A DNA stretch of 64,000 bases from Candidatus Gastranaerophilales bacterium. GTDB taxonomy: Bacteria; Cyanobacteriota; Vampirovibrionia; Gastranaerophilales; Gastranaerophilaceae. The notes below the pieces were generated by a model. That model was not told the origin of the DNA. It saw only the letters and a program-made list of their open reading frames with translations, and did not search any database. The stretch covers positions 1-64,000 of the forward strand of contig CALUYB010000005.1 of the NCBI GenBank assembly GCA_944324905.1. The letters run 5' to 3'. Below are positions 1 through 64,000 of this stretch, one piece after another. The position numbers and the translations under genes are program-made. Positions within the stretch are counted from its first letter, which is position 1; every line of letters starts with the position of its first letter.

Positions 1-12
1 GCTACCAGGGCA
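1..12 (-). tRNA. 5' end of a tRNA gene cut by the window edge (probable)
   Basis: Read on the minus strand, the first bases give TGCCCTGGTAGC, the start of a tRNA (acceptor strand GCCCTGG, then TAGC of the D arm). Four further copies, reading TGCCCTGGTAGCTCAGCT, lie at 97-108, 193-204, 364-375 and 536-547, each closing one repeat unit. By analogy with tRNA-Pro at 4556-4629, where the intact gene sits at the same end of a like repeat, the functional gene should continue leftward out of the window. An inverted fragment in the repeats (GCTGGATAGAGCAAC) suggests the D arm of the same tRNA. The isotype cannot be read. Confidence 0.5.
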
Positions 13-204
13 CAGGTTATTTAATTTTCAATTTTACCGCTGGATAGAGCAACAGTTGCTATATTTATCGAAAGCAAATTGCTTTCTTGCAGCTGAGCTA
101 CCAGGGCATAGTTATTTAATTTTCAATTTTACCGCTGGATAGAGCAACAGTTGCTATATTTATCGAAAGCAATTTGCTTTCTTGGCAGCTGAGCTACCAG
201 GGCA
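13..204 (-). repeat. Two tandem 96-bp units carrying tRNA 5'-end copies
   Basis: Units 13-108 and 109-204 are nearly identical. Each contains, left to right: TTATTTAATTTTCAAT; an inverted tRNA D-arm fragment GCTGGATAGAGCAAC; a palindrome AGCAACAGTTGCT (48-60 in the first unit); a hairpin (GAAAGCAAATTGCTTTC at 70-86; GAAAGCAATTTGCTTTC at 166-182, its centre base swapped); and a minus-strand copy of the first ~18 tRNA nucleotides ending at 108 or 204. The GCTG and CAGC ends of the inverted and direct tRNA pieces can pair, so each unit is a quasi-palindrome. There is no ORF. Confidence 0.85.
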
Positions 205-547
205 CAGTTATTTAATTTTCAATTTTATGGCTCCTGTGGGTATTTCGGCTCTGTTCGGCTAAATCGCCTCACAGCCTCAATTATCCTACATCGCCTATCG
301 ACTGCTCTATCGCTGAGGCTCTACGCCTCATCGATTATCGCACCGGCTCACGCATTTAGCTGAGCTACCAGGGCACAGGTTATTTAATTTTCAATTTTAT
401 GGCTCCTGTGGGTATTTCGGCTCTGTTCGGCTAAATCGCCTCACAGCCTCAATTATCCTACATCGCCTATCGACTGCTCTATCGCTGAGGCTCTACGCCT
501 CATCGATTATCGCACCGGCTCACGCATTTAGCTGAGCTACCAGGGCA
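205..547 (-). repeat. Two tandem 171/172-bp GC-richer units carrying tRNA 5'-end copies
   Basis: Units 205-375 and 376-547 are identical apart from one G near their left end. Each starts with the same TTATTTAATTTTCAAT block as the 96-bp units and ends with the same minus-strand tRNA 5' copy. The middle differs: about 120 bp of clearly higher GC with hairpin GAGGC-TCTAC-GCCTC (315-329) and many short GCGAT/GCCTC-like words. On the minus strand a segment reading CTCAGCGATAGAGCAG resembles a tRNA D arm in direct orientation. Only tiny ORFs (11-16 codons) exist. From 548 to 590 the sequence returns to ordinary AT-rich spacer, probably the ancestral upstream region of the tRNA. Confidence 0.85.
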
Positions 548-590
548 TACCATATATTTTTACCACACACATAACATACTTGCAAGCATT

Positions 591-857
591 TTATAAACCC
601 AAAGACGCAAGCAACTTATACAAGCCAACTTGCACAATTCGCAGCACAATAAATGCTATAATTGGCGACAAATCAAGCATGCCAAATGGCGGTAATATTT
701 TTCTAAAAGGTGCAAAAAATATTTCAGTAAAATCATTTAATGTTCTAAATGGCTGATTATACCAATTGATATTTGGTATCCATGTTAAAAATATCTTAAC
801 AAGCATTAAAAGCATTATTAAGTCAAATAATCTATAGATTGCTACTGAAACACCCAT
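591..857 (-). CDS. YggT family membrane protein (Ycf19-like)
   Basis: 88 residues with two hydrophobic segments (about 6-26 and 62-85) joined by a short loop holding WIPN and FAPFRKILPPFG-type motifs, the hallmark of YggT/YlmG/Ycf19 proteins. Relatives in cyanobacteria and plastids take part in membrane organisation, nucleoid or division-site distribution and cofactor assembly; the exact role here is unknown. An AAGGAG ribosome binding site stands 7 nt before the ATG. It is the last gene of a leftward operon, 11 bp after mtnP, and faces the tRNA repeat array. Confidence 0.85.
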   Translation of the reverse strand: MGVSVAIYRLFDLIMLLMLVKIFLTWIPNINWYNQPFRTLNDFTEIFFAPFRKILPPFGMLDLSPIIAFIVLRIVQVGLYKLLASLGL

Positions 858-868
858 TATAAAGCTCC

Positions 869-1675
869 TTAAAAACGTGAATCTTCTTTTGTAGTATTAC
901 ACTTGCAAATTCTATTTTCATCCACATTTTTAATAATCTCTCGTAACAATTTTTCAAGATTTGCAATATTATTTTTAAATACTTCCATAACTGCACCATG
1001 TGAAACCGGCTCGCAATCGCCCACGAGTCCTGCATCGTAGTCAGTTATTAATGAAATATTTAGCGGACACATATCCATTTCTTTAACCAGATATGCTTCA
1101 GGGTATTGTGTCATGTTAATTACTTCCCAACCTTGAGAGGTAAAGAACTTGCTTTCAGATTTTGTTGAAAATCTTGGGCCGTTAATTACAACAACTGTAC
1201 CTGTTTTATGAATACTCAAGTTTAAATTTTCAGCACTTTTAATTGCAACATCTCTCATATATGGGCAATAAGGGTCTGCTGCACTTACGTGAGTTACAAT
1301 CGGCCCTTCAAAAAACGTATCTTCTCTTTTGCCTTTTGTCCAATCAACAAATTGGTCACAAAAAACAATATCACCCGGTTTTACATGTTTTTGCAAACTG
1401 CCTGCAGCACAGGGTGAAATAACTTTTTTACAGCCAATATACTTCATTGCCCAAACATTTGCTCTATAGTTCACCTTATGTGGTACAAGATGGTGATTTC
1501 TTCCATGTCTTGGCATAAATGCAACTTTTTTTCCTGCAACAGAACCTATTGCAATACTATCACTTGTAAGCCCATAGGGAGTTTCAATTGTATATTCCTT
1601 TATATCGTCAAGGAATTTGTAAAATCCTGAACCGCCAAAAATACCTATTGTAGCTAAATTTTTAATATCTTCCAT
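869..1675 (-). CDS. mtnP: S-methyl-5'-thioadenosine phosphorylase
   Basis: About 268 residues of the PNP/MTAP family. IGIFGGSGFY at the N-terminus, PRHGRNHHLVPHKVNYRAN (phosphate and substrate site), NGPRFSTKSE and NMTQYPEAYLVKEM are diagnostic, and the catalytic Asp lies in TDYDAG. It cleaves methylthioadenosine, the by-product of spermidine synthesis (speE is at 38347-39189), to adenine and 5-methylthioribose-1-phosphate. The start is taken at MEDIKNL, with AGTAGG just upstream; longer in-frame starts would overlap the pilin gene. It follows the pilin by 7 bp, so the two are probably cotranscribed. Methionine-salvage partners are not in view. Confidence 0.93.
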   Translation of the reverse strand: MEDIKNLATIGIFGGSGFYKFLDDIKEYTIETPYGLTSDSIAIGSVAGKKVAFMPRHGRNHHLVPHKVNYRANVWAMKYIGCKKVISPCAAGSLQKHVKPGDIVFCDQFVDWTKGKREDTFFEGPIVTHVSAADPYCPYMRDVAIKSAENLNLSIHKTGTVVVINGPRFSTKSESKFFTSQGWEVINMTQYPEAYLVKEMDMCPLNISLITDYDAGLVGDCEPVSHGAVMEVFKNNIANLEKLLREIIKNVDENRICKCNTTKEDSRF

Positions 1676-1682
1676 TTTGTAC

Positions 1683-2348
1683 CTACTCATCCTCTGTGTG
1701 TATAACTGAATTTGCACCTTCTTTTAGCCAATTACGCGCCCTGTTGCCGACAATAACTTTACCATCATTTCTAATGCCGAAAGCAAAAGCGCTTTCTCCG
1801 CCTTGACCGTCAACATCAACACAAACTACAGCATAATCAACCCTTATATTATTAACTTTTGTGCCGACAGCATCAAAGTCATAGTCAAATCCCCACCAAA
1901 AAATACCATCTTGTGTAACAAATTTTGGTAAATTATTTACTCCACCTGTGATAGGGTCGTTTACTGATGTTGCTGTGCAATACTCATCTAATGTATTTAG
2001 TGATGTGGTTGAATTAGACGGATCATATGTAAACGCATTTCCACTGTTTACTTTTATAGCTTGAGTTCCTTCACAGTTGTCATACATTGTGTTTAACATA
2101 TCTGAAAATGAATAGCAAAAAGCCTTTGCAGGATCTGCCACTTTACTCATATCGCCTTCCGGATAATTATCCGAATTTAAAACCGCATCAGTTGTACGCT
2201 GCAGGGTATAATAAGCTTTTTTAAATTTTAATTTATTCTCGTCAGGTGCAGCATTAAATGCAAGCGGAGTTAATATTGCCGCAACTACGCCTAAAATTGT
2301 AAGTACAATCATAAGCTCTGCAAGTGTAAAACCTCTTTTAAGTTTCAT
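1683..2348 (-). CDS. Type IV pilin-like protein with prepilin signal
   Basis: 221 residues beginning MKLKRGFTLAELMIVLTILG: a short basic leader, the prepilin peptidase site G|FTLAE with Glu at mature position 5, and a hydrophobic helix. The rest is Asp/Asn/Ser-rich with several Cys that could form disulfides (for example near NCEGTQ and EYCTATS), typical of a minor pilin or type II secretion pseudopilin with a low-similarity globular head. No prepilin peptidase, assembly ATPase or secretin gene lies in the window. GGAG stands 9 nt before the ATG. Confidence 0.85.
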   Translation of the reverse strand: MKLKRGFTLAELMIVLTILGVVAAILTPLAFNAAPDENKLKFKKAYYTLQRTTDAVLNSDNYPEGDMSKVADPAKAFCYSFSDMLNTMYDNCEGTQAIKVNSGNAFTYDPSNSTTSLNTLDEYCTATSVNDPITGGVNNLPKFVTQDGIFWWGFDYDFDAVGTKVNNIRVDYAVVCVDVDGQGGESAFAFGIRNDGKVIVGNRARNWLKEGANSVIHTEDE

Positions 2349-2394
2349 TTTATAATCTCCATATTTATATGTTGATTATAATATAGCGATTCAA

Positions 2395-2652
2395 TTATGG
2401 CAATTCTTGTTTGTTTTTATCATCTTTTTTAATTAAATCTTCAATTTTACAAGCTTTTGTTTTTTCATCCCCTTTGCATGGTTTATACTCAAAATTTTCA
2501 GTCGGTTTTGCTGCACCTGTAACACTTTCTACTTGTTTGTCGTTTGTTTTTTCTTGTTGTTTTATTTCATTTTCAGTTTTTAAATCAACGTTACAAAATC
2601 CCGCAGAATTTGAAAATATTAACAATATCAAAATAATTAAACATTTTTTCAT
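2395..2652 (-). CDS. Small secreted hypothetical protein
   Basis: 85 residues: MKKCLIILILLIFSNSAGFC is a convincing Sec signal peptide, followed by a highly charged Lys/Glu/Asp-rich tail with one Cys pair (KPCKGDEKTKACK). A lipobox is not clear (AGFC lacks the usual Leu at -3). The start is MKKCLI, behind GGTGGTG; an upstream in-frame ATG would add ten residues that disrupt the signal peptide. It lies 46 bp before the pilin gene in the same direction. No family is recognised. Confidence 0.55.
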   Translation of the reverse strand: MKKCLIILILLIFSNSAGFCNVDLKTENEIKQQEKTNDKQVESVTGAAKPTENFEYKPCKGDEKTKACKIEDLIKKDDKNKQELP

Positions 2653-2698
2653 ACAACACCACCATGTTATATTAAAACTCAAAATTCTCTATTTTTAA

Positions 2699-2727
2699 TT
2701 GTTCACAAAGGCAGTTTGTAGTATTAT
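2699..2727 (+). promoter_or_regulatory. Promoter of nadE, -10 box 6 nt before the ATG
   Basis: TTGTTC (2699-2704), a 17-nt spacer, and TATTAT (2722-2727). Initiation about 7 nt after the -10 box would fall on the A of the nadE ATG at 2734, giving a leaderless mRNA. No Shine-Dalgarno sequence precedes the ATG. Confidence 0.6.
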
Positions 2728-2733
2728 CAGGTT

Positions 2734-4545
2734 ATGCAAAATGATAATATACTTTTGGCTCAACTAAATCCTATAGTTGCGGATATTGAATATAATTATA
2801 ATAAAGCACTTGAATTTCTTGAAAGCGCAAAGAAAGATAATATAAAGCTTGTTGTTTATCCTGAGTTATTTTTATTGGGTTATCCCCCAATTGATATAAT
2901 CGAGCGCTATCCGCTAATTGTTGAGGAAAATATTAAATACCTTGAAAAATTTGCGCAACAATGCAGTGATATTGCTGTTCTCATTGGGTTTTGCGAATTC
3001 AATAACTCAAACAAAGGCAAAAAATATTACAATTCAGTGGCATATATTAAAAATTGCAAAATTGAAAAAATAATGAGAAAGTCGCTATTGCCTGTATATT
3101 CCGAATTTAGTGAAGGAAGATATTTTGAAAGCGCGCCTTTTGACTCTCAAAATAGAATTATAGAATTCAACAACCAAAAAGTTGGAGTTGTAATTTGCGA
3201 AGAAAACTGGAATGATGATACATTTTTTAAAAAGCCTATGTATCAATTTGACCCTGTTAAAATCCTTGTGGATGAGCAAAAGCCCGATTTTATAATAAAT
3301 CTTTCAGCTTCACCTACTCGTGCTAAAAAGGAACAACTTTTAAATAATATGCTCTCGCACTGCGCAAAAAAATATTCAATACCAATACTCTACGTAAATC
3401 AAACAGGCAGTACAGATTGCATCACTTTTTGCGGCACATCAAGAGCTTATGATAAGAACGGAGAACTCATTGCAAGGGCAAAATCATTTGAAGAAGATTA
3501 TTTTGTTGTAGTGCCTTATAAATCAAAAACAAACAGAATCGAGCCCTTGCCCAAGGGAGTTGAAAAAACCCTGAATTCTCAAAAAGAATTTACACTTGAT
3601 TACGATTGGGACATGGAGCGCTCATATTTAACAATAACAAATGCAATTAAGGATTATTTTAATAAAAATGGTTTTAAAAGAGCGGTTTTAGGACTTTCTG
3701 GTGGTCTTGATTCATCGTGTTGCGCTTATTTGCTTGCTTGTGCCATAGGTGCAAAAAATGTAGTAGGCGTTTCTATGCCATCCAAAATTACTAGTGCGCA
3801 AAGCAAAAATGATGCAAAAGAACTGGCACGAAATTTAGGAATAAACTTTTTTGAAATACCCATTAAAGAAATGACAGACGCCTCAAAGCAGACTTTTGAT
3901 AATGTTTTTGAACAAATTCAGCAAAAATGGGGTGAATTCAGATACAGTGCGCCGCTTACGTTTGACAATATTCAAGCGCGCTCTAGAGCTATGATTTTAT
4001 GGGGCATTTCAAATGAATTCTCATCAACAATTCCAATTGCAACGTCAGATAAATCCGAACTTTATATGGGCTATGCTACCATAAATGGCGATATGTCAGG
4101 GGGTTTTGCGCCAATTTGTGATATTACAAAGACAAAACTTTTTGCGCTTGCACGATGGATGAACAAAAATGCACCTATTAAAAATGCAATTCCGGAGGCA
4201 GTATTGCTTAAACCCCCAGGGGCGGAATTAGCAATAAATCCAAAAACAGGCAAACCTTTGCTTGCAGAAGAAGCTCTTATGCCATATGAGTTTTTAGATG
4301 AAGTAATTTGGCGGCTTGAAAATTTGCAGCAAACAGCGCAGCAAATGCTAAATGAGAAATTTTTATATGAAAAAGGCCATAATATAACCCTTGAGCAGAA
4401 AAAAGCATGGCTTGAAAAATTTGCAAAAAGAGTTCAGTTCGCGCAGTTTAAATGGTCAATTATGCCACCCGGGCCAATTGTTGATGCGCGCTCGGTTGTA
4501 AGGGCGGAATACATCCAACCGATTACTTCAAAGTTAAAGTTTTAG
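2734..4545 (+). CDS. nadE: Glutamine-dependent NAD+ synthetase
   Basis: 603 residues with two domains. The N-terminal nitrilase-type glutaminase (about 1-270) has the triad Glu44 (VYPELF), Lys116 (RKSLLP) and Cys155 (VVICEENW). The C-terminal NAD synthetase domain (about 295-590) has the PP-loop SGGLDSS at 322-328. It makes NAD+ from deamido-NAD+ using ATP and ammonia channelled from glutamine. It appears to be a single-gene transcript with a leaderless start (see the promoter at 2699-2727). It is followed by tRNA-Pro in the opposite orientation. Confidence 0.96.
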   Translation: MQNDNILLAQLNPIVADIEYNYNKALEFLESAKKDNIKLVVYPELFLLGYPPIDIIERYPLIVEENIKYLEKFAQQCSDIAVLIGFCEFNNSNKGKKYYNSVAYIKNCKIEKIMRKSLLPVYSEFSEGRYFESAPFDSQNRIIEFNNQKVGVVICEENWNDDTFFKKPMYQFDPVKILVDEQKPDFIINLSASPTRAKKEQLLNNMLSHCAKKYSIPILYVNQTGSTDCITFCGTSRAYDKNGELIARAKSFEEDYFVVVPYKSKTNRIEPLPKGVEKTLNSQKEFTLDYDWDMERSYLTITNAIKDYFNKNGFKRAVLGLSGGLDSSCCAYLLACAIGAKNVVGVSMPSKITSAQSKNDAKELARNLGINFFEIPIKEMTDASKQTFDNVFEQIQQKWGEFRYSAPLTFDNIQARSRAMILWGISNEFSSTIPIATSDKSELYMGYATINGDMSGGFAPICDITKTKLFALARWMNKNAPIKNAIPEAVLLKPPGAELAINPKTGKPLLAEEALMPYEFLDEVIWRLENLQQTAQQMLNEKFLYEKGHNITLEQKKAWLEKFAKRVQFAQFKWSIMPPGPIVDARSVVRAEYIQPITSKLKF

Positions 4546-4555
4546 ACACAAAAAA

Positions 4556-4629
4556 TCGGGATGACAAGATTCGAACTTGCGACCCCCGCGACCCGAACAC
4601 GGTGCGCTACCAAGCTGCGCTACATCCCG
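4556..4629 (-). tRNA. tRNA-Pro (anticodon CGG)
   Basis: On the minus strand the acceptor CGGGATG pairs with CATCCCG. The D arm GCGCAGCTTGGTAGCGC, anticodon arm CCGTG-TTCGGGT-CGCGG (loop anticodon CGG) and T arm with GTTCGAAT are all present. The discriminator base is A and the CCA end is not encoded (TTT follows). Its 5' end and upstream bases are duplicated 92 bp upstream (see 4630-4721). Confidence 0.93.
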
Positions 4630-4721
4630 AAATTTTATTTAATTTTCAATAGCTCAGGGCGCAGCTTGGTTTTTTGAACCTTTTTGTTTTGTGCAAAGCA
4701 CAAAACGTGCGCTACATCCCG
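4630..4721 (-). repeat. 92-bp unit duplicating the tRNA-Pro 5' end
   Basis: The segment at 4616-4636 (the first 14 tRNA nucleotides plus upstream bases) recurs at 4708-4728. Between the copies lie: TTATTTAATTTTCAAT (4635-4650), identical to the block in the 1-547 array; GCGCAGCTTGGT (4659-4670), an inverted copy of tRNA-Pro nucleotides 10-21; and hairpin TTTTGTGCAAAGCACAAAA (4687-4705). The order of parts matches the 96-bp units. The rest of this intergenic stretch (4722-4973) is AT-rich and holds only the palindrome at 4856-4868 and the presumed promoter of the next gene. Confidence 0.85.
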
Positions 4722-4855
4722 AAATTTTTATTTAATTACATTTAACCAATTAACTTTAATATAACGGATAAAAAAAATCAAGTAATTGTATTTATTTTTT
4801 AAAAATTAGCTATTGATTTTATTAAGATATGTAAAGTGTCAAATATATTGTTAAT

Positions 4856-4868
4856 TGTGAATTTCACA
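4856..4868. promoter_or_regulatory. Palindromic candidate operator
   Basis: TGTGAATTTCACA, a perfect 6-bp inverted repeat around one T, lies 105 bp upstream of the LuxR-type regulator gene. It resembles a compact dimeric regulator site. The half-site spacing is shorter than the CRP consensus, so no factor is assigned. Confidence 0.3.
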
Positions 4869-4973
4869 CTATTTTAAAATTTTATTTAAAATTTTTAATG
4901 CAATTTAAGCAAATTATTTTATATGCAAACTTTATTTACATATACGTATTATTTACATGAATAAGGTATTTAT

Positions 4974-5699
4974 ATGATAACATCTGCACAAAAAGTTTCT
5001 AGAATTAAGGGTATAAGCGAAAAAAAGACAATTTTTATTGTCGACAACAATGTTATTAATCGTGCAAGATTAAGAAATTCAATTAGGCTTTCAAATAAAT
5101 ATATGGTAATTGGTGAGTCTGAATATGACAATTATTTTGACAAGATATCTATAGTAAATCCTAATGTTTTAATATTTTCATCTTATTCAGATGTAATAAA
5201 GAATAACGACTCTCTGCAACAAATTAAAAGAGATTTTCCTTTAATTAAGTTGATAATTATTGCAAATGAGCTTGATGAGAACGAGTTTTTGCATGCGGTT
5301 AACGTTGGTGTTGCAGGTTATTTTTCTGTTGATACCCACCCTGATGAGTTAATATATTTAATTGATGATGCTATAGCGCTCGGTGCTGCGTTTGATAAAA
5401 GGCTTTCAAAATTTGTTTTTAGGCTGCTATGCACCCTTGGCGATAAATTAAAACCCTGCCATTTTGATAAGTCACCTGATGAGCAGTTTAATTTAACTCG
5501 ACGCGAGCTTGAGGTGGCATCTGTTATGTCTGAATCTTCTCAGTATAAGGATGTTGCTAAAAAATTACATATTTCAAATGACACTGTTAAAATGCATATG
5601 TCGCATATTTATAAAAAATTAGGTGTTTCAACAAAACATGAGGCAATTTTAAAACTGCAAAGTAAGATTTTAGAATTCAAATTAAGTTCAACCATTTAG
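4974..5699 (+). CDS. LuxR/NarL-type regulator with degenerate receiver domain
   Basis: 241 residues. The N-terminal part (about 17-140) follows the receiver fold (IFIVDNN, PNVLIF, LIIIANE, GVAGYFSVD). The phosphoacceptor Asp position is Ser69 (PNVLIFSS), the acidic pair is reduced to D-N, and the usual Lys of the fifth strand is absent, so canonical phosphorylation is unlikely. The C-terminal HTH (about 171-228) is a normal LuxR domain (LTRRELEVASVM, SNDTVKMHMSHIYKKLGV). AAGG stands 9 nt before the ATG. No sensor kinase is adjacent. Its targets are unknown; the GT11 gene downstream has its own promoter. Confidence 0.85.
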   Translation: MITSAQKVSRIKGISEKKTIFIVDNNVINRARLRNSIRLSNKYMVIGESEYDNYFDKISIVNPNVLIFSSYSDVIKNNDSLQQIKRDFPLIKLIIIANELDENEFLHAVNVGVAGYFSVDTHPDELIYLIDDAIALGAAFDKRLSKFVFRLLCTLGDKLKPCHFDKSPDEQFNLTRRELEVASVMSESSQYKDVAKKLHISNDTVKMHMSHIYKKLGVSTKHEAILKLQSKILEFKLSSTI

Positions 5700-5708
5700 C
5701 TTTTATGC

Positions 5709-5714
5709 TATAAT
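5709..5714 (+). promoter_or_regulatory. -10 box of the GT11 gene, 6 nt before the ATG
   Basis: A perfect TATAAT is followed by six bases and then the ATG at 5721. TTCAAC, 16 nt upstream, may serve as a weak -35 box. No ribosome binding site fits between, so the mRNA is probably leaderless. Confidence 0.6.
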
Positions 5715-5720
5715 TTCCCT

Positions 5721-6557
5721 ATGGAAAGAATTGTTGTAAATTTAATCGGCGGTGTTGGAAATCAGCTGTTTCAGTATGCTTTAGGTTATGCTATTTCAAA
5801 AAAAGCTGATTTGGAACTTATGGTCGATATTTCAGCTTATGAAAAATATAAAGTTAGAAACTATGAATTGGACAAATTTGGTTTTGATATAAAAATTGCG
5901 CAGCCTCAAGATTATATTGATTTAAAAAAACGGCACTTGTTTAAAAAAACGTATTACAAAGAAAAGAAAAAAACATTTAACCCTTCTGTTTTAAATATAA
6001 AAAAAAGTGCGTATTTAAGAGGCTTTTGGCAGTCTGAAAGCTACTTTTATGATTATAAAGACGAGATAGTGCAACTTTTTCAATTTAGGGATAAAAATTT
6101 TATAAAAAATCATAAATTATTAGAGGATATACAAAATTCAAACGCTGTAAGTATAAATATTCGCCTTGGTGACTATGTTACAAATGAAGTAAACAAGCGT
6201 GTGCATTTTGTTTGTAAAAAGGAATACTATACAAACGCGCTTAAATACATTGTAAAAAAAGTTGAGAGTCCAAAGTTTTTTGTATTTTCTGATGACCTAA
6301 TAGGCTCAAAAGAGTTTTTGCCTGATGGGCATGACTATGTTTTTGCTGATACCGCAAATTGGCAAGAAGATATGTATTTTATGAGTCAGGCTAAGCACAA
6401 TATCGTTGCTAACTCGTCTTTTTCGTGGTGGGCAGCGTGGCTTAATCAAAATGCAAATAAAATAGTCGTTGCGCCGTCAAAATGGTTTACAGATGAGGCA
6501 AATATCAACGATAAAGACTTTGTCCCAAAAAGTTGGGTTAAGGTTAGCGTTAATTAA
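5721..6557 (+). CDS. Glycosyltransferase family 11 (alpha-1,2-fucosyltransferase-like)
   Basis: 278 residues of the GT11 fold: GGVGNQLFQYALGYAI at the N-terminus, a variant of the HxRxGDY donor motif (INIRLGDYV) in the middle, and NSSFSWWAAWLN near the C-terminus. Family members transfer fucose from GDP-fucose to galactose on surface glycans. No GDP-fucose synthesis or other O-antigen genes lie near, so the acceptor is unknown. In gut bacteria such enzymes can build host-like glycans; that is only a suggestion here. Its last 8 bp overlap the convergent GerMN gene. Confidence 0.88.
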   Translation: MERIVVNLIGGVGNQLFQYALGYAISKKADLELMVDISAYEKYKVRNYELDKFGFDIKIAQPQDYIDLKKRHLFKKTYYKEKKKTFNPSVLNIKKSAYLRGFWQSESYFYDYKDEIVQLFQFRDKNFIKNHKLLEDIQNSNAVSINIRLGDYVTNEVNKRVHFVCKKEYYTNALKYIVKKVESPKFFVFSDDLIGSKEFLPDGHDYVFADTANWQEDMYFMSQAKHNIVANSSFSWWAAWLNQNANKIVVAPSKWFTDEANINDKDFVPKSWVKVSVN

Positions 6558-7119
6558 GCGGTTGTTCTATATAAATGCCTTCTCCGCCCATATATTCAAC
6601 TTGTTTGCCATCTAAATATAAATAAACAGGCTTTTTGGTATTAAAAGAATCAACCGTTAGTTTTATCTGTTTTATTCTGTTTTGAATACTTTTTGTTCCG
6701 CCGCCATATTCAAAATTACGCGTCAAATTGACGATAATTTTGCCATTTTCATCTTTTACCCACATTAACTTTACATCATTTGGTATTTCAGAATAAACAC
6801 CGCGTGCTGTTTCGTATTTTGTAGGGCCTTTTAAAAGTTCTTCTATGGCGTTTTCTAATGTTGCATTTTGTGTTTGCCTTTCAACGTAATGCACCGTGTT
6901 TTCATCGCTCATAAAGCAAATTTTCATTTTCTGCATTTGCGGTTGTTGAGTTTCTTCTTTTTTTATTTGATTTAATTTTTCATATTTATCGGTTTTTTGG
7001 CTAACGGTTGTTTTATTTGTATCCAGCGGCTGGTAACTTTCCTTGCCTAAAAATACATACACATAGTAGCCTGCGCATATTATCAAGCAAACAATTACAG
7101 TTCTTATAAAAACACCCAT
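6550..7119 (-). CDS. GerMN domain membrane-anchored protein
   Basis: 189 residues: an N-terminal membrane anchor (about 5-24), a Lys/Gln-rich linker to about 65, then a GerMN domain (YVERQTQNATLENAIEELLKGP, NGKIIVNLTRNF, QIKLTVDSF, PVYLYLDGKQV). GerMN domains occur in spore germination proteins and in many non-sporulating bacteria as extracytoplasmic, peptidoglycan-associated modules. GGAG lies about 9 nt upstream of the ATG. It follows truB by 4 bp in the same direction. Confidence 0.82.
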   Translation of the reverse strand: MGVFIRTVIVCLIICAGYYVYVFLGKESYQPLDTNKTTVSQKTDKYEKLNQIKKEETQQPQMQKMKICFMSDENTVHYVERQTQNATLENAIEELLKGPTKYETARGVYSEIPNDVKLMWVKDENGKIIVNLTRNFEYGGGTKSIQNRIKQIKLTVDSFNTKKPVYLYLDGKQVEYMGGEGIYIEQPLN

Positions 7120-7123
7120 TATT

Positions 7124-7981
7124 CTACTCCGATTTAAAAACCTTTTCCATTTTTAATATATTATCCGATAAATTTGCAATTGAAACAAGTCTATTGTTAA
7201 AAATTAACATATATTTTTTATCGTTCGACTTATTGATATTGCATTCAAGCGAATTGCCGTTAATTACCTTTCTATACTGGTTTTCATTTATTTCCAATTT
7301 GTTTAGATTTAAAACATCGATTGGGTTTAGTGCAAAATTTTCTATATCAGGCGATATTTTAACAGAATTTTCAATATAAAAATTTCCCGCCTTTGTTCTT
7401 GTTAAGTCGCTCATATATGCTCCACAGCCGAGTTTTTCGCCAATATCTCTTATAAGTGAGCGAATATATGTGCCTTTTGAACAGTGAACTAAAATTTCCG
7501 CTTTATCAGGTTGGCTAAAATTTAAAAGCTTAATTTTATATATTTCAACTTCACGCGGTTTGATTTCGGGAAGTTCTTTATTCTGTCGGGACAAGTCGCA
7601 AAGCTTTTTGCCCTTTACCTTTATTGCGCTGTATTTGGGTGGAATTTGTGAAATTTTTCCTTTAAATAAATTGAGGGCTTGCAAGAGTTCATCTTTTGAA
7701 AAATCAGGCTTTTTTATAAAAGTTTTTTCACCTTCTTCGTCCTCTGTAGCAGATGTGTAGCCAAACTTTATTTGTGCAATATATTCTTTATCATCGTCAA
7801 GGTATTCTAACAGCCTTGAGGCGTTGCCAACAGCAACCTGCAGTACTCCTTGCGCCAGTGGGTCAAGAGTGCCTGAATGTCCGATTTTTTTAATGTTTAA
7901 AATTTTTCTTAACTTGTGTATGACATCAAAAGATGTCATGCCTTTTTCTTTGTAGACATTTAAAAAATACATCGGCAACAT
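7124..7981 (-). CDS. truB: tRNA pseudouridine-55 synthase
   Basis: 285 residues. The catalytic Asp40 is in GHSGTLDPLAQG; KEYIAQIKFGYTSATED, PPKYSAIKVKGK and CSKGTYIRSLIRDIGEKLG are the standard TruB motifs. It converts U55 to pseudouridine in the T loop of tRNAs. It sits in the conserved infB-rbfA-truB order. ATG codons at 7981 and 7972 are both possible starts; neither has a strong ribosome binding site, which suggests coupling to rbfA, ending 7 bp upstream. Confidence 0.95.
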   Translation of the reverse strand: MLPMYFLNVYKEKGMTSFDVIHKLRKILNIKKIGHSGTLDPLAQGVLQVAVGNASRLLEYLDDDKEYIAQIKFGYTSATEDEEGEKTFIKKPDFSKDELLQALNLFKGKISQIPPKYSAIKVKGKKLCDLSRQNKELPEIKPREVEIYKIKLLNFSQPDKAEILVHCSKGTYIRSLIRDIGEKLGCGAYMSDLTRTKAGNFYIENSVKISPDIENFALNPIDVLNLNKLEINENQYRKVINGNSLECNINKSNDKKYMLIFNNRLVSIANLSDNILKMEKVFKSE

Positions 7982-7987
7982 AATGAA

Positions 7988-8341
7988 TTATTTTATTTCT
8001 CCGCGAGAAATTTTGTCAATTAATTCTGTTATTTTTGCACCGCGCTCAAGTGATTCATCCAGTATAAACAAAAGTGAAGGGGTGTGTCTTAGTCTTATTC
8101 TCTGTCCTACAGCATGGCGAATTCTTGGTGTATCTTTTTCAAGTGCAGCTTTTGTTAATTCTTTTGTTTTTTCATCGCCAAAAACGCTGTAAAATACTCT
8201 TGCGGCTGAGTTATCCGGTGATACATCAACATCAGTAATTGATACAATACCCGCAATTTTTGGGTCTTTTATTTCTGTACGCAAAATGTCCGAAATTTCA
8301 CGCATCAGGGCTTTTCTAACTCTTTCGTTTCTTAAAGACAT
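7988..8341 (-). CDS. rbfA: Ribosome-binding factor A
   Basis: 117 residues of the KH-like RbfA family (RVRKALMREISDILRTEIKDPKI at the start, ARVFYSVFG, LRHTPSLLFILDESLERG). It binds the 30S subunit and helps 16S rRNA maturation. It lies 9 bp after infB and 7 bp before truB, the usual arrangement. Confidence 0.95.
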   Translation of the reverse strand: MSLRNERVRKALMREISDILRTEIKDPKIAGIVSITDVDVSPDNSAARVFYSVFGDEKTKELTKAALEKDTPRIRHAVGQRIRLRHTPSLLFILDESLERGAKITELIDKISRGEIK

Positions 8342-8350
8342 TTTAATATC

Positions 8351-10861
8351 CTATACCAATGTCACTCTTTCGACTTCTTTTGTGGTTGAAACTTCAATTA
8401 TGTCGCCTTCTTGAATGTCGTTGAATTTTGCAAAAGAAATACCGCATTCAAAACCTGTTGCAACTTCTTTAACGTCATCCTTAAAGCGTTTTAGCTGATC
8501 GATTTCACCTTTGAATATTTGTTCGCCGTTTCTTATTAGAACTGCTGTTTTTGAGCGAACAATTTTACCTTCAAGCACATAGCAGCCTGCAATACGGTTT
8601 GTTTTGCCAACTGTAAATACTTGTCTTACCTCAGCTTTGCCAAGTTCAACTTCTTCTATTTCAGGCTCAAGCAATGAAAGCATAGTTTTTTCAACATCTT
8701 CAAGAACTTGATAGATAATGTCATACTTTTTAATCTGCACTTTTTCTTTATCAGCAGCTATAAGCGCGTTTGCATCTTCTTTTACCGTAAAGCCCATAAT
8801 TATTGCGCCTGATGCGGATGCAAGCATAACATCGGCTTCTGAGATATCACCTACGCCAACGTGAATGATTTTAGGTATAATTTTTGTTGATTTAACGTTT
8901 TGAATAGCCTGTGAAACAGCTTCAGCCGAGCCATGGGTATTTGCCTTGATAATAAGATTCAGATTTTTAATTTCATCGTTATTAAGTGTTTCTTTTTTGA
9001 TGTGTGCAGCTGTCATTGCCTCAAGTCTTGTTGAGCGTTCTTTTTGTTTGCGCTCTTGAACAATTTGGCGCATAACTTTTTCATTTTCTACAGCTTCAAA
9101 CGTATCTCCTGCCTGAGGCACTTCGTTTAAACCAAGTATTTCAACAGGAGTAGAAGGGCCTGCAGCCTTTACCCTTCTGCCTGAATCATCAAGTAATGCC
9201 CTAACTTTTCCGCCAACTGTGCCAACAACAATTGAATCACCGATTTTAAGCGTTCCGTTTTGAACAAGCATTGTTGCAACAGGCCCTTTGCCTTTATCAA
9301 GATTGGCTTCAATTATAACGCCTGTAGCAGGGCATTTTTCAACAGCTTTTAGTTCTTGCATATCGGCAACAAGCAAGATGTATTCTAAAAGCTCATCAAT
9401 TCCTGTTTTTTGTAGTGCCGAAACAGGCACGCAAATTGTATCTCCGCCCCATTTTTCAGGTACAAGCCCATGTTCTGTCATTTGTTGCAGTACTCTATCT
9501 GGATCAGCGTCAGGTTTATCCATTTTGTTTACTGCTACAATAATTGGCACGTTTGCTGATTTTGCGTGATTAATTGCTTCAATTGTTTGAGGCATAACGC
9601 CATCGTCCGCTGCAACTACAAGTATTGCAATATCAGTTGATTGCGCACCGCGAGCTCTCATTTGAGTAAAGGCTTCATGACCCGGGGTGTCTATGAAAAC
9701 TATTTTTCTATCATCCAGCCATACGGTGTATGCACCTATACTTTGAGTAATTCCGCCAACTTCTGTTGATACAATTTTGTGTTTTGAAGCACGAATTGAA
9801 TCTAAAAGCGTTGTTTTGCCATGGTCAACGTGTCCCATAATCGTAACAACGGGAGCGCGTTTAACAAGCATTTTTTCATCTGCATTTAGAAGGTATTTAT
9901 TTTTTTCTTCCTTCATTGTTTCTTCTTCAATAAATGCGTCAAGGTCTTCGTCTAAAACTTCTATTTCAAAGTTTTGCGCAGCCTTTTTAGCAGTTTCTAC
10001 GTCAATTGGTGAGTTAACAGTCACCATTATTCCTTGCATCATTAAGAATTTAATAATTTCAGCAGGAGTTTTTTTGATTTTATCTGATAATTCACCAACA
10101 GTCATTGGTCTGTTGATTACTACCGATTTGACCTCTTCAACTGCTTGTGTTTCTTGAACATGTTTTTTATGCTTTGATTGAACAGCTTTTTCGAGGCTTA
10201 TTCTTTCTTGTTCTTCTTCTTTATTGTTGTAGCCTCGTTCTTTCTTTTTCTTTTTGTTTCTTGAATCTTGATTTGCATATATATCTTGAGAAATTATATG
10301 TCGTTTAATAGGGGTTCTTGGTGGTTGTTGTTCGGTTGGTTTTTTTTGTTTTTCTTCTTTTTTTGATTTTTCTTCAGAATTTTGCGTATTTTGTTGTTTT
10401 GCAAAATTCTTTTTAGTAAGTGAGGGTATATTTTCAACTTTGTTTATAACCGGTTCTTTTTTAGACTCTTTTTCAAGCTCGGGCTTTGTAATTTTTGTGG
10501 GGGCTGGAGCTTTTTTTGGAGCAGGACGAACTATTTCAAGCCTTGATTTTAGTTTAGGTTCTGCAGCTTCAACTTTTTTAGACTCTTGAGATGTTTTAGT
10601 TATTTCAACTTTGTTTTTAACTTTTTCTTCTTGCTTTTGAGGCTCATCTTCGGCTTTTGTTTTTTGTTTTTTAACAATAAAAGCTTTTGGTTTTGCTTTT
10701 TTTTCATCTTTTTTGTTATATAAAGCCTTAATTTTATCAATATTTGCTTCACTAACTGTTGCGCTATGCGATTTTAGTACAATTCCAAGTTTTGTATTAG
10801 CCTTTTCGATTAGCTCTTTTGCTGTTGTATTAAGTTCTTTTGCGAGTTCGTGTACTCTCAT
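8351..10861 (-). CDS. infB: Translation initiation factor IF-2
   Basis: 836 residues. There is an N-terminal IF2N domain (1-50), a long Lys/Glu/Pro-rich low-complexity linker (about 55-240), a second IF2N domain (TVGELSDKIKKTPAEIIKFLMMQG), then the GTPase with GHVDHGKTT near 345, DTPGHEAF near 391 and NKMD near 445, and C-terminal domains II-IV. It places initiator tRNA on the 30S subunit and promotes subunit joining. GGAG stands 6 nt before the ATG. It is the first gene of the infB-rbfA-truB operon. Confidence 0.97.
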   Translation of the reverse strand: MRVHELAKELNTTAKELIEKANTKLGIVLKSHSATVSEANIDKIKALYNKKDEKKAKPKAFIVKKQKTKAEDEPQKQEEKVKNKVEITKTSQESKKVEAAEPKLKSRLEIVRPAPKKAPAPTKITKPELEKESKKEPVINKVENIPSLTKKNFAKQQNTQNSEEKSKKEEKQKKPTEQQPPRTPIKRHIISQDIYANQDSRNKKKKKERGYNNKEEEQERISLEKAVQSKHKKHVQETQAVEEVKSVVINRPMTVGELSDKIKKTPAEIIKFLMMQGIMVTVNSPIDVETAKKAAQNFEIEVLDEDLDAFIEEETMKEEKNKYLLNADEKMLVKRAPVVTIMGHVDHGKTTLLDSIRASKHKIVSTEVGGITQSIGAYTVWLDDRKIVFIDTPGHEAFTQMRARGAQSTDIAILVVAADDGVMPQTIEAINHAKSANVPIIVAVNKMDKPDADPDRVLQQMTEHGLVPEKWGGDTICVPVSALQKTGIDELLEYILLVADMQELKAVEKCPATGVIIEANLDKGKGPVATMLVQNGTLKIGDSIVVGTVGGKVRALLDDSGRRVKAAGPSTPVEILGLNEVPQAGDTFEAVENEKVMRQIVQERKQKERSTRLEAMTAAHIKKETLNNDEIKNLNLIIKANTHGSAEAVSQAIQNVKSTKIIPKIIHVGVGDISEADVMLASASGAIIMGFTVKEDANALIAADKEKVQIKKYDIIYQVLEDVEKTMLSLLEPEIEEVELGKAEVRQVFTVGKTNRIAGCYVLEGKIVRSKTAVLIRNGEQIFKGEIDQLKRFKDDVKEVATGFECGISFAKFNDIQEGDIIEVSTTKEVERVTLV

Positions 10862-10939
10862 TATGCTCCAATATTAACTTTCTTACTACTTATACTATTA
10901 TTAATAACACAAGCATAACATTTAGTACAGTTTTTTAAA

Positions 10940-12202
10940 CTATTTTGTGAAGCTTGCTGTTAAATAATCTATCATTGTCCATTGGGATCGCATGTTTTTT
11001 CTGGCTAAAATCTGTATTTCGGCATGGTCTGAGAACAAATTGTATGATGATGTTTTGATTGGTATCTTTATATTGCGTAATGTTTTGTTTGCTTCAAGGG
11101 GGTTATTTTTATCTATTATTTTTGTGCTTGTTTCAACTATTTTGCCACCTTGAGGGTTTATGATAAGTAGAATAAATAAATTATCCACTGTGTATTTTGT
11201 GTTATTTGTAATGTCAAATATTATGCTGTATTGCTTTTCCCCTATTAAAAATTTCCTTTTTGAAACTACTTGGAAGTTTTTTATTTCTAAATCACCCTTG
11301 TAGATATTGTTGTTAATAATTTTTCTTTTAAAATTATCCAGTTTCAATCCGTAAAAACGTGATTTTGAGTACTCTCCTTCTTCTTTACATCTGTCAATTA
11401 ATTTGTTAAGCAGTTTGTTGTAAATTTCAACATTTACTATTTCAGGTTTTATACCAAAGGCATTTTCTATGTATTTTAAAGCCTTTTCATCGTTGACATT
11501 TTGGTATATCAGCCCAAGTTTGTACATGGCATACGGATCGGGATAAATTTCCAGTGCATTTTCAAGCATTAAAATAGCATGATTGGGGTCGTTTTCATTT
11601 ATAAATTTCTCTGCATATTCATTGTATGCGTTTGCATAACCTACCTTTACCCTTTCTTCCAGTTTTACATCGGTATTTTTAGCGTATTTTAATGCCATTT
11701 TATAAATCTTTATAGAATTAGGATAATCTTCATCTTCAAGAAAATAATCGCCAAGTCTTGAATAAAATCTGGCTTTAAGCTCGTAATATTTTTTATTATT
11801 TTGGTCAGGGATTAATGAGATGTAAGCTATTGCGTCTTGATATTCTCTTTGTGAGGCGTAAAACATTGCAGCTTTATACAGTGCAAATGGATTATTGGGA
11901 GATTTTGTAAGCGCTTTTTCGTAATGAATTTGCGCATTTTGATAATCTTTTAAGACTTCATATAAAAACGCAATTTTTAAATTTATCATAAAATCATTAG
12001 GTTTTTGTCTTTCGAGATAAAAAAGCTCATCCAGACTTAGTCTGATGTTTGTAAGTTCTTTTATATGAAAATCTGTATCTTTTTTCTTACCTATATTTAG
12101 GCGCACGTCCAATACCATTATAGATACTACAATGGCTGCAACAAAAATTGTCCAAAAAATAGTTTTAATATACTCTGTTATTTCGTTTGTAGTTTTATTC
12201 AT
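10940..12202 (-). CDS. Membrane-anchored TPR protein
   Basis: About 420 residues: a transmembrane segment (about 14-34), five or six tetratricopeptide repeats (about 60-260, for example DYQNAQIHYEKALTKSPNNP and PNHAILMLENALEIYPDP), and a C-terminal beta-rich region ending near FSDHAEIQILARKN. It is probably a scaffold on the membrane; the partner is unknown. The start is placed at MNKTTN behind AGGAAG, overlapping the stop of the MgtC-like gene by 8 nt, so the two are translationally coupled. Confidence 0.65.
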   Translation of the reverse strand: MNKTTNEITEYIKTIFWTIFVAAIVVSIMVLDVRLNIGKKKDTDFHIKELTNIRLSLDELFYLERQKPNDFMINLKIAFLYEVLKDYQNAQIHYEKALTKSPNNPFALYKAAMFYASQREYQDAIAYISLIPDQNNKKYYELKARFYSRLGDYFLEDEDYPNSIKIYKMALKYAKNTDVKLEERVKVGYANAYNEYAEKFINENDPNHAILMLENALEIYPDPYAMYKLGLIYQNVNDEKALKYIENAFGIKPEIVNVEIYNKLLNKLIDRCKEEGEYSKSRFYGLKLDNFKRKIINNNIYKGDLEIKNFQVVSKRKFLIGEKQYSIIFDITNNTKYTVDNLFILLIINPQGGKIVETSTKIIDKNNPLEANKTLRNIKIPIKTSSYNLFSDHAEIQILARKNMRSQWTMIDYLTASFTK

Positions 12203-12893
12203 ATACTTCCTGTACTTCAAGCGAATTTAAGCACTCAAGATGTGCAAAAGCTTCGTTTATACTGTAAAGACTGCAATTTGTAAGCACTGTCAAGTTGATT
12301 TTCAAATCTGTTCCGTTTAATACTTTTTTATCCAGTTTTGTAATTCTTGTAAAGTATTTTTCTATGATTGTATTTATAACATCCGCATTTTTAATGCTCG
12401 TACTCAGCTTTATTTCAATGTTTCTGTAGTGTGAAATTCTTTGTTGTATAACTCTTTTTTCAAATATTCTAATCAAAATTAAAATAGCCATGGTTGAAAT
12501 AGTTGCAATGGTTGCAAGTGAAAACTCGCCCGTACCGCAAGCCATGCCGACTGCTGCACAAACCCATAATGTTGCAGCTGTTGTTATGCCCAAGATATTT
12601 GTTCCGCTTCGCATAACTGTACCTGCACCAATAAAACCAATACCTGTGATTATTTGTGCTGCAATACGTGCAGGGTCATTTGTTCCTACAAAACCTACTG
12701 TTTCTTGCATTTTAAAACCGTAAATTGAAAGAATTGTAAAAACACATGCTCCTGTGCAGACAAGAATGTGTGTGCGCAAGCCTGCAAATTTTCCTGTAAT
12801 TTCTCTCTCAAAGCCGAGTATAAAACCAAAAAATATTGATAATCCTATGCGCGAGAGTACCAGTATATTGTAATCGCCTATTAAATTTTCCAT
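12195..12893 (-). CDS. MgtC/SapB family membrane protein
   Basis: 232 residues. Four to five hydrophobic helices occupy about 1-140 with the family motifs GFILGFEREITGKFAGLRTHILVCTGACVFTIL and ITGIGFIGAGTVM, followed by a cytoplasmic ACT-like tail. MgtC relatives help survival under Mg2+ limitation and inside hosts by modulating other membrane proteins; the exact role here is not known. It is 7 bp after the permease gene and overlaps the TPR gene. Confidence 0.88.
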   Translation of the reverse strand: MENLIGDYNILVLSRIGLSIFFGFILGFEREITGKFAGLRTHILVCTGACVFTILSIYGFKMQETVGFVGTNDPARIAAQIITGIGFIGAGTVMRSGTNILGITTAATLWVCAAVGMACGTGEFSLATIATISTMAILILIRIFEKRVIQQRISHYRNIEIKLSTSIKNADVINTIIEKYFTRITKLDKKVLNGTDLKINLTVLTNCSLYSINEAFAHLECLNSLEVQEVYE

Positions 12894-12899
12894 GCTATC

Positions 12900-13964
12900 C
12901 TATTTGATTTCTGATTTTGGGTCTAATATATCCCTTATTGTATCGCCTATCAGGTTAAAAGACAAAACTGCAACAAAAATTAAAAATCCGGGGGTTAAAA
13001 GCCAAGGGCGATACATTATATTTGCAAATTCTTGCGCCTCTTTTAGCATATTTCCCCAGCTGGCATCAGGCTGTTGAATACCAAGTCCCAAAAAGCTAAG
13101 TCCGGATTCAGCTAGAATGTAACTTGGTACACTGAGCGTTATTGCAATAATTACGTAACTTGATGTCTGTGGCAATATGTGTTTTAAAATTATTCTTGTT
13201 TTTGACGCTCCTATCGAGCGTGCTGCGCGTACAAAATCCTGAGTTTTGATTGATAAAACCATTCCCCTTACAACACGAGAAAAGCCAGCCCAGCCAATTA
13301 AAGCTAAAATTACCGTTATGAGTAAAAACCTTTGTGAGCTTGTCATGCCTGATGGCAAGATGGCAGCAAGGATAATTAACAGGTAAAAGCTGGGTATAGA
13401 CATAATAGCTTCTGCAAATCTCATCATAAGCATGTCTGTTTTGCCGCCTAAATATCCTGCAATACCTCCATAAATTAAGCCAATCGGGAATGAGATGAAT
13501 AAAGCCAAAAATCCAATCGTTAGAGATACTTGCCCGCCATAGAGTAGTCGCGAAAAGTTGTCGCGTCCATTTATATCACAACCTAAGAGGAATAGCTCTC
13601 CGCCTTTTTCAACTCCAAAGAGATGTTTATCGGTCTTAAAAATTCCCAAAAATTTATACTCAAAACCTTTTGGAAATAATTTTATGTAATACTTTTGAGT
13701 TCTGTCTTGCACAAAGTACATTCTAAGCGTGTCTTTGTCAAATTTTCTTATGTAATTATAAGTATATGGTCTTGTTAATTTGCCCTCAGGGGTTATAAAA
13801 TAAACATTTGAGGGCGGGGCATAGGATAATTTGCGATTTGAATAATCTTTTGGATAGGGCGCAATGAAATTTGCTAAAAATATTGCAAGGTAAAGCCCGA
13901 TTAGAATTATTGATGATAAAACCGCAAATTTATCTTTTAAAAATTGTTTAAAAAAGTTTTTCAT
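12900..13964 (-). CDS. Peptide-type ABC transporter permease (OppC/DppC family)
   Basis: 354 residues with an N-terminal helix (about 15-35), a BPD_transp_1 domain with five helices and the EAA loop (RAARSIGASKTRIILKHILPQ), and a C-terminal GLSFLGLGIQQPDASWG motif typical of OppC. About 90 residues between the first helix and the permease core form a larger periplasmic insert than usual. It pairs with the permease at 13965-14930. No ATPase or binding protein is adjacent, but an OppD-type ATPase lies at 31501-32457. Imported substrate: peptides or nickel chelates are possible. Confidence 0.9.
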   Translation of the reverse strand: MKNFFKQFLKDKFAVLSSIILIGLYLAIFLANFIAPYPKDYSNRKLSYAPPSNVYFITPEGKLTRPYTYNYIRKFDKDTLRMYFVQDRTQKYYIKLFPKGFEYKFLGIFKTDKHLFGVEKGGELFLLGCDINGRDNFSRLLYGGQVSLTIGFLALFISFPIGLIYGGIAGYLGGKTDMLMMRFAEAIMSIPSFYLLIILAAILPSGMTSSQRFLLITVILALIGWAGFSRVVRGMVLSIKTQDFVRAARSIGASKTRIILKHILPQTSSYVIIAITLSVPSYILAESGLSFLGLGIQQPDASWGNMLKEAQEFANIMYRPWLLTPGFLIFVAVLSFNLIGDTIRDILDPKSEIK

Positions 13965-14930
13965 CTACAGCCTCACTCTCGGATCGGTTAATTTCAAGAG
14001 AATATCGGCTATTATGTTACCTAAAATCAACATAAAAGAGCCTATTACAAGGCTTGCCATAACAAGGTTTATATCTGATTTCATAACTGCTTCAAGTATC
14101 AGCCTGCCAAGTCCGGGGTATTGAAAAACGTATTCGGTAAGCGCTGCACCGCTTAAAAGTGCTGCAAATTCAAAACCCAAGAGCGTAACAAGCGGGTTTA
14201 TGGCGTTTCTCAGCGCATGCTTAACAATAACCTTAAAAGGTGTCAGCCCTTTTGCTTTTGCAAATTTTACATAGTCACTGTCTAATACATCAAGTAAATT
14301 TGAGCGCATTTGTCTTGAAAGCCCTGCAAGAGAGATTGTAGTCAGAACAAGTGTGGGCAAAAATAGGTGATGTGCGATATCTAAAATTTTTTGCCACGTA
14401 TTGAAACTTGAAAAATTCGGACATGTTAGCCCGCCTATTGGAAACCAGCCTGTTTTTTGGGCAAAAATTAATAAAAGTATTGCAAAAAAGAATGAAGGTA
14501 TCGCCATGCCAACACTTGATAGAACCGTTAAAATTCTATCAAAGGAGCTTCTGTAATTTAGTGCTGCAATTATTCCTAAGGGAATACCAATTATCCAAGT
14601 CCAAAAGATGACATTTAAAGAGAGTAATATGGTGTTAAGGGCCCTTTCTTTTATTTTAGAGCTTACTTTTTCGCCACTTACTGTTGTGCCCATGTTCCCC
14701 CTGATAAAGTTTTTGCCCCAGATGAAATACTGTACAATTATTGGTTTATCAAGCCCGAGGCGGATTTTTTCGGCTTCAAGAGTTTGTTTTGTAATCGAGG
14801 GGTTTAATTTTAATTCAGCCAAAGGGTCGACAGGCGAGAGCCTAATTAAAAAGAAACTTATAAAGGATACAATTATAATGATTGGTATCCCCTGCAGCAA
14901 TCTTTTAAATATATAGCTCCATATTGACAT
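13965..14930 (-). CDS. Peptide-type ABC transporter permease (OppB/DppB family)
   Basis: 321 residues, six transmembrane helices. The N-terminal IFKRLLQGIPIIIIVSFISF and RLSPVDPL motifs, LGLDKPIIVQYFIW, and the EAA loop KGLTPFKVIVKHALRNAINPLVT are typical of OppB/DppB. It heads the pair with the OppC-type gene (adjacent, no gap). Confidence 0.9.
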   Translation of the reverse strand: MSIWSYIFKRLLQGIPIIIIVSFISFFLIRLSPVDPLAELKLNPSITKQTLEAEKIRLGLDKPIIVQYFIWGKNFIRGNMGTTVSGEKVSSKIKERALNTILLSLNVIFWTWIIGIPLGIIAALNYRSSFDRILTVLSSVGMAIPSFFFAILLLIFAQKTGWFPIGGLTCPNFSSFNTWQKILDIAHHLFLPTLVLTTISLAGLSRQMRSNLLDVLDSDYVKFAKAKGLTPFKVIVKHALRNAINPLVTLLGFEFAALLSGAALTEYVFQYPGLGRLILEAVMKSDINLVMASLVIGSFMLILGNIIADILLKLTDPRVRL

Positions 14931-14965
14931 AGAATAACTTTACAATAAAATTTTAAAAAATATCA

Positions 14966-16585
14966 TTAGTCAAAAAGATTATTTAATCTTTCTTGAATTT
15001 CTTGCGGGTCAATTTCTTCTGTTATTGAATTTACATCGTAAGCCAGTTGGTAATATTTTGCAGCTTCGATTTTTTCTCCCTTTAGAGCATATGCTCTACC
15101 TAAATTGTAATATGCAAGTGCGTAATTTGGATTTGCTTCTGCAGCGTGTTTAAAGCAGTCTATGGCATTTGCAATGTGTGCTAAATCATCAAGATAAATA
15201 ACACCCAAGTTATTGTGCGCAATGTCATAATTAGGGTCGTATTTAATTGAAAGTTTATACTCTTTTATAGCTTCTGTTAAATCGCCCATGCCCCAGTACA
15301 AATAGCCCATATTGCAGTGAATTTTTGCATTATTTGGTTCAAGTTCAAGTGCGCGCCTGTAAACTATTAAGGCGTTTTTGTAGTCTTCAGCATCGTAAAA
15401 TGCACTGCCTAAGCTGACATATATGTCAATTTCTTTTGGCGCCAAGAGGTGTGCAATATGAAAGGATGAAATTGCAGCTTGCATGTTTTTGGTCACATTT
15501 TGCTGAATATAGCCTAAAGTTTGCGCTACAAGGCTTGTCCAGTCCGCTTTAGGATTTAGAGTAATTGCGCTTTGATAGTGCGAAATTGCTTCATCAATTT
15601 CGCCTTTCATAAAATATAAATTAGCTACATTGCTGTATAGTACAGCGTTATTTGGGTGTATTGATATAAATTTCTTGTATGCAATAATTGCATTGTCATA
15701 GTCGCCCATTTCCTCATATGCCTGCACAAGTCCTGAGTATGCGCTAAAACATAGTGAATCTATCCAGCGTGCCATTTTGTATTCAACAATTGCTTCTTCG
15801 TGTTTTCCAACGGCTCTATAGACGTCACCTAAAAGCGCATATAAAGGTGCAAACCCCGGCATTTTATCAATTGCTTCAGAATAAATACCGATTGCTTTTT
15901 CATAGTCTTTTAGTGCGTAAAATTTGTAGGCATTAACTAATTTTGGAAATACTGTAATTATTTTTGATTTATTGTAAACATCCTTAATTGCCTCTTTATC
16001 AAAAGGCAGGGTTAAAAGTGATAAAAATAATTCTATCCAGCTTTGTATTTTTGTTTTTGTAGATTTAAAAAATAACGCTTTTAGTAGTCTGTATTTTAAA
16101 TAGTGTATTCTGGATGACTTAAATAATGTGTGTTTTAGCGCCTCATTTGCTTCATCAAGCGCATCTTGATAGCAATCTTTTTTCTTTAATGATTGAGCTA
16201 TCATGTAGTGACACTGCGCATTGTTTGCACCTTTTGTAATTGCAAGATTAAAATAATTTATCGCCCTATCCAATTCGCCTTTATGGTAAAAAGCAAAGCC
16301 TATTTTGTAGTAAATTTGCGGGTCGTCAATAAGGCTTTCGGCAGCCCTTTGATATTGTGTAATTGCTTCATCTATGTACTGTTTTGCCTGATAAACATCT
16401 AAATGCCAATCCATATATAAATCGCCAAGGCGTACACACAGAGCGGTATTGGACGGTTCATTCATAAGAACAGATTGGCAATATTCTATTGCCTTTTGTA
16501 TTTGACCGCTTTTTGTAAGCTTATTTATTTTTTTGTTTATTTCATTAATGGTTTTCAACTTTTGCTCCAATGTGTTAGCCTGCAT
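14966..16585 (-). CDS. TPR repeat protein
   Basis: About 539 residues made almost wholly of tetratricopeptide repeats (about 12-14 copies such as PQIYYKIGFAFYHKGELDRAINYFNLA and PNYDIAHNNLGVIYLDD). It has no signal peptide or membrane segment, so it is probably a cytoplasmic scaffold. The ATG at 16585 overlaps the end of the PilZ gene (16575), so the two are likely cotranscribed; a GTG one codon earlier is an alternative. Its function is unknown; the coupling to a c-di-GMP receptor hints at pilus or surface regulation. Confidence 0.8.
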   Translation of the reverse strand: MQANTLEQKLKTINEINKKINKLTKSGQIQKAIEYCQSVLMNEPSNTALCVRLGDLYMDWHLDVYQAKQYIDEAITQYQRAAESLIDDPQIYYKIGFAFYHKGELDRAINYFNLAITKGANNAQCHYMIAQSLKKKDCYQDALDEANEALKHTLFKSSRIHYLKYRLLKALFFKSTKTKIQSWIELFLSLLTLPFDKEAIKDVYNKSKIITVFPKLVNAYKFYALKDYEKAIGIYSEAIDKMPGFAPLYALLGDVYRAVGKHEEAIVEYKMARWIDSLCFSAYSGLVQAYEEMGDYDNAIIAYKKFISIHPNNAVLYSNVANLYFMKGEIDEAISHYQSAITLNPKADWTSLVAQTLGYIQQNVTKNMQAAISSFHIAHLLAPKEIDIYVSLGSAFYDAEDYKNALIVYRRALELEPNNAKIHCNMGYLYWGMGDLTEAIKEYKLSIKYDPNYDIAHNNLGVIYLDDLAHIANAIDCFKHAAEANPNYALAYYNLGRAYALKGEKIEAAKYYQLAYDVNSITEEIDPQEIQERLNNLFD

Positions 16586-17162
16586 CACTCAATGCTTTTA
16601 GGCAAAAACCGGATAATTTATCTCTTTCATAATCGTTTATTTGTATATATTTTGCGATATATTTTTCGCCCATGATGTTTATTATAACACTTTTTATGTT
16701 TAATTCTTTGCCAAAATCTTCCTCTAGAAACTTTATTTCAATTTCATCGTTAATGTCAAATGCTATTTCATCCGGCACAAATTTTACTCCGCCTGCCGAG
16801 ATGTCTTTTGCAGTAGCTCCTATCAGCCTTTCGCCAATTTTTATAAAAAATCTGAACTCTATCGCTGCGCGTACAAATTCTCTTTTTTGCCCCATTGGAA
16901 TTGCATTTGCATTTTCAATAATCAATTCTCCATCAGTCGATGGGGCGTAAATAACTATAGAATTCATTGTTTTAATTCCTGATGCTGTATGAACTTGAGT
17001 TAAAATTTCGTCCCCTTCGCTAAGCGCCCAGGCATAACTTTCGAATTCTTTTGAATAATAAATTTTTAGTCTGTCTTCTTCAACAGTTTCGATTATACCC
17101 TCAAGTTTTTCAAACTTCGGGTTTTTAATAATTACAATTTGTCCGCGTTTTGCTTCTTCCAT
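16575..17162 (-). CDS. PilZ domain c-di-GMP receptor (YcgR-like)
   Basis: 195 residues: an N-terminal YcgR-N-like barrel (about 1-88) and a C-terminal PilZ domain with intact ligand motifs R94xxxR98 (KREFVRAA) and D120xSxxG125 (KDISAGGVKF). It should bind c-di-GMP and alter a partner, classically a flagellar or pilus motor or a secretion system. It is the first gene of a pair with the TPR gene. The -10 box lies 6 nt from the ATG (see the promoter feature). Confidence 0.9.
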   Translation of the reverse strand: MEEAKRGQIVIIKNPKFEKLEGIIETVEEDRLKIYYSKEFESYAWALSEGDEILTQVHTASGIKTMNSIVIYAPSTDGELIIENANAIPMGQKREFVRAAIEFRFFIKIGERLIGATAKDISAGGVKFVPDEIAFDINDEIEIKFLEEDFGKELNIKSVIINIMGEKYIAKYIQINDYERDKLSGFCLKALSDAG

Positions 17163-17168
17163 ATTCTT

Positions 17169-17197
17169 ATTTTAGTTTATGAGATATTTTTGTGCAA
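17169..17197 (-). promoter_or_regulatory. Promoter of the PilZ gene, -10 box 6 nt before the ATG
   Basis: On the minus strand TTGCAC (17192-17197), a 17-nt spacer, and TAAAAT (17169-17174), then AAGAAT and the ATG at 17162. The transcript would begin at or next to the start codon. Confidence 0.45.
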
Positions 17198-17211
17198 ATT
17201 ATTAAATAAAG

Positions 17212-18447
17212 TTAAAAATTCAAGTATTTTTCCGGCGCAAGTGTGCAAATTAATGACTCTTTTTTAAGTATCAGTTTTGCAGCTTCGCACACGTCATTTG
17301 CGCTCACCTTATTTATCATTTCAATGAATTTATCAGAGTAGTTTAAACCCAGTCCCATCAGGTAATTATACCCTTCAATTGATGCAAGTTGAGAGTTTGT
17401 TTGTGAAAAATACTCAAGTTTGCCTGTAATATTTTCTTTTGCTCCTTTTAGTTCATCTTCGCTTGGAGGATTGTTTGCAAGTTTTTGTAATTCTTCCCTA
17501 AAGCCATCAAGTGATTTTTTTATATTTTTGGGTTCGGTTGCAATGTAAAAACTAAAAATTGCCGATTTGTAGAGAGTTTCGTAGCTGCTCCTTACTGTGT
17601 AAGCTAGCCCTTGCTTGTCCCTCAACTCTACAAAAAGTCTTGAGCTTAAGCCTGATGAACCTAAAATGTTGTTCATTACAGAGATTTTCGGGTAAAATTC
17701 ACTTTCAACATTAGGTACAATAAAACCTTGAAAAACTTGTGCTTGATTTAAGTCATTTTTTGAAATTTTCAATATTTCAACATTTTTTTCTTTCGGTGTA
17801 AATTTTTCAAATTTTTGAATATTTGAGGCTACTTTGTTTGATTTCATAAAATCGAAATTTTGTGCAAAATATTGTGCAAGTTCTTCGGGTTTTTTTATTT
17901 CCCCTGCTATTGATAAAACTTTTCTTGAATTAAGAATTTGCTTGTGCGCTTCAAAAATATCTTCTATTTTGATTTTATCAAGTTCTTCAAGAGTTTTAGA
18001 TGCTGTATTTGAGTAGCAATGCCCTTCAAAAAGCCTTCTTATAAAAGCATCTGAGGCTAAAATTCTGGGGTTGTCCAAATCTGCTTTTATTTCCCCCTTC
18101 ATTTTGAATTTTTCTTTTTCAAATTCTTCAAAAGTTGAGTTTAAAATTATATCTTTTGCGTAATTCATTGCAAGTTCAAAATCTTCATTTAAAAATAAAA
18201 AACTTACTTTTAAATAGTCTTGTTTTGCTTTTATAGAAACATCAATGCAGTTGTTTTCAAGCTCTGTCGCCAGCGTTTTTGCGTCTTTTGTTTTTGTGCC
18301 CTGCAAAAGTAATTTTGCAAAAAGCCCGTAAATACCGGAGAATTTTTCTTGCTCATCTATCCCAAAATAAAAGCAGACAGAGGTTCTTGGGGTGTTTTTC
18401 TTGTTGTTTATTATTATATCGATATCATTTTTAATTATGTGTTCCAT
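17212..18447 (-). CDS. M16 peptidase-like subunit lacking the zinc motif
   Basis: 411 residues of the M16B fold. The HxxEH zinc motif is absent (GIYGLFAKLLLQGT stands in its place). The C-terminal half keeps the Arg/Tyr substrate pair (LFVELRDKQGLAYTVRSSYE). This is the pattern of the non-catalytic partner in heterodimeric M16B proteases. It directly follows the catalytic partner (2 bp gap) and has its own GGAG ribosome binding site. Confidence 0.88.
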   Translation of the reverse strand: MEHIIKNDIDIIINNKKNTPRTSVCFYFGIDEQEKFSGIYGLFAKLLLQGTKTKDAKTLATELENNCIDVSIKAKQDYLKVSFLFLNEDFELAMNYAKDIILNSTFEEFEKEKFKMKGEIKADLDNPRILASDAFIRRLFEGHCYSNTASKTLEELDKIKIEDIFEAHKQILNSRKVLSIAGEIKKPEELAQYFAQNFDFMKSNKVASNIQKFEKFTPKEKNVEILKISKNDLNQAQVFQGFIVPNVESEFYPKISVMNNILGSSGLSSRLFVELRDKQGLAYTVRSSYETLYKSAIFSFYIATEPKNIKKSLDGFREELQKLANNPPSEDELKGAKENITGKLEYFSQTNSQLASIEGYNYLMGLGLNYSDKFIEMINKVSANDVCEAAKLILKKESLICTLAPEKYLNF

Positions 18448-18449
18448 TT

Positions 18450-19787
18450 TTAGTTATCTCCTTTCGGGAGTAATGTGCTGATTGAGCAAACGTTTTTGTT
18501 TAAGTATTTTGTTGCAATTTCACTCAGGTAATTTGTGTCAATTTCATCAAGTGTTTTCAGGTAATTTTGTGCAGGTTTTAAATCTTCACATACTGTCATA
18601 TAGTAGCCGATTGAATCTGCAATATCTGAAACCGTTTCAGCATCTTGTGCAAAATTAACTTTAGCTCTTTTTTTAGCTTTTTTAAGTTCATCTTCGGTTA
18701 TATTTGCCAATTTATCTAGCTCTTGTTTAATTTCTTCTATAAATTCATCCTTTTTAGTCGGGTCAAAAACTGCTTCTATAAAGAAATTATCCCCATCTTT
18801 AAATTGATAATGACAAGTTTCGATTTGATAAACATAAGGTTCTTTTACGCTTTCAATAAATTTCGAGTTCAGTCTTGAACTTTTGCCTTCGCCAAGAATA
18901 TTTGAAAGTATATCAAGGGCGATTGTTTCTTTTAAATTTTTTGCGCTGTCACATAGAAATCCAACCATAAGGTAGCCTGTGTTAACATCCCCCTTTTGCT
19001 CAATATATTGTGGGTTTTTAATTGTTATCTCAGGAATTTTTTCATCCGTTGCACATTTTTCAATATTTGAAAAATCTTTGAATTTAAATTCTTTTTCAAG
19101 TTTTTCTAAAATTTCTTCGTCCTTAAAGTCTCCAACAACAACAGTTGTAAGGTTATTTGGCGTGTAGAAAGTTTCATAATATCGCATTACTTCATCGCGC
19201 GGAATCGAGGCGATTATTTCCCCTGTTCCTATTACTTCTCGCTTGTAGGGGTGTTTTTCATACATTGCTTTATTTAATGCAGAGTATACTTTTCGCCAGT
19301 TGTTATCTTTTCCCATTCTGATTTCTTCAATAACAACATACCTTTCGCGCTTTTGCTCAGGAATTTCGCCATTAAAATCAAAAGCAGGACCAACTTCATC
19401 TTCGGGAATAATCGGGTCAACCATCATGTCCGCGTGCATATGCAATGCTGTATCAAATGAGCGTTTTGGGATTGTTACATAGTAATATGTATAATCTTTC
19501 CAAGTGGCAGCGTTTATTATTCCGCCTTTTGACTCAAGTGTTCTATCAAATACGCCTGCCTTATATTTTGTTGTACCTTTAAACATTAGGTGTTCTAAAA
19601 AGTGCGATACGCCGTTGTTTTCGGAATTTTCGTTAATAGAACCTGTTTTTACCCAAGTGCTAATATTTGCCATGTGACTGTCTTTTTTTGCAATTACTAT
19701 CTTGTGTCCGTTTGGATAGGTATAAATGCTCACAGGCTCCGATAAATACGGATAATTAATTTCTTCTTTTGTTTTATAATTTGGCAT
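18450..19787 (-). CDS. M16 zinc metallopeptidase, catalytic subunit
   Basis: 445 residues. The inverted zinc motif H62-FL-E65-H66 (SHFLEHLMFKGT) is intact, with the distal Glu in VIEEIRMGKDN. It is probably the active half of a heterodimer with the next gene. M16B enzymes degrade short peptides, including signal-peptide remnants. AGAGGAAAT precedes the ATG. It lies 8 bp downstream of aroH. Confidence 0.9.
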   Translation of the reverse strand: MPNYKTKEEINYPYLSEPVSIYTYPNGHKIVIAKKDSHMANISTWVKTGSINENSENNGVSHFLEHLMFKGTTKYKAGVFDRTLESKGGIINAATWKDYTYYYVTIPKRSFDTALHMHADMMVDPIIPEDEVGPAFDFNGEIPEQKRERYVVIEEIRMGKDNNWRKVYSALNKAMYEKHPYKREVIGTGEIIASIPRDEVMRYYETFYTPNNLTTVVVGDFKDEEILEKLEKEFKFKDFSNIEKCATDEKIPEITIKNPQYIEQKGDVNTGYLMVGFLCDSAKNLKETIALDILSNILGEGKSSRLNSKFIESVKEPYVYQIETCHYQFKDGDNFFIEAVFDPTKKDEFIEEIKQELDKLANITEDELKKAKKRAKVNFAQDAETVSDIADSIGYYMTVCEDLKPAQNYLKTLDEIDTNYLSEIATKYLNKNVCSISTLLPKGDN

Positions 19788-19795
19788 ATTTCCTC

Positions 19796-20161
19796 TTATT
19801 CTGTTATGTCCGGGCGCAATTTTGCAGCACCTTTTAGATATTGATGTTTAATCTCTTTTTGATTTTTTGTTGTATTAACACATATTAGCACCCTTAAACA
19901 CATTTTAATTGCGCCATCGACGTCCATTTCTCGATAGCACATCATGGGCACATTTTCAAAACCGCAGTATTCACGTGCATATTTTGCCGGGAAATCCGCG
20001 TTAATATCTGACGTTACTGTAAAAATCGCAAATGCAATGTTTTCTGTTTCGATATTATTTTTATCTAAAATTGTATCAACAAGTTCAACTGTCGCTTCTT
20101 TTATTGATTTTTTGTCATTATTATCAAGGGTTATAGCCCCTCTAATTCCGCGTGTTAGCAT
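19796..20161 (-). CDS. aroH: Chorismate mutase, AroH class
   Basis: 121 residues matching the monofunctional AroH fold: RGIRGAITLDNNDKKSIKEATVEL at the start, FTVTSDINADFPAKYARE, and CYREMDVDGAIKMCLRVLICVNT with catalytic residues. It converts chorismate to prephenate for Phe and Tyr. This class is common in cyanobacteria and Bacillus. It overlaps fmt by 7 bp. Confidence 0.93.
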   Translation of the reverse strand: MLTRGIRGAITLDNNDKKSIKEATVELVDTILDKNNIETENIAFAIFTVTSDINADFPAKYAREYCGFENVPMMCYREMDVDGAIKMCLRVLICVNTTKNQKEIKHQYLKGAAKLRPDITE

Positions 20162-21096
20162 GGTTCAAAGATATCTCCGGTCTTAATTTTTGCCCCTAAA
20201 CTCCAGCTAAATGCGCTCATTTCGCCTTTGCCCTCGGGTTTTACACTTATTAAAAGTATTGCTTTGTCCGCGCAGCATACGCAAATTCCGTCTTTGTCAA
20301 CACTTAGTACTTCGCCGCACTTAACTTTTTTGTCTATGTCTACAACTTTTGTTTTTAAAACTTTTACCAGTTTACCGTTAAACTTTGTGTGGCAAGTGTT
20401 TATGGTGTGCATAGCGCGAATTTTATCGTGAATTTTTTTTGCATTTTGCGTCCAGTCAATATTTTTATCTTCTTTTTTAATTTTTTTGGTAAAAGTTGCT
20501 TTTTCCTCTTGTTGTTTTATCGGGTCTAAAGTGTTGTTATATATACCTTTTAGGGTTTTGTCGAGCAATTGCGGCGAAAGATTTGAAATTTTTTCCATAA
20601 GTTCTGGGGTGTTAATTTCATCATCCAGCGGGATTTCTTGCTGCAAACAAATATCGCCTGCATCAAGCTCTAGCACTGTTTTCATTGTGGTAATGCCCGT
20701 TTTTTCTTCGCCGTTTAAAATAGCCTCGCATATTGGGTTTGCGCCGCGATAGCAGGGCAAAAGTGAAGCATGCAGGTTGATTGTAGCAAATTTTGGTATA
20801 TCAATGACTTCTTGAGAAAGGATTTGACCAAAGGCGAAAGTAATGAAAAAATCACAATTGTAGGATTTTAATTTTTGAATAAGTTCCGGTTCTTTGGAGA
20901 TTTTTTGAGGTTCAAGAACTTCAATGTTATTTTCAAGTGCCAATGTTTTAATTTTACTCTGCACTATTTTTTTACCGCGATTAGACGGCTTTGGCGGTTG
21001 AGTCACAAGCGCGCAAACTTCGTAGTCTTTAGACTCTATGAAATATTTAAAAGATTCTATTGCAATGTCAGGTGTTGCAAAAAAGGCTATTTTCAT
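20155..21096 (-). CDS. fmt: Methionyl-tRNA formyltransferase
   Basis: 313 residues: an N-terminal formyltransferase domain with ATINLHASLLPCYRGANPI and GITTMKTVLELDAGD, and a C-terminal OB-like domain from about 205. It formylates initiator Met-tRNA. Overlaps of a few bases with def upstream and aroH downstream indicate one operon def-fmt-aroH-M16-M16. Confidence 0.95.
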   Translation of the reverse strand: MKIAFFATPDIAIESFKYFIESKDYEVCALVTQPPKPSNRGKKIVQSKIKTLALENNIEVLEPQKISKEPELIQKLKSYNCDFFITFAFGQILSQEVIDIPKFATINLHASLLPCYRGANPICEAILNGEEKTGITTMKTVLELDAGDICLQQEIPLDDEINTPELMEKISNLSPQLLDKTLKGIYNNTLDPIKQQEEKATFTKKIKKEDKNIDWTQNAKKIHDKIRAMHTINTCHTKFNGKLVKVLKTKVVDIDKKVKCGEVLSVDKDGICVCCADKAILLISVKPEGKGEMSAFSWSLGAKIKTGDIFEPC

Positions 21097-21674
21097 TCTT
21101 TGTTTACACTCTCTTGTTTTATAATTTCTTCCTCAAGCTCGGGCTCATCAAGTATTTTGTCTTGTTCGATTGATGGTAAATCGTTTTGCCTTAATACTTC
21201 TATAGCATCAAAAATATTTCTTGAGTGGTCTATAAATAAAATGCCATCCAAGTGGTCGTACTCGTGCTGTATTGCTCTTGCAAGCAGTTCGCCGTCTTTT
21301 GCCTCCATAATAAACGGTCTGCCGTTTAAATCCAGCGCTTTTACCATAATGTTTTTGTAGCGTCTGACATCAATATATGCCTTTGGAAAGCTTAAACAAC
21401 CCTCATTGCTTTTTATTGCGCCGCTTTTTTTAATAATTTTAGGGTTAATAAAAACAATAGGATTTAGCGGTTCGTCATCTTGTGAAACATCTATTACAAA
21501 CATCCTTATGTTTTCGCCAACTTGAGGCGCTGCAAGCCCGACACCGTTATTTGCATACATTGTGTCGATCATGTTTTCAGCAAGTATTCTAATCTTTTTT
21601 GAAACTTTTGATACTTCCTTTGATTTTTTTCGAAGTATTTCATCTCCGTATTTTAAAATTTTTAATATAGCCAT
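21093..21674 (-). CDS. def: Peptide deformylase
   Basis: 193 residues with the three family motifs GVGLAAPQVG, EGCLSFP (Cys metal ligand) and QHEYDHLDG (HExxH). It removes the formyl group from nascent proteins. The C-terminal tail of about 25 residues is Glu-rich. It is the first gene of the operon; the -10 box lies directly before the ATG. Confidence 0.96.
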   Translation of the reverse strand: MAILKILKYGDEILRKKSKEVSKVSKKIRILAENMIDTMYANNGVGLAAPQVGENIRMFVIDVSQDDEPLNPIVFINPKIIKKSGAIKSNEGCLSFPKAYIDVRRYKNIMVKALDLNGRPFIMEAKDGELLARAIQHEYDHLDGILFIDHSRNIFDAIEVLRQNDLPSIEQDKILDEPELEEEIIKQESVNKE

Positions 21675-21680
21675 ATTTTT

Positions 21681-21686
21681 ATATTA
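21681..21686 (-). promoter_or_regulatory. -10 box of def, 6 nt before the ATG
   Basis: On the minus strand TGG-TAATAT, an extended -10 form, is followed by AAAAAT and the ATG at 21674. There is no ribosome binding site, so def is probably leaderless. Confidence 0.55.
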
Positions 21687-21746
21687 CCACAACTTTAATT
21701 TTTTGAAAAAGTAATATATAATAAGTATTATAAGGAGAAAATTTGT

Positions 21747-22181
21747 ATGAAAAAGATTTTAGTTTTTGCTTTGGTATTGGTTTTTGCGGCAAGCGCTCCA
21801 GTATTAGCGCGCACAAAGTATGATAAATACGGGCATAAAATTACCCCTCAAAAGAAAACAAAAGTTCAAGCTGCTGCAAAAGTTCAAAATAAAAATAACC
21901 AAGTTGACCCTGAAATGAAAATGCGCCCTGATCAAATGCAGCAGACCCAAGCTGAAGTTAAAAAAGAAGAAAAAGTAAAAGAAAAGACCATGCAAGATGC
22001 CCGCGGAAGAAGCATGGGTAAAGTTGTTCGCGACGGTGAGAGCAATAACTTTACCATGTATGATCAACGTGGTCGCAAAATGGGTAGTTACGTTGAAGAT
22101 GACAACGGTAACGGCAAATATTATGACATTCGTGGTCGCGAAATATCTCGCTCAAGCAGGCAAACTCAAGATATTAAGTAG
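21747..22181 (+). CDS. Secreted protein with repeated D-x-RGR motifs
   Basis: 144 residues: a Sec signal peptide (1-21, cleavage near VLA|RTK), a Lys/Gln-rich middle, and three short repeats in the C-terminal half: DARGRSMGKV, DQRGRKMGSY and DIRGREISRS, preceded by a related YDKYGHKI near the N-terminus. It resembles short beta-hairpin repeats of extracytoplasmic proteins. No known family is recognised. AAGGAG gives a strong ribosome binding site. It is a single gene between divergent def and a convergent synthase gene. Confidence 0.7.
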   Translation: MKKILVFALVLVFAASAPVLARTKYDKYGHKITPQKKTKVQAAAKVQNKNNQVDPEMKMRPDQMQQTQAEVKKEEKVKEKTMQDARGRSMGKVVRDGESNNFTMYDQRGRKMGSYVEDDNGNGKYYDIRGREISRSSRQTQDIK

Positions 22182-23420
22182 TTAAATTACTCCATATTTC
22201 TTGCCGATTTTTGTAATAATTTCTACTGCTTTGTCAATTTGAGCATCTGTTAAATCTTTCATAATGCACAGTCTTATTCTGCAGTCTTTTCTTCTGACTG
22301 CAGGATAAGTTACAACATTTGTGTAAACTCCACTTAGCCTTAAGTCTTCATGCATTTTAAACAGTGTCGGTTCGTCCCCTATTATTATTGGAACAATACC
22401 TGATTGAGTATTTCCGGTATTAAAGCCTGCTTTGTTCAACTTTTCTTTTATATGGTTGATATTTTCCCATAGCTCTTTTCTGCCCGCTCTGTCGTGTTCA
22501 AGAAGTTTAAAGATTTCGTTTAATCCCGCAACAATTGGTGCAGGTAGTGCTGTAGAGAAGAAATAACTTCTTGCGTAATGCCTTAAGTATTGTGCTATTT
22601 TTCTGCTTGTCGCGCAGTATCCGCCAACTGCTCCGGCGGTTTTACTTAACATCCCGACATTTAAGTGAATTCTGTTTTCAACGCCATATATTTGAGCCGT
22701 TCCTCTGCCGCTTGAGCCTACAATGCCTAAGCCATGTGCGTCATCAACCATAACTTTTGCGCCGTAAAATTCTGCCAAATCGCAAATTTTATCCAGTTGC
22801 GCAACATCTCCATACATTGAAAACACGCCATCTGTAATAATAAGCTTTGCGGCATTTGTATTTTTTAGCTTCTGTAAAATTCTCTCTAATGCTCTTATGT
22901 CATTATGCGGGTAGACTCTTAAATCTGCACCTGATAATTTTGAACCGTCAAATATTGACGCGTGGTTTGCACTGTCGTTTATTATAATATCGCCGCTTGA
23001 GCATAAGGCCGAAATGACCCCTATATTTGTTCCATATCCGCTTGGAAATAGTACAGCGTCTTCTGTGTTATAGAAATTTGCAATTCTTTTTTCAAGCTCT
23101 TTATGCATATCTGTAATCCCTGCATAGACTGAAACCGCGCCCATTCCATAGCCGAATTTTTCAATAGCTCGAATTGCCGCTTCGCAAACTTTTTTGTTTG
23201 TGGTCAGGTTTAAATATGAATTTGAGCCAAGCATTATAACTTTATGTTCACAACCGCTTTTTTCCTTGATTTTAACTTCAGGTGATGTTTTTTCGCTAAG
23301 GCGTATGCCAAGTCCTTCACTGCCTGTCATAACTCCACTTGATAAAACTTTGTCTAATCCTTCTGTTTTTTCAAATAAGTCAGCACCCTCTTGTGTGTAT
23401 AGAAAATCCTCAAATTTCAT
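22182..23420 (-). CDS. PLP-dependent alpha-oxoamine synthase (KBL/BioF/SPT family)
   Basis: 412 residues of the fold-type I family that condenses an amino acid with an acyl-CoA. NSYLNL, FPSGYGTN, DGVFSMYGDVAQL, VDDAHGLGIVG and the PLP lysine in MLSKTAGAVGGY are all present. The family includes glycine C-acetyltransferase, 8-amino-7-oxononanoate synthase and serine palmitoyltransferase. No tdh or other bio gene is adjacent, so the substrate is open. AAGGAGGACAGG stands before the ATG. Confidence 0.9.
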   Translation of the reverse strand: MKFEDFLYTQEGADLFEKTEGLDKVLSSGVMTGSEGLGIRLSEKTSPEVKIKEKSGCEHKVIMLGSNSYLNLTTNKKVCEAAIRAIEKFGYGMGAVSVYAGITDMHKELEKRIANFYNTEDAVLFPSGYGTNIGVISALCSSGDIIINDSANHASIFDGSKLSGADLRVYPHNDIRALERILQKLKNTNAAKLIITDGVFSMYGDVAQLDKICDLAEFYGAKVMVDDAHGLGIVGSSGRGTAQIYGVENRIHLNVGMLSKTAGAVGGYCATSRKIAQYLRHYARSYFFSTALPAPIVAGLNEIFKLLEHDRAGRKELWENINHIKEKLNKAGFNTGNTQSGIVPIIIGDEPTLFKMHEDLRLSGVYTNVVTYPAVRRKDCRIRLCIMKDLTDAQIDKAVEIITKIGKKYGVI

Positions 23421-23511
23421 TAAACCTGTCCTCCTTGTAATAATGAATAAGTTTATAGTTTTTGTTTTTCTCTTTCAATTACCAAGGAAGATATGTACAA
23501 GTGGGCTTTTG

Positions 23512-24306
23512 TTACGATGTAATTAAATTGATATATTTGTCATTAAAATCGCCATTTTGTGCTCTTTCTTTTAATATTGCCATTGCCGTTGCGTCTGAGA
23601 AAGCTTCTTTATAAGCCCTTTTTTGTTTTAGCGCGCTCCAAATGTCTGCTATTTGTAAGATTTGCACCATTGAGGGATTATTTTTGTCATATGCATGATG
23701 ATTTTTAACTAAATTTAGCATTTGCCCTTTTGCACCTGCATTTTTTAATATTTCATAGCTCAGGGCTGCATGTCTGTCTACAACTTCTCTTTCGCTTGCG
23801 TTAAGTTTCCCTTTTTTGTTTAATATTTTCTCAGGTATATATGCTTTTCCTATATCGTGCAGCAGCGCTGCTTTTTTCATTGTCATGTAGTTTTCTTGTG
23901 TAAAATTTTCTCCGGAATTTTGCATAATTTTAAATGCAGTTCTGTACGTTGGTATAAAGTGGCCATTTATTTCTGAAGTTACATTTTTTGGACATATTTC
24001 TACATTTCTTGCTTTTGCATCAATTTGAGCAGCAAGATTTGGATTTTGCCTCATTATTTCTTTTAAAAGCTGCGCATTTGAGTATTTGCCGATAAGTTGC
24101 GATGGCATAGCTTGTGCCAGATAATCATCGGCAATTAGATAAATAGGGTTTTGCAAACGGACTCTAATTGGTGCTTTTTTGCAAAATGTATCCTGTGCTA
24201 TTGAGTTATTATGGTAAAAATTTTGTCTAAGTTTTATTTTGTCTGCGCAGTTAATATTTTGCGCAGCAAAAATTCTTTCTATATTCACTTCTTCTATTCC
24301 ACACAC
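23512..24306 (-). CDS. HD domain protein, degenerate HD-GYP type
   Basis: 264 residues. The C-terminal half (about 130-262) follows HD-GYP phosphodiesterases: LLHDIGKAYIPEKILNKKG, DRHAALSYEIL, VKNHHAYDKNN and QIADIWSALKQKRAYK. The metal-binding HD and HH pairs remain. The GYP stretch after HH (normally HHERxDGxGYP) reads HHAYDKNNPS, so c-di-GMP hydrolysis is doubtful. The N-terminal 120 residues match no family I know. The start is a GTG at 24306; a GTG at 24288 is equally possible. It is divergent from the gene at 24495. Confidence 0.78.
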   Translation of the reverse strand: MCGIEEVNIERIFAAQNINCADKIKLRQNFYHNNSIAQDTFCKKAPIRVRLQNPIYLIADDYLAQAMPSQLIGKYSNAQLLKEIMRQNPNLAAQIDAKARNVEICPKNVTSEINGHFIPTYRTAFKIMQNSGENFTQENYMTMKKAALLHDIGKAYIPEKILNKKGKLNASEREVVDRHAALSYEILKNAGAKGQMLNLVKNHHAYDKNNPSMVQILQIADIWSALKQKRAYKEAFSDATAMAILKERAQNGDFNDKYINLITS

Positions 24307-24418
24307 TAACTATGTATTAATAAAAACATTTTTAAAGTCAAAATTGCATAAATGTTAAGTTTGTAAAGTTTATATTTCTTTGATATATAACATTTATGCT
24401 TTTTTATTCCATTGTTTG

Positions 24419-24484
24419 TCATTTTTTGTCAATTTTTTTTGAATGTTATTTTTTATAAATTTATCACGTATTTTATTTAGGGAG
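24419..24484 (+). promoter_or_regulatory. Upstream region shared with the annexin-repeat gene
   Basis: TCATTTTTTGTCAATTTTTT begins 76 bp before the ATG at 24495. A near-copy, TCATTTTTGTATCAATTTTTT-like, begins 72 bp before the ATG at 26128. Both are followed by AATGT-like sequence, A/T runs, a TATA-type box and a strong GGAGAG ribosome binding site. The two genes are therefore probably driven by the same regulator or sigma factor. Confidence 0.45.
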
Positions 24485-24494
24485 AGTGAATTAC

Positions 24495-25934
24495 ATGACT
24501 TCTAATTATAGCAAGTACGATATGTTTGCTGCGTATAGAAATCCAGACCGCATTAGTAATATGATTCAAAATAAAATTTCAAATATTGACGAAAATGAAT
24601 TTCTTTTTCCAAATGTCGATTATTCCCATGCGTACGATGATTTAATTGAAAAGTACTCCGATTTGTTTGATGGCAGCAGTAATTCTACTGAAGAAACCGA
24701 TGGTGACGGACAAAGCGTTGATGGAGAAAATAACAGCGAGGATACCGAAGGAACTGAAGGAGCTGTGGGTACTGAGGGAGCTGAAGAAGGCGGAACTGCT
24801 GAAGAAGAAACAATTGCAACTGAGGAGCAAATGGAAGAATTGCGAGAAGCTTATGAGCAAGTCGAAGATGAGCAAGGTTGGCTTGGTAAGGCTTGGAATG
24901 GTGTTAAAAATTTCTTTGGACACAGCAACGGTTCAGATGCAGTAGAGGATGTTTTAGATAAAGCGGAAAACGGCGAAGTATCGTACGAAGAAGCTGTTGA
25001 AAAATTAAATACATATTCTCAAAAACAAGGCTCATTTGTTGATACTTTTGCAAACGTGACATCAGGCTTAGCGGTTGCGCTTGGCGCTGTATTTTCACCG
25101 TTTAGCTTTGGTGCAACTTTAGCTATTGGTACAGCTGCAGGTGCTGCGATAAAAGTAGGTGTTAAGGCATCGGATAAAGCTACAAACGATGTCAAGGGGG
25201 ATTATAAATTAAAAGACTTTACAAAAGATGGTTTAACTGGCGCTGTTGGCTCTGCTGTTACTGTTGCAACGGCAGGTATTGGTAGTACTGGTATTAATTT
25301 AGCAAAAGAAGGTGGCAAAGTTGCAATTAAGCAGGTAGCTCTTGAAGGTGCAAAAGCAGGTGCTAAAGCAGGTGCAATAGATGGTGGCGTTATGGGTGCT
25401 ACAAATTATGTTGCAGATGCTGTATTTGATGGAGAAGAATTCAGTGTTGGTGGCTTAACTGGTGCCACGTTAACAGGTACTATAGGAGGTGCAGCAACCG
25501 GTGGTGTAGTTGGCGGTGTTGCATCGGGTCTAACTGCCCTTAAGGTCAATAAAAGTGCGGGTTCTTCAAAAGCTGCAAGTGAATTTTTTGAAGAAGCAAG
25601 TAATAAATCAACTGAGCAGGCTGCAGAAAATGCTACAAAGAAGGCTGGTGAGCAAACTATTAAAGATGCATCCAAGGAAACCACTGAGCAGGCTGCAGAA
25701 AATACCGTGCAAGAAAATATTTTAACAGGAAAACAAAGGAAAAAAGTTTATAATTCTAATGGCAAGGTAGCAAAAACGCAGGTGCAAAGAAATACTGTAT
25801 TAAAAAACAAAGTAAATAATAAAGAAATTTTAAATTTGCAAGATGCTTATAAGGCCGGTTTTGATGAGTCTGAAATTAGAGCGGCAGGTCTGTATAATAA
25901 GCTTGAAAAGGCAGGTACAATAGAAGGCTTATAG
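24495..25934 (+). CDS. Glycine-zipper, acidic-linker hypothetical protein (candidate exported)
   Basis: 479 residues. Head (1-55) with TSNYSKYDMF and VDYSHAYDDLIEKY; Glu/Thr/Gly-rich acidic linker (about 58-110); helical part (110-185); then an Ala/Gly-rich region from about 191 to 355 with GxxxG-type zippers (LAVALGAVF, FGATLAIGTAAGAA, GTIGGAATGGVVGG) that could insert in membranes; then a Lys/Glu-rich helical tail. There is no Sec signal peptide. AGGGAG stands 10 nt before the ATG; an in-frame GTG at 24486 is too close to it. Its head resembles that of the next gene. Function unknown; a secreted membrane-active protein is one possibility. Confidence 0.72.
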   Translation: MTSNYSKYDMFAAYRNPDRISNMIQNKISNIDENEFLFPNVDYSHAYDDLIEKYSDLFDGSSNSTEETDGDGQSVDGENNSEDTEGTEGAVGTEGAEEGGTAEEETIATEEQMEELREAYEQVEDEQGWLGKAWNGVKNFFGHSNGSDAVEDVLDKAENGEVSYEEAVEKLNTYSQKQGSFVDTFANVTSGLAVALGAVFSPFSFGATLAIGTAAGAAIKVGVKASDKATNDVKGDYKLKDFTKDGLTGAVGSAVTVATAGIGSTGINLAKEGGKVAIKQVALEGAKAGAKAGAIDGGVMGATNYVADAVFDGEEFSVGGLTGATLTGTIGGAATGGVVGGVASGLTALKVNKSAGSSKAASEFFEEASNKSTEQAAENATKKAGEQTIKDASKETTEQAAENTVQENILTGKQRKKVYNSNGKVAKTQVQRNTVLKNKVNNKEILNLQDAYKAGFDESEIRAAGLYNKLEKAGTIEGL

Positions 25935-25967
25935 TATTATAAATTTAAAGTTTTGCTCAAGTGCTTT

Positions 25968-26001
25968 AATACATCACTCAAAAATGAGTGGTGTATTTTT
26001 G
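25968..26001 (+). terminator. Rho-independent terminator after the glycine-zipper gene
   Basis: A 13-bp stem (AATACATCACTCA with TGAGTGGTGTATT, one G-T pair) with a short A loop is followed by TTTT. It ends the transcript of the gene at 24495-25934 before the annexin-repeat gene. Confidence 0.8.
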
Positions 26002-26055
26002 TCAAGATTTGTAAATGTAGCATGTAAGACTAGAAGCCTATTTTGAAATTTTTTA

Positions 26056-26121
26056 TCATTTTTGTATCAATTTTTTAATGTAAATTTTTTTTATTTATAT
26101 ACGAGGAAAATAACCAAGGAG
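26056..26121 (+). promoter_or_regulatory. Upstream region of the annexin-repeat gene
   Basis: It contains the counterpart of the 24419-24484 element at almost the same distance from the start codon, then a TATATA box near 26098 and the ribosome binding site AAGGAGAG just before the ATG at 26128. Confidence 0.45.
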
Positions 26122-26127
26122 AGATTA

Positions 26128-27177
26128 ATGTCATCAAATTACGGATTTACATCTTTTAATACCTATATTGACAAGGTAAACGAATCTACGGGTTCAAATG
26201 GGCAAAATAGTTTAATTGCATTGTCGCAAGACGATTCTAATGTAAGTATTTTTGGTAATTATTCAAATTCATTATCAAATTTAAATACTGATTATTCAAC
26301 TGCTTATGATAGCGTGTTTGATAACAATTCAAGCACTGCAAATAATAATTCTTCAGTGCAAAATTACATGTCTAATATAAATGCGTTTGCAGGTTACGAA
26401 AATGCTTCCTCTTTGTTTGATGGCATAGATTATTCTGCACCATATAATAAAGTTTTGGATAATTTCTTTGCTAGTATTTCAGAGGCTGATGAAACCGGCG
26501 AAGAAGATAATGTAGATGAAACTGAAGATGACGGAAACGTAGATGAAACCGGCGAAGAAGATAATGTAGATGAAACTGAAGATGACGGAAACGTAGATGA
26601 AACCGGCGAAGAAGCTGAGTCTGAGGTTGAGTATACCGAAGAAGAACAAATTGCTATATATAATGCAGTAGAAGATATACTTGACGCCAGCGTAAGAATG
26701 TCTGGTACAGATGAAAAATCTTTAGTGGATGTTTTATCTGATGAAAACTTATCACCCAAGCTTATGAAAGCAGTTCAAGAAGAACTAACAAATCAAGGTT
26801 ATGATATTTTTGACATAATAAGAAGTGAAACCTCAGGTTCTACTGAAGATGTTCTTGAAGGTTATGCACTTGCAAAATTGGGTGGTAAATCAAAAGAAAC
26901 CAAAACAAAGTTAGAATCATATGAAAAATATGAAAATATGGACAAAGATTCTGTTGAGTACCAAAAATATATAAGAAATTGCATGAGTTTGTTCAGGCAA
27001 GCTGTAAATGGCCCAGGAACAGATGAAAAAGTTTTAACTTATATCATGAGTTTACCTGAGGATATTCGCTCAGATGTTGAAGACAAGTATAACGAAAAGT
27101 ATTCAGACGAGCGCGATTTTATGCAAAGAGGCAAAGATGAAACAGGAGGTTTAATACATACCGAATTTTATAAATAA
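26128..27177 (+). CDS. Annexin-repeat protein with acidic tandem-repeat linker
   Basis: 349 residues. Head (1-115) is Ser/Asn-rich and carries IDYSAPYNKVLDNFF, like the head of the previous gene. An acidic linker (about 121-170) follows, then two annexin-like repeats. The first has GTDEKSLVDVL at 193-203 and, about 40 residues on, DIIRSETSGSTEDVL, matching the annexin GTDE...SELSG pattern. The second has GPGTDEKVL at 295-303 with D337/E338 as possible calcium ligands. Annexins bind Ca2+ and acidic phospholipids; bacterial members are known but rare. There is no Sec signal. The start follows AAGGAGAG; an upstream in-frame ATG lacks one. Confidence 0.78.
   Translation: MSSNYGFTSFNTYIDKVNESTGSNGQNSLIALSQDDSNVSIFGNYSNSLSNLNTDYSTAYDSVFDNNSSTANNNSSVQNYMSNINAFAGYENASSLFDGIDYSAPYNKVLDNFFASISEADETGEEDNVDETEDDGNVDETGEEDNVDETEDDGNVDETGEEAESEVEYTEEEQIAIYNAVEDILDASVRMSGTDEKSLVDVLSDENLSPKLMKAVQEELTNQGYDIFDIIRSETSGSTEDVLEGYALAKLGGKSKETKTKLESYEKYENMDKDSVEYQKYIRNCMSLFRQAVNGPGTDEKVLTYIMSLPEDIRSDVEDKYNEKYSDERDFMQRGKDETGGLIHTEFYK
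26488..26612 (+). repeat. 54-bp perfect tandem repeat inside the annexin-repeat gene
   Basis: 26488-26541 and 26542-26595 are identical 54-bp units, and 26596-26612 begins a third. Each encodes 18 acidic residues beginning DETGEEDNV. Identity at the DNA level points to recent expansion by slippage or recombination. The length of the linker is likely variable between strains. Confidence 0.92.
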
Positions 27178-27202
27178 ATATGCCAAAAAAATATTTTAAT
27201 TG

Positions 27203-27233
27203 TATAATACTCCTTGTATAAGGAGTATTTTTT
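27203..27233 (+). promoter_or_regulatory. Promoter overlapping a ribosome-site hairpin
   Basis: TATAAT (27203-27208) should start RNA near 27215. Hairpin AATACTCC (27206-27213) with GGAGTATT (27222-27229), followed by TTTT, has the ribosome site AAGGAG (27220-27225) in its right arm. RNA from this promoter lacks the left arm, so its ribosome site is free. Read-through RNA from the annexin gene would form the hairpin, which acts as a terminator or hides the site. Confidence 0.55.
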
Positions 27234-27746
27234 ATGATTGAAATGAGAGTTATGGGAATTGCACTTGATACCAGAAGCGGTTCACCTATAGTTGTATTAA
27301 ATGACCTTGAAAACAGGCGTGCTTTGCCTATTTGGATTGGGTCTGCCGAAGCCAGCTCTATTATTAGAAAAATTGAAAATATACCATCAACAAGACCTAT
27401 GACCCATGATTTATTTTTAAGTTTTTCCGAGTCAACAGGTTATGAGATTACAAAAATTGAGATAAATGATGTTGATGAGCAGACATATTTTTCAACAATT
27501 TATCTGTATAATTCAAATCTTGATAAAGAAGCGCAAATTGACGCCAGACCCTCTGACGCTATTGCTATAGCAATTAGAGCAGAAGTGCCGATTTATGTTA
27601 CTGAGGCAGTTTTGGCTTCTGGTGTTGTTTCAACAGATACTCAAAAGGATGAAGAAGAAGCTGCAGAGTTCAAAAACTTTATAAAAGACATAAAACCATC
27701 TGACTTTGAAAAAATGTTGAAAAACAACTTTGAGTCTGATCAGTAG
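27234..27746 (+). CDS. Bifunctional nuclease family protein (DUF151)
   Basis: 170 residues. The BFN/DUF151 core covers about 1-135: MRVMGIALDTRSGSPIVVL, ALPIWIGSAEASSI, RPMTHDLFLS and IDARPSDAIAIAIRAEVPIYV. Plant members have DNase and RNase activity; bacterial roles are poorly known. A C-terminal Glu/Asp-rich tail follows. Its ribosome site lies in a hairpin arm (see 27203-27233). Confidence 0.9.
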   Translation: MIEMRVMGIALDTRSGSPIVVLNDLENRRALPIWIGSAEASSIIRKIENIPSTRPMTHDLFLSFSESTGYEITKIEINDVDEQTYFSTIYLYNSNLDKEAQIDARPSDAIAIAIRAEVPIYVTEAVLASGVVSTDTQKDEEEAAEFKNFIKDIKPSDFEKMLKNNFESDQ

Positions 27747-27913
27747 TCATTTTGTATATAGTTTTTGATTTCTTTAATATCAAGAATTATCGTATTTAAA
27801 ATCTCGCACAGACTGATTTTATGCTCTCTGAAGGTAAAACTTGAGCGCAAGAATTCTTTTTGTAAGGTTTTTAATCCAATAAAATTTCGAGTTGCAAAAT
27901 TTTGATATTTCAT
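27740..27913 (-). CDS. Possible small protein, 57 residues
   Basis: An uninterrupted minus-strand frame starting MKYQNFATRNFIGLKTLQ and ending IKEIKNYIQNDY, predicted mostly helical. It fills the otherwise empty gap between the bifunctional nuclease gene and the DUF1858 gene. TAATAT (27920-27925) stands exactly 6 nt before its ATG, the same layout as the leaderless genes elsewhere in the window. It has no ribosome binding site and matches no known family. Length and context make it a weak call. Confidence 0.35.
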   Translation of the reverse strand: MKYQNFATRNFIGLKTLQKEFLRSSFTFREHKISLCEILNTIILDIKEIKNYIQNDY

Positions 27914-27952
27914 AGTAAAATATTAATAATCAGATAAGAAAAGGCAATATTA

Positions 27953-28159
27953 ATGGGTAAAGTTACAAAAGAAATGGGAATTATAGAGATTGTGCAAAAT
28001 CATCCTGAAAGTTTGGAAGTTTTTGCAAAATACGGTCTAGGCTGCATTGGTTGCGCTGCTGCAAGATTTGAAAACTTGGAAGCTGGTGCTAAAGTTCATG
28101 GTGTTGACCCTGAACAAATGGTTGCAGAAATTAATGAGTTAATTGAAAAAAACAGCTAG
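27953..28159 (+). CDS. DUF1858 domain protein
   Basis: 68 residues: the complete DUF1858 module (TKEMGIIEIVQNHPESLEVFAKYGLGCIGCAAARFENLEAGAKVHGVD in outline), with the CxxC pair GCIGCA. These small helical proteins are often called hybrid-cluster-associated disulfide proteins; their partner is not established. AAAAGG precedes the ATG. Confidence 0.88.
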   Translation: MGKVTKEMGIIEIVQNHPESLEVFAKYGLGCIGCAAARFENLEAGAKVHGVDPEQMVAEINELIEKNS

Positions 28160-28207
28160 ACAATAAAATATTTTTATATTAGAATAAAAAAGCTCGAATG
28201 AGCTTAA

Positions 28208-28297
28208 GCCCTGGTGGTGGAATCGGTAGACACGTTGGACTTAAAATCCAATGGGGCTAATAACCTCGTGCCAGTTCAAGTCTGGCCCAGGGCACCA
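28208..28297 (+). tRNA. tRNA-Leu (anticodon TAA)
   Basis: 90 nt including an encoded CCA end. Acceptor GCCCTGG pairs with CCAGGGC; anticodon arm TTGGA-CTTAAAA-TCCAA gives TAA; the long variable arm (GGGGCTAATAACCTC) is typical of tRNA-Leu; the T loop GTTCAAG is present. Unlike tRNA-Pro, the CCA is encoded. A hairpin AAGCTC-GAAT-GAGCTT (28190-28205) ends two bases before it. Confidence 0.95.
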
Positions 28298-28298
28298 T

Positions 28299-28326
28299 AA
28301 AACCCGCTGTTTGCGGGTTTTTTATT
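28299..28326. terminator. Bidirectional terminator between tRNA-Leu and the sigma gene
   Basis: AAAACCCGC-TGTTT-GCGGGTTTT followed by a T run, with A-rich sequence on the other side, serves the tRNA on the plus strand and the convergent sigma-factor gene on the minus strand. Confidence 0.85.
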
Positions 28327-28338
28327 TTTTATATAACT

Positions 28339-28953
28339 TTAGATAATGTCGCTGTTTATTAACTCGTCTTTAATTTTATCTAAACCGGTTTTTATTATTC
28401 TTGAAATCCTTGAAGGAGAAATTGAAAACTCGTCAGATAATTCGTGCAGTTTTTTTTCTTGGAAAAACTTTGACTCAATAAGTTCTCTTTCGCGCCTTGG
28501 TAAATTAGAAATAGCTTTTTTAATTGCGTTTGAAATCTGTTGAAACTCGTATGATTCTTCAGGATTTTTTCTTGCATCCTTCACTTCAAAAGGTACATCA
28601 TTTTCCAGCATGTCATCCGTTGAGATTATAGTTTTATATATGGCTTCTCTTATCTCGTTTGCCTGTTCTTTGGTTGTATTTTGTTTTACACCGTGCCAAC
28701 GATAACGACGCCTCAACTCGTTTCTAATTGCCCACTTTATGGCAGTTGATATATAAGAGTCGTTATATAAATCCTTTTTTTCTTCTGAACACAGTATATT
28801 TACTGTCTGTATGCCAATGTTAATAAGTTCGTCAAATTCAATTAAATGTTGTGAAGATACGCTTTTGTATTCTACCTTGGCTATTTTATTTATAAGGTCA
28901 AGATAGCTCCTCAACTTAGCGTTCTTTTCAATTTTTTGTTTTATGTTTTCCAT
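28339..28953 (-). CDS. Sigma-70 family factor
   Basis: 204 residues. Region 2 covers about 40-90 (DELINIGIQTVNIL, STAIKWAIRNELRRRYRWHG) and region 4 about 145-200 (LPRRERELIESKFFQEKKLHELSDEFSISPSRISRIIKTGLDKIK). Region 1 and a full region 3 are missing, so it is an alternative sigma factor, with region 4 similar to the FliA/SigB/SigF type. No anti-sigma gene is adjacent. Its regulon is unknown. No clear ribosome binding site precedes the ATG. Confidence 0.85.
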   Translation of the reverse strand: MENIKQKIEKNAKLRSYLDLINKIAKVEYKSVSSQHLIEFDELINIGIQTVNILCSEEKKDLYNDSYISTAIKWAIRNELRRRYRWHGVKQNTTKEQANEIREAIYKTIISTDDMLENDVPFEVKDARKNPEESYEFQQISNAIKKAISNLPRRERELIESKFFQEKKLHELSDEFSISPSRISRIIKTGLDKIKDELINSDII

Positions 28954-29096
28954 CTTGTCTACCAGAGTAAATATAATAACAAAAAAAGTTCATTTGTCAT
29001 TATTATTTTACAAAATTTTAATATATTTTTTTAATAATGTCTGTATATACTTATATATATTGCTATATACCAACTTTACAATTTTAACATTTATTG

Positions 29097-29125
29097 TTGA
29101 CTGTAGGTTTTTTTTAATGTAAAGT
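29097..29125 (+). promoter_or_regulatory. Promoter of rplJ-rplL
   Basis: TTGACT (29097-29102), a 17-nt spacer, and TAAAGT (29120-29125). Transcription would start near 29132, the first base of the L10 leader. The remainder of the gap from 28954 is AT-rich without an ORF. Confidence 0.6.
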
Positions 29126-29130
29126 TGTTT

Positions 29131-29259
29131 TGTACCCAAGACAGTCGGTGCCTTGGCTTAATATCCGACCTAGGTAACAGAAAAGTTTAATATGCTCTTT
29201 TGTTATTGTTTTGCGTGTACATAGTCGCAAAACTTTTTAGTATTTGCGCATACCCTTTA
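29131..29259 (+). ncRNA. Ribosomal protein L10 leader
   Basis: ACCCAAGACAGTCGGTG...CTTAATATCCGACCTAGGT (29134-29174) has the form of the L10 leader: GTCGG pairs with CCGAC around a kink-turn-type motif with the conserved AAGACAG and CTTAATA parts. It is bound by the L10(L12)4 complex to repress rplJL. Farther on, GTTTTGCG (29208-29215) pairs with CGCAAAAC (29226-29233) before TTTTT, a likely attenuator hairpin. The rplJ ribosome site follows at about 29261. Confidence 0.82.
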
Positions 29260-29275
29260 GAAAGGAGCACAATAA

Positions 29276-29794
29276 ATGTCAACAAAGGCTTTTAAGAACG
29301 AGAAAATCGAATATTTTAAAAAGCAGTTTGAGCAAGCTAAAGTTGCAGTTATTACTGATTACAGAGGTCTTTCTGTTGAAGAAATTACTGAACTTCGCCG
29401 CGAATTGCAAAAACAAAATGCCGATTACACCGTTACAAAAAACACATTGTGTAAAATTGCTTCTAAAGGCACTGACTTTGAAGTTGTAGAAAGCTTGCTT
29501 CAAGGCCCTAAAGCTATTGCTTTTGGTTTTGGCGATGAAGTAAGCGCAGCTAAAGTTGTAGCTAAATTTATCAAAGAAAACAAAAAAGGTGAAATCACCG
29601 GTGCTGTTTTGGATGGTAAATTATTAAGCGCACAAGAAGCACAACAACTTGCAAAAATGCCTTCAAAAGAAGAACTTTACGCAAAAATTCTTGGCTCTAT
29701 CAACTCACCTGTTTCTGGCATTGTTTACAGCGTAAATGGTGTTATGAGCGCGTTAGTTAGAGCAATTGACGCTGTTGCAAAGCAAAAAGCGTAA
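29276..29794 (+). CDS. rplJ: 50S ribosomal protein L10
   Basis: 172 residues with the RNA-binding N-terminal domain (KVAVITDYRGLSVEEITELRRELQKQNADYTVTKNTL in outline) and the C-terminal helix for L7/L12 dimers. Strong AAAGGAG ribosome site. It is preceded by the L10 leader, not by rplK-rplA as in most bacteria, so the usual rplKAJL cluster is split here. Confidence 0.97.
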   Translation: MSTKAFKNEKIEYFKKQFEQAKVAVITDYRGLSVEEITELRRELQKQNADYTVTKNTLCKIASKGTDFEVVESLLQGPKAIAFGFGDEVSAAKVVAKFIKENKKGEITGAVLDGKLLSAQEAQQLAKMPSKEELYAKILGSINSPVSGIVYSVNGVMSALVRAIDAVAKQKA

Positions 29795-29838
29795 ACAATT
29801 AATTGTAAACACTAAATTATTATTGAAAGGATAAAAAA

Positions 29839-30219
29839 ATGAGCAACGTAGAAACAATTTTAGAATCTATTGAAAAATTAACTCTTATCGAAGCAGCTGA
29901 ATTAGTAAAAGCTATGGAAGAAAAATTTGGCGTATCTGCAGCAGCTCCTGTAGCAGTTGCAGCAGCAGCTCCAGCAGCAGGTGCAGCAGAAGCAGGTGCC
30001 GAAGAAGCTTCTGAAGTAACAGTTGTATTAGCATCAGCTGGTGCTAACAAAATTCCGGTACTTAAAATCGTTCGTGAAATCACCGGCCTTGGCTTAAAAG
30101 AAGCTAAAGATCTAGTTGATGGCGCACCTAAACCAATTAAAGAAAACGTTAAAAAAGAAGAAGCTGCTGAAATGAAGAAAAAACTTGAAGAAGCAGGCGC
30201 TACTGTTGAATTGAAATAG
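29839..30219 (+). CDS. rplL: 50S ribosomal protein L7/L12
   Basis: 126 residues: an N-terminal dimerisation helix, an Ala-rich hinge (about 36-56), and a C-terminal factor-binding domain ([31 protein letters not shown]). GAAAGG precedes the ATG. rpoB does not follow; a terminator does. Confidence 0.97.
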
Positions 30220-30241
30220 TAAAGCTTTTATAAGTTTTAAA

Positions 30242-30269
30242 AAGCGGATGAATTTCATCCGCTTTTTTT
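30242..30269 (+). terminator. Terminator of rplJ-rplL
   Basis: AAGCGGATGAA and TTCATCCGCTT form an 11-bp stem with a single T between (so a tight loop after end fraying), followed by seven Ts. Confidence 0.92.
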
Positions 30270-30304
30270 GTTTCCTTTTTCTTTTTTTGTGCAACAATAA
30301 TCTT

Positions 30305-31450
30305 ATGAGCGAAAATAAAGACAAAAAAATAAAAGTTGCATTCCCTCACATGGGAACAATTTACATTGCTTGGGCGGCAGCGTTAAAAAAAATGGGCATT
30401 GAGCCTTATATCCCTCCTTATACAAGTAAAAAAACCCTATCATTGGGTACAAAAAATTCTCCTGAGGCTATTTGCTTGCCTTATAAGCTTATATTGGGCA
30501 ATTTTATTGAAGCAATTGAAGGTGGGGCGGATTATGTTGCAATGATTTCTTCCCCCGGGATTTGCAGGCTTGGTGAATATGGAAAAAGCATTAAAGGTGT
30601 GCTTGAAGATATGGGCTATCATGCAAACTATATCGAGCTTTCACTGTATGATGGCTTTCGCGGAATGTATGATTTTTTAGTTAATCTTACCGGTTCAAAA
30701 GATATTGTAAGAATTATCCGCGCTATAAATATTGCTGTTAGAAAAGTTTTTGCAATGGATGAATTGCAAAGTTTTCTATCTTACCATAGAGCGCGTGAAA
30801 TAAACTTTGGTGACAGCGAAAAAGCTCATAAGCGTGCGCTGAAGTACATTATGGAGGCGAACACCTCACATGAATTAAAAAAAGCTTTAAAAAAAGGCTT
30901 ATCTGAAATTTCAAATGTTAAAATTGACCCTAATAGAGATGTTTTGAGGGTAGATTTAACCGGCGAGATTTTTCTTGTTTTAGACAGTTTTTCTAATCAA
31001 AATATAGAGCGCGAACTGGGTAAATTAGGTGTGCAAGTGCGCCGCAGTCTTACTGTTAGCGGTTTTCTAAAAGATGCTATTATTCCAAAAATGTGCAAGC
31101 GTGGCGAAACTCATTTAGAGCGTGCTTATAGAATGGCAAAACCATATTTAATGCGTGATATTGGTGGTGATGCTCTTGAGTGCATTAGCGATGTTATGTA
31201 TGCTCAAGAAAAAGGCACAGATGGACTTATTCACGTATCGCCTTTCACTTGCATGCCTGAAATTATGTCACAAAATATTTTCCCAAAAATGCGTGAAGAT
31301 GTTAACTTGCCAATTTTAAGTTTAATAATGGATGAACAAACTGGAAAAGCAGGTTACATTACCCGTCTTGAGGCATTTGTTGATTTAATGCGCAGAAAAA
31401 AACGTCGCAATGCTATACAAAATCAACCTAAAGAGCCAGTCGCAAAATAA
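30305..31450 (+). CDS. Acyl-CoA dehydratase activase-related protein (DUF2229/CoA-activase C-terminal type)
   Basis: 381 residues. KIKVAFPHMGTIYIAWAAAL, the Cys-containing motifs SPEAICLPYKLILGN, SSPGICRLGEYGK and SPFTCMPEIM, and the ending LPILSLIMDEQTGKAGYITRLEAFVDLM are typical of the 2-hydroxyacyl-CoA dehydratase-like half of large activase proteins. The conserved Cys probably bind a [4Fe-4S] cluster. The ATPase (activase) half is not adjacent. The start MSENKD is chosen because the longer frame would begin inside the rplL terminator. AACAAT 6 nt before the ATG, behind TGC, may be a leaderless-type -10 box. Confidence 0.85.
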   Translation: MSENKDKKIKVAFPHMGTIYIAWAAALKKMGIEPYIPPYTSKKTLSLGTKNSPEAICLPYKLILGNFIEAIEGGADYVAMISSPGICRLGEYGKSIKGVLEDMGYHANYIELSLYDGFRGMYDFLVNLTGSKDIVRIIRAINIAVRKVFAMDELQSFLSYHRAREINFGDSEKAHKRALKYIMEANTSHELKKALKKGLSEISNVKIDPNRDVLRVDLTGEIFLVLDSFSNQNIERELGKLGVQVRRSLTVSGFLKDAIIPKMCKRGETHLERAYRMAKPYLMRDIGGDALECISDVMYAQEKGTDGLIHVSPFTCMPEIMSQNIFPKMREDVNLPILSLIMDEQTGKAGYITRLEAFVDLMRRKKRRNAIQNQPKEPVAK

Positions 31451-31485
31451 ATTAGACAAAGTGCGATTATATCTTTTTTGCAATG

Positions 31486-31494
31486 TGATATAAT
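31486..31494 (+). promoter_or_regulatory. Extended -10 promoter of the OppD-type gene
   Basis: TGATATAAT (TGn plus a perfect TATAAT, 31489-31494) is followed by six bases and the ATG at 31501. There is no ribosome binding site, so the mRNA is probably leaderless. Confidence 0.6.
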
Positions 31495-31500
31495 TTTTCT

Positions 31501-32457
31501 ATGCAAGAAAAACCAATACTTGAAATTAAAAACTTTTCTCTTGGAATTGAAATTGACAATATTACATACCCTATTTTAAAAAATGTCAATTTTTCATTTT
31601 TCAAGGGTAAAATTCACGCTATTGTCGGCGAATCAGGTTGTGGTAAAACCATGAGTGTTATGAGTGTTTTAAAATTGCTTCCTAAAGACGCAAAGGTTTT
31701 GGGGGGCAAAATTATTTTTGAAAACGACAACATTCTTGATTACAGCGAAAAACAAATGCGCCAAATAAGGGGTAGAAAAATCGCCCTTATTCCGCAAGAC
31801 CCTATGACAAGCCTAAATCCTTTGTATACAATTGAAAATCAGCTTTTAGAGGTTGTAATGTTGCATAATGATATTACAAAGAACGAGGCTTTAAAAGTTG
31901 TCATTGAAACACTTGAAAGTGTTGAGTTTAAAGACGCTAAAAACAGGATTAAAGCGTATCCGCATGAGCTTTCGGGAGGAATGAAGCAAAGAGTTGTAAT
32001 TGCAATGGCACTTGCTGCAAAAGCTGATATTTTAATAGCAGATGAACCTACAACAGCGCTTGATGTTACTATACAGGCGCAGATTTTAAAATTACTGAAA
32101 AAAATAAAAGAACAAGGCAAAACAATTATTTTAATTACCCATGATTTAGGTGTTGTTGCTCAATACAGTGATGATATTTCTATTATGTATTTAGGTAGCA
32201 TTGTCGAGCGTGCAGATACGAGTGAGCTTTTTAAAAATCCTCATCATCCTTATACTAAAGCTCTTATTGAGGCTCTGCCAGTTAAAAAGGGTAAAAAATT
32301 AAAAAATATAAAAGGTCAGCCTGCGCCAGTAACTGAGTATATTCAAGGCTGTCAATTTAATCCAAGGTGCGAGAGAGCAGATGATTTTTGCACTTCTAAA
32401 ATGCCTGAGATTAAAAATATTTCAAATTCTTCCGTTGCCTGTCATCATCCTTATTAG
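31501..32457 (+). CDS. Peptide-type ABC transporter ATP-binding protein (OppD/DppD family)
   Basis: 318 residues. Walker A GESGCGKT, Q-loop IPQDPMTSLNP, signature LSGGMKQR, Walker B ILIADEPTTALD and switch His in ITHDLG are complete. The C-terminal oligopeptide extension has the Cys pattern CQFNPRCERADDFC...CHHPY. It probably energises the OppB/OppC-type pair encoded at 12900-14930, although the loci are 17 kb apart; no OppF or substrate-binding protein is in the window. Confidence 0.92.
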   Translation: MQEKPILEIKNFSLGIEIDNITYPILKNVNFSFFKGKIHAIVGESGCGKTMSVMSVLKLLPKDAKVLGGKIIFENDNILDYSEKQMRQIRGRKIALIPQDPMTSLNPLYTIENQLLEVVMLHNDITKNEALKVVIETLESVEFKDAKNRIKAYPHELSGGMKQRVVIAMALAAKADILIADEPTTALDVTIQAQILKLLKKIKEQGKTIILITHDLGVVAQYSDDISIMYLGSIVERADTSELFKNPHHPYTKALIEALPVKKGKKLKNIKGQPAPVTEYIQGCQFNPRCERADDFCTSKMPEIKNISNSSVACHHPY

Positions 32458-32490
32458 TTGATTATTTTTTTTGTTTATATTAACCTTTTA

Positions 32491-32519
32491 TTGTAAGGTT
32501 TATTTTAAATTCGTATGGT
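32491..32519 (+). promoter_or_regulatory. Promoter and short leader of rpsB-tsf
   Basis: TTGTAA (32491-32496), a 17-nt spacer, and TATGGT (32514-32519). A leader of about 65 nt would follow, with TGGTA-GTTA-TACCA overlapping the start and CCC/GGG complementarity at 32531-32546. Autoregulation by S2 through this leader is possible but unproven. Confidence 0.35.
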
Positions 32520-32591
32520 AGTTATACCAGCCCGCGCCAATAGGGGTAGAAAATTAAACCTTGAGTGGTAAAAATTGAAAGGACAAAAACT

Positions 32592-33347
32592 ATGGCAGTA
32601 GCAACATTAGTTGAATTACTAGATGCAGGTGTACACTTTGGACACCAAACACAAAAATGGAACCCAAAAATGAAACCATTTATTTTTGGTGCTAAAAACG
32701 GTATTTATATTCTTGATTTAAGAAAAACATCAGACAAATTAGATGAAGCCTATGAAGCAGTTAGAGAAATGGCTGCAAGAGGCAGAAATATTCTTTTTGT
32801 AGGTACAAAAAAACAAGCAATGGATGTTATAGCTCAAGAAGCAACTCGCGCAGGCGCATATTATGTTAACCGCAGATGGTTAGGCGGTATGATGACTAAC
32901 TTTGAAACAATCAGAGGCAGAGTTAACAAATTAAGAGAACTTGAATCTTTTATGGAATCAGGTCATGCTCAAAAATTACCTAAAAAAGAAGTTGCTCAAT
33001 TGAACAGACAACTTGCAAAACTTTCTAAAACATTAGGCGGTATCAAAGAGATGAAAGGTATGCCTGATATGCTTTTTGTTGTTGACCAAAAGAAAGAATT
33101 AATCGCAATTCAGGAAGCTAACAAATTAAACATCCCTGTTATTTGCCTTGCTGATACAAATGCTGATCCTGATGGTATTGACTATATTATCCCAGGTAAT
33201 GATGACGCTTTGCGCTCAATTAAACTTGTAGCTTCAAAACTTGCTGATGCAATTTTAGAAGGTAAAGAACTAAGACAAAATAAAGCTGCTGAAGGTAAAA
33301 AAATTGAAAAAATCGAAGCAGCAGATGCTAATGTTACAGCTGAATAA
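32592..33347 (+). CDS. rpsB: 30S ribosomal protein S2
   Basis: 251 residues starting [20 protein letters not shown], with [10 protein letters not shown] and [27 protein letters not shown]-type S2 motifs. GAAAGGA stands 8 nt before this ATG; a GTG 27 nt upstream in frame lacks a ribosome site and would add residues foreign to S2. It is followed 15 bp later by tsf, the conserved order. Confidence 0.97.
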
Positions 33348-33362
33348 AAAAGGAGTATAACT

Positions 33363-34250
33363 ATGGAAATAAAAGCCTCTATGGTAAAAGAACTCAGAGA
33401 TAAAACAGGCGCAGGTATGATGGATGCTAAAAAAGCTCTTGTTGAAGCTCAAGGTGATATGGATAAAGCAGCAGAAATACTAAGACAAAAAGGTATTGCT
33501 TCTGCTGATAAAAAAATGGGCAGAATCGCTGCAGAAGGTGCTGTTGCTTCATTTATCGAAGATAAAGTCGGCGCAATGGTTGAAATGAACTGCGAAACAG
33601 ACTTTGTTGCAAAAAATGAAAACTTCAAAGACCTTGCAAATATGATGGCTCAAGCAGTTGCAAAATTAAACCCGAAATCCGTTGAAGAAATGCTTGAAAT
33701 GGATTGCCCCGTTTGCAAAAAGAAAATCGACGATGTAATTAAAGAACAAATTGCAAAAATCGGCGAAAAAATTACAATCAGGAGATTTGTTCGCTACGAA
33801 GCACCCTGCTGCGTTTCTACATACATACACAACGGCAAAATCGGTGTTTTACTTGAAACAAAATGCGAAGGCGCATGTACAGATGAAACAAAAACAATTG
33901 CAAAAGACATTTGCTTGCACATAGCTTCATCAGCTCCCGAATTTGTTTCCAGAGATCAAATTCCTCAATCTGTAATCGATGAAGAAACAAGGATTGAAAT
34001 GGGCAAAGAAGACCTTGCAAACAAACCCGAAGCAATCAGAGCAAAAATTGTTGAAGGACGTGTTAACAAACAAATGGCTCACAAGGTTCTTTTGGAACAA
34101 CCATTTGTTAAAAACCCTGATGAAACAATTGAACAGTTAATCAAAGGTAAATTATCGATCGTTAGATTTGATAGATTTGTTTTAGGTGAAGGCCTAGAAA
34201 AAAGACAAGATAACTTCGCTGAAGAAGTAATGAATCAGATCAAAGGTTAA
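33363..34250 (+). CDS. tsf: Elongation factor Ts, with extra cysteines
   Basis: 295 residues. The N-terminal UBA-like domain (MVKELRDKTGAGMMDAKKAL), the NCETDFVAKN core motif and two dimerisation halves are normal. It recycles EF-Tu by nucleotide exchange. Unusual are two Cys clusters: DCPVCKKK near 118-125 and APCCVSTY...TKCEGACTDE near 143-175, absent from common EF-Ts. They could bind zinc or be redox-sensitive. Confidence 0.95.
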   Translation: MEIKASMVKELRDKTGAGMMDAKKALVEAQGDMDKAAEILRQKGIASADKKMGRIAAEGAVASFIEDKVGAMVEMNCETDFVAKNENFKDLANMMAQAVAKLNPKSVEEMLEMDCPVCKKKIDDVIKEQIAKIGEKITIRRFVRYEAPCCVSTYIHNGKIGVLLETKCEGACTDETKTIAKDICLHIASSAPEFVSRDQIPQSVIDEETRIEMGKEDLANKPEAIRAKIVEGRVNKQMAHKVLLEQPFVKNPDETIEQLIKGKLSIVRFDRFVLGEGLEKRQDNFAEEVMNQIKG

Positions 34251-34266
34251 TTTTTAGAAACATATT

Positions 34267-34298
34267 AGCACCCCCTAATTTTTAGGGGGTGCTGTTTT
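34267..34298 (+). terminator. Terminator of rpsB-tsf
   Basis: AGCACCCCCTAA (34267-34278) and TTAGGGGGTGCT (34282-34293) form a 12-bp stem with a TTT loop, followed by GTTTT. Confidence 0.9.
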
Positions 34299-34323
34299 AC
34301 ATGCTCCATGTTGGTGTTAAAAT
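34295..34323 (+). promoter_or_regulatory. Promoter of queD, -10 box 6 nt before the ATG
   Basis: TTTTAC (34295-34300), a 17-nt spacer ending in TGT (extended -10), and TAAAAT (34318-34323), then six bases and the ATG at 34330. There is no ribosome binding site. Confidence 0.55.
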
Positions 34324-34329
34324 AATTTT

Positions 34330-34686
34330 ATGTTTGAAGTAAAGATTGAAACAAGTTTTTCGGCAGCTCATCATTTGCTCAATTACAAAGGTAATTGCGA
34401 AAATCAGCATGGGCACAATTGGAAAGTTGAAGTTTATATTCAAGGTGAAAGTCTTGATAAATCAAATATTTTGGTTGATTTTAAAATATTAAAAAAGACT
34501 GTTAATGAAATTATTGATTATCTTGACCATACTGATATAAATGAATTGCCAGAATTTAAAGATGTTTCGCCAAGTTCTGAAATAATTTCTAAATTTATTT
34601 ATCAAAGAGTGAAAGAGTATTTTAGCGGAGTTTCCCGTGTTAATGTTTGGGAAACGCCTACATCAAGGGCATCTTATTGGGAGTAG
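34330..34686 (+). CDS. queD: 6-carboxy-tetrahydropterin synthase (QueD)
   Basis: 118 residues. The zinc His residues (SAAHHL and NQHGHNW), the catalytic Cys in NCENQHGH, LDHTDIN and the C-terminal WETPTSRASYW motif match QueD. It makes 6-carboxy-tetrahydropterin in queuosine synthesis. queH lies at 53894-54436; queC, queE and queF are not in the window. uppP starts 3 bp downstream. Confidence 0.93.
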   Translation: MFEVKIETSFSAAHHLLNYKGNCENQHGHNWKVEVYIQGESLDKSNILVDFKILKKTVNEIIDYLDHTDINELPEFKDVSPSSEIISKFIYQRVKEYFSGVSRVNVWETPTSRASYWE

Positions 34687-34689
34687 AAT

Positions 34690-35532
34690 ATGCAAATATT
34701 GCAAGCAGTTTTTGTTGGCGCAGTACAGGGTATTAGTGAGTTTTTGCCTATTTCAAGTTCGGCACACATTGTTTTTGCGCAGTCAATTTATAAAATTGCA
34801 ACAGGTTCGCAATTTTTAAATGAAGTTGGCTCACAAGAAATATTTTTTGACATAATGGTGCATTTGGCAACGCTTCTTGCGGTTTTAATTTTCTTTAGAA
34901 AAGATATTATTGAAATTATTAAGGCTTTTTTTCTCGGTCTTAAAAATAAAGATTACACAAATCCCGACTTTAAAACAGCAGTTTTTATACTTGCTGCAAC
35001 TCCTATCACTTGTATTGTTGCGCTGATTTTAAAAGAGCCTACACATGCTCTTGTTGAAAATCCTAAAATTGTTAGTTTGTTTTTAATATTAACAGGTTTT
35101 ATACTTTATTTTAGCGAAAAATTAAAGTCTAAAAATAAAGATATGAATTTAAAAACAGCACTTTGGACTGGGCTTGCTCAAGGTCTTGCAGTTTTCCCCG
35201 GGCTTTCTCGTTCCGGTTTAACCATTGCAACTCAAGTGTTTTTGGGAATGGACAGAGTTAAGGCAGCAAGATTTTCATTTTTAATGAGCATTCCTGTAAT
35301 TTTAGGCGCGTCAATGGCATACCCTTTGCTTGAAATGGACTTTTCACAAATGGCAAGTTTTAACTACAAAGCGATGTTTTGGGGTTTTTTAACGTCCTTT
35401 GTTGTTGGTTATCTGTGCGTAAAATATTTTATGAAACTTTTGGGCAAAGTTACCCTTAAATGTTTCTCGTATTACTGCTTTGTCGTCGGGGCTCTGATGT
35501 TTGTACTATTCTCAGTCTGCCATCGTCTTTAA
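34690..35532 (+). CDS. uppP: Undecaprenyl-diphosphatase (BacA/UppP)
   Basis: 280 residues, seven or eight transmembrane helices. QGISEFLPISSSAHIVF near the start and FPGLSRSGLTIATQVFLGM in the middle are the family active-site motifs. It recycles the undecaprenyl carrier used for cell-wall synthesis. Its last 77 bp overlap the convergent metallophosphatase gene. Confidence 0.95.
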   Translation: MQILQAVFVGAVQGISEFLPISSSAHIVFAQSIYKIATGSQFLNEVGSQEIFFDIMVHLATLLAVLIFFRKDIIEIIKAFFLGLKNKDYTNPDFKTAVFILAATPITCIVALILKEPTHALVENPKIVSLFLILTGFILYFSEKLKSKNKDMNLKTALWTGLAQGLAVFPGLSRSGLTIATQVFLGMDRVKAARFSFLMSIPVILGASMAYPLLEMDFSQMASFNYKAMFWGFLTSFVVGYLCVKYFMKLLGKVTLKCFSYYCFVVGALMFVLFSVCHRL

Positions 35533-37012
35533 TTACTAAATTATCTTTATCCTGACGGTTCTTAATGTAGTTTATCAATGTAATATCTTTGTCGTAGTCA
35601 AATTTTTCAACTTGCCCTTTTGGTACCATTTCGGGATACTCTTTGCCATTGGCTACGAAGCTGTCAAGTGCTATGGTGTACATTTTGGTTTTCGAAGGAT
35701 TGTTTGAGTCAATTATTACTTCTTGGCCGTCTTTTCCTACAAAGCTTATTGATAATAATTTTCCATTTGTGTCAATTGTATAGTTTAAGCCACTGAATTG
35801 CAGTAGTCCTGGGTATCCGTCAACTGCGCTCATTGTGCGCTCAGATGCATTTTTTATAGCACTTACGATTTGTTCTTCACTCATTTGAGTTTTGATGAGC
35901 TCATTTTTCATTGGTGCTGATTCTTCTACATCTGCTTCGGTTAATTTTCCCGCTTGTGGTACTTTTCTTGCATTTGCGCTATTAATTACTGCAATGTCTG
36001 TACCTAGTGCTGCCTTCATTGAATCGGCCATTTGTGCTGTCCAGGCGCATGGTGCAATTCTTCTGTTTTCTGGCATTGGGTCTATTTCTTTTATTCTTCC
36101 TATTTGTGGTGAAGCGCCGATTTCGCCGTCTTTTATGCTCTCAATTACGGAATTTTTCTTTTTACTTGTCGCAACAACAGTGTTTGAAACGCTCTTTAAT
36201 ATGCCGTTAACATCAAATTCTGCATTTAAAATACCGTAATTTTCTGCATTTTGTCCTGCTTGAAGTATTATTACCGGTTCACCCGATTTGCTTCTAACAA
36301 GGTTTTCGCCTTCTTTTGCACCTTCAATTTTGTCATGTGAGTGACCGCCAACAATAATATCGACCCCATCAAGTTGTCCTGCAAGCTTTTCGTCTAGGTC
36401 TTTGCCAATGTGTGAAAGTATAATAATTTTATTTACGCCTTGTGATTTTAATTTATCAATTTCCGTTTGTGCTGATTTTACCGTTTGTTCGAAATTTTCT
36501 ACAACCACATCGGAAACTTTATCAATCGAAACGACGGTTTTTAAATCAAGTGGTGATAAGCCTATGATACCGTATTTATTGCCATTTTCCTCTTTTATTA
36601 TTGAATTTGCCACACCATCTATGTTATGACCCTGTGTAGTTTTCAGGTTTGATGAAATAAATTTCGTATTTTTTGAATTTTTAATTGCATTTTTTAGATT
36701 TTTACTACCGTTGTCCAATTCGTGATTGCCAATTGTGCTGGCATCAATGCCCATGTAATTCATTAAATTTAATATAAGATTATTTTTCTTTGTATTTGCG
36801 CCCGACCAGCTATCACCTGCCATAAGCTTAAGTGTATCAAAGTTGCCGCCTTTTGTTGCGGAGTCAAAGTAAAGCGAACCACTTAAGACGCCACCTAAGT
36901 TGTCGGTTTGCCCATGCCAGTCATTTGTATAAAAGAGCTTTAATTTTGTTGTTTTTTCTTGTGTTGGCGGCTGTTTTGAATATGTAATATATCTTGAATT
37001 TATTTGTTCCAT
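35456..37012 (-). CDS. 5'-nucleotidase/UshA-family metallophosphatase, apparently without signal peptide
   Basis: About 518 residues: a metallophosphatase domain (FYTNDWHGQ, MAGDSWSG, IGNHELDNG, ILSHIGKD and GGHSHD with the two-metal ligands) to about 270 and a C-terminal 5'-nucleotidase domain (NSANARKVPQAG, QFSGLNYTID) to about 505. Relatives hydrolyse nucleotides or sugar nucleotides in the periplasm. The start MEQINS (or an ATG five codons earlier) is not followed by a signal peptide, so the protein may be cytoplasmic or exported in another way. It overlaps the uppP tail by 77 bp. Confidence 0.88.
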   Translation of the reverse strand: MEQINSRYITYSKQPPTQEKTTKLKLFYTNDWHGQTDNLGGVLSGSLYFDSATKGGNFDTLKLMAGDSWSGANTKKNNLILNLMNYMGIDASTIGNHELDNGSKNLKNAIKNSKNTKFISSNLKTTQGHNIDGVANSIIKEENGNKYGIIGLSPLDLKTVVSIDKVSDVVVENFEQTVKSAQTEIDKLKSQGVNKIIILSHIGKDLDEKLAGQLDGVDIIVGGHSHDKIEGAKEGENLVRSKSGEPVIILQAGQNAENYGILNAEFDVNGILKSVSNTVVATSKKKNSVIESIKDGEIGASPQIGRIKEIDPMPENRRIAPCAWTAQMADSMKAALGTDIAVINSANARKVPQAGKLTEADVEESAPMKNELIKTQMSEEQIVSAIKNASERTMSAVDGYPGLLQFSGLNYTIDTNGKLLSISFVGKDGQEVIIDSNNPSKTKMYTIALDSFVANGKEYPEMVPKGQVEKFDYDKDITLINYIKNRQDKDNLVIKDDGRLRIVQTSEPRRQSSNTRNI

Positions 37013-37046
37013 ACCGCAATAAAACATGTGAATGTAAAAAATTGCT

Positions 37047-38354
37047 CTAAGGTGAGATTTTATTAAAAAGATTTAAAAATTCAGGAAATGATGTATTTAT
37101 CCAGTTGAAGTTCTTAATTTTTATCTCATTTTTACAAACAAGTCCTGCAACAAAATAACTCATTGCCAGTCTGTGGTCTAAATGTGTTTCAAGCTCGCAG
37201 TTGCCAACTAAATCTTTTTTGTTGCCATTAATTATAAATCCGTCTTGTTTTTCTTCTATTTCTACACCGATTTTTTTAAGCCCTTCACTAAGCGCGCTTA
37301 TTCTGTCAGATTCTTTATTTCTTAAATCCTGTGCGTCTTTGACTATTGTTTGCCCTTTTGCACGAGCAGCAAGCACTGCAATAATTGGCAACTCGTCAAT
37401 CAATCGTGGTATAATTTCTCCTGAAATTTCGCAACCAATCATATCGGGACTGTAACAAACTTTAATGTCGCCAACTTCCTCATTTGAAATAATTTTTTTG
37501 TCAAGAATTTCATAATTAACATTCATTTTGTCAAATACATCTAAAATTCCCGTGCGCGTTGGGTTTAGTCCAACACTTTTTATAATTATTTCGCTATCGG
37601 GAACAATTGCTGCCATAACCATAAAAAACGCTGCTGAAGATATGTCGCCTGCAATTTCTATGTCTTTTGGCACTAGTTTTGACTTTTGAATCTTTGTATA
37701 AAAACCGTTTTTATCTTGCCCTGTTTCAATTTGTGCTTCAAGATATTTAAACATACGTTCTGAGTGGTCGCGCGAGAGTGTTTTTTCATAAACTGTAGTT
37801 ATGCCATTGGTGTTTAGGCCTGCAAGTAGTATGCAAGACTTAACTTGAGCTGAGGCAATTGGGCTAAAGTACTCAATTGGGTTTAATTTTGCGCCTTCAA
37901 TTTCAAGCGGCGCTTTAAAATTATTCGATTTTATCTTTGCGCCCATTAAACTTAAGGGTTCAATAACTCTTTTCATTGGGCGCTTTGAGAGGCTTTCATC
38001 TCCAATAAGCACGCTTTTAAAATTTTGTGCCGCAAGCATGCCTGCCAACAGTCGCATTGAGGTGCCTGAGTTACCGCAATCCAGCACTTTTGAGGGCATA
38101 GAAAACTCTTTTGGTGAATTTAGAATAAGTGTTCTATCGTCAATAAAATTAACTTCGCAGCCAAGCGCTTTTATAATTTCTAAAGTCGCCCTGCAGTCTG
38201 CGCCAAAAGAAAAATTTGAAATTTTAATTTTGCCGCCTGTTTGAGCGCCAAAAATTAAACTTCTGTGTGATATAGATTTGTCAGGGGGAATTGTTATTTC
38301 CCCCTTAAGTCCGTTTTTTATTTTTTTACAAATAATGTCTTTCAAGCTACTCAC
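37047..38354 (-). CDS. aroA: 3-phosphoshikimate 1-carboxyvinyltransferase
   Basis: About 435 residues of the EPSP synthase fold: PPDKSISHRSLIFGA, DCGNSGTSMRLLAGML, KRPMKRVIEPL and the C-terminal LETHLDHRLAMSYFVAGLV. It is the sixth shikimate-pathway enzyme and so supplies chorismate for aroH (19796-20161). The start is uncertain: GTG at 38354 overlaps the speE stop in a GTGAGTAG arrangement; TTG codons at 38363 and 38342 are alternatives. Confidence 0.93.
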   Translation of the reverse strand: MSSLKDIICKKIKNGLKGEITIPPDKSISHRSLIFGAQTGGKIKISNFSFGADCRATLEIIKALGCEVNFIDDRTLILNSPKEFSMPSKVLDCGNSGTSMRLLAGMLAAQNFKSVLIGDESLSKRPMKRVIEPLSLMGAKIKSNNFKAPLEIEGAKLNPIEYFSPIASAQVKSCILLAGLNTNGITTVYEKTLSRDHSERMFKYLEAQIETGQDKNGFYTKIQKSKLVPKDIEIAGDISSAAFFMVMAAIVPDSEIIIKSVGLNPTRTGILDVFDKMNVNYEILDKKIISNEEVGDIKVCYSPDMIGCEISGEIIPRLIDELPIIAVLAARAKGQTIVKDAQDLRNKESDRISALSEGLKKIGVEIEEKQDGFIINGNKKDLVGNCELETHLDHRLAMSYFVAGLVCKNEIKIKNFNWINTSFPEFLNLFNKISP

Positions 38355-39189
38355 CAAGCGCAATTTCTTTTACAAAATTTGGAACATCAAAAACCGCTGT
38401 TTGCATTCTTGCATTATAAATTTTGCAAAGTTTTGAAATTTCATCTGCCCTTTGCTTGTCCACTTTTTTGTGGCAGTGTGGTGCTTCAACTTCATCAGAG
38501 CAAAATGCCCATGACCAGTATCCGCCAGGGTATGTTGGAATTGGGCCACAGTATGGGGCAACATTTTTAAACACTTTTCTTAAAAGTTTATACATTTTAC
38601 CCATTTCAACTACATTTGCAAATGGCGATTCTGACTGTGGTACTACAATTCCGCCTTCGCGCAGTGAATTTTTAACATTTGTGTAAAATTCTTCCGTAAA
38701 TAAGCCTTCTCCTGGGCCCATTGGGTCAGTAGAATCAATTAACACAACATCGTAGCAATTTTTTTTGTTTTTAATAAACTCGATGGCATCTTCTACATAT
38801 ACCTTAACTTTTGGGTCATCCAATTTGCAGGCAATTGTCGGTAAAAACTTTTTGCTTGCTTCAATTACCATACCGTCAATTTCGCACATTTCAACACTTT
38901 TTACTGAGTTATGTTTTAAAACTTCTCTTACCGTTCCGCCATCTCCACCGCCTATGACTAAAATATTTTCAGGGTTTTTGTGTGCAATAAGCGGTATATG
39001 AGAAATCATTTCATGGTAGAAAAACTCGTCACGCTCGGTTGTCATCATAAGACCGTCAAGTGTTAAAACATTGCCTAAGCCTTTGCTTTTGAAAATTTCA
39101 ACATCCTGAAATTCAGATTTATCTTTAAATAAAGTTTCTTCTCTTTCAATTGCTATTCCATAGTGCAGCTGATTTATTTCATGGTACAT
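38347..39189 (-). CDS. speE: Spermidine synthase
   Basis: 280 residues: LVIGGGDGGTVREVLKH (decarboxylated-SAM binding), VEMCEIDGMVIEASKKFLP, DVVLIDSTDPMGPGEGLFTEEFY with the catalytic Asp, and YPGGYWSWAF-type C-terminal motif. It makes spermidine and methylthioadenosine, the substrate of mtnP (869-1675). AAAGGAT stands 9 nt before the ATG. It is translationally coupled to aroA. Confidence 0.94.
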   Translation of the reverse strand: MYHEINQLHYGIAIEREETLFKDKSEFQDVEIFKSKGLGNVLTLDGLMMTTERDEFFYHEMISHIPLIAHKNPENILVIGGGDGGTVREVLKHNSVKSVEMCEIDGMVIEASKKFLPTIACKLDDPKVKVYVEDAIEFIKNKKNCYDVVLIDSTDPMGPGEGLFTEEFYTNVKNSLREGGIVVPQSESPFANVVEMGKMYKLLRKVFKNVAPYCGPIPTYPGGYWSWAFCSDEVEAPHCHKKVDKQRADEISKLCKIYNARMQTAVFDVPNFVKEIALGE

Positions 39190-39264
39190 ATTTTTTATCC
39201 TTTATTAAACTCTCTTAATCTATTATACAAAAAAGCAAATTATTTGCTATAATAAAAACAACTT

Positions 39265-39549
39265 ATGAGAAATGTCATCCTAAAATCATTTGAAGACTTT
39301 ATTTCACAGCCTTTGGGAATTTTGCGCTCAAAAATTATTCAAATTGCAAACTTAAAGTCGGATTTTGTAAGTACAAAATCTGTAAATGTTGAGATTATGG
39401 ATGATACTGTTCAAGTTAATGTTGTAAATAATGATAATGTTTATAATCTTTTATCAGCAGTTGTTTATAAAAAAAGACTTAACGAATTGAGAACAGCAAG
39501 CTATGAAAATAAAGAAAGCGAATTTTTTACTAAGCTCACCAAATCTTAA
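39265..39549 (+). CDS. Hypothetical protein upstream of engB
   Basis: 94 residues beginning MRNVILKSFEDFISQPLG, without signal peptide or membrane segment and with a mixed alpha/beta look (VNVEIMDDTVQVNVVNN). It matches no family I recognise. TATAAT stands about 13 nt upstream of the ATG. Its 3' end overlaps engB by 47 bp, so the two are likely cotranscribed. Confidence 0.6.
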   Translation: MRNVILKSFEDFISQPLGILRSKIIQIANLKSDFVSTKSVNVEIMDDTVQVNVVNNDNVYNLLSAVVYKKRLNELRTASYENKESEFFTKLTKS

Positions 39550-40090
39550 GCTGTGCCCACAAAGTAATTTGTGCGAATTTGCGCTTTTGGGTCGTTCTAA
39601 TGTAGGTAAATCTACTTTTATAAACACTATTTGCAATAACAAAAGTCTTGCAAAAACATCCAATACCCCCGGAAAAACAAGGTTAATTAACCTTTTTGAA
39701 ATAGATACAACATCAAAACCATTTATAATCGCAGATTTGCCTGGGTATGGGTTTGCAAAAGTTTCTAAAGTTGAGCAAGCGCAGTGGCAAAAAAATCTTG
39801 AGGAGTATTTGCTAAAGCGCGAAAACTTAACAAGTTGTGTTCAATTCATTGACGCTCGACATGAAATTCAAAAAAACGATTTTCAAATGCATGAGTGGTT
39901 GAAAATAAATGATATTTCAAATTTTGTAATACTTTCAAAATGTGACTACATTTCAAGAAATGATATTTCAAAGAAAATTTCAGAAATAAAAAAATATTTT
40001 GGTGTTGATGCACTGCCTTTTTCTTCTAAAAATCGTTTTTATGTTGACGATGTTTTAAATTATTTTGAAAATTTATGTAACAATTCTTAA
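39503..40090 (+). CDS. engB: Ribosome biogenesis GTPase EngB/YsxC
   Basis: 195 residues. G1 GRSNVGKST, G3 DLPGYG and G4 SKCD motifs mark the TRAFAC EngB family, needed for 50S assembly. It starts inside the upstream hypothetical gene. Confidence 0.95.
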   Translation: MKIKKANFLLSSPNLKLCPQSNLCEFALLGRSNVGKSTFINTICNNKSLAKTSNTPGKTRLINLFEIDTTSKPFIIADLPGYGFAKVSKVEQAQWQKNLEEYLLKRENLTSCVQFIDARHEIQKNDFQMHEWLKINDISNFVILSKCDYISRNDISKKISEIKKYFGVDALPFSSKNRFYVDDVLNYFENLCNNS

Positions 40091-40119
40091 TTTCGCATGC
40101 CCATATAAATAAAAAATGT

Positions 40120-40125
40120 TATAGT
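40120..40125 (+). promoter_or_regulatory. -10 box of the 40132 gene, 6 nt before the ATG
   Basis: TATAGT is followed by six bases and the ATG at 40132. There is no ribosome binding site, so a leaderless start is likely. Confidence 0.5.
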
Positions 40126-40131
40126 TTTGTT

Positions 40132-40350
40132 ATGGAGAGTCCAATTTCTAGGAGTTACATTAATGATTGCGCATTTAATCAAATGATTAAAGATGCGCGT
40201 GCGCTTCAGATTAAAGACACCATTAAAAAAATGGGCGAACTTAATCGTTCGCACAGAGAAGATATATTAGATAAAGTCCTTGAAAATACTTCTAAATTCA
40301 GGGTTCAGGATAAGTTTAAAGCATTAAAAAATGCAGCAAAAAGTTCATAA
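40132..40350 (+). CDS. Small helical hypothetical protein
   Basis: 72 residues, strongly basic and helical (MIKDARALQIKDTIKKMGELNRSHREDILDKVLE in outline). No family is recognised. It overlaps the DUF2344 gene by 20 bp and so appears to lead the operon to RNase E/G and beyond. Confidence 0.6.
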   Translation: MESPISRSYINDCAFNQMIKDARALQIKDTIKKMGELNRSHREDILDKVLENTSKFRVQDKFKALKNAAKSS

Positions 40351-41017
40351 ATACAGACTAAAATTAACTAAATACGGCGAGTTAAAGTATATTTCGCACC
40401 TTGATTGGCAAAATTTGATAATTAAAACGCTCAGAAGGTGTGGGCTTAAACTTGTTTTAACCGAAGGTTTTAATAAAATTCCAAAAACAGGTTTTTCTCC
40501 TGCTTTGCCATTGTTCATTGAAAGTGAGTGCGAGCTTGTATATTTTCAAACTTACGAACCCTTGCCAAATAATTTTAAAGAGATTTTTGAAAACAATACA
40601 AATAAAAATGTAAAACTGGTCGAGTACATAGATTTTTCTGATATACAGACTAAATTGCCACCATTAGACACTCTTATCCAGTGGGCAAAATATGAGGCAA
40701 GACCGATACTCAACAAAAACGAGAGTATTTTAAATTTTAAAGATATAGAGTATAATACAGAAAAATGTTTATCTTGCGATGAAATTTTAATCGAAAGAAA
40801 AACAAAAAAAGGTTTAAATAAGGTTATTAATTATCGAAAATCTTTAAATTCCCTTGAATTTAAAGACGGCAGTTTGACTTTTGTTTTAAAAACAGGTCAG
40901 GATGCTGATATCCCCTCTTTACGTGCGGATGAATTTTTGAAAAAAATATATGGAGAAAATTATCTGTTTAATGTGAAAAGAGTGTGTTTTTTTGATAAAG
41001 ACCTAAAAGTTTTATAA
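40331..41017 (+). CDS. DUF2344/TIGR03936 radical-SAM-associated protein
   Basis: 228 residues. KYRLKLTKYGELKYISHLDWQNLIIKTLRRCGLKLVLTEGFNKIPKTGFSPALPL in outline is the DUF2344 signature. In many bacteria the domain is fused to or sits beside a B12-binding radical SAM protein and next to RNase E/G; here it is a separate gene directly upstream of RNase E/G. Its biochemical role is not established; a link to tRNA or rRNA modification is suspected. Confidence 0.88.
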   Translation: MQQKVHKYRLKLTKYGELKYISHLDWQNLIIKTLRRCGLKLVLTEGFNKIPKTGFSPALPLFIESECELVYFQTYEPLPNNFKEIFENNTNKNVKLVEYIDFSDIQTKLPPLDTLIQWAKYEARPILNKNESILNFKDIEYNTEKCLSCDEILIERKTKKGLNKVINYRKSLNSLEFKDGSLTFVLKTGQDADIPSLRADEFLKKIYGENYLFNVKRVCFFDKDLKVL

Positions 41018-41035
41018 GATTTAAAGGATTTATTT

Positions 41036-42787
41036 ATGTCAAAAAAAATTGTAATTTCTGAAAAAGACAACATAGCGGCAGTTATTGAGAATGGTAAGGT
41101 AAACGAATTTTTTGTGTCAAAAGGTGACGTCCTTATGGGAGATGTTTATCTTGCGCGCGTAGATAACGTTTTGCCTAGTATCGAGGCAGCATTTTTAGAT
41201 GTCGGCATGAGCGATAAAATGGCGTTTATTCACGCAAATGATATAGCAGGTAAAGGGCCTTTGAAAGACAAAGTTAAACCAAATCAAAAACTTATTGTTC
41301 AGGTTGAAAAAGAGCCAACCGGACACAAAGGGCCAAGGGTAACAACATCTTTAAGTTTGCCCGGTAGATTTTTAGTTCTTTTACCTGATGAAACGGGTGT
41401 CAATGTTTCAAGAAAAATTGTTTCTAACAAAGAAAGAGCTAGATTAAAATCTATTGTAAGCTTGCTAAAACCCGTAGGAGTTGGCGTAATTGTAAGAACA
41501 GAAGCTGAAGGTCAATCTGAGGCTGAAATTCAAGAAGATATTGAAATATTACTTGAAAAATGGAATTCAATTGTTACTGCTGCAGATAGTGCAAATCCTC
41601 CTTGCCTTTTGTATCGCGATCAGGATTTACTTTACAGAGTAATTCGCGAAGCATGTAGCGAAGATGTGGAAGAAATTGTTGTTGATACGCCTTTTGCGCT
41701 GCATCGCACAACACAGCTTTTGCAACACTGGAATATGAATGTAAAAGTTTCTATGCACAAGGGTAACGAGCCACTGCTTGTTGCAACAGGCGTAAATAAG
41801 GAAATCCATGCGGCATTGCAAACAAAAGTTAATTTGCCATTAGGTGGGTATTTGTTTATACAACAAACCGAAGCATTGACAGTTGTTGATGTTAACAGCG
41901 GTAAATTCACAAGTTCAGCTACTCAAGCGGAAACAATTTTAAAAACCAATTTACAGGCAGCAGATGAGATTGCAAGACAGTTAAAATTGCGTAATATAGG
42001 CGGTATGGTAATTGTTGACTTTATCGACATGGTGTCCAGAATGGACAAGCTTGCAGTTTTAGAGCATTTTGAGCTGGCATTAGAGCAAGACAAGGCAAAA
42101 CCGCAAATTGGTCAGCTTTCTGATTTAGGTCTTGTCGAGCTTACCCGACACAGGCAAGGGCAGTCACTAGCTGAAATATTTACTAAAAAATGCGATAAAT
42201 GTGGCGGACAAGGCTTTGTTATTGAAGATTTGAAATTCCAAACACCAAATGCGCAAGGCGAAGCAAGAGCTAAAATGAATAAGATAAAAGGGCCTTTTGC
42301 CTCAAACTTTAATGCAGACGCCAAGCCTAACAACAATCAGCAAAAGTTTAATAAAAAAGATAAAAGAAACAAATTCAATAAAGATTTTAACAAGCAAAAT
42401 GAAGATAATTCGCAAAATATTTTAGAAGAAATCCAAACTGAAACTCCAACTGATGTTATTATAGAAACTGCAATCGGAAAAATATTTGAGGTTGAAGTGC
42501 CAAGTGAACAAGCTCCTCAAGTTCAGGAAAACGCAAATCAAGTTTCTGAGGATATAAAACAAGAAGTTTCAGTACAAAATCCTGAAGAACAAAAGGAAGC
42601 TCAGAGCAAAGACACTCAAAAACCAAAAAAAGTTTCAAGAAAAACTAAAAAATCTCAGAAAAAAGAGGCGCAAAAGGCTGAAATAGATTCTGATGAAAAT
42701 CAGGCTGTTGAAGAAAATAAGACGGAAGCTGAGAATGTAAAACCAAAGCGCACAGTAAGAAGAACAAGGAAAGTTAAAAATGCGTAA
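41036..42787 (+). CDS. rng: Ribonuclease E/G family endoribonuclease
   Basis: 583 residues. The catalytic part (1-400) has an S1-like domain (MGDVYLARVDNVLPSIEAAFLDVG), RNase H-like and DNase I-like parts with VVDVNSGKFTS and GGMVIVDFIDM metal-binding residues, and the Zn-link KKCDKCGGQGF. The C-terminal 180 residues are Lys/Glu/Gln-rich and disordered, as in RNase E scaffolds but shorter. It cuts single-stranded RNA in mRNA decay and rRNA or tRNA processing. AAAGGA lies before the ATG. Confidence 0.94.
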   Translation: MSKKIVISEKDNIAAVIENGKVNEFFVSKGDVLMGDVYLARVDNVLPSIEAAFLDVGMSDKMAFIHANDIAGKGPLKDKVKPNQKLIVQVEKEPTGHKGPRVTTSLSLPGRFLVLLPDETGVNVSRKIVSNKERARLKSIVSLLKPVGVGVIVRTEAEGQSEAEIQEDIEILLEKWNSIVTAADSANPPCLLYRDQDLLYRVIREACSEDVEEIVVDTPFALHRTTQLLQHWNMNVKVSMHKGNEPLLVATGVNKEIHAALQTKVNLPLGGYLFIQQTEALTVVDVNSGKFTSSATQAETILKTNLQAADEIARQLKLRNIGGMVIVDFIDMVSRMDKLAVLEHFELALEQDKAKPQIGQLSDLGLVELTRHRQGQSLAEIFTKKCDKCGGQGFVIEDLKFQTPNAQGEARAKMNKIKGPFASNFNADAKPNNNQQKFNKKDKRNKFNKDFNKQNEDNSQNILEEIQTETPTDVIIETAIGKIFEVEVPSEQAPQVQENANQVSEDIKQEVSVQNPEEQKEAQSKDTQKPKKVSRKTKKSQKKEAQKAEIDSDENQAVEENKTEAENVKPKRTVRRTRKVKNA

Positions 42788-43283
42788 GTTATTAATTTCT
42801 TTATTTGTATTTTTGTTTATTTTATCAAATTCACTTGTTTTTGCGCAAGGTGAACAAGATTTAACAGGGGTAGAAACTCAGGTTGTGCAAAACGATTCTG
42901 CACAAACGACTGATACTGTTGATGAAGAAGAAAATAATGTTGATAAATTAAATGAAGAAATGGGATTGGGTGAACAAAGACAAATAGTTATTGATGATGT
43001 TCAGAGTTCACCCAATGATAATGTGGCGCTTACAAAAAAGGTTGTGCCTGATACCCGCTCGGAACTTACTAAAATGGTAAAAATGTTCCTTAAAGTAATG
43101 CTGGCGGTGGCAATCAGTTCGGTTGTTATTTTTGTCGTGCTGCTGTTTGTCAGACGCTTTTATGCGCCAATGGTCACTCTGGAAGATTTAAACGCCGATG
43201 AAGATAGAAAAATCACGCTCGATACTCCACAGAATAAAAACGAGGCTCTTAAGACTTTTTTGGATAAAACTAAAGAAATGTAG
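42780..43283 (+). CDS. Membrane protein with signal peptide, unknown function
   Basis: 167 residues: a signal peptide (1-22, ending VFA|QGE), an acidic extracytoplasmic stretch (23-100), one strong transmembrane helix (about 104-128, KVMLAVAISSVVIFVVLLFV) and a short charged tail. It overlaps the RNase E/G stop by 8 bp, implying cotranscription; anchoring an RNA-processing complex would be speculation. Confidence 0.65.
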   Translation: MRKLLISLFVFLFILSNSLVFAQGEQDLTGVETQVVQNDSAQTTDTVDEEENNVDKLNEEMGLGEQRQIVIDDVQSSPNDNVALTKKVVPDTRSELTKMVKMFLKVMLAVAISSVVIFVVLLFVRRFYAPMVTLEDLNADEDRKITLDTPQNKNEALKTFLDKTKEM

Positions 43284-43502
43284 TTAAAGTGCGCTTTGAT
43301 GCGGTTTTCCGTGTGTTTTTAAAAGCATTTCAACAATTTTTGGCATTTGGCACACGAAAGAATACTTTGAAATTTCAATTGAGCATTTTTTACAATTGCA
43401 ATTAATCGAATAACACTCACACGCTTGAGGGGTCCAGTTTTGCGTTAGTGAATCCGATACCTCACCATTAGTTTGAGGGATAAAAACTTCGGAATTATTC
43501 AT
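43284..43502 (-). CDS. Small cysteine-rich hypothetical protein
   Basis: 72 residues with a tight Cys cluster (ACECYSINCNCKKCS) and another Cys near FVC, suggesting a metal-binding knuckle or a small Fe-S/zinc protein. No family is recognised. It lies tail-to-tail, with no gap, against the gene at 42780-43283. Confidence 0.5.
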   Translation of the reverse strand: MNNSEVFIPQTNGEVSDSLTQNWTPQACECYSINCNCKKCSIEISKYSFVCQMPKIVEMLLKTHGKPHQSAL

Positions 43503-43661
43503 ATCAACACCTCTGAAACTTACCCTATAAATACATTTTAAACCTGTTTTTTGTCAATTTTATCCTGTATTTAGACTATGATTGTAAATATTTTTATAAA
43601 TCATGCACTAAATATTATTTTTTGATACAATTGTTTTGAGGAAGTTATATTTTTTGGGATT

Positions 43662-44972
43662 ATGAAAGATAGAATAACATTATTACTTATAATTTCATGC
43701 TTATTAGCTTTTTTGGTTGTGTTTCAAAACTATTTTAGGACGTCATATGCGGTTGTCTTTCTAATATGTTTTATGGCACTTTATATGCTTTATATGTACC
43801 TTTCAATTAAACATCAAAGGCGTAAACTAAGGAAAAAACCTCAAAACAAAGAATGCAATTATAAGCCTTTTATCTCTATTATGATTCCTTGTCATAATGA
43901 GCATGAAGTAATTTTAGATACCGTTAATAATATCTTAAATGTTAATTATAGCGACTTTGAGCTGATTTTGATTGACGATCGCTCAACAGATAATACTGCT
44001 GAAATTATTAAAGAACTTGAGTTAAAAAATCCTAAAATTAAGTCATTAATCCGAGAAAAAACAGCTTTCCCGGGGAAATCGGCAGTATTAAATGACGCAT
44101 TAAAAATTGCAAAAGGTGAGGCTATACTTGTTTTCGACGCTGATGCAAGAATCGAGCCTGAATTTATAAATCTACTTTTGCCAAAACTTGAGCCTGAAGC
44201 TGTTGGTGCAGTTCAGGCGAGGAAAACAATAATAAATGCAAAACAAAACTTTTTAACTACCTGTCAATATAATGAATATGTTTTTGATTCTTATTTGCAA
44301 ATAGGCAGAGATGCAGTAAAGGGTGCTGTTGAGTTGCGTGGTAATGGTGAAATAATTAAAAGACAGGCGCTTGAGGATATTAACGGTTGGAATAATGATA
44401 CTATCACCGACGATTTAGATATGTCAACAAGGCTTCATATTAAAGGCTGGGATATCCGTTTTTGTCAGGAAGCAATTGTTTATGAGGAAGGCGTTATTTG
44501 CTTTAGTGCGCTTATTCGTCAACGCCGTCGCTGGGTTGAAGGCAGCATTAGAAGATATTTGGAATTTGTAAAAGACGTATTTTTCTCAAAAGATATGTCA
44601 TTGCGAGTTGGTTTTGACCTTATAGCTTATATTTCAGAGTTTCTATTACCTTTTTGGTTAATTGCTGAACTATTTATACAGGCATTTAAATTTGTTCGAG
44701 GATATGAAGATAGTATTTTAACATCAATATTCTTGTTGTTCTGTACTGCTGTCTTTTTTGCTTGTGGACTTATTTATTCTTTAATTAAATATTCTCATTA
44801 CGGATTTTTCAGAGCTGTTTGGCAGGCTGTAATTACGGCTGTTTACATAGTTTTAATATGGTTCCCTATTGCAATGTTCATAATATTTAAAATTATATTT
44901 ACCAAAAAAACTATGGACTGGGGCAAAACTCAGCATGGAGTAGTGAGTGAGTGCTGTGGAGGTCAGAAGTAA
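43662..44972 (+). CDS. Membrane glycosyltransferase family 2 (processive synthase type)
   Basis: 436 residues: two N-terminal helices (about 5-50), a GT2 domain with IDDRSTDNT, FDADARIEP (DxD), TDDLDMSTRL and the processivity motif RQRRRW, and three or four C-terminal helices. This is the architecture of poly-GlcNAc, cellulose or hyaluronan-type synthases. The polymer is unknown. It is the first gene of a cluster with murC-murB-ddl-ftsQ and ends in a TAATG overlap with murC, so it may belong to wall or capsule synthesis. Confidence 0.9.
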   Translation: MKDRITLLLIISCLLAFLVVFQNYFRTSYAVVFLICFMALYMLYMYLSIKHQRRKLRKKPQNKECNYKPFISIMIPCHNEHEVILDTVNNILNVNYSDFELILIDDRSTDNTAEIIKELELKNPKIKSLIREKTAFPGKSAVLNDALKIAKGEAILVFDADARIEPEFINLLLPKLEPEAVGAVQARKTIINAKQNFLTTCQYNEYVFDSYLQIGRDAVKGAVELRGNGEIIKRQALEDINGWNNDTITDDLDMSTRLHIKGWDIRFCQEAIVYEEGVICFSALIRQRRRWVEGSIRRYLEFVKDVFFSKDMSLRVGFDLIAYISEFLLPFWLIAELFIQAFKFVRGYEDSILTSIFLLFCTAVFFACGLIYSLIKYSHYGFFRAVWQAVITAVYIVLIWFPIAMFIIFKIIFTKKTMDWGKTQHGVVSECCGGQK

Positions 44973-46360
44973 TGGAGAGTTTTTTGCCTGATTATCACTT
45001 TATTGCAATTGGTGGTATTGGTCAAAGTGCGCTTGCAAAAATTCTTTTGCTCGAGGGGAAAAAAGTCAGCGGTTCTGATATTTCAAAGAGCAAATATGTT
45101 AAAAAGCTTGAAGATATGGGCGCAAAGATATTCATCGATCATAGCGAAAGCAATATAGTGGGAAATCCTACTATAGTTATTTCAAGCGCTATTAAAGATG
45201 ATAATCCCGAACTAATTGAGGCAAAAAAGAGAGATTTAAAGATTATTCACCGTTCTGATTTACTAAAAATAATTTCGGATAATTACCCTTGTTTTATGGG
45301 TTTTTCAGGCACCCATGGAAAAACTACAACAAGTGGCTTGTGTGCTTATTTGCTGTCAAAAGCCGGTTTAAAGCCTGCTTACGCTGTAGGTGGTATAATA
45401 CCTGAAATCAATACTAACGGCGACTGTGAAGATAAAAATACGTCGTTTTTTGTCGCAGAACTTGATGAGAGTGATGGCACAATTGTTAAATATTCTCCAA
45501 AGTTTTTGTTGATTAACAATCTTGAAGCGGATCATTTGGATTTTTACAAAAACGGTTTAGAAGATGTTTTAAAAACTTTCGCTACGCTTGTAAAATCGCT
45601 TAAATCTGACGCAAAAGTTTTAATAAATCTTGATAACTGTGGCAATTTAGAACTTGTAAAAAGTAATCCAGATTTTAAAAATTTTATTGGTTATGCTATA
45701 GAGAATAAATGCGCAAAATATAGGGCTGAGAACATAAAACTTGATGTGTTGAGTTCGTCTTTTGATTTATCTGCAGACAATACTCTTGTTGGCAAGATTG
45801 AGCTTTCAATTCCTGGGGTGCATAATATCTCAAATGCCCTTGGCGTTGCCTCTATGCTTTTAGAAGCCGGAGTTGATTTTCAAGTAATTAAACCTTATTT
45901 TAAAACTTTCTCGGGCATGGGCAGGCGTTTTCAAAAATCAGCAGAATTTAATTCAATTAGAGTGATTGATGATTATGCACATCATCCTCAGGAAATAAAA
46001 GCTACCCTTGAAGCTGTTAAGAATTATAAAAATGGTAGAATTGTTGCGATTTTTCAGCCTCACAGGTATTCAAGATTTCAGGGCTTTTACGATGATTTTT
46101 TAGATGCTTTTGATTATGCTCATTATGTCGCTGTGCTTGATGTATATGCAGCAGGTGAAAAATTTCAAGGTGGTAAAACACCAAGTGATTTTGCAAATGA
46201 ATTAGGGGCAAAAGCGCAATATTTTGAAGGCAATATTGAGCAAGCAGCAAAAAATATTCTTCCAAATCTTCAAAAAAACGATATTGTTTTTACTTTTGGC
46301 GCGGGCGATATTACAAAAATGGGCGAGGTATTAAATGGATTGCACTTGCTCAAAAAATAG
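44972..46360 (+). CDS. murC: UDP-N-acetylmuramate-L-alanine ligase
   Basis: 463 residues. Rossmann start IAIGGIGQSALAKIL, P-loop GTHGKTT, VAELDESDGT and DDYAHHPQEIKATL are Mur-ligase motifs specific to MurC. The start ATG overlaps the upstream TAA and has GGAGG before it. It adds L-Ala to UDP-MurNAc. Confidence 0.96.
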   Translation: MESFLPDYHFIAIGGIGQSALAKILLLEGKKVSGSDISKSKYVKKLEDMGAKIFIDHSESNIVGNPTIVISSAIKDDNPELIEAKKRDLKIIHRSDLLKIISDNYPCFMGFSGTHGKTTTSGLCAYLLSKAGLKPAYAVGGIIPEINTNGDCEDKNTSFFVAELDESDGTIVKYSPKFLLINNLEADHLDFYKNGLEDVLKTFATLVKSLKSDAKVLINLDNCGNLELVKSNPDFKNFIGYAIENKCAKYRAENIKLDVLSSSFDLSADNTLVGKIELSIPGVHNISNALGVASMLLEAGVDFQVIKPYFKTFSGMGRRFQKSAEFNSIRVIDDYAHHPQEIKATLEAVKNYKNGRIVAIFQPHRYSRFQGFYDDFLDAFDYAHYVAVLDVYAAGEKFQGGKTPSDFANELGAKAQYFEGNIEQAAKNILPNLQKNDIVFTFGAGDITKMGEVLNGLHLLKK

Positions 46361-47282
46361 CATTGAATTTTATAAAAATTTTCAATTGCAAAATTTTAAT
46401 ACTCTAAAAATATCCTCAATTGCTGATATTGCTTTTTTTCCAAAAAATGAAACTGAAATATGTTCAATTTTAGAAATGTATAACAAAGTACATGTTTTAG
46501 GTTGGGGCTCAAATACTCTTTTTTCATCACTCGGTGTCAGAGAACCTGTTGTAATCACAAAAAAAATGTCAGAAATATCTTTTCGCAAGGATGTTGCAGA
46601 AGTACAAGCTGGTGCGTCAGTTCAAAAGCTTGCAGTTGAAGCTTATAATAATTCATTAAGCGGATTTGAATTTTTAATTGGTATTCCAGCAAGTTTGGGC
46701 GGTGCTGTTGCAATGAACGCTGGAGCGCATGAACAGTCAATTTCAGACACCATAATTAGTGCAAGAGTTTATGATACTATTGAAAAAAAGGTTTTAACTT
46801 TTTCAAAAGATGAACTTGCTTTTTCGTATAGAAATTCCATTGTTAAACACCAATATCCCAGATATGTCGTATTAAGCGCAAAATTTCAGCTAAAAAAAAT
46901 CAGTAAAGATTTAATAAAAAAAAGAATGGATGAAAATACTGAATTTAGGAAAAGAGTTCAGCCAAGCCTTGTAATGCCAAATTTAGGGAGTGTTTTTAAA
47001 AACCCCGTATTGCCTGATGGTGAAAAACTCAGCGCCGGTATGCTTGTTGATAAGTGTGGACTAAAAGGTTTTCATATTGGTAATGCGGGCGTATGGGAAA
47101 ACCATGGTAATTTTGTTATAAATTATCACAATTGCACATCAAGTGACTATACAAATGTACTAAAGAAGATGTATGATAGTGTAAAAGAAAAATTTAATAT
47201 TGAGCTGGAGTGCGAAATAGTGCGTGCAGGCCGGTTTAGCGAGTTTGAGGATGAAGTATGGAAACAATTGAAAAAAAATTAA
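46335..47282 (+). CDS. murB: UDP-N-acetylenolpyruvoylglucosamine reductase
   Basis: 315 residues: FAD-binding motifs LGWGSNTLFS and GIPASLGGAVAMNAGAHEQSISD, SYRNSI, and C-terminal GSVFKNP and AGMLVDKCGLKG. It reduces enolpyruvoyl-UDP-GlcNAc to UDP-MurNAc. It overlaps murC by 26 bp and ddl by 25 bp. Confidence 0.95.
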   Translation: MDCTCSKNSIEFYKNFQLQNFNTLKISSIADIAFFPKNETEICSILEMYNKVHVLGWGSNTLFSSLGVREPVVITKKMSEISFRKDVAEVQAGASVQKLAVEAYNNSLSGFEFLIGIPASLGGAVAMNAGAHEQSISDTIISARVYDTIEKKVLTFSKDELAFSYRNSIVKHQYPRYVVLSAKFQLKKISKDLIKKRMDENTEFRKRVQPSLVMPNLGSVFKNPVLPDGEKLSAGMLVDKCGLKGFHIGNAGVWENHGNFVINYHNCTSSDYTNVLKKMYDSVKEKFNIELECEIVRAGRFSEFEDEVWKQLKKN

Positions 47283-48211
47283 ATAAAGAGTCTAAAATAG
47301 CTGTTTTATGTGGCGGAATGTCAGCGGAACGTGATGTTTCTTTAAGAAGTGGTAAAAATGTTTTTAACGCTCTAATCCAATTAGGCTATAAAAATGCAGT
47401 ATTGGTTGACGTTGATAGAAATATTGCCCAAACTTTAAATGAAGGCAAGTTTGAATATGCCTTTAACGTTTTGCATGGCAGATATGGTGAAGATGGTTGT
47501 ATACAGGGGCTTTTAGAGATTGCAGGTATAAAATATACGGGTTGCAAAGTAAAATCAAGTGCAATTTGCATGGATAAAGAAACTACAAAAAATATTTTAG
47601 CCTCACATGCAATTCCTTTAATTTCATCAGTTTGTGTAAGCGATGAATCTGAGCTTGAGCAATGTGTGAATGGGCTTGATTACCCCCTTATGGTCAAGCC
47701 GGTAAAAGAAGGTTCAAGCATTGGCATGAGTAAGGTTGATAATCTTCAAGAGCTTAAAGAAGCTTTTAAACTGGCGCAAAAGTCAGATAAGAAAATATTG
47801 ATAGAAGAATATTATCAAGGCAAAAGTGCTACTGTTGGCGTTTTGCAGCATGAAGTAAACGGAAAAATAGAAACTTTTGCAACACCAATATTGGGTTTTG
47901 AAACAAAAACTCAGTGGTATGATTATGAGGCAAAATACACAGAAGGCTTGACTAAATTCATTTTGCCTGCTGACTTTGATGAAAATATGACAAAAGAAAT
48001 TCAAAATATCGCCATAAAGTCCTTTGAAGCGTGCGAATGCAGTGGGCTTGCGCGTGTTGACTTTTTGGTTTACAAGGGTACACCATATGTCCTTGAAATT
48101 AATACAAACCCTGGGATGACTGATTTAAGTGATTTACCTGCACAGGCAAATCATATGGGAATAGATTATAATAGTCTTGTAGAGTTAATTTTGAAGACTG
48201 CGGAGTTTTAA
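47258..48211 (+). CDS. ddl: D-alanine-D-alanine ligase
   Basis: 317 residues of the ATP-grasp fold: VLCGGMSAERDVSLRSG, LHGRYGEDG, YPLMVKPVKEGSSIGMSKV and the final VLEINTNPGMTDLS. It makes the D-Ala-D-Ala dipeptide of peptidoglycan. ftsQ follows at once. Confidence 0.95.
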   Translation: METIEKKLNKESKIAVLCGGMSAERDVSLRSGKNVFNALIQLGYKNAVLVDVDRNIAQTLNEGKFEYAFNVLHGRYGEDGCIQGLLEIAGIKYTGCKVKSSAICMDKETTKNILASHAIPLISSVCVSDESELEQCVNGLDYPLMVKPVKEGSSIGMSKVDNLQELKEAFKLAQKSDKKILIEEYYQGKSATVGVLQHEVNGKIETFATPILGFETKTQWYDYEAKYTEGLTKFILPADFDENMTKEIQNIAIKSFEACECSGLARVDFLVYKGTPYVLEINTNPGMTDLSDLPAQANHMGIDYNSLVELILKTAEF

Positions 48212-49114
48212 ATGGGGCAAGAGTATTACAGAAGACGCCTAAAGGCAAATAAAATGCGAAGACTAATCGCCTCGCGTCGAGCTGCTATTAGGAATTTTCG
48301 AATACTTCTTCGTCTGTTTTTAATAGTTGCCATTGCTGTATTTGGTTTAAAAGCGTTAAAACTCCCGGGATGGTATTTAAATCAAGATTTGCTTGCTGTT
48401 GCAGATGGCAGGGTTATAAAAATTGAAGGTAACGTTATCACGCCAAAGTACAAGATAGTTGACCTTGTAAGACAGGTAGAGTTGCCAAATGTGCAGATTT
48501 TCAGACTTGACACAACCGAAATAGAAAATAACCTTTTAAAATTGCAACCTATAAAAAAAGTTTATATAAGAAGGCTTTGGCATCCTGCAAGGATTAATAT
48601 AATTATTGAAGAACGCACACCTGTGTTTTTAATTACCCCTGCGTTAAATGCTGAGCCGATTTCTGCTATTACAACGGATGGTGTGTTTATAGATAGAGAA
48701 TATATGCCCATTAGTCCAAAGTTTCACACCTATAAAATTGTTACTTACGGTGTGCGTGGTGATGATTATGAAAAATGGAATAAATCGCGAGTTGATGAGA
48801 TTTTGTGTTTGACCAAGGCAATTGAAACATACGGTGGGCAAAGAGTTGAATATATTGACTTAAGAAATCCTAATGATGTGTATATAAAGCTTGAAAAGTT
48901 CTTGATTAGATTTGGCGAAATTAACGACACTGCACTAAAAAGAGCAAAGTGGGTGGCAACAATATTGCCTGAAGCCGAAAAATTCAAGCAAAAAATTAAA
49001 TATATTGATTTAAGATGGGATGATGCTCATTACATCAAGCTTGATGAGTCTGTACCAAAAGCTCCTGTTGAGCCTAAAAAGGAAGAAAAAAAGGATGATG
49101 AAATTGAAGCTTAA
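48212..49114 (+). CDS. ftsQ: Cell division protein FtsQ (POTRA domain)
   Basis: 300 residues: a basic N-terminus, one transmembrane helix (about 32-50), a POTRA domain (VADGRVIKIEGNVITPKYKIVDLV) and the FtsQ beta domain (RRLWHPARINIIIEERTPVF, YIDLRNPNDVYIKL). It links early and late divisome proteins. ftsA and ftsZ do not follow; a convergent HEAT-like gene does. Confidence 0.9.
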   Translation: MGQEYYRRRLKANKMRRLIASRRAAIRNFRILLRLFLIVAIAVFGLKALKLPGWYLNQDLLAVADGRVIKIEGNVITPKYKIVDLVRQVELPNVQIFRLDTTEIENNLLKLQPIKKVYIRRLWHPARINIIIEERTPVFLITPALNAEPISAITTDGVFIDREYMPISPKFHTYKIVTYGVRGDDYEKWNKSRVDEILCLTKAIETYGGQRVEYIDLRNPNDVYIKLEKFLIRFGEINDTALKRAKWVATILPEAEKFKQKIKYIDLRWDDAHYIKLDESVPKAPVEPKKEEKKDDEIEA

Positions 49115-50301
49115 AAATAGCTTTTGAATAATTCAAGTGCATTTTTATCGCTTATTTTGTTAAGTCCTGTTTCTTTTTCAAGCTTGAATCCCAGATTTTT
49201 TGCCGCCCTTGCGCATTCGCACAATAGCAATGGGTCGTTAGTAGTTGTGTATAATTTCTCTATTTTTTCACAGCAAGATGTGTCACCAAGTGCAATTAGA
49301 GTATTTATTGCTCTTTGCGCTCTTTTTTGAGTTTGAAAAAGTTCATCTGATATGATATTTGCCTCAGGTTTATATTTTTCAAGAACTTCATCAATTTTCT
49401 TTATATTGTTTATGCAATTTTTGTTTAAATCATAAGTGTAAATGTTGTCAGCATTTATAAGTGATATAACGTTTTTCAAGTCAGCAATAACTCTGTTTGC
49501 AAGCGAGTTTTTATCTGTGAAATATTCTTTTGTAAAGTTTAAAAGATTAAAATCAAAAATTGTTTCAAGCCCAATGTCTTCAGGGTAAGATGATATAATT
49601 TCATTATAAAGTTTTAAAATTTCATCTTTATTTAGGGTGTTTTTTAATTCCTCTAAATTATATTTATATAAGATTCCAGCGGCAATGTTGGCTGCAAAAG
49701 GCGAGTTTTCAAGCTCTTTCAATATTGTAGAAATGTCATCTTTTTTGGCGTAATTTATTAAAAATGCCATCGCTGAAAATTTTTTAAAATCATCATCTTC
49801 ATTGAGCATTGAAATTGCTACGTCGTGGCTTGCGCTGTCATTAAATGCGCCTAATGCGGTTGCACAAGCTGTTGATAGGTCTGTATTGTCACAAAACGCG
49901 TATTTTGAAAGCAACTCCAATGCTAAAGGGTCGTTTATTTTTTCAAAATATTTTGCGGCATAAATTTTTTGTTCATCAGTCCCGTTTTCTAAAATTTCAA
50001 GAATTTCATCCGTCAGGTCTTCATTTGCAAATTTTAGCCAAATATTATTTATAAATTGCCCTATTGTTGGATTATAAGTTTTTGCAAATTCAAATGTGCT
50101 TTTAATACTACCCTCATTGGTTGCATGTGTCAGATTTTTAACAACTTTATCTATTACAAAGTCAAACATTTGCTCAGAATTGTCACAAATTGTTTTAAAG
50201 CTTTCCGTATCGCAAGTATTTAATATTTCAAAAGCAGCCTTTTTTGATAGCTCATTATCTTTAGAAATAAGGTTTTTGGCATTTTGTGTTGTTAAATTCA
50301 T
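49111..50301 (-). CDS. HEAT-like helical repeat protein
   Basis: 396 residues, nearly all alpha-helical, with HEAT-type pairs such as GTDEQKIYAAKYFEKINDPLALELLSKYA and TDLSTACATALGAFNDSASHDVAISML. No signal peptide. It is probably a cytoplasmic protein-binding scaffold. The -10 box stands 7 nt before the ATG. Confidence 0.7.
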   Translation of the reverse strand: MNLTTQNAKNLISKDNELSKKAAFEILNTCDTESFKTICDNSEQMFDFVIDKVVKNLTHATNEGSIKSTFEFAKTYNPTIGQFINNIWLKFANEDLTDEILEILENGTDEQKIYAAKYFEKINDPLALELLSKYAFCDNTDLSTACATALGAFNDSASHDVAISMLNEDDDFKKFSAMAFLINYAKKDDISTILKELENSPFAANIAAGILYKYNLEELKNTLNKDEILKLYNEIISSYPEDIGLETIFDFNLLNFTKEYFTDKNSLANRVIADLKNVISLINADNIYTYDLNKNCINNIKKIDEVLEKYKPEANIISDELFQTQKRAQRAINTLIALGDTSCCEKIEKLYTTTNDPLLLCECARAAKNLGFKLEKETGLNKISDKNALELFKSYF

Positions 50302-50308
50302 GTTTACA

Positions 50309-50314
50309 ATTATA
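50309..50314 (-). promoter_or_regulatory. -10 box of the HEAT-like gene, 7 nt before the ATG
   Basis: On the minus strand a perfect TATAAT is followed by TGTAAAC and the ATG at 50301. There is no ribosome binding site, so a leaderless start is likely. Confidence 0.5.
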
Positions 50315-50369
50315 CATCAAATTGACTTTCTTGTATAATTAATTTAAGTTAGTTTTATAAGGCTATATC

Positions 50370-51092
50370 ATGTCAGAATTAAAATTTAAAAAAATATTGC
50401 TTAAAATAAGCGGTGAGGCGTTGTTAGGGTCGCAGGAGTTTGGAATTGATCCAAAACCTGTAGAGATGATTTGCAACGAAATTAAAAAAGTTCACAAACT
50501 TGGTGTACAAATTGCTGTTGTAGTCGGCGGCGGCAATATTTTCAGAGGGATGAAAAATTCTCAAAAATTTGGTATGGACCAAGCATCCGGCGACTATGTG
50601 GGCATGCTTGCAACTGTTATGAACGCTATTGCGCTACAAAGCGAGCTGAGAAAAATTGGTGTGCCTTGTCGAGTTCAATCGGCTCTTGATATAAATAAAA
50701 TTGCCGAACCTTATATTCGATTTAAAGCAATTAGACACCTTGAGAAAAATAGAGTTGTTATTTTTGCTGCAGGTACGGGGAATCCTTTCTTTACAACCGA
50801 TACAGCTGCAGCACTAAGGGCTGCTGAAATTGGCGCTGAGGCTATGTTAATGGCAAAAAACGGCGTAGATGGTGTTTATGACGATGACCCAAGAGTTAAT
50901 CCAAATGCTAAAAAATATGAAAAAATTAAATATGATGATATTATTGTAAATAATTTAAAAGTAATGGATTTAACTTCATGTTCTTTGTGTAAGCAAAATA
51001 ATATACCTATTTATGTATTTGATTTTGCACAGGAAGATAGTATTGTTAAGATTTTAAATAATGAAAATATAGGAACGTACGTAGGAGAATAA
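50370..51092 (+). CDS. pyrH: UMP kinase
   Basis: 240 residues: KILLKISGEALLG, VVGGGNIFRG, GDYVGMLATVMNAIAL, TGNPFFTTDTAAALRAAEIGAEAMLMAKNGVDGVYDDDP in outline. It phosphorylates UMP and starts the conserved pyrH-frr-cdsA run. AAGG precedes the ATG and TATAAT lies near 50333. Confidence 0.97.
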   Translation: MSELKFKKILLKISGEALLGSQEFGIDPKPVEMICNEIKKVHKLGVQIAVVVGGGNIFRGMKNSQKFGMDQASGDYVGMLATVMNAIALQSELRKIGVPCRVQSALDINKIAEPYIRFKAIRHLEKNRVVIFAAGTGNPFFTTDTAAALRAAEIGAEAMLMAKNGVDGVYDDDPRVNPNAKKYEKIKYDDIIVNNLKVMDLTSCSLCKQNNIPIYVFDFAQEDSIVKILNNENIGTYVGE

Positions 51093-51094
51093 AA

Positions 51095-51655
51095 ATGTCA
51101 GTTGACGAAATTAAAAATTCAGGCAAAGAAAAAATGGAAAAATGCCTTGCACAGTTAAAAAAAGATTTAGCTACAGTAAGGACAGGCAGGGCAAATCCGC
51201 TTATTTTGGATAAAATTACAGTTGACTATTACGGTGCGCCGACACCACTTCGCCAAATGGCACAAGTTAGTGTATCAGAAGGTACTACGCTTGTTATCAC
51301 ACCTTTTGACAAGTCAATTATTAAAGAAATTGAAAAAGCAATTGTAAAAGCAGAACTCGGAATTGCTCCAAACTCAGATGGTATAGCTGTACGTCTTGCT
51401 TTCCCACCATTGACTGAGGATAGAAGAAAACAGCTTTCTAAAGAAGTTAAAGCTATGGGTGAGAGCGCAAAAGTTGCAATTAGAAATATACGTCGTGATA
51501 TGACTGATGATGTTAAAAAACTTGAAAAATCTGAAAACATGCCGGAAGACGCCGTAAAAGATGCACAAAATGAAGTTCAAAAATTGACGGATAAATACAT
51601 TGGTATTATTGATGAAATTGTTACGGAAAAAGAAAAAGAGGTAATGACAGTCTAG
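51095..51655 (+). CDS. frr: Ribosome recycling factor
   Basis: 186 residues: LATVRTGRANPLILDKITVDYYGAPTPLRQMAQVSV and FPPLTEDRRKQLSKEVK in outline. With EF-G it splits post-termination ribosomes. It starts 3 bp after pyrH. Confidence 0.97.
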   Translation: MSVDEIKNSGKEKMEKCLAQLKKDLATVRTGRANPLILDKITVDYYGAPTPLRQMAQVSVSEGTTLVITPFDKSIIKEIEKAIVKAELGIAPNSDGIAVRLAFPPLTEDRRKQLSKEVKAMGESAKVAIRNIRRDMTDDVKKLEKSENMPEDAVKDAQNEVQKLTDKYIGIIDEIVTEKEKEVMTV

Positions 51656-52557
51656 TGGATGAAACACAAAAGCAAAATAAAATAATGAGAGTAATTACGG
51701 GTGTAATTATTTCTTTAATCGCGCTTTGTTGCCTTTTTATGGGCGGCATTCCGCTTGTTGCGTTCTTGCTTGTTGTTATATTTCTTGGTTCTATTGAGTA
51801 TGTAAAAATACTTAGAACTAAAGGATTTCACCCGAGCTTGTCGCTAATTTTGCTTGCAGATTTTGCTTTTGCACTTTTAATTTTCTTTAGAAGGTTTGAT
51901 TTATTGCCCTCTATAATTTCACTTGCTGTTATGGCGTCGTTTTTAATGGTATTATTTATGGGTCGACAGCCTTATATTGTCAACGTTGCAACTACGACTT
52001 TAGGGTTTTTGTACTGCGGTTGGTTGCCTTGCCATTTACTTTTAATAAGGCAAATTGGCATGGATAGAATCAGTGCTTTTCAAATTGGCATAAATGAAGG
52101 ACTTTGGCTTGTAATATTTGTATTTTTAATTGTCGTAGCAACTGACATTGGCGGATATTATTTTGGTTCAAAGTTTGGTAAACATAAATTATCACCTGTA
52201 ATCAGCCCTAAAAAAACAATTGAAGGCGCGCTTGGTGCAACGCTGTGTGCAGTTTTAGTCGCTCTTGCAGGTGTTTTTTATACTAAATTAACCCTTTTTG
52301 AAGCGGTTTTTGCAGGATTGTTAGTTACTATTTCGGCCCAGTTGGGTGATTTATCGGAATCGCTTGTGAAGCGTGATGCGGGTGTTAAAGATTCAAGTAA
52401 TATTCTCCCGGGCCATGGCGGTATAATGGACAGAGCTGACGGGTATTTGTTTGCGCTGCCTGTTGCGTACTATTATTTTGTTAATTTTACACATGGGCAT
52501 AATATAATTTTGGAATTTTTCAAATATATGCAAGGTGCGATAAATGTCTATTTCTGA
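51655..52557 (+). CDS. cdsA: Phosphatidate cytidylyltransferase
   Basis: 300 residues, about eight transmembrane helices, with the CdsA signature SPKKTIEGALGA and KRDAGVKDSSNILPGHGGIMDRADGYL in outline. It makes CDP-diacylglycerol for phospholipids. The start is GTG at 51655, overlapping the frr stop; an ATG at 51685 is possible but has no ribosome site. Confidence 0.94.
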   Translation: MDETQKQNKIMRVITGVIISLIALCCLFMGGIPLVAFLLVVIFLGSIEYVKILRTKGFHPSLSLILLADFAFALLIFFRRFDLLPSIISLAVMASFLMVLFMGRQPYIVNVATTTLGFLYCGWLPCHLLLIRQIGMDRISAFQIGINEGLWLVIFVFLIVVATDIGGYYFGSKFGKHKLSPVISPKKTIEGALGATLCAVLVALAGVFYTKLTLFEAVFAGLLVTISAQLGDLSESLVKRDAGVKDSSNILPGHGGIMDRADGYLFALPVAYYYFVNFTHGHNIILEFFKYMQGAINVYF

Positions 52558-53272
52558 TAGAGAACTTGCTTACTGTAAATTTCTTGATACCCTTGGTTTT
52601 GGCAATAGTGATGATTTTTCACTTTTTGAAAAGGCAATGCGCCACACCTCATATGTTCATGAGGCAGATATCCCGCTTGAGTGTTCTTATGAGCGGTTAG
52701 AGTTTGTTGGGGATGCGGTTTTAAAGCTTGTTATCAGTAAATATTTATATTTAAAATACCCGGATTATAAAGAAGGTATTTTGTCTAAATTGCGTGGAGA
52801 AATTGTTGCTGATAAAACTTTAGCTCAATTTGCAACAAAAATCGGATTAAATGATTTTATTCTTTTGTCAAATAATGAAAGGAAATCTGGCGGTGAGCAT
52901 AAGCAATCTATTTTGGCGTGTGCTTTTGAAGCCTTTTTAGGTGCAATTTATTTGACGTGCAATTTTGATAGGGTTGAGGACTTTATAGTTACAAATTTTT
53001 CTTGTGATATGTGTAAAATCGAAGAAAACATTGAAAAAATCAATCCAAAGCAACAACTCCAAGAGTACACACAAGAGCTAAACCATACTTTGCCTGAGTA
53101 TGTGCTGGTTTCAAAAACAGGCTCAGAGCATAATTCAACATTTGAGATGGCTGTTTATTTTGACGGTAAATTGCTTGCAAAAGGCTATGGAAAGTCTAAA
53201 AAGAACGCCCAGCAGGATGCTGCAAAAAATGCGCTGGAATATCTAAAAAACGAGGGTTTATGGAAACAATAA
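52544..53272 (+). CDS. rnc: Ribonuclease III
   Basis: 242 residues: an RNase III domain with the catalytic signature ERLEFVGDAVLKL and a second acidic site in FEAFLGAIYL, followed by a double-stranded RNA-binding domain (about 172-240, ARGYGKSKKNAQQDAAKNAL type). It processes rRNA and other double-stranded RNA. It overlaps cdsA and rpe. Confidence 0.95.
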   Translation: MSISDRELAYCKFLDTLGFGNSDDFSLFEKAMRHTSYVHEADIPLECSYERLEFVGDAVLKLVISKYLYLKYPDYKEGILSKLRGEIVADKTLAQFATKIGLNDFILLSNNERKSGGEHKQSILACAFEAFLGAIYLTCNFDRVEDFIVTNFSCDMCKIEENIEKINPKQQLQEYTQELNHTLPEYVLVSKTGSEHNSTFEMAVYFDGKLLAKGYGKSKKNAQQDAAKNALEYLKNEGLWKQ

Positions 53273-53913
53273 TTTCTCCATCTATATTATCGGCTGATTT
53301 TGCCAATTTAGCACGCGATATTAACAAAGTTGCCATGGCAGGTGCAAAGTGGGTACATATTGATGTTATGGACGGGCATTTTGTGCCAAACATCACAATT
53401 GGTGCACCTGTTGTTAAGTCACTCAGATGTGCAACCGATTTAATTTTAGACGTTCATTTAATGATTAGTGAACCAAAAAAATATGTGAAAGATTTTATTG
53501 CAGCAGGCGCTGATATAATTACTTTTCATTACGAGTCGCAAAGTGATTTAACTCTTGAAATTATTAATGAAATTAAAAGCGCAGGTAAACTTGCAGGGCT
53601 TTCAATAAAACCAAAAACTCCTGCTAGTGCTATTGAAAAATTCATTCCCTACCTTGATATGGTTTTAATTATGACGGTTGAACCGGGTTTTGGCGGACAA
53701 AAATTTATGCATGATTGTGTTTCAAAAATCGCCGATGTAAAAGAGTTTGCAAGAATTTACGGTAAAAATGACTTATATATTCAGGTCGACGGTGGCATAA
53801 ATGATATAAGTGCAAAAATTTGCACAAAAATGGGTGCAAATTCTCTTGTGGCAGGGAGTTATATTTTTAATAGCGATAATATTAATTTAGCAATTAAATC
53901 TTTGGTCGAATAG
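53260..53913 (+). CDS. rpe: Ribulose-phosphate 3-epimerase
   Basis: 217 residues of the TIM-barrel family: SPSILSADFANL, HIDVMDGHFVPNITIG, DVHLMI, VEPGFGGQ and VDGGI with the metal His and Asp ligands. It interconverts ribulose- and xylulose-5-phosphate. It overlaps rnc by 13 bp and the convergent queH by 20 bp. Confidence 0.96.
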   Translation: METIISPSILSADFANLARDINKVAMAGAKWVHIDVMDGHFVPNITIGAPVVKSLRCATDLILDVHLMISEPKKYVKDFIAAGADIITFHYESQSDLTLEIINEIKSAGKLAGLSIKPKTPASAIEKFIPYLDMVLIMTVEPGFGGQKFMHDCVSKIADVKEFARIYGKNDLYIQVDGGINDISAKICTKMGANSLVAGSYIFNSDNINLAIKSLVE

Positions 53914-54436
53914 AATATTTGCAACCGCAGTAGGTTTGTTTGTACATATTGTTTTCGCGTGCGATTTGCTGTGTAATTTTAAAGCCGTCACGCTTTTTGA
54001 AATCATATGCAAAGTATTTTACATTGTGATTTTGTGCGGCAAACTCTCCTGCTTTTAGGATTTTTTGATATATTTTGTGCGGGCTTACGCTAAGTGTTGT
54101 TGTAAAGTTTTGAATATTAAGCTCTTTTGCTTTTTTTGCGGTTTTATTAAGTCTTAAAAAATAGCATTTTTCGCAGCGCGTACCTTTTTCAGGTTCGCTT
54201 TCAAGCCCTTTTGAAATTTCTTCAAAATCAATTGGGGTGTAATTTTCTATAATTAGTTCAAATTTTTCTTTTTTTGAATATTCTATCAGTTCGCTTAATC
54301 TTATCTCATATTCTTCTTTAGGGTAAATATTTGGATTGTAAAAGTACACAATTGGCTCATATCCCTCATCTCTCAAGAGCCTTACGGGATAAGCGCAACA
54401 TACTGCGCAACAAGCGTGTAGGAGAACTTTTTGCAT
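53894..54436 (-). CDS. queH: Epoxyqueuosine reductase QueH
   Basis: 180 residues with the QueH Cys pattern: LLHACCAVCCAYP at the start, RCEKCYFLRLNKTA in the middle and YKQTYCGCKYS near the end, which ligate a [4Fe-4S] cluster and a metal. It performs the last step of queuosine synthesis in tRNA; queD is at 34330-34686. It directly follows the VKOR gene. Confidence 0.92.
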   Translation of the reverse strand: MQKVLLHACCAVCCAYPVRLLRDEGYEPIVYFYNPNIYPKEEYEIRLSELIEYSKKEKFELIIENYTPIDFEEISKGLESEPEKGTRCEKCYFLRLNKTAKKAKELNIQNFTTTLSVSPHKIYQKILKAGEFAAQNHNVKYFAYDFKKRDGFKITQQIARENNMYKQTYCGCKYSIRPKI

Positions 54437-55626
54437 TAGTTTTTCGCTCTCTTATGCCTTTTTTGAGCTTGAGCATACAGTGTTTTTATTTTGTAATATG
54501 GCATTGCACTCATATATGGGATGTCATCAATAACAATAGTTGGTGTGCCATATATACCCTTTTTATCGGCCATATCAATTTGTTCAAGTAATTCTTGCTC
54601 TACTTCAGCTGATGAAACATCCTCTAACAGTTTGGCAATGTCTAAGTCAATTTTTTCACTCAATTGCAATATGTCACCTTCGCTTAGGGGGTGTTCGTCA
54701 AATATTAAGTTTGACATATCCCAATATTTCCCTTGTTTTTTTGCTGCAAGAGCGTATTTTGCAAGGGTACAAGCCCCGGGGTGAACTGTGTGTGGAATAT
54801 ATTTATTGCAGGATGTGTCAAGCGGATAATTCATGTGAATTATTTGAATATTTTTGTTTTCATGTGCAAATTTTGATGCCATTATGTTTGTAACTCTGCA
54901 AAACGGACACATAAAATCGCTGTAAACGTATATTTTTTCACCGTTTGGGTTGCCTAAAACATTGCCGCTGACAGCATATTTATTGACTTTCATAGACATA
55001 AATTCTTCAAAGGATTTTTGAATTTTTTGCTGAGGTGAAAATACCATCGAAACGCTTGTGTATGTAACAAAGCCTATGAAAGCTAAAAGTACAATTATAA
55101 ATAAAACTGTGTATTTTTTTACTCCGTCAATAAAGTCAAAAATCGTATTTTTTATGTCTTTTGTAAAGAAACTTCCTTTGCTCTTTGCAACAAGCGCTAT
55201 AAATAAATCTATAAAGTATGTCGCAAAGCATAATACGCAAATTTTATTAATTTTAAATATTGAAATTGTTGCAAGGCAAATTGAAACTGCAAAGGAAATT
55301 AGCCCAAGAGTTGCAATGTAGCTTTTCGGGTTCTTAAAAACGTCAAAAATCGTGTTTTTAAATTTGTCTTGAATTATATGCACAAAATTTAAAAATATGG
55401 TCAAAATGTAGTAAAACATGCCCCATAGTGCAAGTGGGACGCCTAAAAACATTGAATAATTTGTTTTTGCCACACCATCACAGTCTATTAAGTTGTTTAC
55501 GGAGCAAAAGCTTGCACTGAATTGCTCGTTAAAGTTTACTTTAAAAAATATTAAAGCAAGTTCAATTGTCATTAAAAAACCAATGACAGATAAAATCGCT
55601 ATTATTAAAGTTTTTCTCTTTTCCAT
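54436..55626 (-). CDS. VKOR-DsbA/thioredoxin fusion, disulfide-forming protein
   Basis: 396 residues. A VKOR domain with five helices has loop Cys41 and Cys49 (SFCSVNNLIDC) and active-site C130-VL-C133. A further membrane span (about 172-192) leads to a thioredoxin/DsbA-like domain (about 205-395) with C240-PF-C243 and the cis-Pro loop GTPTIV. It oxidises secreted protein thiols and passes electrons to quinone. This fusion is a common cyanobacterial form. The start is MEKRKT behind GAGGGG; a longer frame upstream lacks a ribosome site. Confidence 0.92.
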   Translation of the reverse strand: MEKRKTLIIAILSVIGFLMTIELALIFFKVNFNEQFSASFCSVNNLIDCDGVAKTNYSMFLGVPLALWGMFYYILTIFLNFVHIIQDKFKNTIFDVFKNPKSYIATLGLISFAVSICLATISIFKINKICVLCFATYFIDLFIALVAKSKGSFFTKDIKNTIFDFIDGVKKYTVLFIIVLLAFIGFVTYTSVSMVFSPQQKIQKSFEEFMSMKVNKYAVSGNVLGNPNGEKIYVYSDFMCPFCRVTNIMASKFAHENKNIQIIHMNYPLDTSCNKYIPHTVHPGACTLAKYALAAKKQGKYWDMSNLIFDEHPLSEGDILQLSEKIDLDIAKLLEDVSSAEVEQELLEQIDMADKKGIYGTPTIVIDDIPYMSAMPYYKIKTLYAQAQKRHKRAKN

Positions 55627-55768
55627 AATTCCCCTCTTTTTAATTTTAGCGCAAAACTTTAAAAATTGCATTAACATTAAATTTATTAAACAATTTTACA
55701 ATTCTTAATAAAAAATTGTACTTTTTCTAAAGTTTTGGATTTATTTAGCCGATTTATTGAATGACAAG

Positions 55769-55837
55769 GTTACAATATGGGAATAGTAGAACCAGAAAGG
55801 ATTACAAAACCACTTATGTAAAGAAATGTTACAATAT
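55769..55837 (+). promoter_or_regulatory. Direct repeats GTTACAATAT upstream of the 55906 gene
   Basis: GTTACAATAT occurs at 55769-55778 and 55828-55837, 59 bp apart, in a 280-bp AT-rich upstream region. They could be binding sites for an activator or alternative sigma factor. The ribosome site AAAGGTGG and a start at 55906 follow. Confidence 0.3.
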
Positions 55838-55905
55838 ATACTTATTATGAAATTTGTATATACTGAATGTTTTTATATAAGTACGATATGTAAAGGTGGT
55901 ATAAT

Positions 55906-56748
55906 ATGGGACTAGCAGCAAGCCAAGGTAGATTATTACTTCTCACAGCAAGAAAAAGCGATTTAGAGTATCGCGCACAAGAAATTTCTCAAAGAAGACT
56001 TACCCTTGCAACTGAACTTGAAAGTGTTTCATCTCAATATGCACGTAAAACCGCAAACAGACAGATGAAATTAACCAGATTAGTTAAACAGGGTGAAGCA
56101 AACCAAACTCAAACTGTAAACTTAACTTACAGAAACTTGATTCAAGCAGGTATGAATGATGATGGTTCTGGTATTTCAGATTACCGTATTAAAAACGCTA
56201 GAGGTCAAGTAGTTGTATCTGACCCAAGTGAATTGCCTACTTCAGCAGCGGACGCTGGATATGGCAGCAATTCAGGTGTAAATGTTTCAGTTGAAGGCAA
56301 TAGAGCTATTGTATCTGGTACTTACAACGGTCAAGAAATTTATGAAGTTTACGTTGTTGATAGCAAACTGTCTGATTCTTCAGAAACTGAAAACTACTTC
56401 CAAGAAGGTTTAAGAAACGGACGTTTTATTATCGAGCAATTCTCTGTCATAGACGGAAATGGTAATGAAAACGGTAATGATGCAACAGGTGCCGACCCAA
56501 TAGGCGAATGGCAATCTGTAAGCTGGTCTGGTATGTCTGAAATTCAAGATAACTATTACACAGAAGATGATGCTATTGCTCAAGCCGAATATCAATCAGC
56601 TTCAGCGAGAGTACAAGCTCAAGATAAAAAACTTGAAACAGACCAAAAACAAATTGAAACACAACACAAGGCCGTTGAAACTGAATTTGAATCAGTACAA
56701 AAAGTAATTCAAAGTAACATTGAAAACTCTTTCAAAATGTTTAGCTAA
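55906..56748 (+). CDS. Coiled-coil-ended surface-like protein (MGLAASQ head)
   Basis: 280 residues. The N-terminus (1-75) is a charged amphipathic helix starting MGLAASQGRLLLLTARKSDL, the centre (about 80-215) is Gly/Ser/Asn/Asp-rich and beta-like, and the C-terminus (about 222-280) is again a long coiled coil (DKKLETDQKQIETQHKAVETE type). There is no signal peptide. This layout, helix-beta-helix with polar termini that can pack together, resembles axial proteins such as flagellins, hook-associated proteins or type III needle components, but no such motif is conclusive. AAAGGTGG and a terminator frame it as a single strong gene. Confidence 0.7.
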   Translation: MGLAASQGRLLLLTARKSDLEYRAQEISQRRLTLATELESVSSQYARKTANRQMKLTRLVKQGEANQTQTVNLTYRNLIQAGMNDDGSGISDYRIKNARGQVVVSDPSELPTSAADAGYGSNSGVNVSVEGNRAIVSGTYNGQEIYEVYVVDSKLSDSSETENYFQEGLRNGRFIIEQFSVIDGNGNENGNDATGADPIGEWQSVSWSGMSEIQDNYYTEDDAIAQAEYQSASARVQAQDKKLETDQKQIETQHKAVETEFESVQKVIQSNIENSFKMFS

Positions 56749-56782
56749 ATTTCACAAGTCCCCTTATTAATACCATTGTAGC

Positions 56783-56808
56783 AAAAGACCGACACTCGTC
56801 GGTCTTTT
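56783..56808. terminator. Bidirectional terminator after the 55906 gene
   Basis: AAAAGACCGAC-ACTC-GTCGGTCTTTT: an 11-bp stem with A and T runs on the two sides. It serves both this gene and the convergent hisF. Confidence 0.9.
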
Positions 56809-56811
56809 AGC

Positions 56812-57573
56812 TTATATAGATCTTGTTGTTATTTTAAAGTTTTTTAAATCTGCTTTAAGTTTGTCTATTGGCAGGGTATCGTAATGGAAAATTGAGGCTG
56901 CAAGCGCTGCGTCAACATTTGTTTTTTCAAATACATCTCTAAAATGTTCACTGTTTGCACCGGCGCCACCTGAAGCTATGACGGGAATTTTTACAAGATT
57001 TGATACCATTTTATTCATTTCAATATCAAAACCTTTTTGTGTGCCGTCAAAATCCATCGAGGTCAGTAAAATTTCGCCTGCACCTCTTGATTCTACTTCT
57101 TTTGCCCAGTTGGCAAGCTTTATTCCTGTATTTTTTTTGCCTGCGTTAATATGTACATAATAATCGTTATCAATTTTTTTAGCATCAATTGCTATGACTA
57201 TGCATTGAGAGCCAAAATAATTAACACAGTCGTTTATTATTTGCGGATTTTTTACAGCCGATGAGTTTATCGAAATTTTATCGGCTCCTGCACTTAAAAT
57301 AGCTCTAATGTCTTCAATCGAGCTTATTCCGCCGCCAACTGTAAAAGGTATAAAAACGTTTTTTGCAACCTTTTCAACAAGTTCAATAATTGTCTTTCTT
57401 TTTTCGTTCGTTGCTGTAATGTCAAGAAAAACCAGCTCGTCTGCACCTTGATTTGAATATTTTTTTGCAAGCTCAATAGGGTCACCTGCAAATTTTAGGT
57501 TTTCAAAATTTACACCTTTTACAGTTTGACCGTTTTTAATGTCTAAGCAAGGTATTATTCTTTTTGCCAGCAT
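56812..57573 (-). CDS. hisF: Imidazole glycerol phosphate synthase subunit HisF
   Basis: 253 residues, TIM barrel: [17 protein letters not shown] (catalytic Asp11), [16 protein letters not shown] and IASGGAG. It makes imidazole glycerol phosphate and AICAR with ammonia from HisH. It is an isolated his gene here, abutting the GGDEF gene (coordinates touch). Confidence 0.95.
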
Positions 57574-58451
57574 TAGTAATCCAAATTCATTTTTGAAAAT
57601 TCTACAATTTGATTTTTACCATGTTTTTTGGCTGCATACAGGGCATGTTCAGCGTATCTGATTATTGTATTTGCATTTTCTTCTACATTTTCAAGGAAAG
57701 GATACGAAGAAATTCCGCCGGATATTGTTATTGGGTGTCTTTCTTCTTCATTTGCAGGAATAAACTCCATTTTTTCAATGTCGCGTCTGAATCTTTCCGC
57801 AAAAATGTATGCGTTATCTTCCGGCGTGTTTGGCAAAATCAAAATGAATTCTTCATCACCATATCTTGTTAAAATATCTTCTTTTCTTATTAGCGCTTCA
57901 AGCATTTGCGCAATTTTTTTCAAAAGAACATCGCCCCAGTCATAACCATACATATCGTTTACGGTTTTAAAGAAGTCTATATCAATTAGCAAGCAAGATA
58001 GCGGTGTTCCGTACCTTTTTGCCCTTGACATTTCAGCTTCCAGCCTGTGGTGAAGGTATTTTCTATTGTATAAGCCTGTAAGTTCGTCGGTTATAGACTG
58101 TTTTTTAATGGAAACTCGATACTTAGACGCTTTTGCCAACGCCTCTACCCTTGTTGAAAATTCTTTAGCATTTACAGGTTTTACTATAAAATCGTGTATA
58201 TCTGCTCTTATTGTCATATTCTCTGGAATTTCATCAACAACAACAAGTAACGATGTTTCAAACTTTGTTACAGCGCATACATCTTTAATTTTATCAATTG
58301 GTGCGTCCATAATAATTACACCAGGGTTAACCTCTTTGTAATTTTTAATTTCATCAAATTTAAACTCGCGAATAACAAATTCATCATTCACATCTGTCAA
58401 CATTTTTGCGTATTCACTTGTGCCGTTTTGACTGTAAAAAATAATATTCAT
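57573..58451 (-). CDS. Receiver-like plus degenerate GGDEF domain protein
   Basis: 292 residues. The N-terminal receiver-like domain (1-105) keeps Asp49 (VIIMDAP) and Lys91 (FIVKPVN) but not the acidic pair. The GGDEF domain (118-290) has [12 protein letters not shown] and [14 protein letters not shown], but the signature RYGGDEF reads R196-YGDEE-F202, losing the second glycine. Diguanylate cyclase activity is therefore doubtful. AAAGGAT precedes the ATG. Confidence 0.9.
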
Positions 58452-58455
58452 GCCG

Positions 58456-58830
58456 TTAATATCCTTTATTTGGTACTTTCATAATTATATTTTTAATTTT
58501 ATATCTTTGAATTTCAACTTTACCCATTGGAGTGTAAATTATTGCGTTCATCCTGTCTAAGCTTTCTACTCTGCCGACAAGTTCCATAATTTTTCTTGAG
58601 AGGGGATTTTTTTTATACATCACTACATCACCGTAGTATTCGTTGTTAACCTCTCTTTGGTAGGTCAGGTCGCTGCCGTTATTTCGGATTTGAATTAAGC
58701 CTGCGCCAACAGTTTTAATTCTGCCATGAGTTTCAACAGCCGGTGTAATAATAGTGTCACAAAATGCTTTTGGTGTGTGTGACAGTATAATAACAAGTAT
58801 AATGGCAATAATTTTAACTAGTTTATTCAT
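58456..58830 (-). CDS. Secreted hypothetical protein
   Basis: 124 residues: a signal peptide (1-24, ending KAFC|DTI), then a beta-rich domain (GRIKTVGAGLIQIRN, VEIQRYKIKNIIMKV). It lies 4 bp before the GGDEF gene in the same direction. No family is recognised. The -10 box stands 7 nt before the ATG. Confidence 0.7.
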   Translation of the reverse strand: MNKLVKIIAIILVIILSHTPKAFCDTIITPAVETHGRIKTVGAGLIQIRNNGSDLTYQREVNNEYYGDVVMYKKNPLSRKIMELVGRVESLDRMNAIIYTPMGKVEIQRYKIKNIIMKVPNKGY

Positions 58831-58837
58831 TAAAAAT

Positions 58838-58846
58838 AGTATAGCA
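58838..58846 (-). promoter_or_regulatory. Extended -10 promoter of the 58830 gene
   Basis: On the minus strand TGC-TATACT, an extended -10, is followed by seven bases and the ATG at 58830. No ribosome binding site is visible; a leaderless start is likely. Confidence 0.5.
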
Positions 58847-58942
58847 TATTTTTATAAAGCATATATTTTTTTCATATAAATATACTATGTATTTTTGTTG
58901 AATATTTAATAAACTGTTAATGTAGAGTGATGGAGAGATTTT

Positions 58943-60121
58943 TTGCCACTACCGTTAAGACAACAAAATTATAATTACCATAACTATGGAACGGTTAAAA
59001 CCTATCCAAAGAAAGTTTTGCCCAAAAAACAGAAGGTAAAAAAAGTAAATCCTTTTGTCAAAATGTTTAGGTTTGCACTGGCTTCCTCTCTTTTATGTAC
59101 TTTTTCGTATTTAATTGCACCAAAGTTGTATTGTGAGTACTTTGAACCGCTTATTTTAAATCATGCTCTAAATCGAAACATCAAACTCGATGCGAAGCCA
59201 TATGTTTCTCAATATCTTAACTATGTTCATAATTCTGAACTTTTCGGGCAGAATTTAATTGTTCCATCAAATAAGCATGTTAAAACAATAGTTCCTATAA
59301 TTACTTCAGGCGAGTTAACTCTTGTAAATAAACAACTTAATGACCTGTTTGCTAAATATTCAAATATGCACCCATCTGTTTATGTTTGGGAATATTCTAC
59401 AGCTAAAGAGGTTAATATTAACGCTGATGAAAAGTTCCCTGCAGCAAGTATAATAAAACTCCCCATTCTTTTTGAATTATTTAGAAAAATTGACAGATGC
59501 GAGGCTGACGGCACAGATACTACAGTTTTATCGAAAAAATTATTGTATGATTACAAAAACCAGACGACTGGCTCTGGTGAATTGCAATTTGGGCCCTTGA
59601 ATAAATATTTTACGGTTGATTACCTGGCAAAAGTTATGATTACTCATTCTGATAACTCTGCAACTAATATGTTGATAGAAGAAGCAGGCGGAATGGGTGC
59701 AATTAATTCTTCAATGCGTTCATTAGGACTTGATAAAATCGAGCTTAATAACAGATTGCCCGATTTAGAAGGCACAAATAAAATTAGCGCAAAACAGATT
59801 GCTACACTTTTGTACAATCTTGATAACCCTAATTTTTTGAGCGATAAAAGTAAAATTACTATAAAAGAGTATATGGCAAATGTTAAAAATCGCAGTTTGC
59901 TGCAAGCAGGTTTGCCATCTGAGGCTATTTTAATCCACAAAACCGGTGACATTGGTAAAATGCTTGGTGACGCGGGGATTGTCTACGCTCAAAACGGCAG
60001 AAAATACATTGTTGTTATACTTGTTAAACGTCCACATAACGACTACACAGCGCGTGATTTAATTCAAAAAGCGTCTAAAATAATTTATGATAATATCAAT
60101 TCAGGAATAGATTTGATTTAA
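58943..60121 (+). CDS. Class A beta-lactamase-like serine hydrolase, TTG start
   Basis: 392 residues: a basic cytoplasmic N-terminus, a membrane helix (about 42-62), a linker, then a beta-lactamase fold (about 125-390) with S169-II-K172, S236-D-N238 and H332-K-T-G335. The Glu of the omega loop (ExxLN) is not obvious, so it may be a penicillin-binding or carboxypeptidase-type protein and not a resistance enzyme. It begins with TTG behind GGAGAG; no ATG is available in frame nearby. Confidence 0.82.
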   Translation: MPLPLRQQNYNYHNYGTVKTYPKKVLPKKQKVKKVNPFVKMFRFALASSLLCTFSYLIAPKLYCEYFEPLILNHALNRNIKLDAKPYVSQYLNYVHNSELFGQNLIVPSNKHVKTIVPIITSGELTLVNKQLNDLFAKYSNMHPSVYVWEYSTAKEVNINADEKFPAASIIKLPILFELFRKIDRCEADGTDTTVLSKKLLYDYKNQTTGSGELQFGPLNKYFTVDYLAKVMITHSDNSATNMLIEEAGGMGAINSSMRSLGLDKIELNNRLPDLEGTNKISAKQIATLLYNLDNPNFLSDKSKITIKEYMANVKNRSLLQAGLPSEAILIHKTGDIGKMLGDAGIVYAQNGRKYIVVILVKRPHNDYTARDLIQKASKIIYDNINSGIDLI

Positions 60122-60122
60122 A

Positions 60123-60147
60123 AAAGGCGGCCAAATAAGCCGCCTTT
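60123..60147. terminator. Bidirectional terminator between the beta-lactamase-like gene and aspS
   Basis: AAAGGCGGC and GCCGCCTTT pair around CCAAATAA-type loop sequence. It lies between convergent genes. Confidence 0.85.
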
Positions 60148-60153
60148 AGAATT

Positions 60154-61932
60154 TTAGTGAATTTTTGGAAGGTTTCTGAGTTTTATGTGTAATTCTCTCA
60201 GTTGTTCTTCTGAAACATCAGACGGTGCTTGTGTCATTACGCATTTTGCTTGTGCGTTCTTAGGAAATGCAATTACATCTCTAATTGAATTTGCCCTTAC
60301 AAGCAATGCAACAAGTCTGTCTAAACCTAATGCAATGCCGCCATGAGGAGGTGTGCCGTATTTAAATGCGTTAATCATAAATTCAAATTTATTATGAATT
60401 TCTTCTTCGCTTAATCCAAGAGCCTTAAAGGCTTTTTCTTGAATTTCAGGGTCGTGAATTCTTATCGAGCCGCCGCCAAGCTCGTTTCCGTTGTAGACGA
60501 CATCGTAAGCAATAGATTTTACATTTGCTTTATCTGTTTCAAGTTTGTCTAAATCTTCGTAAGCAGGCATTGTGAACGGGTGGTGAACACTTACGTATCT
60601 GTCTTCTTCTGCTGAGTATTCAAATAACGGGAAGTCAACAACCCAAAGAAGGTCATGTTTTGATTTATCAATCATACCTAATCTGTCGCCAAAGTATAAT
60701 CTAAACCTGCCTAAAACATCAAATACAACCTTGTGTGAGTCAGCTACAAAGAAAACTATATCGCCTTTTTGAGCGTCTGCTCTTTTTTGTATTTCATCGA
60801 TTTGTTCTTGAGTTAAAAACTTAAATACAGGTGATTTTACGGTGCCATCTTCCATATAAGTAACCCAGGCAAGACCTTTTGCGCCAAATGAAATTGCAAG
60901 ATTTCTTACATCATCCATTTCTTTCCTTGAGTATCCTGCAATACCCGGGATTTTGATAGCTCTTACCGTACCGCCTTTTTCTACAACTGACTTAAATGCT
61001 TCAAAAGTTGACGCTGCCATAATGTCAGACACATCAAACAGTTCTAAACCAAATCTTGTATCGGGCTTGTCTGAACCGTATTTTTCCATTGCTTCCTTCC
61101 AAGTGAGTCTTTTAAATGGTGCTTGAACCTCAACTCCTGCCGCTTTAAACGCGTCAACGATCAAGCCTTCTGCCATTTTAATAACGTCATCTTGTTTTAC
61201 AAAGCTCATTTCAATATCAACTTGAGTAAACTCAGGTTGTCTGTCTGCACGCAAGTCTTCATCTCTAAAGCAACGTGCTATTTGATAGTATTTTTCAATG
61301 CCGCCTACCATTAAAAGTTGTTTAAAAATTTGTGGTGATTGTGGTAGTGCGTAAAATTTACCATCATGAACTCTGCTTGGTACAAGATAATCTCTTGCGC
61401 CCTCAGGTGTTGCTTTTGTCAGGTTTGGAGTTTCGACTTCTAAAAAGTCTTCTTTATTCAAATAATTTCTGATTGCAGCTACAATCTTGTGTCTTAATGT
61501 CAGATTTGAAAGCATTTTTTCTCGTCTTATGTCTAAATAGCGGTATTTTAGTCTTACTTCTTCAGACACATCCTCATCATCAAGCACAAAAGGCAGTGCA
61601 ATTGCTTTTGATAAAATTTCAATATTATCAGGGTACATTTCAATCGTACCTGTTTTTAATTTTTCATTTATAGTGTCATCAGGGCGTTTTGAAACCTTAC
61701 CTGTTACTTGTACAACAAATTCGCTCCTTAATTGTTGGAATTTTTCATAAACTTGAGGATTTACTTGTGGGTCTGCTACAACTTGAAAAAGCCCGCTTCT
61801 GTCGCGAACTTCAACGAAAATAATACCACCTAAATCTCGAACGGTTGATACCCAACCTGCAAGAGTGCATTCCTTGCCAATATAATCTTCATTTATTTGT
61901 GTGCAATTTTGTTTTTTGTAAGACAATTCCAT
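60154..61932 (-). CDS. aspS: Aspartate-tRNA ligase
   Basis: 592 residues, bacterial type: an OB anticodon-binding domain, class II catalytic motifs (PEFTQVDIEMSF, RCFRDEDLRADRQ, GGIALGLDRLVALL) and an inserted GAD domain (about 290-410). The anticodon domain has RDLGG, not RDHGG; the latter is typical of non-discriminating enzymes that also charge tRNA-Asn, so this one may be discriminating (inference). Confidence 0.96.
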   Translation of the reverse strand: MELSYKKQNCTQINEDYIGKECTLAGWVSTVRDLGGIIFVEVRDRSGLFQVVADPQVNPQVYEKFQQLRSEFVVQVTGKVSKRPDDTINEKLKTGTIEMYPDNIEILSKAIALPFVLDDEDVSEEVRLKYRYLDIRREKMLSNLTLRHKIVAAIRNYLNKEDFLEVETPNLTKATPEGARDYLVPSRVHDGKFYALPQSPQIFKQLLMVGGIEKYYQIARCFRDEDLRADRQPEFTQVDIEMSFVKQDDVIKMAEGLIVDAFKAAGVEVQAPFKRLTWKEAMEKYGSDKPDTRFGLELFDVSDIMAASTFEAFKSVVEKGGTVRAIKIPGIAGYSRKEMDDVRNLAISFGAKGLAWVTYMEDGTVKSPVFKFLTQEQIDEIQKRADAQKGDIVFFVADSHKVVFDVLGRFRLYFGDRLGMIDKSKHDLLWVVDFPLFEYSAEEDRYVSVHHPFTMPAYEDLDKLETDKANVKSIAYDVVYNGNELGGGSIRIHDPEIQEKAFKALGLSEEEIHNKFEFMINAFKYGTPPHGGIALGLDRLVALLVRANSIRDVIAFPKNAQAKCVMTQAPSDVSEEQLRELHIKLRNLPKIH

Positions 61933-61988
61933 ACTTTCTAATCCTCATAAATTCTCTTTATAAAGTAATTATAAAATAAAAATATTAT

Positions 61989-62016
61989 TTGACCACGATT
62001 TTTTTTAAGCTACACT
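61989..62016 (+). promoter_or_regulatory. Promoter of metK
   Basis: TTGACC (61989-61994), 16-nt spacer, TACACT (62011-62016). The ribosome site GGAGTGAG follows before the ATG at 62050. No SAM riboswitch fold is visible in the short leader. Confidence 0.45.
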
Positions 62017-62049
62017 AATATTGTTATATTTTAATTGGAGTGAGTATTA

Positions 62050-63315
62050 ATGGCATTAAAAAATTTTTTATTCACATCTGAATCTGTAACAGAAGGTCAT
62101 CCTGACAAGGTTTGCGACCAAATTTCTGATGCTATTTTAGATGAATTTTTAACTAAAGACCCAAAATCAAGAGTTGCGGCTGAAACAACAGTTACTACAG
62201 GTATGGCTCTTGTTTGTGGTGAAATTACATCGAACTGTTATGTTGATATTCCATCGGTTGTTAGAAATACAATTAAATCAATTGGTTACAACGGTGAAGA
62301 AGGTGGCGGATTTGATTATAAAACATGTGCTGTACTAACAAGTATTGATGAACAATCAAGTGATATTGCTGGTGGTGTTAACAAGGCGCTTGAAACAAGA
62401 AATGACAACGCTGATACATCAAAAGATGAGACACTTGACATTGGTGCAGGCGATCAGGGTATTATGTTTGGTTACGCTTGTAATGAAACACCCGAACTTA
62501 TGCCTCTGCCTATTTCACTTGCTCACAGATTAGCTTTTCAACTATCAAAAGTTAGAAAAGATAGAACAGTTAACTATTTAAGACCAGATGGCAAGTCGCA
62601 AGTTACTGTTGAATATGTTGATGGTAAACCTGCAAGAATTGATACAATTGTTATTTCAACTCAACATGACCCTGAAATTAACGGAATAACTGATAACCAA
62701 AAAATTCAGGCGCAAATCCGTGAAGATATGATTAAATACGTCATTGAACCAGTATTTGCAAATGATGCAATTAAACCTGATTCAACAACTAAATATTTAA
62801 TTAACCCCTCAGGTAGATTTGTAATCGGTGGCCCTCAGGGTGATGCAGGTTTAACAGGTAGAAAGATTATCGTTGATACTTACGGCGGTTATGCTCGTCA
62901 TGGCGGCGGTGCTTTTTCTGGTAAAGACCCAACAAAAGTTGACCGTTCAGCTGCATATGCTGCACGCTGGGTTGCTAAAAACATCGTTGCTGCTGGTTTA
63001 GCTGAAAAATGCGAAGTTGAACTAGCTTATGCTATTGGTGTAAGTCGTCCTGTTTCAGTGCTTGTAGATACTTTTGATACGGGTAAAATTGAGGATGAAT
63101 GTCTTGCAAAATTAGTTGAAAAGAATTTCGACTTAAGACCTGCTGCAATCATTAAACAATTTGATTTAAGAAATCTACCAGCTAAAAATGGTGGCAAATT
63201 CTATCAAAGACTTGCAGCATACGGTCACATCGGTAGAGTTGATTTTGATGTACCTTGGGAAGATACATCAATGGCTGCAAAATTAAAAGAACAAGCTCTT
63301 GCTTGTGCAAAATAA
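62050..63315 (+). CDS. metK: S-adenosylmethionine synthetase
   Basis: 421 residues: [36 protein letters not shown], the C-terminal [27 protein letters not shown] in outline, and phosphate-binding DPTKVDRS. It makes SAM from Met and ATP, feeding speE and RNA modification. It is a single gene between its promoter and terminator. Confidence 0.97.
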
Positions 63316-63323
63316 GTGACTTT

Positions 63324-63349
63324 AGCGGCACATTATGTGCCGCTTTTTT
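63324..63349 (+). terminator. Terminator of metK
   Basis: AGCGGCACA-TTA-TGTGCCGCT, 9-bp stem, followed by TTTTT. Confidence 0.92.
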
Positions 63350-63355
63350 AATATT

Positions 63356-63871
63356 ATGAGTGATAATTTTTCAAATATTTCTGATATTATTGGTGGGAAT
63401 TTTTTTGATTCTAAAAAAGCGCAGATTGCGCTCAAACATTCGACAATTTTTTCTTTTTGGGCGCAAATCGTTGGTAAGAAATTTGTAAATTTATCAAAAC
63501 CTACCTCTATAAGGAATTTCAAATTGCACGTAAGTTGCGAAAATTCTTTTGTTGTACAAGAATTAATGATGTATAAAAAAGTTTTGTTAAAAAAGCTTTT
63601 GCCATATTCCAGTGCGCTTGGGGTTGAGATTTCAGATATTATTTTTGAATATAAAAATTGGAATTCTAATAAAGAGATATTTCAAGCAGGAGATGATTTT
63701 CCTGATTTTTATTCAAATGATGAGCTGTCAAAGGTCAGTGTTGATTTAGAGGCTTTTGAGCAGGTTTTTAAAAATATTGAAAACAGCTCTTATTTAAACG
63801 ATGAGCAAAAAGAAAAATTTAAAAACAAAATTATAAAATTGCAGCAGGCCAGCAAGTTGCGTTTTTTGTAA
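63356..63871 (+). CDS. DUF721 protein (DciA-like)
   Basis: 171 residues. The first 100 follow the DUF721 pattern of DciA helicase-loading proteins: ...FWAQIVGKKFVNLSKPTSIRNFKLHVSCENSFVVQELMMYKKVLLKKL in outline. The C-terminal 70 residues are acidic and helical. DciA loads the replicative helicase in many bacteria; whether this one does is inferred from the family. It begins 7 bp after the metK terminator; the longer in-frame start would lie inside it. Confidence 0.8.
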   Translation: MSDNFSNISDIIGGNFFDSKKAQIALKHSTIFSFWAQIVGKKFVNLSKPTSIRNFKLHVSCENSFVVQELMMYKKVLLKKLLPYSSALGVEISDIIFEYKNWNSNKEIFQAGDDFPDFYSNDELSKVSVDLEAFEQVFKNIENSSYLNDEQKEKFKNKIIKLQQASKLRFL

Positions 63872-63937
63872 ATTTCTTGTAATGTTTTAAAAAAATGTAT
63901 AAAATAGTTATAACGTAGATTTTTTTTAAGGTTTTAT

Positions 63938-64000
63938 ATGAGTGAGAAAGAAAAAAAAGTTGTTTCCATAGGTTCAAAAGCAAAAAAACAAACTGAACCA
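63938..64000 (+). CDS. Start of a gene cut by the window edge
   Basis: An ATG behind TAAGG opens a frame with MSEKEKKVVSIGSKAKK, basic and low-complexity, open to the end. Too short to identify. Confidence 0.5.
   Translation, partial: MSEKEKKVVSIGSKAKKQTEP

Follow-up and report, generated by a model that had tools for sequence, protein, structure and literature searches.

Repeats that carry part of a neighbouring tRNA gene have a long history in Escherichia coli, where those at tyrT have been known for decades to contain a piece of tRNA-Tyr. In E. coli K-12, every tandem 178-bp unit of the tyrT/tyrV repeats (the rttR/tpr region) includes a 19-nt copy of the tRNA's own end, AATCCTTCCCCCACCACCA, and the repeats are restricted to the 3′ end and to one locus. 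Integrative elements that use tRNA attachment sites insert inside the tRNA gene, the end of which is restored by the insert. The arrays described below lie mostly at tRNA 5′ ends, for which a literature search returned no paper, and, as far as we have found, the only known precedent for the pattern is that single case at the opposite end of one E. coli tRNA gene.

The window, meaning the whole stretch of DNA analysed (G000:C5:1-64000, taken from the 1.66-Mb draft genome G000 of a gut bacterium of the Gastranaerophilales), opens inside an array of such units and contains a second array-bearing tRNA some way into the contig. Their features are the following.

1-12, minus strand: copy of the tRNA-Arg(tct) 5′ end, truncated by the contig end
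18-31, minus strand: A/T box TTGAAAATTAAATA
39-53, plus strand: inverted D-arm piece GCTGGATAGAGCAAC, antisense to tRNA nt 16-30 on the transcribed strand
70-86: hairpin/palindrome GAAAGCAAATTGCTTTC
91-108, minus strand: copy of tRNA-Arg(tct) nt 1-18
113-126, minus strand: A/T box
134-148, plus strand: inverted D-arm piece GCTGGATAGAGCAAC of the second short unit
165-181: hairpin/palindrome GAAAGCAAATTGCTTTC of the second short unit
187-204, minus strand: copy of tRNA-Arg(tct) nt 1-18
209-222, minus strand: A/T box
223-357: GC-rich block of the first long unit, in place of hairpin and inverted piece
358-375, minus strand: copy of tRNA-Arg(tct) nt 1-18
381-394, minus strand: A/T box
395-529: GC-rich block of the second long unit
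530-547, minus strand: outermost copy of tRNA-Arg(tct) nt 1-18
548-590, minus strand: ancestral leader with probable promoter, also found next to the tRNA in unit-free relatives
4555-4630, minus strand: tRNA-Pro(cgg), the second array-bearing tRNA
4631-4722, minus strand: one unit upstream of tRNA-Pro(cgg)

The core GCTACCAGGGCA (minus strand TGCCCTGGTAGC) recurs at 1-12, 97-108, 193-204, 364-375 and 536-547, which gives the spacings of 96, 96, 171 and 172 bp already reported in the earlier note on this DNA; all the elements it listed were found in place, including the A/T block, inverted D-arm piece and hairpin of the short units and the GC-rich block of the long ones. The 18-nt form, TGCCCTGGTAGCTCAGCT, occurs four times in 64 kb against 0.01 expected, and the two long units share 100% identity over 169 nt. 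The array holds no ORF of 50 aa, and a consensus scan of it for internal promoters or terminators found none; nor did the scan report the probable leader promoter, which was recognized by eye (TTGCAA at 580-585, TAAAAA at 557-562, spacer 17). The window array recurs only at tRNAs, apart from one dispersed match of its long block, which partly resembles an intergenic repeat at C1:99475 (89% over 63 nt). A GC-rich intergenic repeat family (GCGTAAGCCG ... ACAGGAGC), located after genes and rich in small palindromes, has taken the place of the hairpin part in certain tRNA units (those of Arg-tct and Tyr); its sites include 223-357 and 395-529 of the window, about 2340-3000 of L006 (G000:C1:97000-102000) and the region upstream of tRNA-Tyr in L038.

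Position 1 of the window is the end of contig C5 and lies inside the array. The left end of contig C14 starts in the same unit and continues into an intact tRNA-Arg(tct) (UCU) at C14:66-141, so that the complete gene predicted to lie beyond position 1 was reached from the facing contig end. In relatives, tRNA-Arg directly follows a yggT-like frame (in the window, PF02325) and, since C14 begins in the same unit and this neighbourhood is kept, the two contig ends are most likely the two sides of one assembly gap, with at least five Arg-tct units in this genome. Relatives carry 0, 1, 2 or more units between yggT and tRNA-Arg, a comparison of the kind that the earlier note had proposed between strains, and this range supports both the join and the reading of the outermost spacer as the ancestral leader: in unit-free relatives the same promoter-like leader runs straight into the tRNA. 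The restoration of the tRNA 5′ end by the units is likewise supported. Assembly breaks often fall in or near tRNA arrays, in this genome at the ends of C5, C14, C4 (where a fragmentary additional array is seen) and C6, and likewise in several relatives; tRNA counts in such draft genomes are therefore likely to be underestimates. Contigs that end in arrays, in draft assemblies, are what an assembly artefact might produce, but arrays also lie inside contigs of many independent assemblies and the 3′ form is present in E. coli K-12, and we regard an artefactual origin as having a negligible chance of being correct.

The arrays extend across the genome. Exact copies of at least 9 nt of a gene's own 5′ end lie upstream of 18 of the 34 tRNA genes collected, or 19 when Arg-tct is included, as against 4 of 1074 mismatched tRNA/leader pairs, an answer to the suggestion that all tRNA leaders be searched for their own 5′ ends. 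Inverted D-arm pieces of 9 nt or more are present in 16/34 own leaders and in 36/1074 (3.4%) mismatched pairs, the latter being expected to reflect mostly D-arms that resemble one another. The genome has 12 exact TTGAAAATTAAATA sites; all of them, and many one-mismatch variants, adjoin array tRNAs, which ties the repeats to tRNA genes as the earlier note had supposed. As to an rRNA operon as the source of this box (a boxA-like idea), the 16S gene was not found in this assembly.

A unit consists of the tRNA's own first 11-19 nt and the neighbouring A/T box in duplicate, typically with a fold-back copy of the D-arm and mini-hairpins between them. Read in tRNA sense, the order is 5′-end copy (from nt 1 to about nt 11-19), one or two mini-hairpins, A/T-rich linker, inverted piece, A/T box (consensus TTGA(A/C)AATTNAATA), a few bases and the tRNA, and in every array the intact tRNA is innermost. 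The match between copy and tRNA is 0.96-0.99 at nt 2-11, although the seed inflates the values at nt 1-12; it declines from nt 12 and reaches background by about nt 20. Among leaders with an inverted piece, 141/143 have one that spans tRNA nt 16-18, and it may extend to nt 7 or nt 30. Most units measure 84-112 bp. The tRNA-Pro(cgg) unit of the window, for instance, has a copy of its own nt 1-15, a hairpin, an inverted D-arm piece (nt 11-22) and an A/T box at 4636-4649. Hairpin loops are enriched over shuffled sequences for C-GNA-G (16 vs 0.56) and C-GNAN-G (11 vs 0.48). GA-[stem-loop]-GA hairpins (GAGCNNNGCGA, GAGTGAAACGA) recur: 41 of 111 units have them, compared with 18 after shuffling, and the E. 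coli tyrT repeats (L277) have them too.

Comparison with relatives bears on whether the units are mobile. At Arg-tct, the congeners have no unit in L076-L079, one in L070-L072, L074 and L075, and two in L080, while G039, from another family, carries four whose hairpin block differs; the Arg copies of the single-unit L074 and L075 have drifted. At the three tRNA-Pro loci (L053, L005 and window 4631-4722), the hairpin block is nearly identical and two loci share a long block, and at each the inner 5′ copy matches its own tRNA; the outermost copy at Pro-tgg reads CGGGATG where its own tRNA has CGGGACG. A hairpin block common to loci whose inner copies are locus-specific suggests that units have been transferred between Pro genes. 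One explanation is a non-autonomous hairpin element that inserts in D- and T-loops with the help of a trans-acting recombinase, the tRNA end being its target repeat. The empty congeneric sites, the block shared by the Pro genes, the constancy of the A/T box and an architecture common to several phyla all speak for it; against it, copy and inverted piece are specific to their target, hairpin blocks vary from one tRNA to another, no common terminal sequence was seen and a Y1 transposase is absent from seven genomes. We consider such an element, one of the two ideas offered in the earlier note (a mobile element targeting tRNA 5′ ends), quite unlikely: units match only their own tRNA, and no enzyme that tracks them was found.

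At tRNA-Phe two unit types with different inverted ranges occur, type A in most congeners and in other genera, type B in several genera, in the order A-B-B in this genome and B-A-B in the relative G005; two such types at one tRNA argue for repeated independent births. Orthologous units occur in different genera. The hairpin stems of type A show compensatory changes (TTGTT/AACAA, TTGGTT/AACCAA, TCGGTT/AACCGA, AGGC/GCCT), and its loop GAG..CGA is largely kept between genera. The copy follows changes in the tRNA acceptor strand (GCCGCGTT, GGCGCGTT, GCCGCAAT, GGCTCGTT), as does the inverted piece at nt 6-7. RNAalifold applied to the Phe units found the helix between antisense piece and D-arm and did not recover the hairpin block, because loop lengths differ.

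Predicted folding of the transcripts raises the question of function. With the promoter pushed away and the inverted piece able to pair with the real D-arm, the predicted cloverleaf forms with the upstream copy: in minimum-energy folds of one-unit leaders, the acceptor 3′ strand pairs with that copy in 41/47 and with the native 5′ strand in 1/47, the native acceptor stem forming in 42 of 54 array-free controls. The Val precursor is predicted to make a full cloverleaf (z -4.5) in which the unit is a structured D-loop insert and the D-stem joins upstream GCUC to the tRNA's GAGC. A single DNA strand is predicted to fold in much the same way. The A/T box is conserved and unpaired in the predicted array fold and, as a tRNA behind a unit needs a route of release, it would be the obvious candidate cut site.

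These predictions could describe a selected leader, an RNA lock or D-loop intron, that gates tRNA supply via an RNase: the upstream copy would provide the acceptor and the 5′ strand of the D-stem, the hairpins would fill an enlarged D-loop, the inverted piece would sequester the real 5′ half, and cleavage in the A/T box, or else splicing, would yield mature tRNA. Besides the folds and the conserved box, the covarying hairpin stems and the co-evolution of the Phe copy and inverted piece with their tRNA fit this model, and so does the excess of G-U pairs (56) over A-C mismatches (27) in the inverted-piece pairing, except that these counts are not independent. On the other side, given a copy and an antisense piece, the alternative cloverleaf follows almost automatically, unit presence and number vary among congeners, the copy can drift in single-unit species (L074, L075), and the 3′ counterparts considered below often lie after a terminator. 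A lock of this kind is a tentative possibility, on the unlikely side. That the units form a working regulatory device as a whole, with a false-cloverleaf pre-tRNA, an antisense-locked D-arm and release at the A/T box (or even splicing), placing about half of the tRNA species under the control of an RNase, we hold to be doubtful.

Units are not limited to 5′ ends. Mirror units follow Arg-cct, Glu, Leu-caa, Lys-ttt and Phe in this genome, and others occur in G005 and G039; each comprises a trailer, often with a terminator, in most cases an inverted piece of the T-arm, a hairpin block and a copy of the final 11-30 nt of the tRNA. The 178-bp repeats of E. coli K-12 tyrV/tyrT have the same layout, with an inverted end piece, GGGGAAGGAT, and GC-rich mini-hairpins, GTTGCCGCAGGCAAC, between the copies. 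About 240 nt downstream of tRNA-Lys(ttt), L043 contains a partial second tRNA-Lys(ttt), its last 30 nt exact, together with a D-arm piece set apart by hairpin sequence. Several mirror units lie beyond an intrinsic terminator and are thus probably not transcribed, which points to a process acting on DNA. Pre-tRNA fragments reverse transcribed into the locus would account for duplicated segments that run from near the presumed transcript end (the A/T box, or a little beyond the terminator) up to the first arm. A protein with a reverse-transcriptase domain (PF00078) is encoded at G000:C1:212083-212739 and in G005, G009 and G020. Its presence does not track the arrays, which occur at 14/32 tRNAs in G005, at 13/35 in G039, where no reverse transcriptase was found, and at 0/13 in the partial sample of G020, where one is present; reverse transcriptase as the driver was rejected, and an RNA-templated origin is improbable.

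The pattern also reaches beyond this lineage. In its strict antisense-arm form it was found in 28 of 386 Cyanobacteriota genomes, every one in Gastranaerophilales, and a reversed-pattern control gave zero; these are draft metagenome assemblies, and the counts, coming from related genomes, are not independent. When 84,980 species genomes were scanned, 109 stretches were returned, and among the 80 listed, 49 came from Gastranaerophilales, Melainabacteria or Cyanobacteria, names that fit this order. Among 25 listed stretches from other groups, 10 combine an own-end copy with an inverted piece at a tRNA: two Oscillospiraceae (one of them, L100, with four tandem matches), two other Clostridia, Saccharibacteria, Microgenomates, one alphaproteobacterium, one deltaproteobacterium and two Bacteroidota. 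Pattern matches in Polyangiaceae, Chloroflexi and others proved unrelated to tRNAs, and matches at His-tRNA in Burkholderiales and Desulfovibrio lacked a copy beside their inverted piece; both sets were excluded.

The specificity of units for their own tRNA, the different unit types, the 3′ mirror form, the scattered phyla and the loop enrichment argue for fold-back synthesis followed by unequal crossing-over. The explanation we favour, at a little under an even chance of being right, is in-situ duplication at tRNA ends by fold-back or template switching, with an A/T processing box that is maintained. DNA synthesis entering a tRNA gene would fold back at the first arm it meets, the D-arm from the 5′ side and the T-arm from the 3′ side, copy that arm backwards and restart just outside the gene, and only products leaving one complete tRNA would survive. 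Identical copies, among them the tRNA's own 5′ end, would then recombine by unequal crossing-over, which would change unit number and keep the copies in step with the tRNA, and a cut at the A/T box just before the tRNA would free the true tRNA and make arrays tolerable. C-GNA-G and C-GNAN-G loops make very stable DNA mini-hairpins. Hairpins of the GCGAAGC type have been termed extraordinarily stable (e.g. PMC10527192, PMC4686876), but C-GNAN-G includes GNRA loops, which are stable in RNA too, so that only the three-base loops favour DNA. Template switching is described as creating and maintaining hairpins (PMC8794818), and in yeast fold-back at breaks is described as a source of short templated inverted duplications (PMC11724301); an inverted local copy beside a direct copy, the signature of template switching, is what the units contain.

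Fold-back duplication does not cover everything. Plain template switching predicts neither the near-constant A/T box nor the kept hairpin loop with its covarying stem, and the presence of the box at unrelated tRNAs, together with the kept loop and the covarying Phe stem, indicates that selection or a recognized site also acts. The shared Pro hairpin block counts against a purely in-situ origin and suggests movement between loci, near-identical genomes yielded no case in which a unit was seen to arise, and the empty Arg-tct sites could be losses. If the units are mutational products, tRNA genes repeatedly give rise to structured repeats, and the E. coli tyrT case exemplifies a general process whose traces can be read in the sequences of many phyla; if they are functional, they represent a new control of tRNA supply. 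Under either reading, each genome offers about 20 natural replicates, and the arrays help to account for the assembly breaks at tRNA genes in these bacteria.

Several described systems share features with the arrays. Quasipalindrome and short-range template-switch mutations (PMC8794818, PMC7202029) have local inverted copies, hairpin creation and arm homogenization in common with them, but such mutations are small and one-off, whereas the arrays are repeated, tRNA-centred and tandemly amplified and carry a constant box. In contrast to tRNA-site integrative elements, the units are mostly about 90-170 bp, gene-free and spread over many tRNAs, each with a target-specific antisense piece; no integrase gene or remnant was found, most units being 84-112 bp and the array free of any 50-aa ORF. 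REP, BIME and REPIN elements are likewise short palindromic intergenic repeats, yet the arrays are bound to tRNA ends, a Y1/RAYT transposase occurs in 0/7 genomes, and there is no REP-like family-wide palindrome, the hairpin blocks differing per tRNA. T-box and other tRNA-linked leader regulators also use alternative pairings around tRNA sequence; here, by contrast, the array is a cis element of the tRNA gene itself, and a search of Rfam at the gathering threshold and at E up to 1 matched only tRNAs. The view that the array is unlike a CRISPR, REP or MITE element is upheld by these results. The earlier note's interpretation is partly supported: it was right to see a tRNA-end array, and did not anticipate its genome-wide extent, the 3′ mirror form, the other phyla and the likeness to tyrT. 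Like the E. coli repeats, the arrays are tandem units carrying the adjacent tRNA's own end; they differ in affecting mostly 5′ ends and more than half of the tRNA genes, and in their D-arm piece and A/T box. The tyrT-type copy lies 3′, downstream of the tRNA, a form that other tRNAs of this genome have, and the window array, being 5′, is therefore a variant of the tyrT-type repeats rather than a strict member.

What the first reader, a model, noticed from the sequence alone, without database searches (positions are those of the whole stretch)
26128..27177. Annexin repeats in a bacterial accessory protein
Two segments read like annexin repeats: GTDEKSLVDVL followed about 40 residues on by RSETSGSTEDVL, and GPGTDEKVL with acidic residues about 40 on. 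The GxGTD plus distal acid spacing equals the type II calcium site. Annexins are chiefly eukaryotic; bacterial ones are rare. In a presumed gut lineage, an exported annexin-like protein could bind host or bacterial membranes in a calcium-dependent way.
Basis: partly seen in the sequence, partly recalled or inferred. Interest (0 to 1): 0.7.

Follow-up and report, generated by a model that had tools for sequence, protein, structure and literature searches.

The report
Two-repeat annexin in gut melainabacteria
A small-genome gut bacterium carries a genuine two-repeat annexin, a calcium-and-membrane-binding fold best known from animals and plants, next to a gene that shares its leader module, which makes it a handle on how annexins arose and what bacteria do with them.

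Summary
The ORF at 26128-27177 (349 aa) matches Pfam Annexin at 33.9 bits (cut-off 25). AlphaFold2 gives two five-helix repeats (pLDDT 92.8) whose best structural matches are annexins and giardins. Both repeats have a GTD loop and its distal acid. The core is under purifying selection (dN/dS 0.05).

The genome is a gut Candidatus Gastranaerophilales (Melainabacteria). The gene is kept in 11 of 15 genomes of the genus. Other annexins are scattered through the class (46 of 382 genomes), with one, two or four repeats; two four-repeat proteins read A-B-A-B, as if a pair had doubled. The 2014 census of bacterial annexins names no such bacteria.

Export is not shown: there is no Sec signal. New is the neighbour P0002, a Gly/Ala-rich helical protein: its leader profile hits only the annexin elsewhere in the genome, and one relative has annexin and P0002 domain in one chain. 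I read the pair as membrane-docking part plus membrane part; calcium dependence, delivery and target are inferred.

The parts
26128..27177 (+). P0001, 349 aa two-repeat annexin protein; start supported by an AAGGAGAG Shine-Dalgarno-like stretch just upstream (by eye)
26284..26352 (+). first, weak copy of the DYSxxYD leader module shared with P0002
   Evidence: 13.7 bits, E 0.09 in a whole-genome search
26341..26490 (+). second copy of the leader module shared with P0002
   Evidence: 20.7 bits, E 6e-4; 17.7 bits
26488..26614 (+). hypervariable acidic linker, 54-bp tandem repeat, 2.4 copies; TD/ID dipeptide runs or other, mostly acidic runs in relatives
26638..26880 (+). annexin repeat 1, helices A-E (residues about 171-251)
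26704..26712 (+). repeat 1 GTD loop (residues 193-195; first Gly of GxGTD is Met here)
   Evidence: invariant in 11 of 11 rows
26827..26829 (+). repeat 1 distal acid, Glu234 in RSETSG
   Evidence: invariant in 11 of 11 rows
26953..27168 (+). annexin repeat 2, helices A-E (residues about 276-347)
27010..27024 (+). repeat 2 GPGTD loop (residues 295-299)
27139..27141 (+). repeat 2 distal acid, Glu338 in GKDETGG
   Evidence: Glu in 9 of 11 rows, Lys in L012 and L013, which also lack GTD there
24495..25934 (+). P0002, 479 aa, Gly/Ala-rich helical neighbour protein
   Evidence: directly upstream in 6 of 8 other genus loci that have upstream DNA
24495..24683 (+). P0002 leader module (profile A5)
24816..25532 (+). 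P0002 central Gly/Ala-rich domain (profile A4)
   Evidence: 87 of 289 class genomes have a match
25968..25997 (+). 13-bp stem-loop between P0002 and P0001, possible terminator, so the two genes may be separate transcription units
   Evidence: -17.1 kcal/mol, z -4.23; not listed by the terminator scan

Best explanation
P0001 is a true annexin-repeat protein with one annexin dyad (two five-helix repeats, best matched to residues 113-266 of annexin A1) behind a long, Lys/Arg-poor, Ser/Thr/Asn/Gln-rich leader and an acidic spacer. Shown: fold, loops, conservation, selection. Inferred: the two GTD loops bind Ca2+ with the distal glutamates and dock the protein on acidic phospholipid head groups. 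Inferred from genetics: it works with its neighbour P0002, a Gly/Ala-rich helical protein that carries the same leader module; together they look like a split form of the annexin plus hydrophobic-domain proteins found as single chains elsewhere in the order, with annexin as docking part and P0002 as membrane-inserting part. Whether the pair acts outside the cell, and by what route it would leave, is open.
For: Profile and fold. Ca loops; over 88 distinct repeats of the class the distal position is acidic in all 79 repeats with both columns filled, and the loop (G, T/S, D/N) is intact in 63 of these 79. Selection: window against L046, dS 0.20, dN 0.010, ratio 0.053 over 181 codons. Partner: P0002-type gene directly upstream in 6 of 8 other loci with upstream DNA; the profile of its leader, searched against the whole genome, finds itself and P0001 only, and gives 16.6-22.7 bits in 6 of 9 P0001 orthologs against a best of 6.7 in 1000 shuffles. 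Fusion: L102 (1027 aa) holds an annexin repeat (46.6 bits) and both halves of the P0002 domain (24.7 bits).
Against: No binding data. No recognisable toxin or enzyme in P0001, and none shown in P0002. Elsewhere in the order the P0002 domain is mostly not next to an annexin (coordinates compared by eye). The P0002 domain model failed (pLDDT 36.8), so 'membrane-inserting' rests on composition and predicted helices. The fusion rests on one protein: the first test, 112 ORFs, gave only one weak hit. A stem-loop between the genes speaks against one operon. Species L053 and L054 keep P0001 without P0002.
Confidence: 0.5

Rival explanations
1. Intracellular annexin: P0001 stays in the bacterium and binds the inner face of its own membrane on Ca2+ entry (membrane repair, envelope or division scaffold), with P0002 as a membrane anchor.
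For: No Sec signal. Kept within the genus at one locus, upstream of a conserved small gene (a 'bifunctional nuclease' by recall, not tested), in 11 of 15 genomes. Purifying selection.
Against: Scattered presence across the class, hypervariable leader and linker, and annexin repeats placed in long multi-domain chains in relatives look more like an accessory trait.
Confidence: 0.25
2. Annexin fold used as a surface or secreted scaffold that binds Ca2+ mostly through the acidic linker, with membrane binding lost or secondary.
For: Acidic 54-bp tandem repeat and TD/ID runs in relatives; repeat 1 of 9 of 11 rows has an insert just before GTD, and the first Gly of GxGTD is lost in repeat 1 of the window.
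Against: GTDE and the distal Glu of repeat 1 are invariant in 11 of 11 rows, unexpected if only the linker mattered.
Confidence: 0.13
3. Recent transfer of a host or other eukaryotic annexin gene.
For: Annexins are chiefly eukaryotic; the host is an animal gut.
Against: GC near that of the window (0.333 against 0.345); core 53-98% identical across the genus but only 14-24% to animal annexins in the structural alignments, and less to plant annexins; two repeats, not four. Repeat trees group it with repeats of the same order, but no eukaryotic rows were in that tree.
Confidence: 0.04
4. Degenerate remnant or chance resemblance.
For: One relative (L046/G005) has the gene split by a frameshift.
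Against: Fold confidence, profile scores and dN/dS 0.053.
Confidence: 0.01

Closest known systems
Eukaryotic annexins (Pfam PF00191; annexin A1, A2, A4, A5; giardins)
   Same: Five-helix repeat, GxGTD-type loop between helices A and B, acid in the D/E turn, best structural matches.
   Different: Two repeats instead of four or eight; long linker between the repeats; first Gly of repeat 1 lost; long leader with no counterpart seen; no experimental Ca2+ or lipid data.
Bacterial annexins of the 2014 census (PMC3894181)
   Same: Sparse bacterial annexin-repeat proteins with one to five repeats and GxGTD loops, some beside other domains (read).
   Different: The census lists Bacteroidetes/Chlorobi, Gemmatimonadetes, Proteobacteria and Actinobacteria, no melainabacteria or cyanobacteria; it reports tetrads only as weak similarity, whereas L017 here has four repeats at 186.9 bits.
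Annexin-bearing polymorphic toxins delivered by PVC/extracellular injection systems (PMC3482391, PMC8213781)
   Same: Annexin as accessory membrane part beside other domains; passages read.
   Different: P0001 has no C-terminal enzyme. One tail-tube profile (PF06841) gave no hit in this genome, but the controls were silent too, so nothing follows.

Membership tests
Annexin family (Pfam PF00191) | Match to the family profile over the curated cut-off | tested here: met
   33.9 bits, cut-off 25. Per repeat, in the genome-wide search, 22.2 and 17.2 bits, each below it.
Annexin family (Pfam PF00191) | Repeat of about 70 residues folded as five helices | tested here: met
   Helices 4-22, 29-36, 43-55, 60-67, 70-84 and 109-127, 133-140, 144-157, 164-171, 174-180 of the core; Z 15.2, 3.8 A over 151 residues to annexin A1.
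Annexin family (Pfam PF00191) | Type II Ca2+ site: GxGTD loop plus acid about 38-42 residues on | tested here: met
   Sequence only. Repeat 2 GPGTD and Glu338; repeat 1 MSGTD (first Gly replaced) and Glu234. Metal binding itself not tested.
Annexin, eukaryotic sense | Core of four (or eight) repeats forming a disc | tested here: not met
   Two repeats. It is a two-repeat annexin-repeat protein, not a canonical annexin.
Annexin, eukaryotic sense | Ca2+-dependent binding to acidic phospholipid | not testable with these tools
   Needs protein and liposomes.
Polymorphic toxin / injected effector | Variable C-terminal enzymatic domain | tested here: not met
   P0001 ends with annexin repeat 2; no other Pfam or NCBIfam family over cut-off in P0001, and none in P0002.
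Polymorphic toxin / injected effector | Recognisable secretion route | tested here: inconclusive
   No Sec-type signal. The genome has a flagellar export set and a second, divergent FlhA/SctV-FliF-FliH-FliE set; no link to P0001 was shown.
P0002-domain family (A4), unnamed | Match of the P0002 central domain | tested here: met
   Met by P0002; family found in 87 of 289 class genomes. P0001 itself does not carry it, only the leader module.

The most novel reading that the evidence does not exclude
Gastranaerophilales hold a living series of annexin assembly (single repeats, dyads, A-B-A-B tetrads built by doubling of a dyad inside bacteria), and use these annexins as Ca2+-triggered docking devices of leaderless, possibly type III-exported effector complexes; P0001 plus P0002 is a two-piece version aimed at membranes outside the cell.
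Probability: 0.2. Interest if true: 0.85.

Novelty: new variant of a known kind. Interest (0 to 1): 0.6.

Why it matters
[quoted passage not shown] A bacterial order with one-, two- and four-repeat forms, including tetrads that look like doubled dyads, lets the postulated stepwise assembly be tested directly. A conserved partner gene also gives a first handle on what a bacterial annexin does, in a gut lineage close to animals.

Tried and rejected
Fusion of annexin with a P0002-like domain in the giant ORFs of family f8: looked convincing by eye, but profile comparison gave probability 17.5 and 8.1, and a wider profile of 30 sequences found nothing there. Dropped.

A short leader motif S[IVL]F, seen after the fact in annexin and P0002-domain proteins: on 20 proteins not looked at before it was in 7 of 20 (annexins 3 of 10, P0002-domain proteins 4 of 10), with no background rate measured. 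Not used.

Covariation of GTD loop and distal acid: not testable, because the acid is present in 79 of 79 repeats with both columns, also in the 16 with a broken loop. This also means that the acid's conservation is no proof of calcium binding. Nine of the 88 repeats were left out for gaps in these columns, among them repeat 2 of L054, whose loop reads GFN.

Fold of the P0002 domain: pLDDT 36.8, so no fold search was made with it.

Extracellular injection system: one profile (PF06841), nothing in this genome, but the 14 control genomes were silent too, so not informative. SctL profile: 13.3 bits, below cut-off. Phage records: no match to P0001.

RelA/SpoT-like C-termini of some P0002-domain proteins: below cut-off (24.7, 21.0, 16.8 bits against 27), kept as a lead only. 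GNAT-like and CheD/CNF-like ends of L083, L088 and L103 were seen by eye only and Pfam did not support them.

Papers: 'bacterial annexin' 5 papers; 'annexin' with 'melainabacteria' 4 and with 'gastranaerophilales' 8, the listed titles and abstracts being on host annexins or host-microbiota studies; with 'vampirovibrio' 0; 'prokaryotic annexin' 1; 'annexin domain' with 'bacterial effector' 1, irrelevant; 'annexin' with 'polymorphic toxin' 5; 'melainabacteria' with 'type iii secretion' 3, listing seen only; 'gastranaerophilales' with 'secretion system' 17, 15 listed. I found no report of annexins in this order in these searches; papers outside the held library were not seen.

Full report
What is there. 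The ORF 26128-27177 (+) encodes 349 residues. Pfam Annexin hits it at 33.9 bits (cut-off 25, E 3.3e-8, two stretches), and phmmer against PDB sequences puts annexin A4 first at E 1.4e-9. NCBIfam gives nothing. AlphaFold2 on residues 168-349 with ten homologs from public contigs (alignment A2) gives mean pLDDT 92.8 and pTM 0.88, with ten helices in two sets of five. Foldseek's best PDB match is annexin IV at E 1.1e-4. VIA-align gives Z 15.2 (3.8 A over 151 residues) to annexin A1 residues 113-266, which I take to be repeats II-III (repeat numbering recalled); all 50 rows shown are annexins, annexin fusions or giardins.

Calcium loops. Repeat 2 has GPGTD and Glu338, repeat 1 has MSGTD and Glu234; both spacings are 41 residues from the G of GTD (hand count). 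In the 11-row genus alignment GTDE and the acid of repeat 1 are invariant. In repeat 2, nine rows have GTD or GTN and Glu, and two near-identical rows (L012, L013) have GFNK and Lys there. In all rows but the window and its near twin (L004), repeat 1 has an insert of 5-6 residues just before GTD. Across 88 distinct repeats of the class, 79 have both columns; the acid is present in all 79, and the loop is intact in 63. So the acid is not informative about the loop, and calcium binding stays an inference.

Selection and origin. Window against L046 over the core: dS 0.20, dN 0.010, ratio 0.053; more distant pairs have high or saturated dS. GC of the gene (0.333) is near that of the window (0.345). 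No sign of recent arrival.

Organism. Titles of contigs that carry orthologs read Candidatus Gastranaerophilales and Candidatus Galligastranaerophilus intestinavium. The latter contig (27,938 bases) fits G008:C69, which is in the same genus as the window's genome. NCBI places the genus in Candidatus Melainabacteria.

Distribution. Full-protein search: 11 of 98 genomes, the window's own included; all 11 are among the 15 of its genus. Pfam Annexin at E <= 1e-4: 46 of 382 genomes of the class, 43 over the curated cut-off, and 13 of 386 in a phylum-wide draw, of which 12 are in this order and one (G442) outside the class. The window's own genome does not reach that E-value in this search (2.4e-4 at best), so these counts are low. 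A second family, f8, has annexin repeats in ORFs of up to 7401 aa.

Repeat number. Among ORFs detected with a profile of my own, 28 have two repeats, 24 one, 3 four and 1 three. These counts are not dereplicated by protein (L018 and L102 are one protein), and long ORFs are cut at locus ends. L017 has four repeats at 186.9 bits in Pfam and matches annexin VI at E 7.7e-38. In L029 repeats 2 and 4 are 78% identical and 1 and 3 55%, all other pairs 33-44%. In L016 repeats 1 and 3 are 79% and 2 and 4 68%, other pairs 53-66%. L017 does not show the A-B-A-B pattern. The tree of 63 repeats joins L029 2 with 4 (100/99) and 1 with 3 (99/89), and L016 2 with 4 and a repeat of a neighbouring protein (99/91); many other forks are unresolved, and no eukaryotic rows were included. 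The genus's own repeats form two separate clades (6 and 9 rows), so both repeats are older than the genus.

Leader, linker and neighbour. The first 120 residues have 2 Lys/Arg and 54 Ser/Thr/Asn/Gln, and no hydrophobic signal. The acidic linker is a 54-bp tandem repeat, replaced in relatives by other, mostly acidic runs. Upstream lies P0002 (24495-25934). Its ortholog is directly upstream in L046, L047, L048, L050, L051 and L055, absent in L053 and L054, and unknown in L049 and L052, whose contigs end. A profile of the P0002 leader (7 rows) searched over the whole genome found itself, then P0001 at 20.7 bits (E 6e-4) and again P0001 at 13.7 bits (E 0.09), nothing else at E up to 10. In P0001 orthologs it scores 16.6-22.7 bits in six (window, L046, L047, L048, L050, L055) and 6.0-7.3 in three (L051, L053, L054); the best of 1000 shuffles is 6.7; an N-terminal piece of L046, given apart, scored 7.6. 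The two species without P0002 are among the three without a clear module.

The P0002 central domain occurs in 87 of 289 class genomes at E <= 0.001, in open frames of 80 to 3066 aa among the rows listed, and twice in this genome (C5 and C13). In L102 one 1027-residue protein holds an annexin repeat (46.6 bits) and two pieces of the P0002 domain, at 560-619 and 766-949 (24.7 bits). In the preceding test of 112 ORFs from annexin loci this was the only protein hit (17.8 bits on the truncated ORF), with none in 112 reversed and 112 shuffled controls. L053 and L054 have another annexin gene about 2 kb beyond P0001: two repeats and a Gly/Ala-rich stretch in one ORF. A stem-loop lies between P0002 and P0001 (z -4.23), so they may be separate transcripts.

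Export. No Sec signal. The genome has a flagellar set fliP-fliQ-fliR-flhB-flhA over the NCBIfam cut-offs (L057) and a second set with FHIPEP (717 bits), FliH, YscJ_FliF and FliE (L056), whose FHIPEP falls below both the FlhA and the SctV cut-offs. FHIPEP proteins are in 57 of 58 relatives; some, such as G016 and G017, have a single match, of the second class. This is an available route, not evidence that P0001 uses it.

Verdict. Annexin identity is as good as shown. The calcium-dependent docking role is likely from the fold but untested. The partnership with P0002 is supported by adjacency, the shared leader and one fusion. Delivery to host or other cells is a hypothesis. Literature used: PMC3894181 (abstract and sections 4 parts 1-2, 10 and 11), and passages of PMC3482391, PMC8213781, PMC5877343, PMC12249911 and PMC10882027.

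Noticed in passing
L056 9354-15981 (own genome, contig C4): Second, divergent flagellar/type III-like gene set: FHIPEP below both FlhA and SctV cut-offs, FliH, YscJ_FliF with C-terminal domain, FliE, lytic transglycosylase. Relatives such as G016 and G017 have only this FHIPEP class.
   Followed up: partly
L016, L017, L029: Four-repeat annexins in melainabacteria, two of them with A-B-A-B repeat similarity.
   Followed up: partly
L020-L022, L031-L033, L039, L045 and others of family f8: Annexin repeats inside ORFs of about 1000 to 7401 aa, some with YD/RHS-like repeats by eye.
   Followed up: no
L067, L068, L070: P0002-domain proteins with a below-cut-off RelA/SpoT match behind the domain (24.7, 16.8 and 21.0 bits): possibly alarmone-synthetase-like effectors.
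   Followed up: no
L017, L023, L036: EF-hand-like stretches, all below Pfam cut-offs, ahead of the annexin repeats.
   Followed up: no
L046 6001-7046: Ortholog of P0001 in G005 is split by a frameshift near residue 63.
   Followed up: no
window 25900-25934: P0002 of the window ends about 125 residues earlier than its close ortholog in L046.
   Followed up: no
L058 3907-5349 (own genome, contig C1): 481-residue ORF matching only the C-terminal half of FHIPEP (157 bits), present as a further FHIPEP-like match in many relatives.
   Followed up: no
window 29117-29248: Ribosomal protein L10 leader, Rfam 61.4 bits.
   Followed up: no
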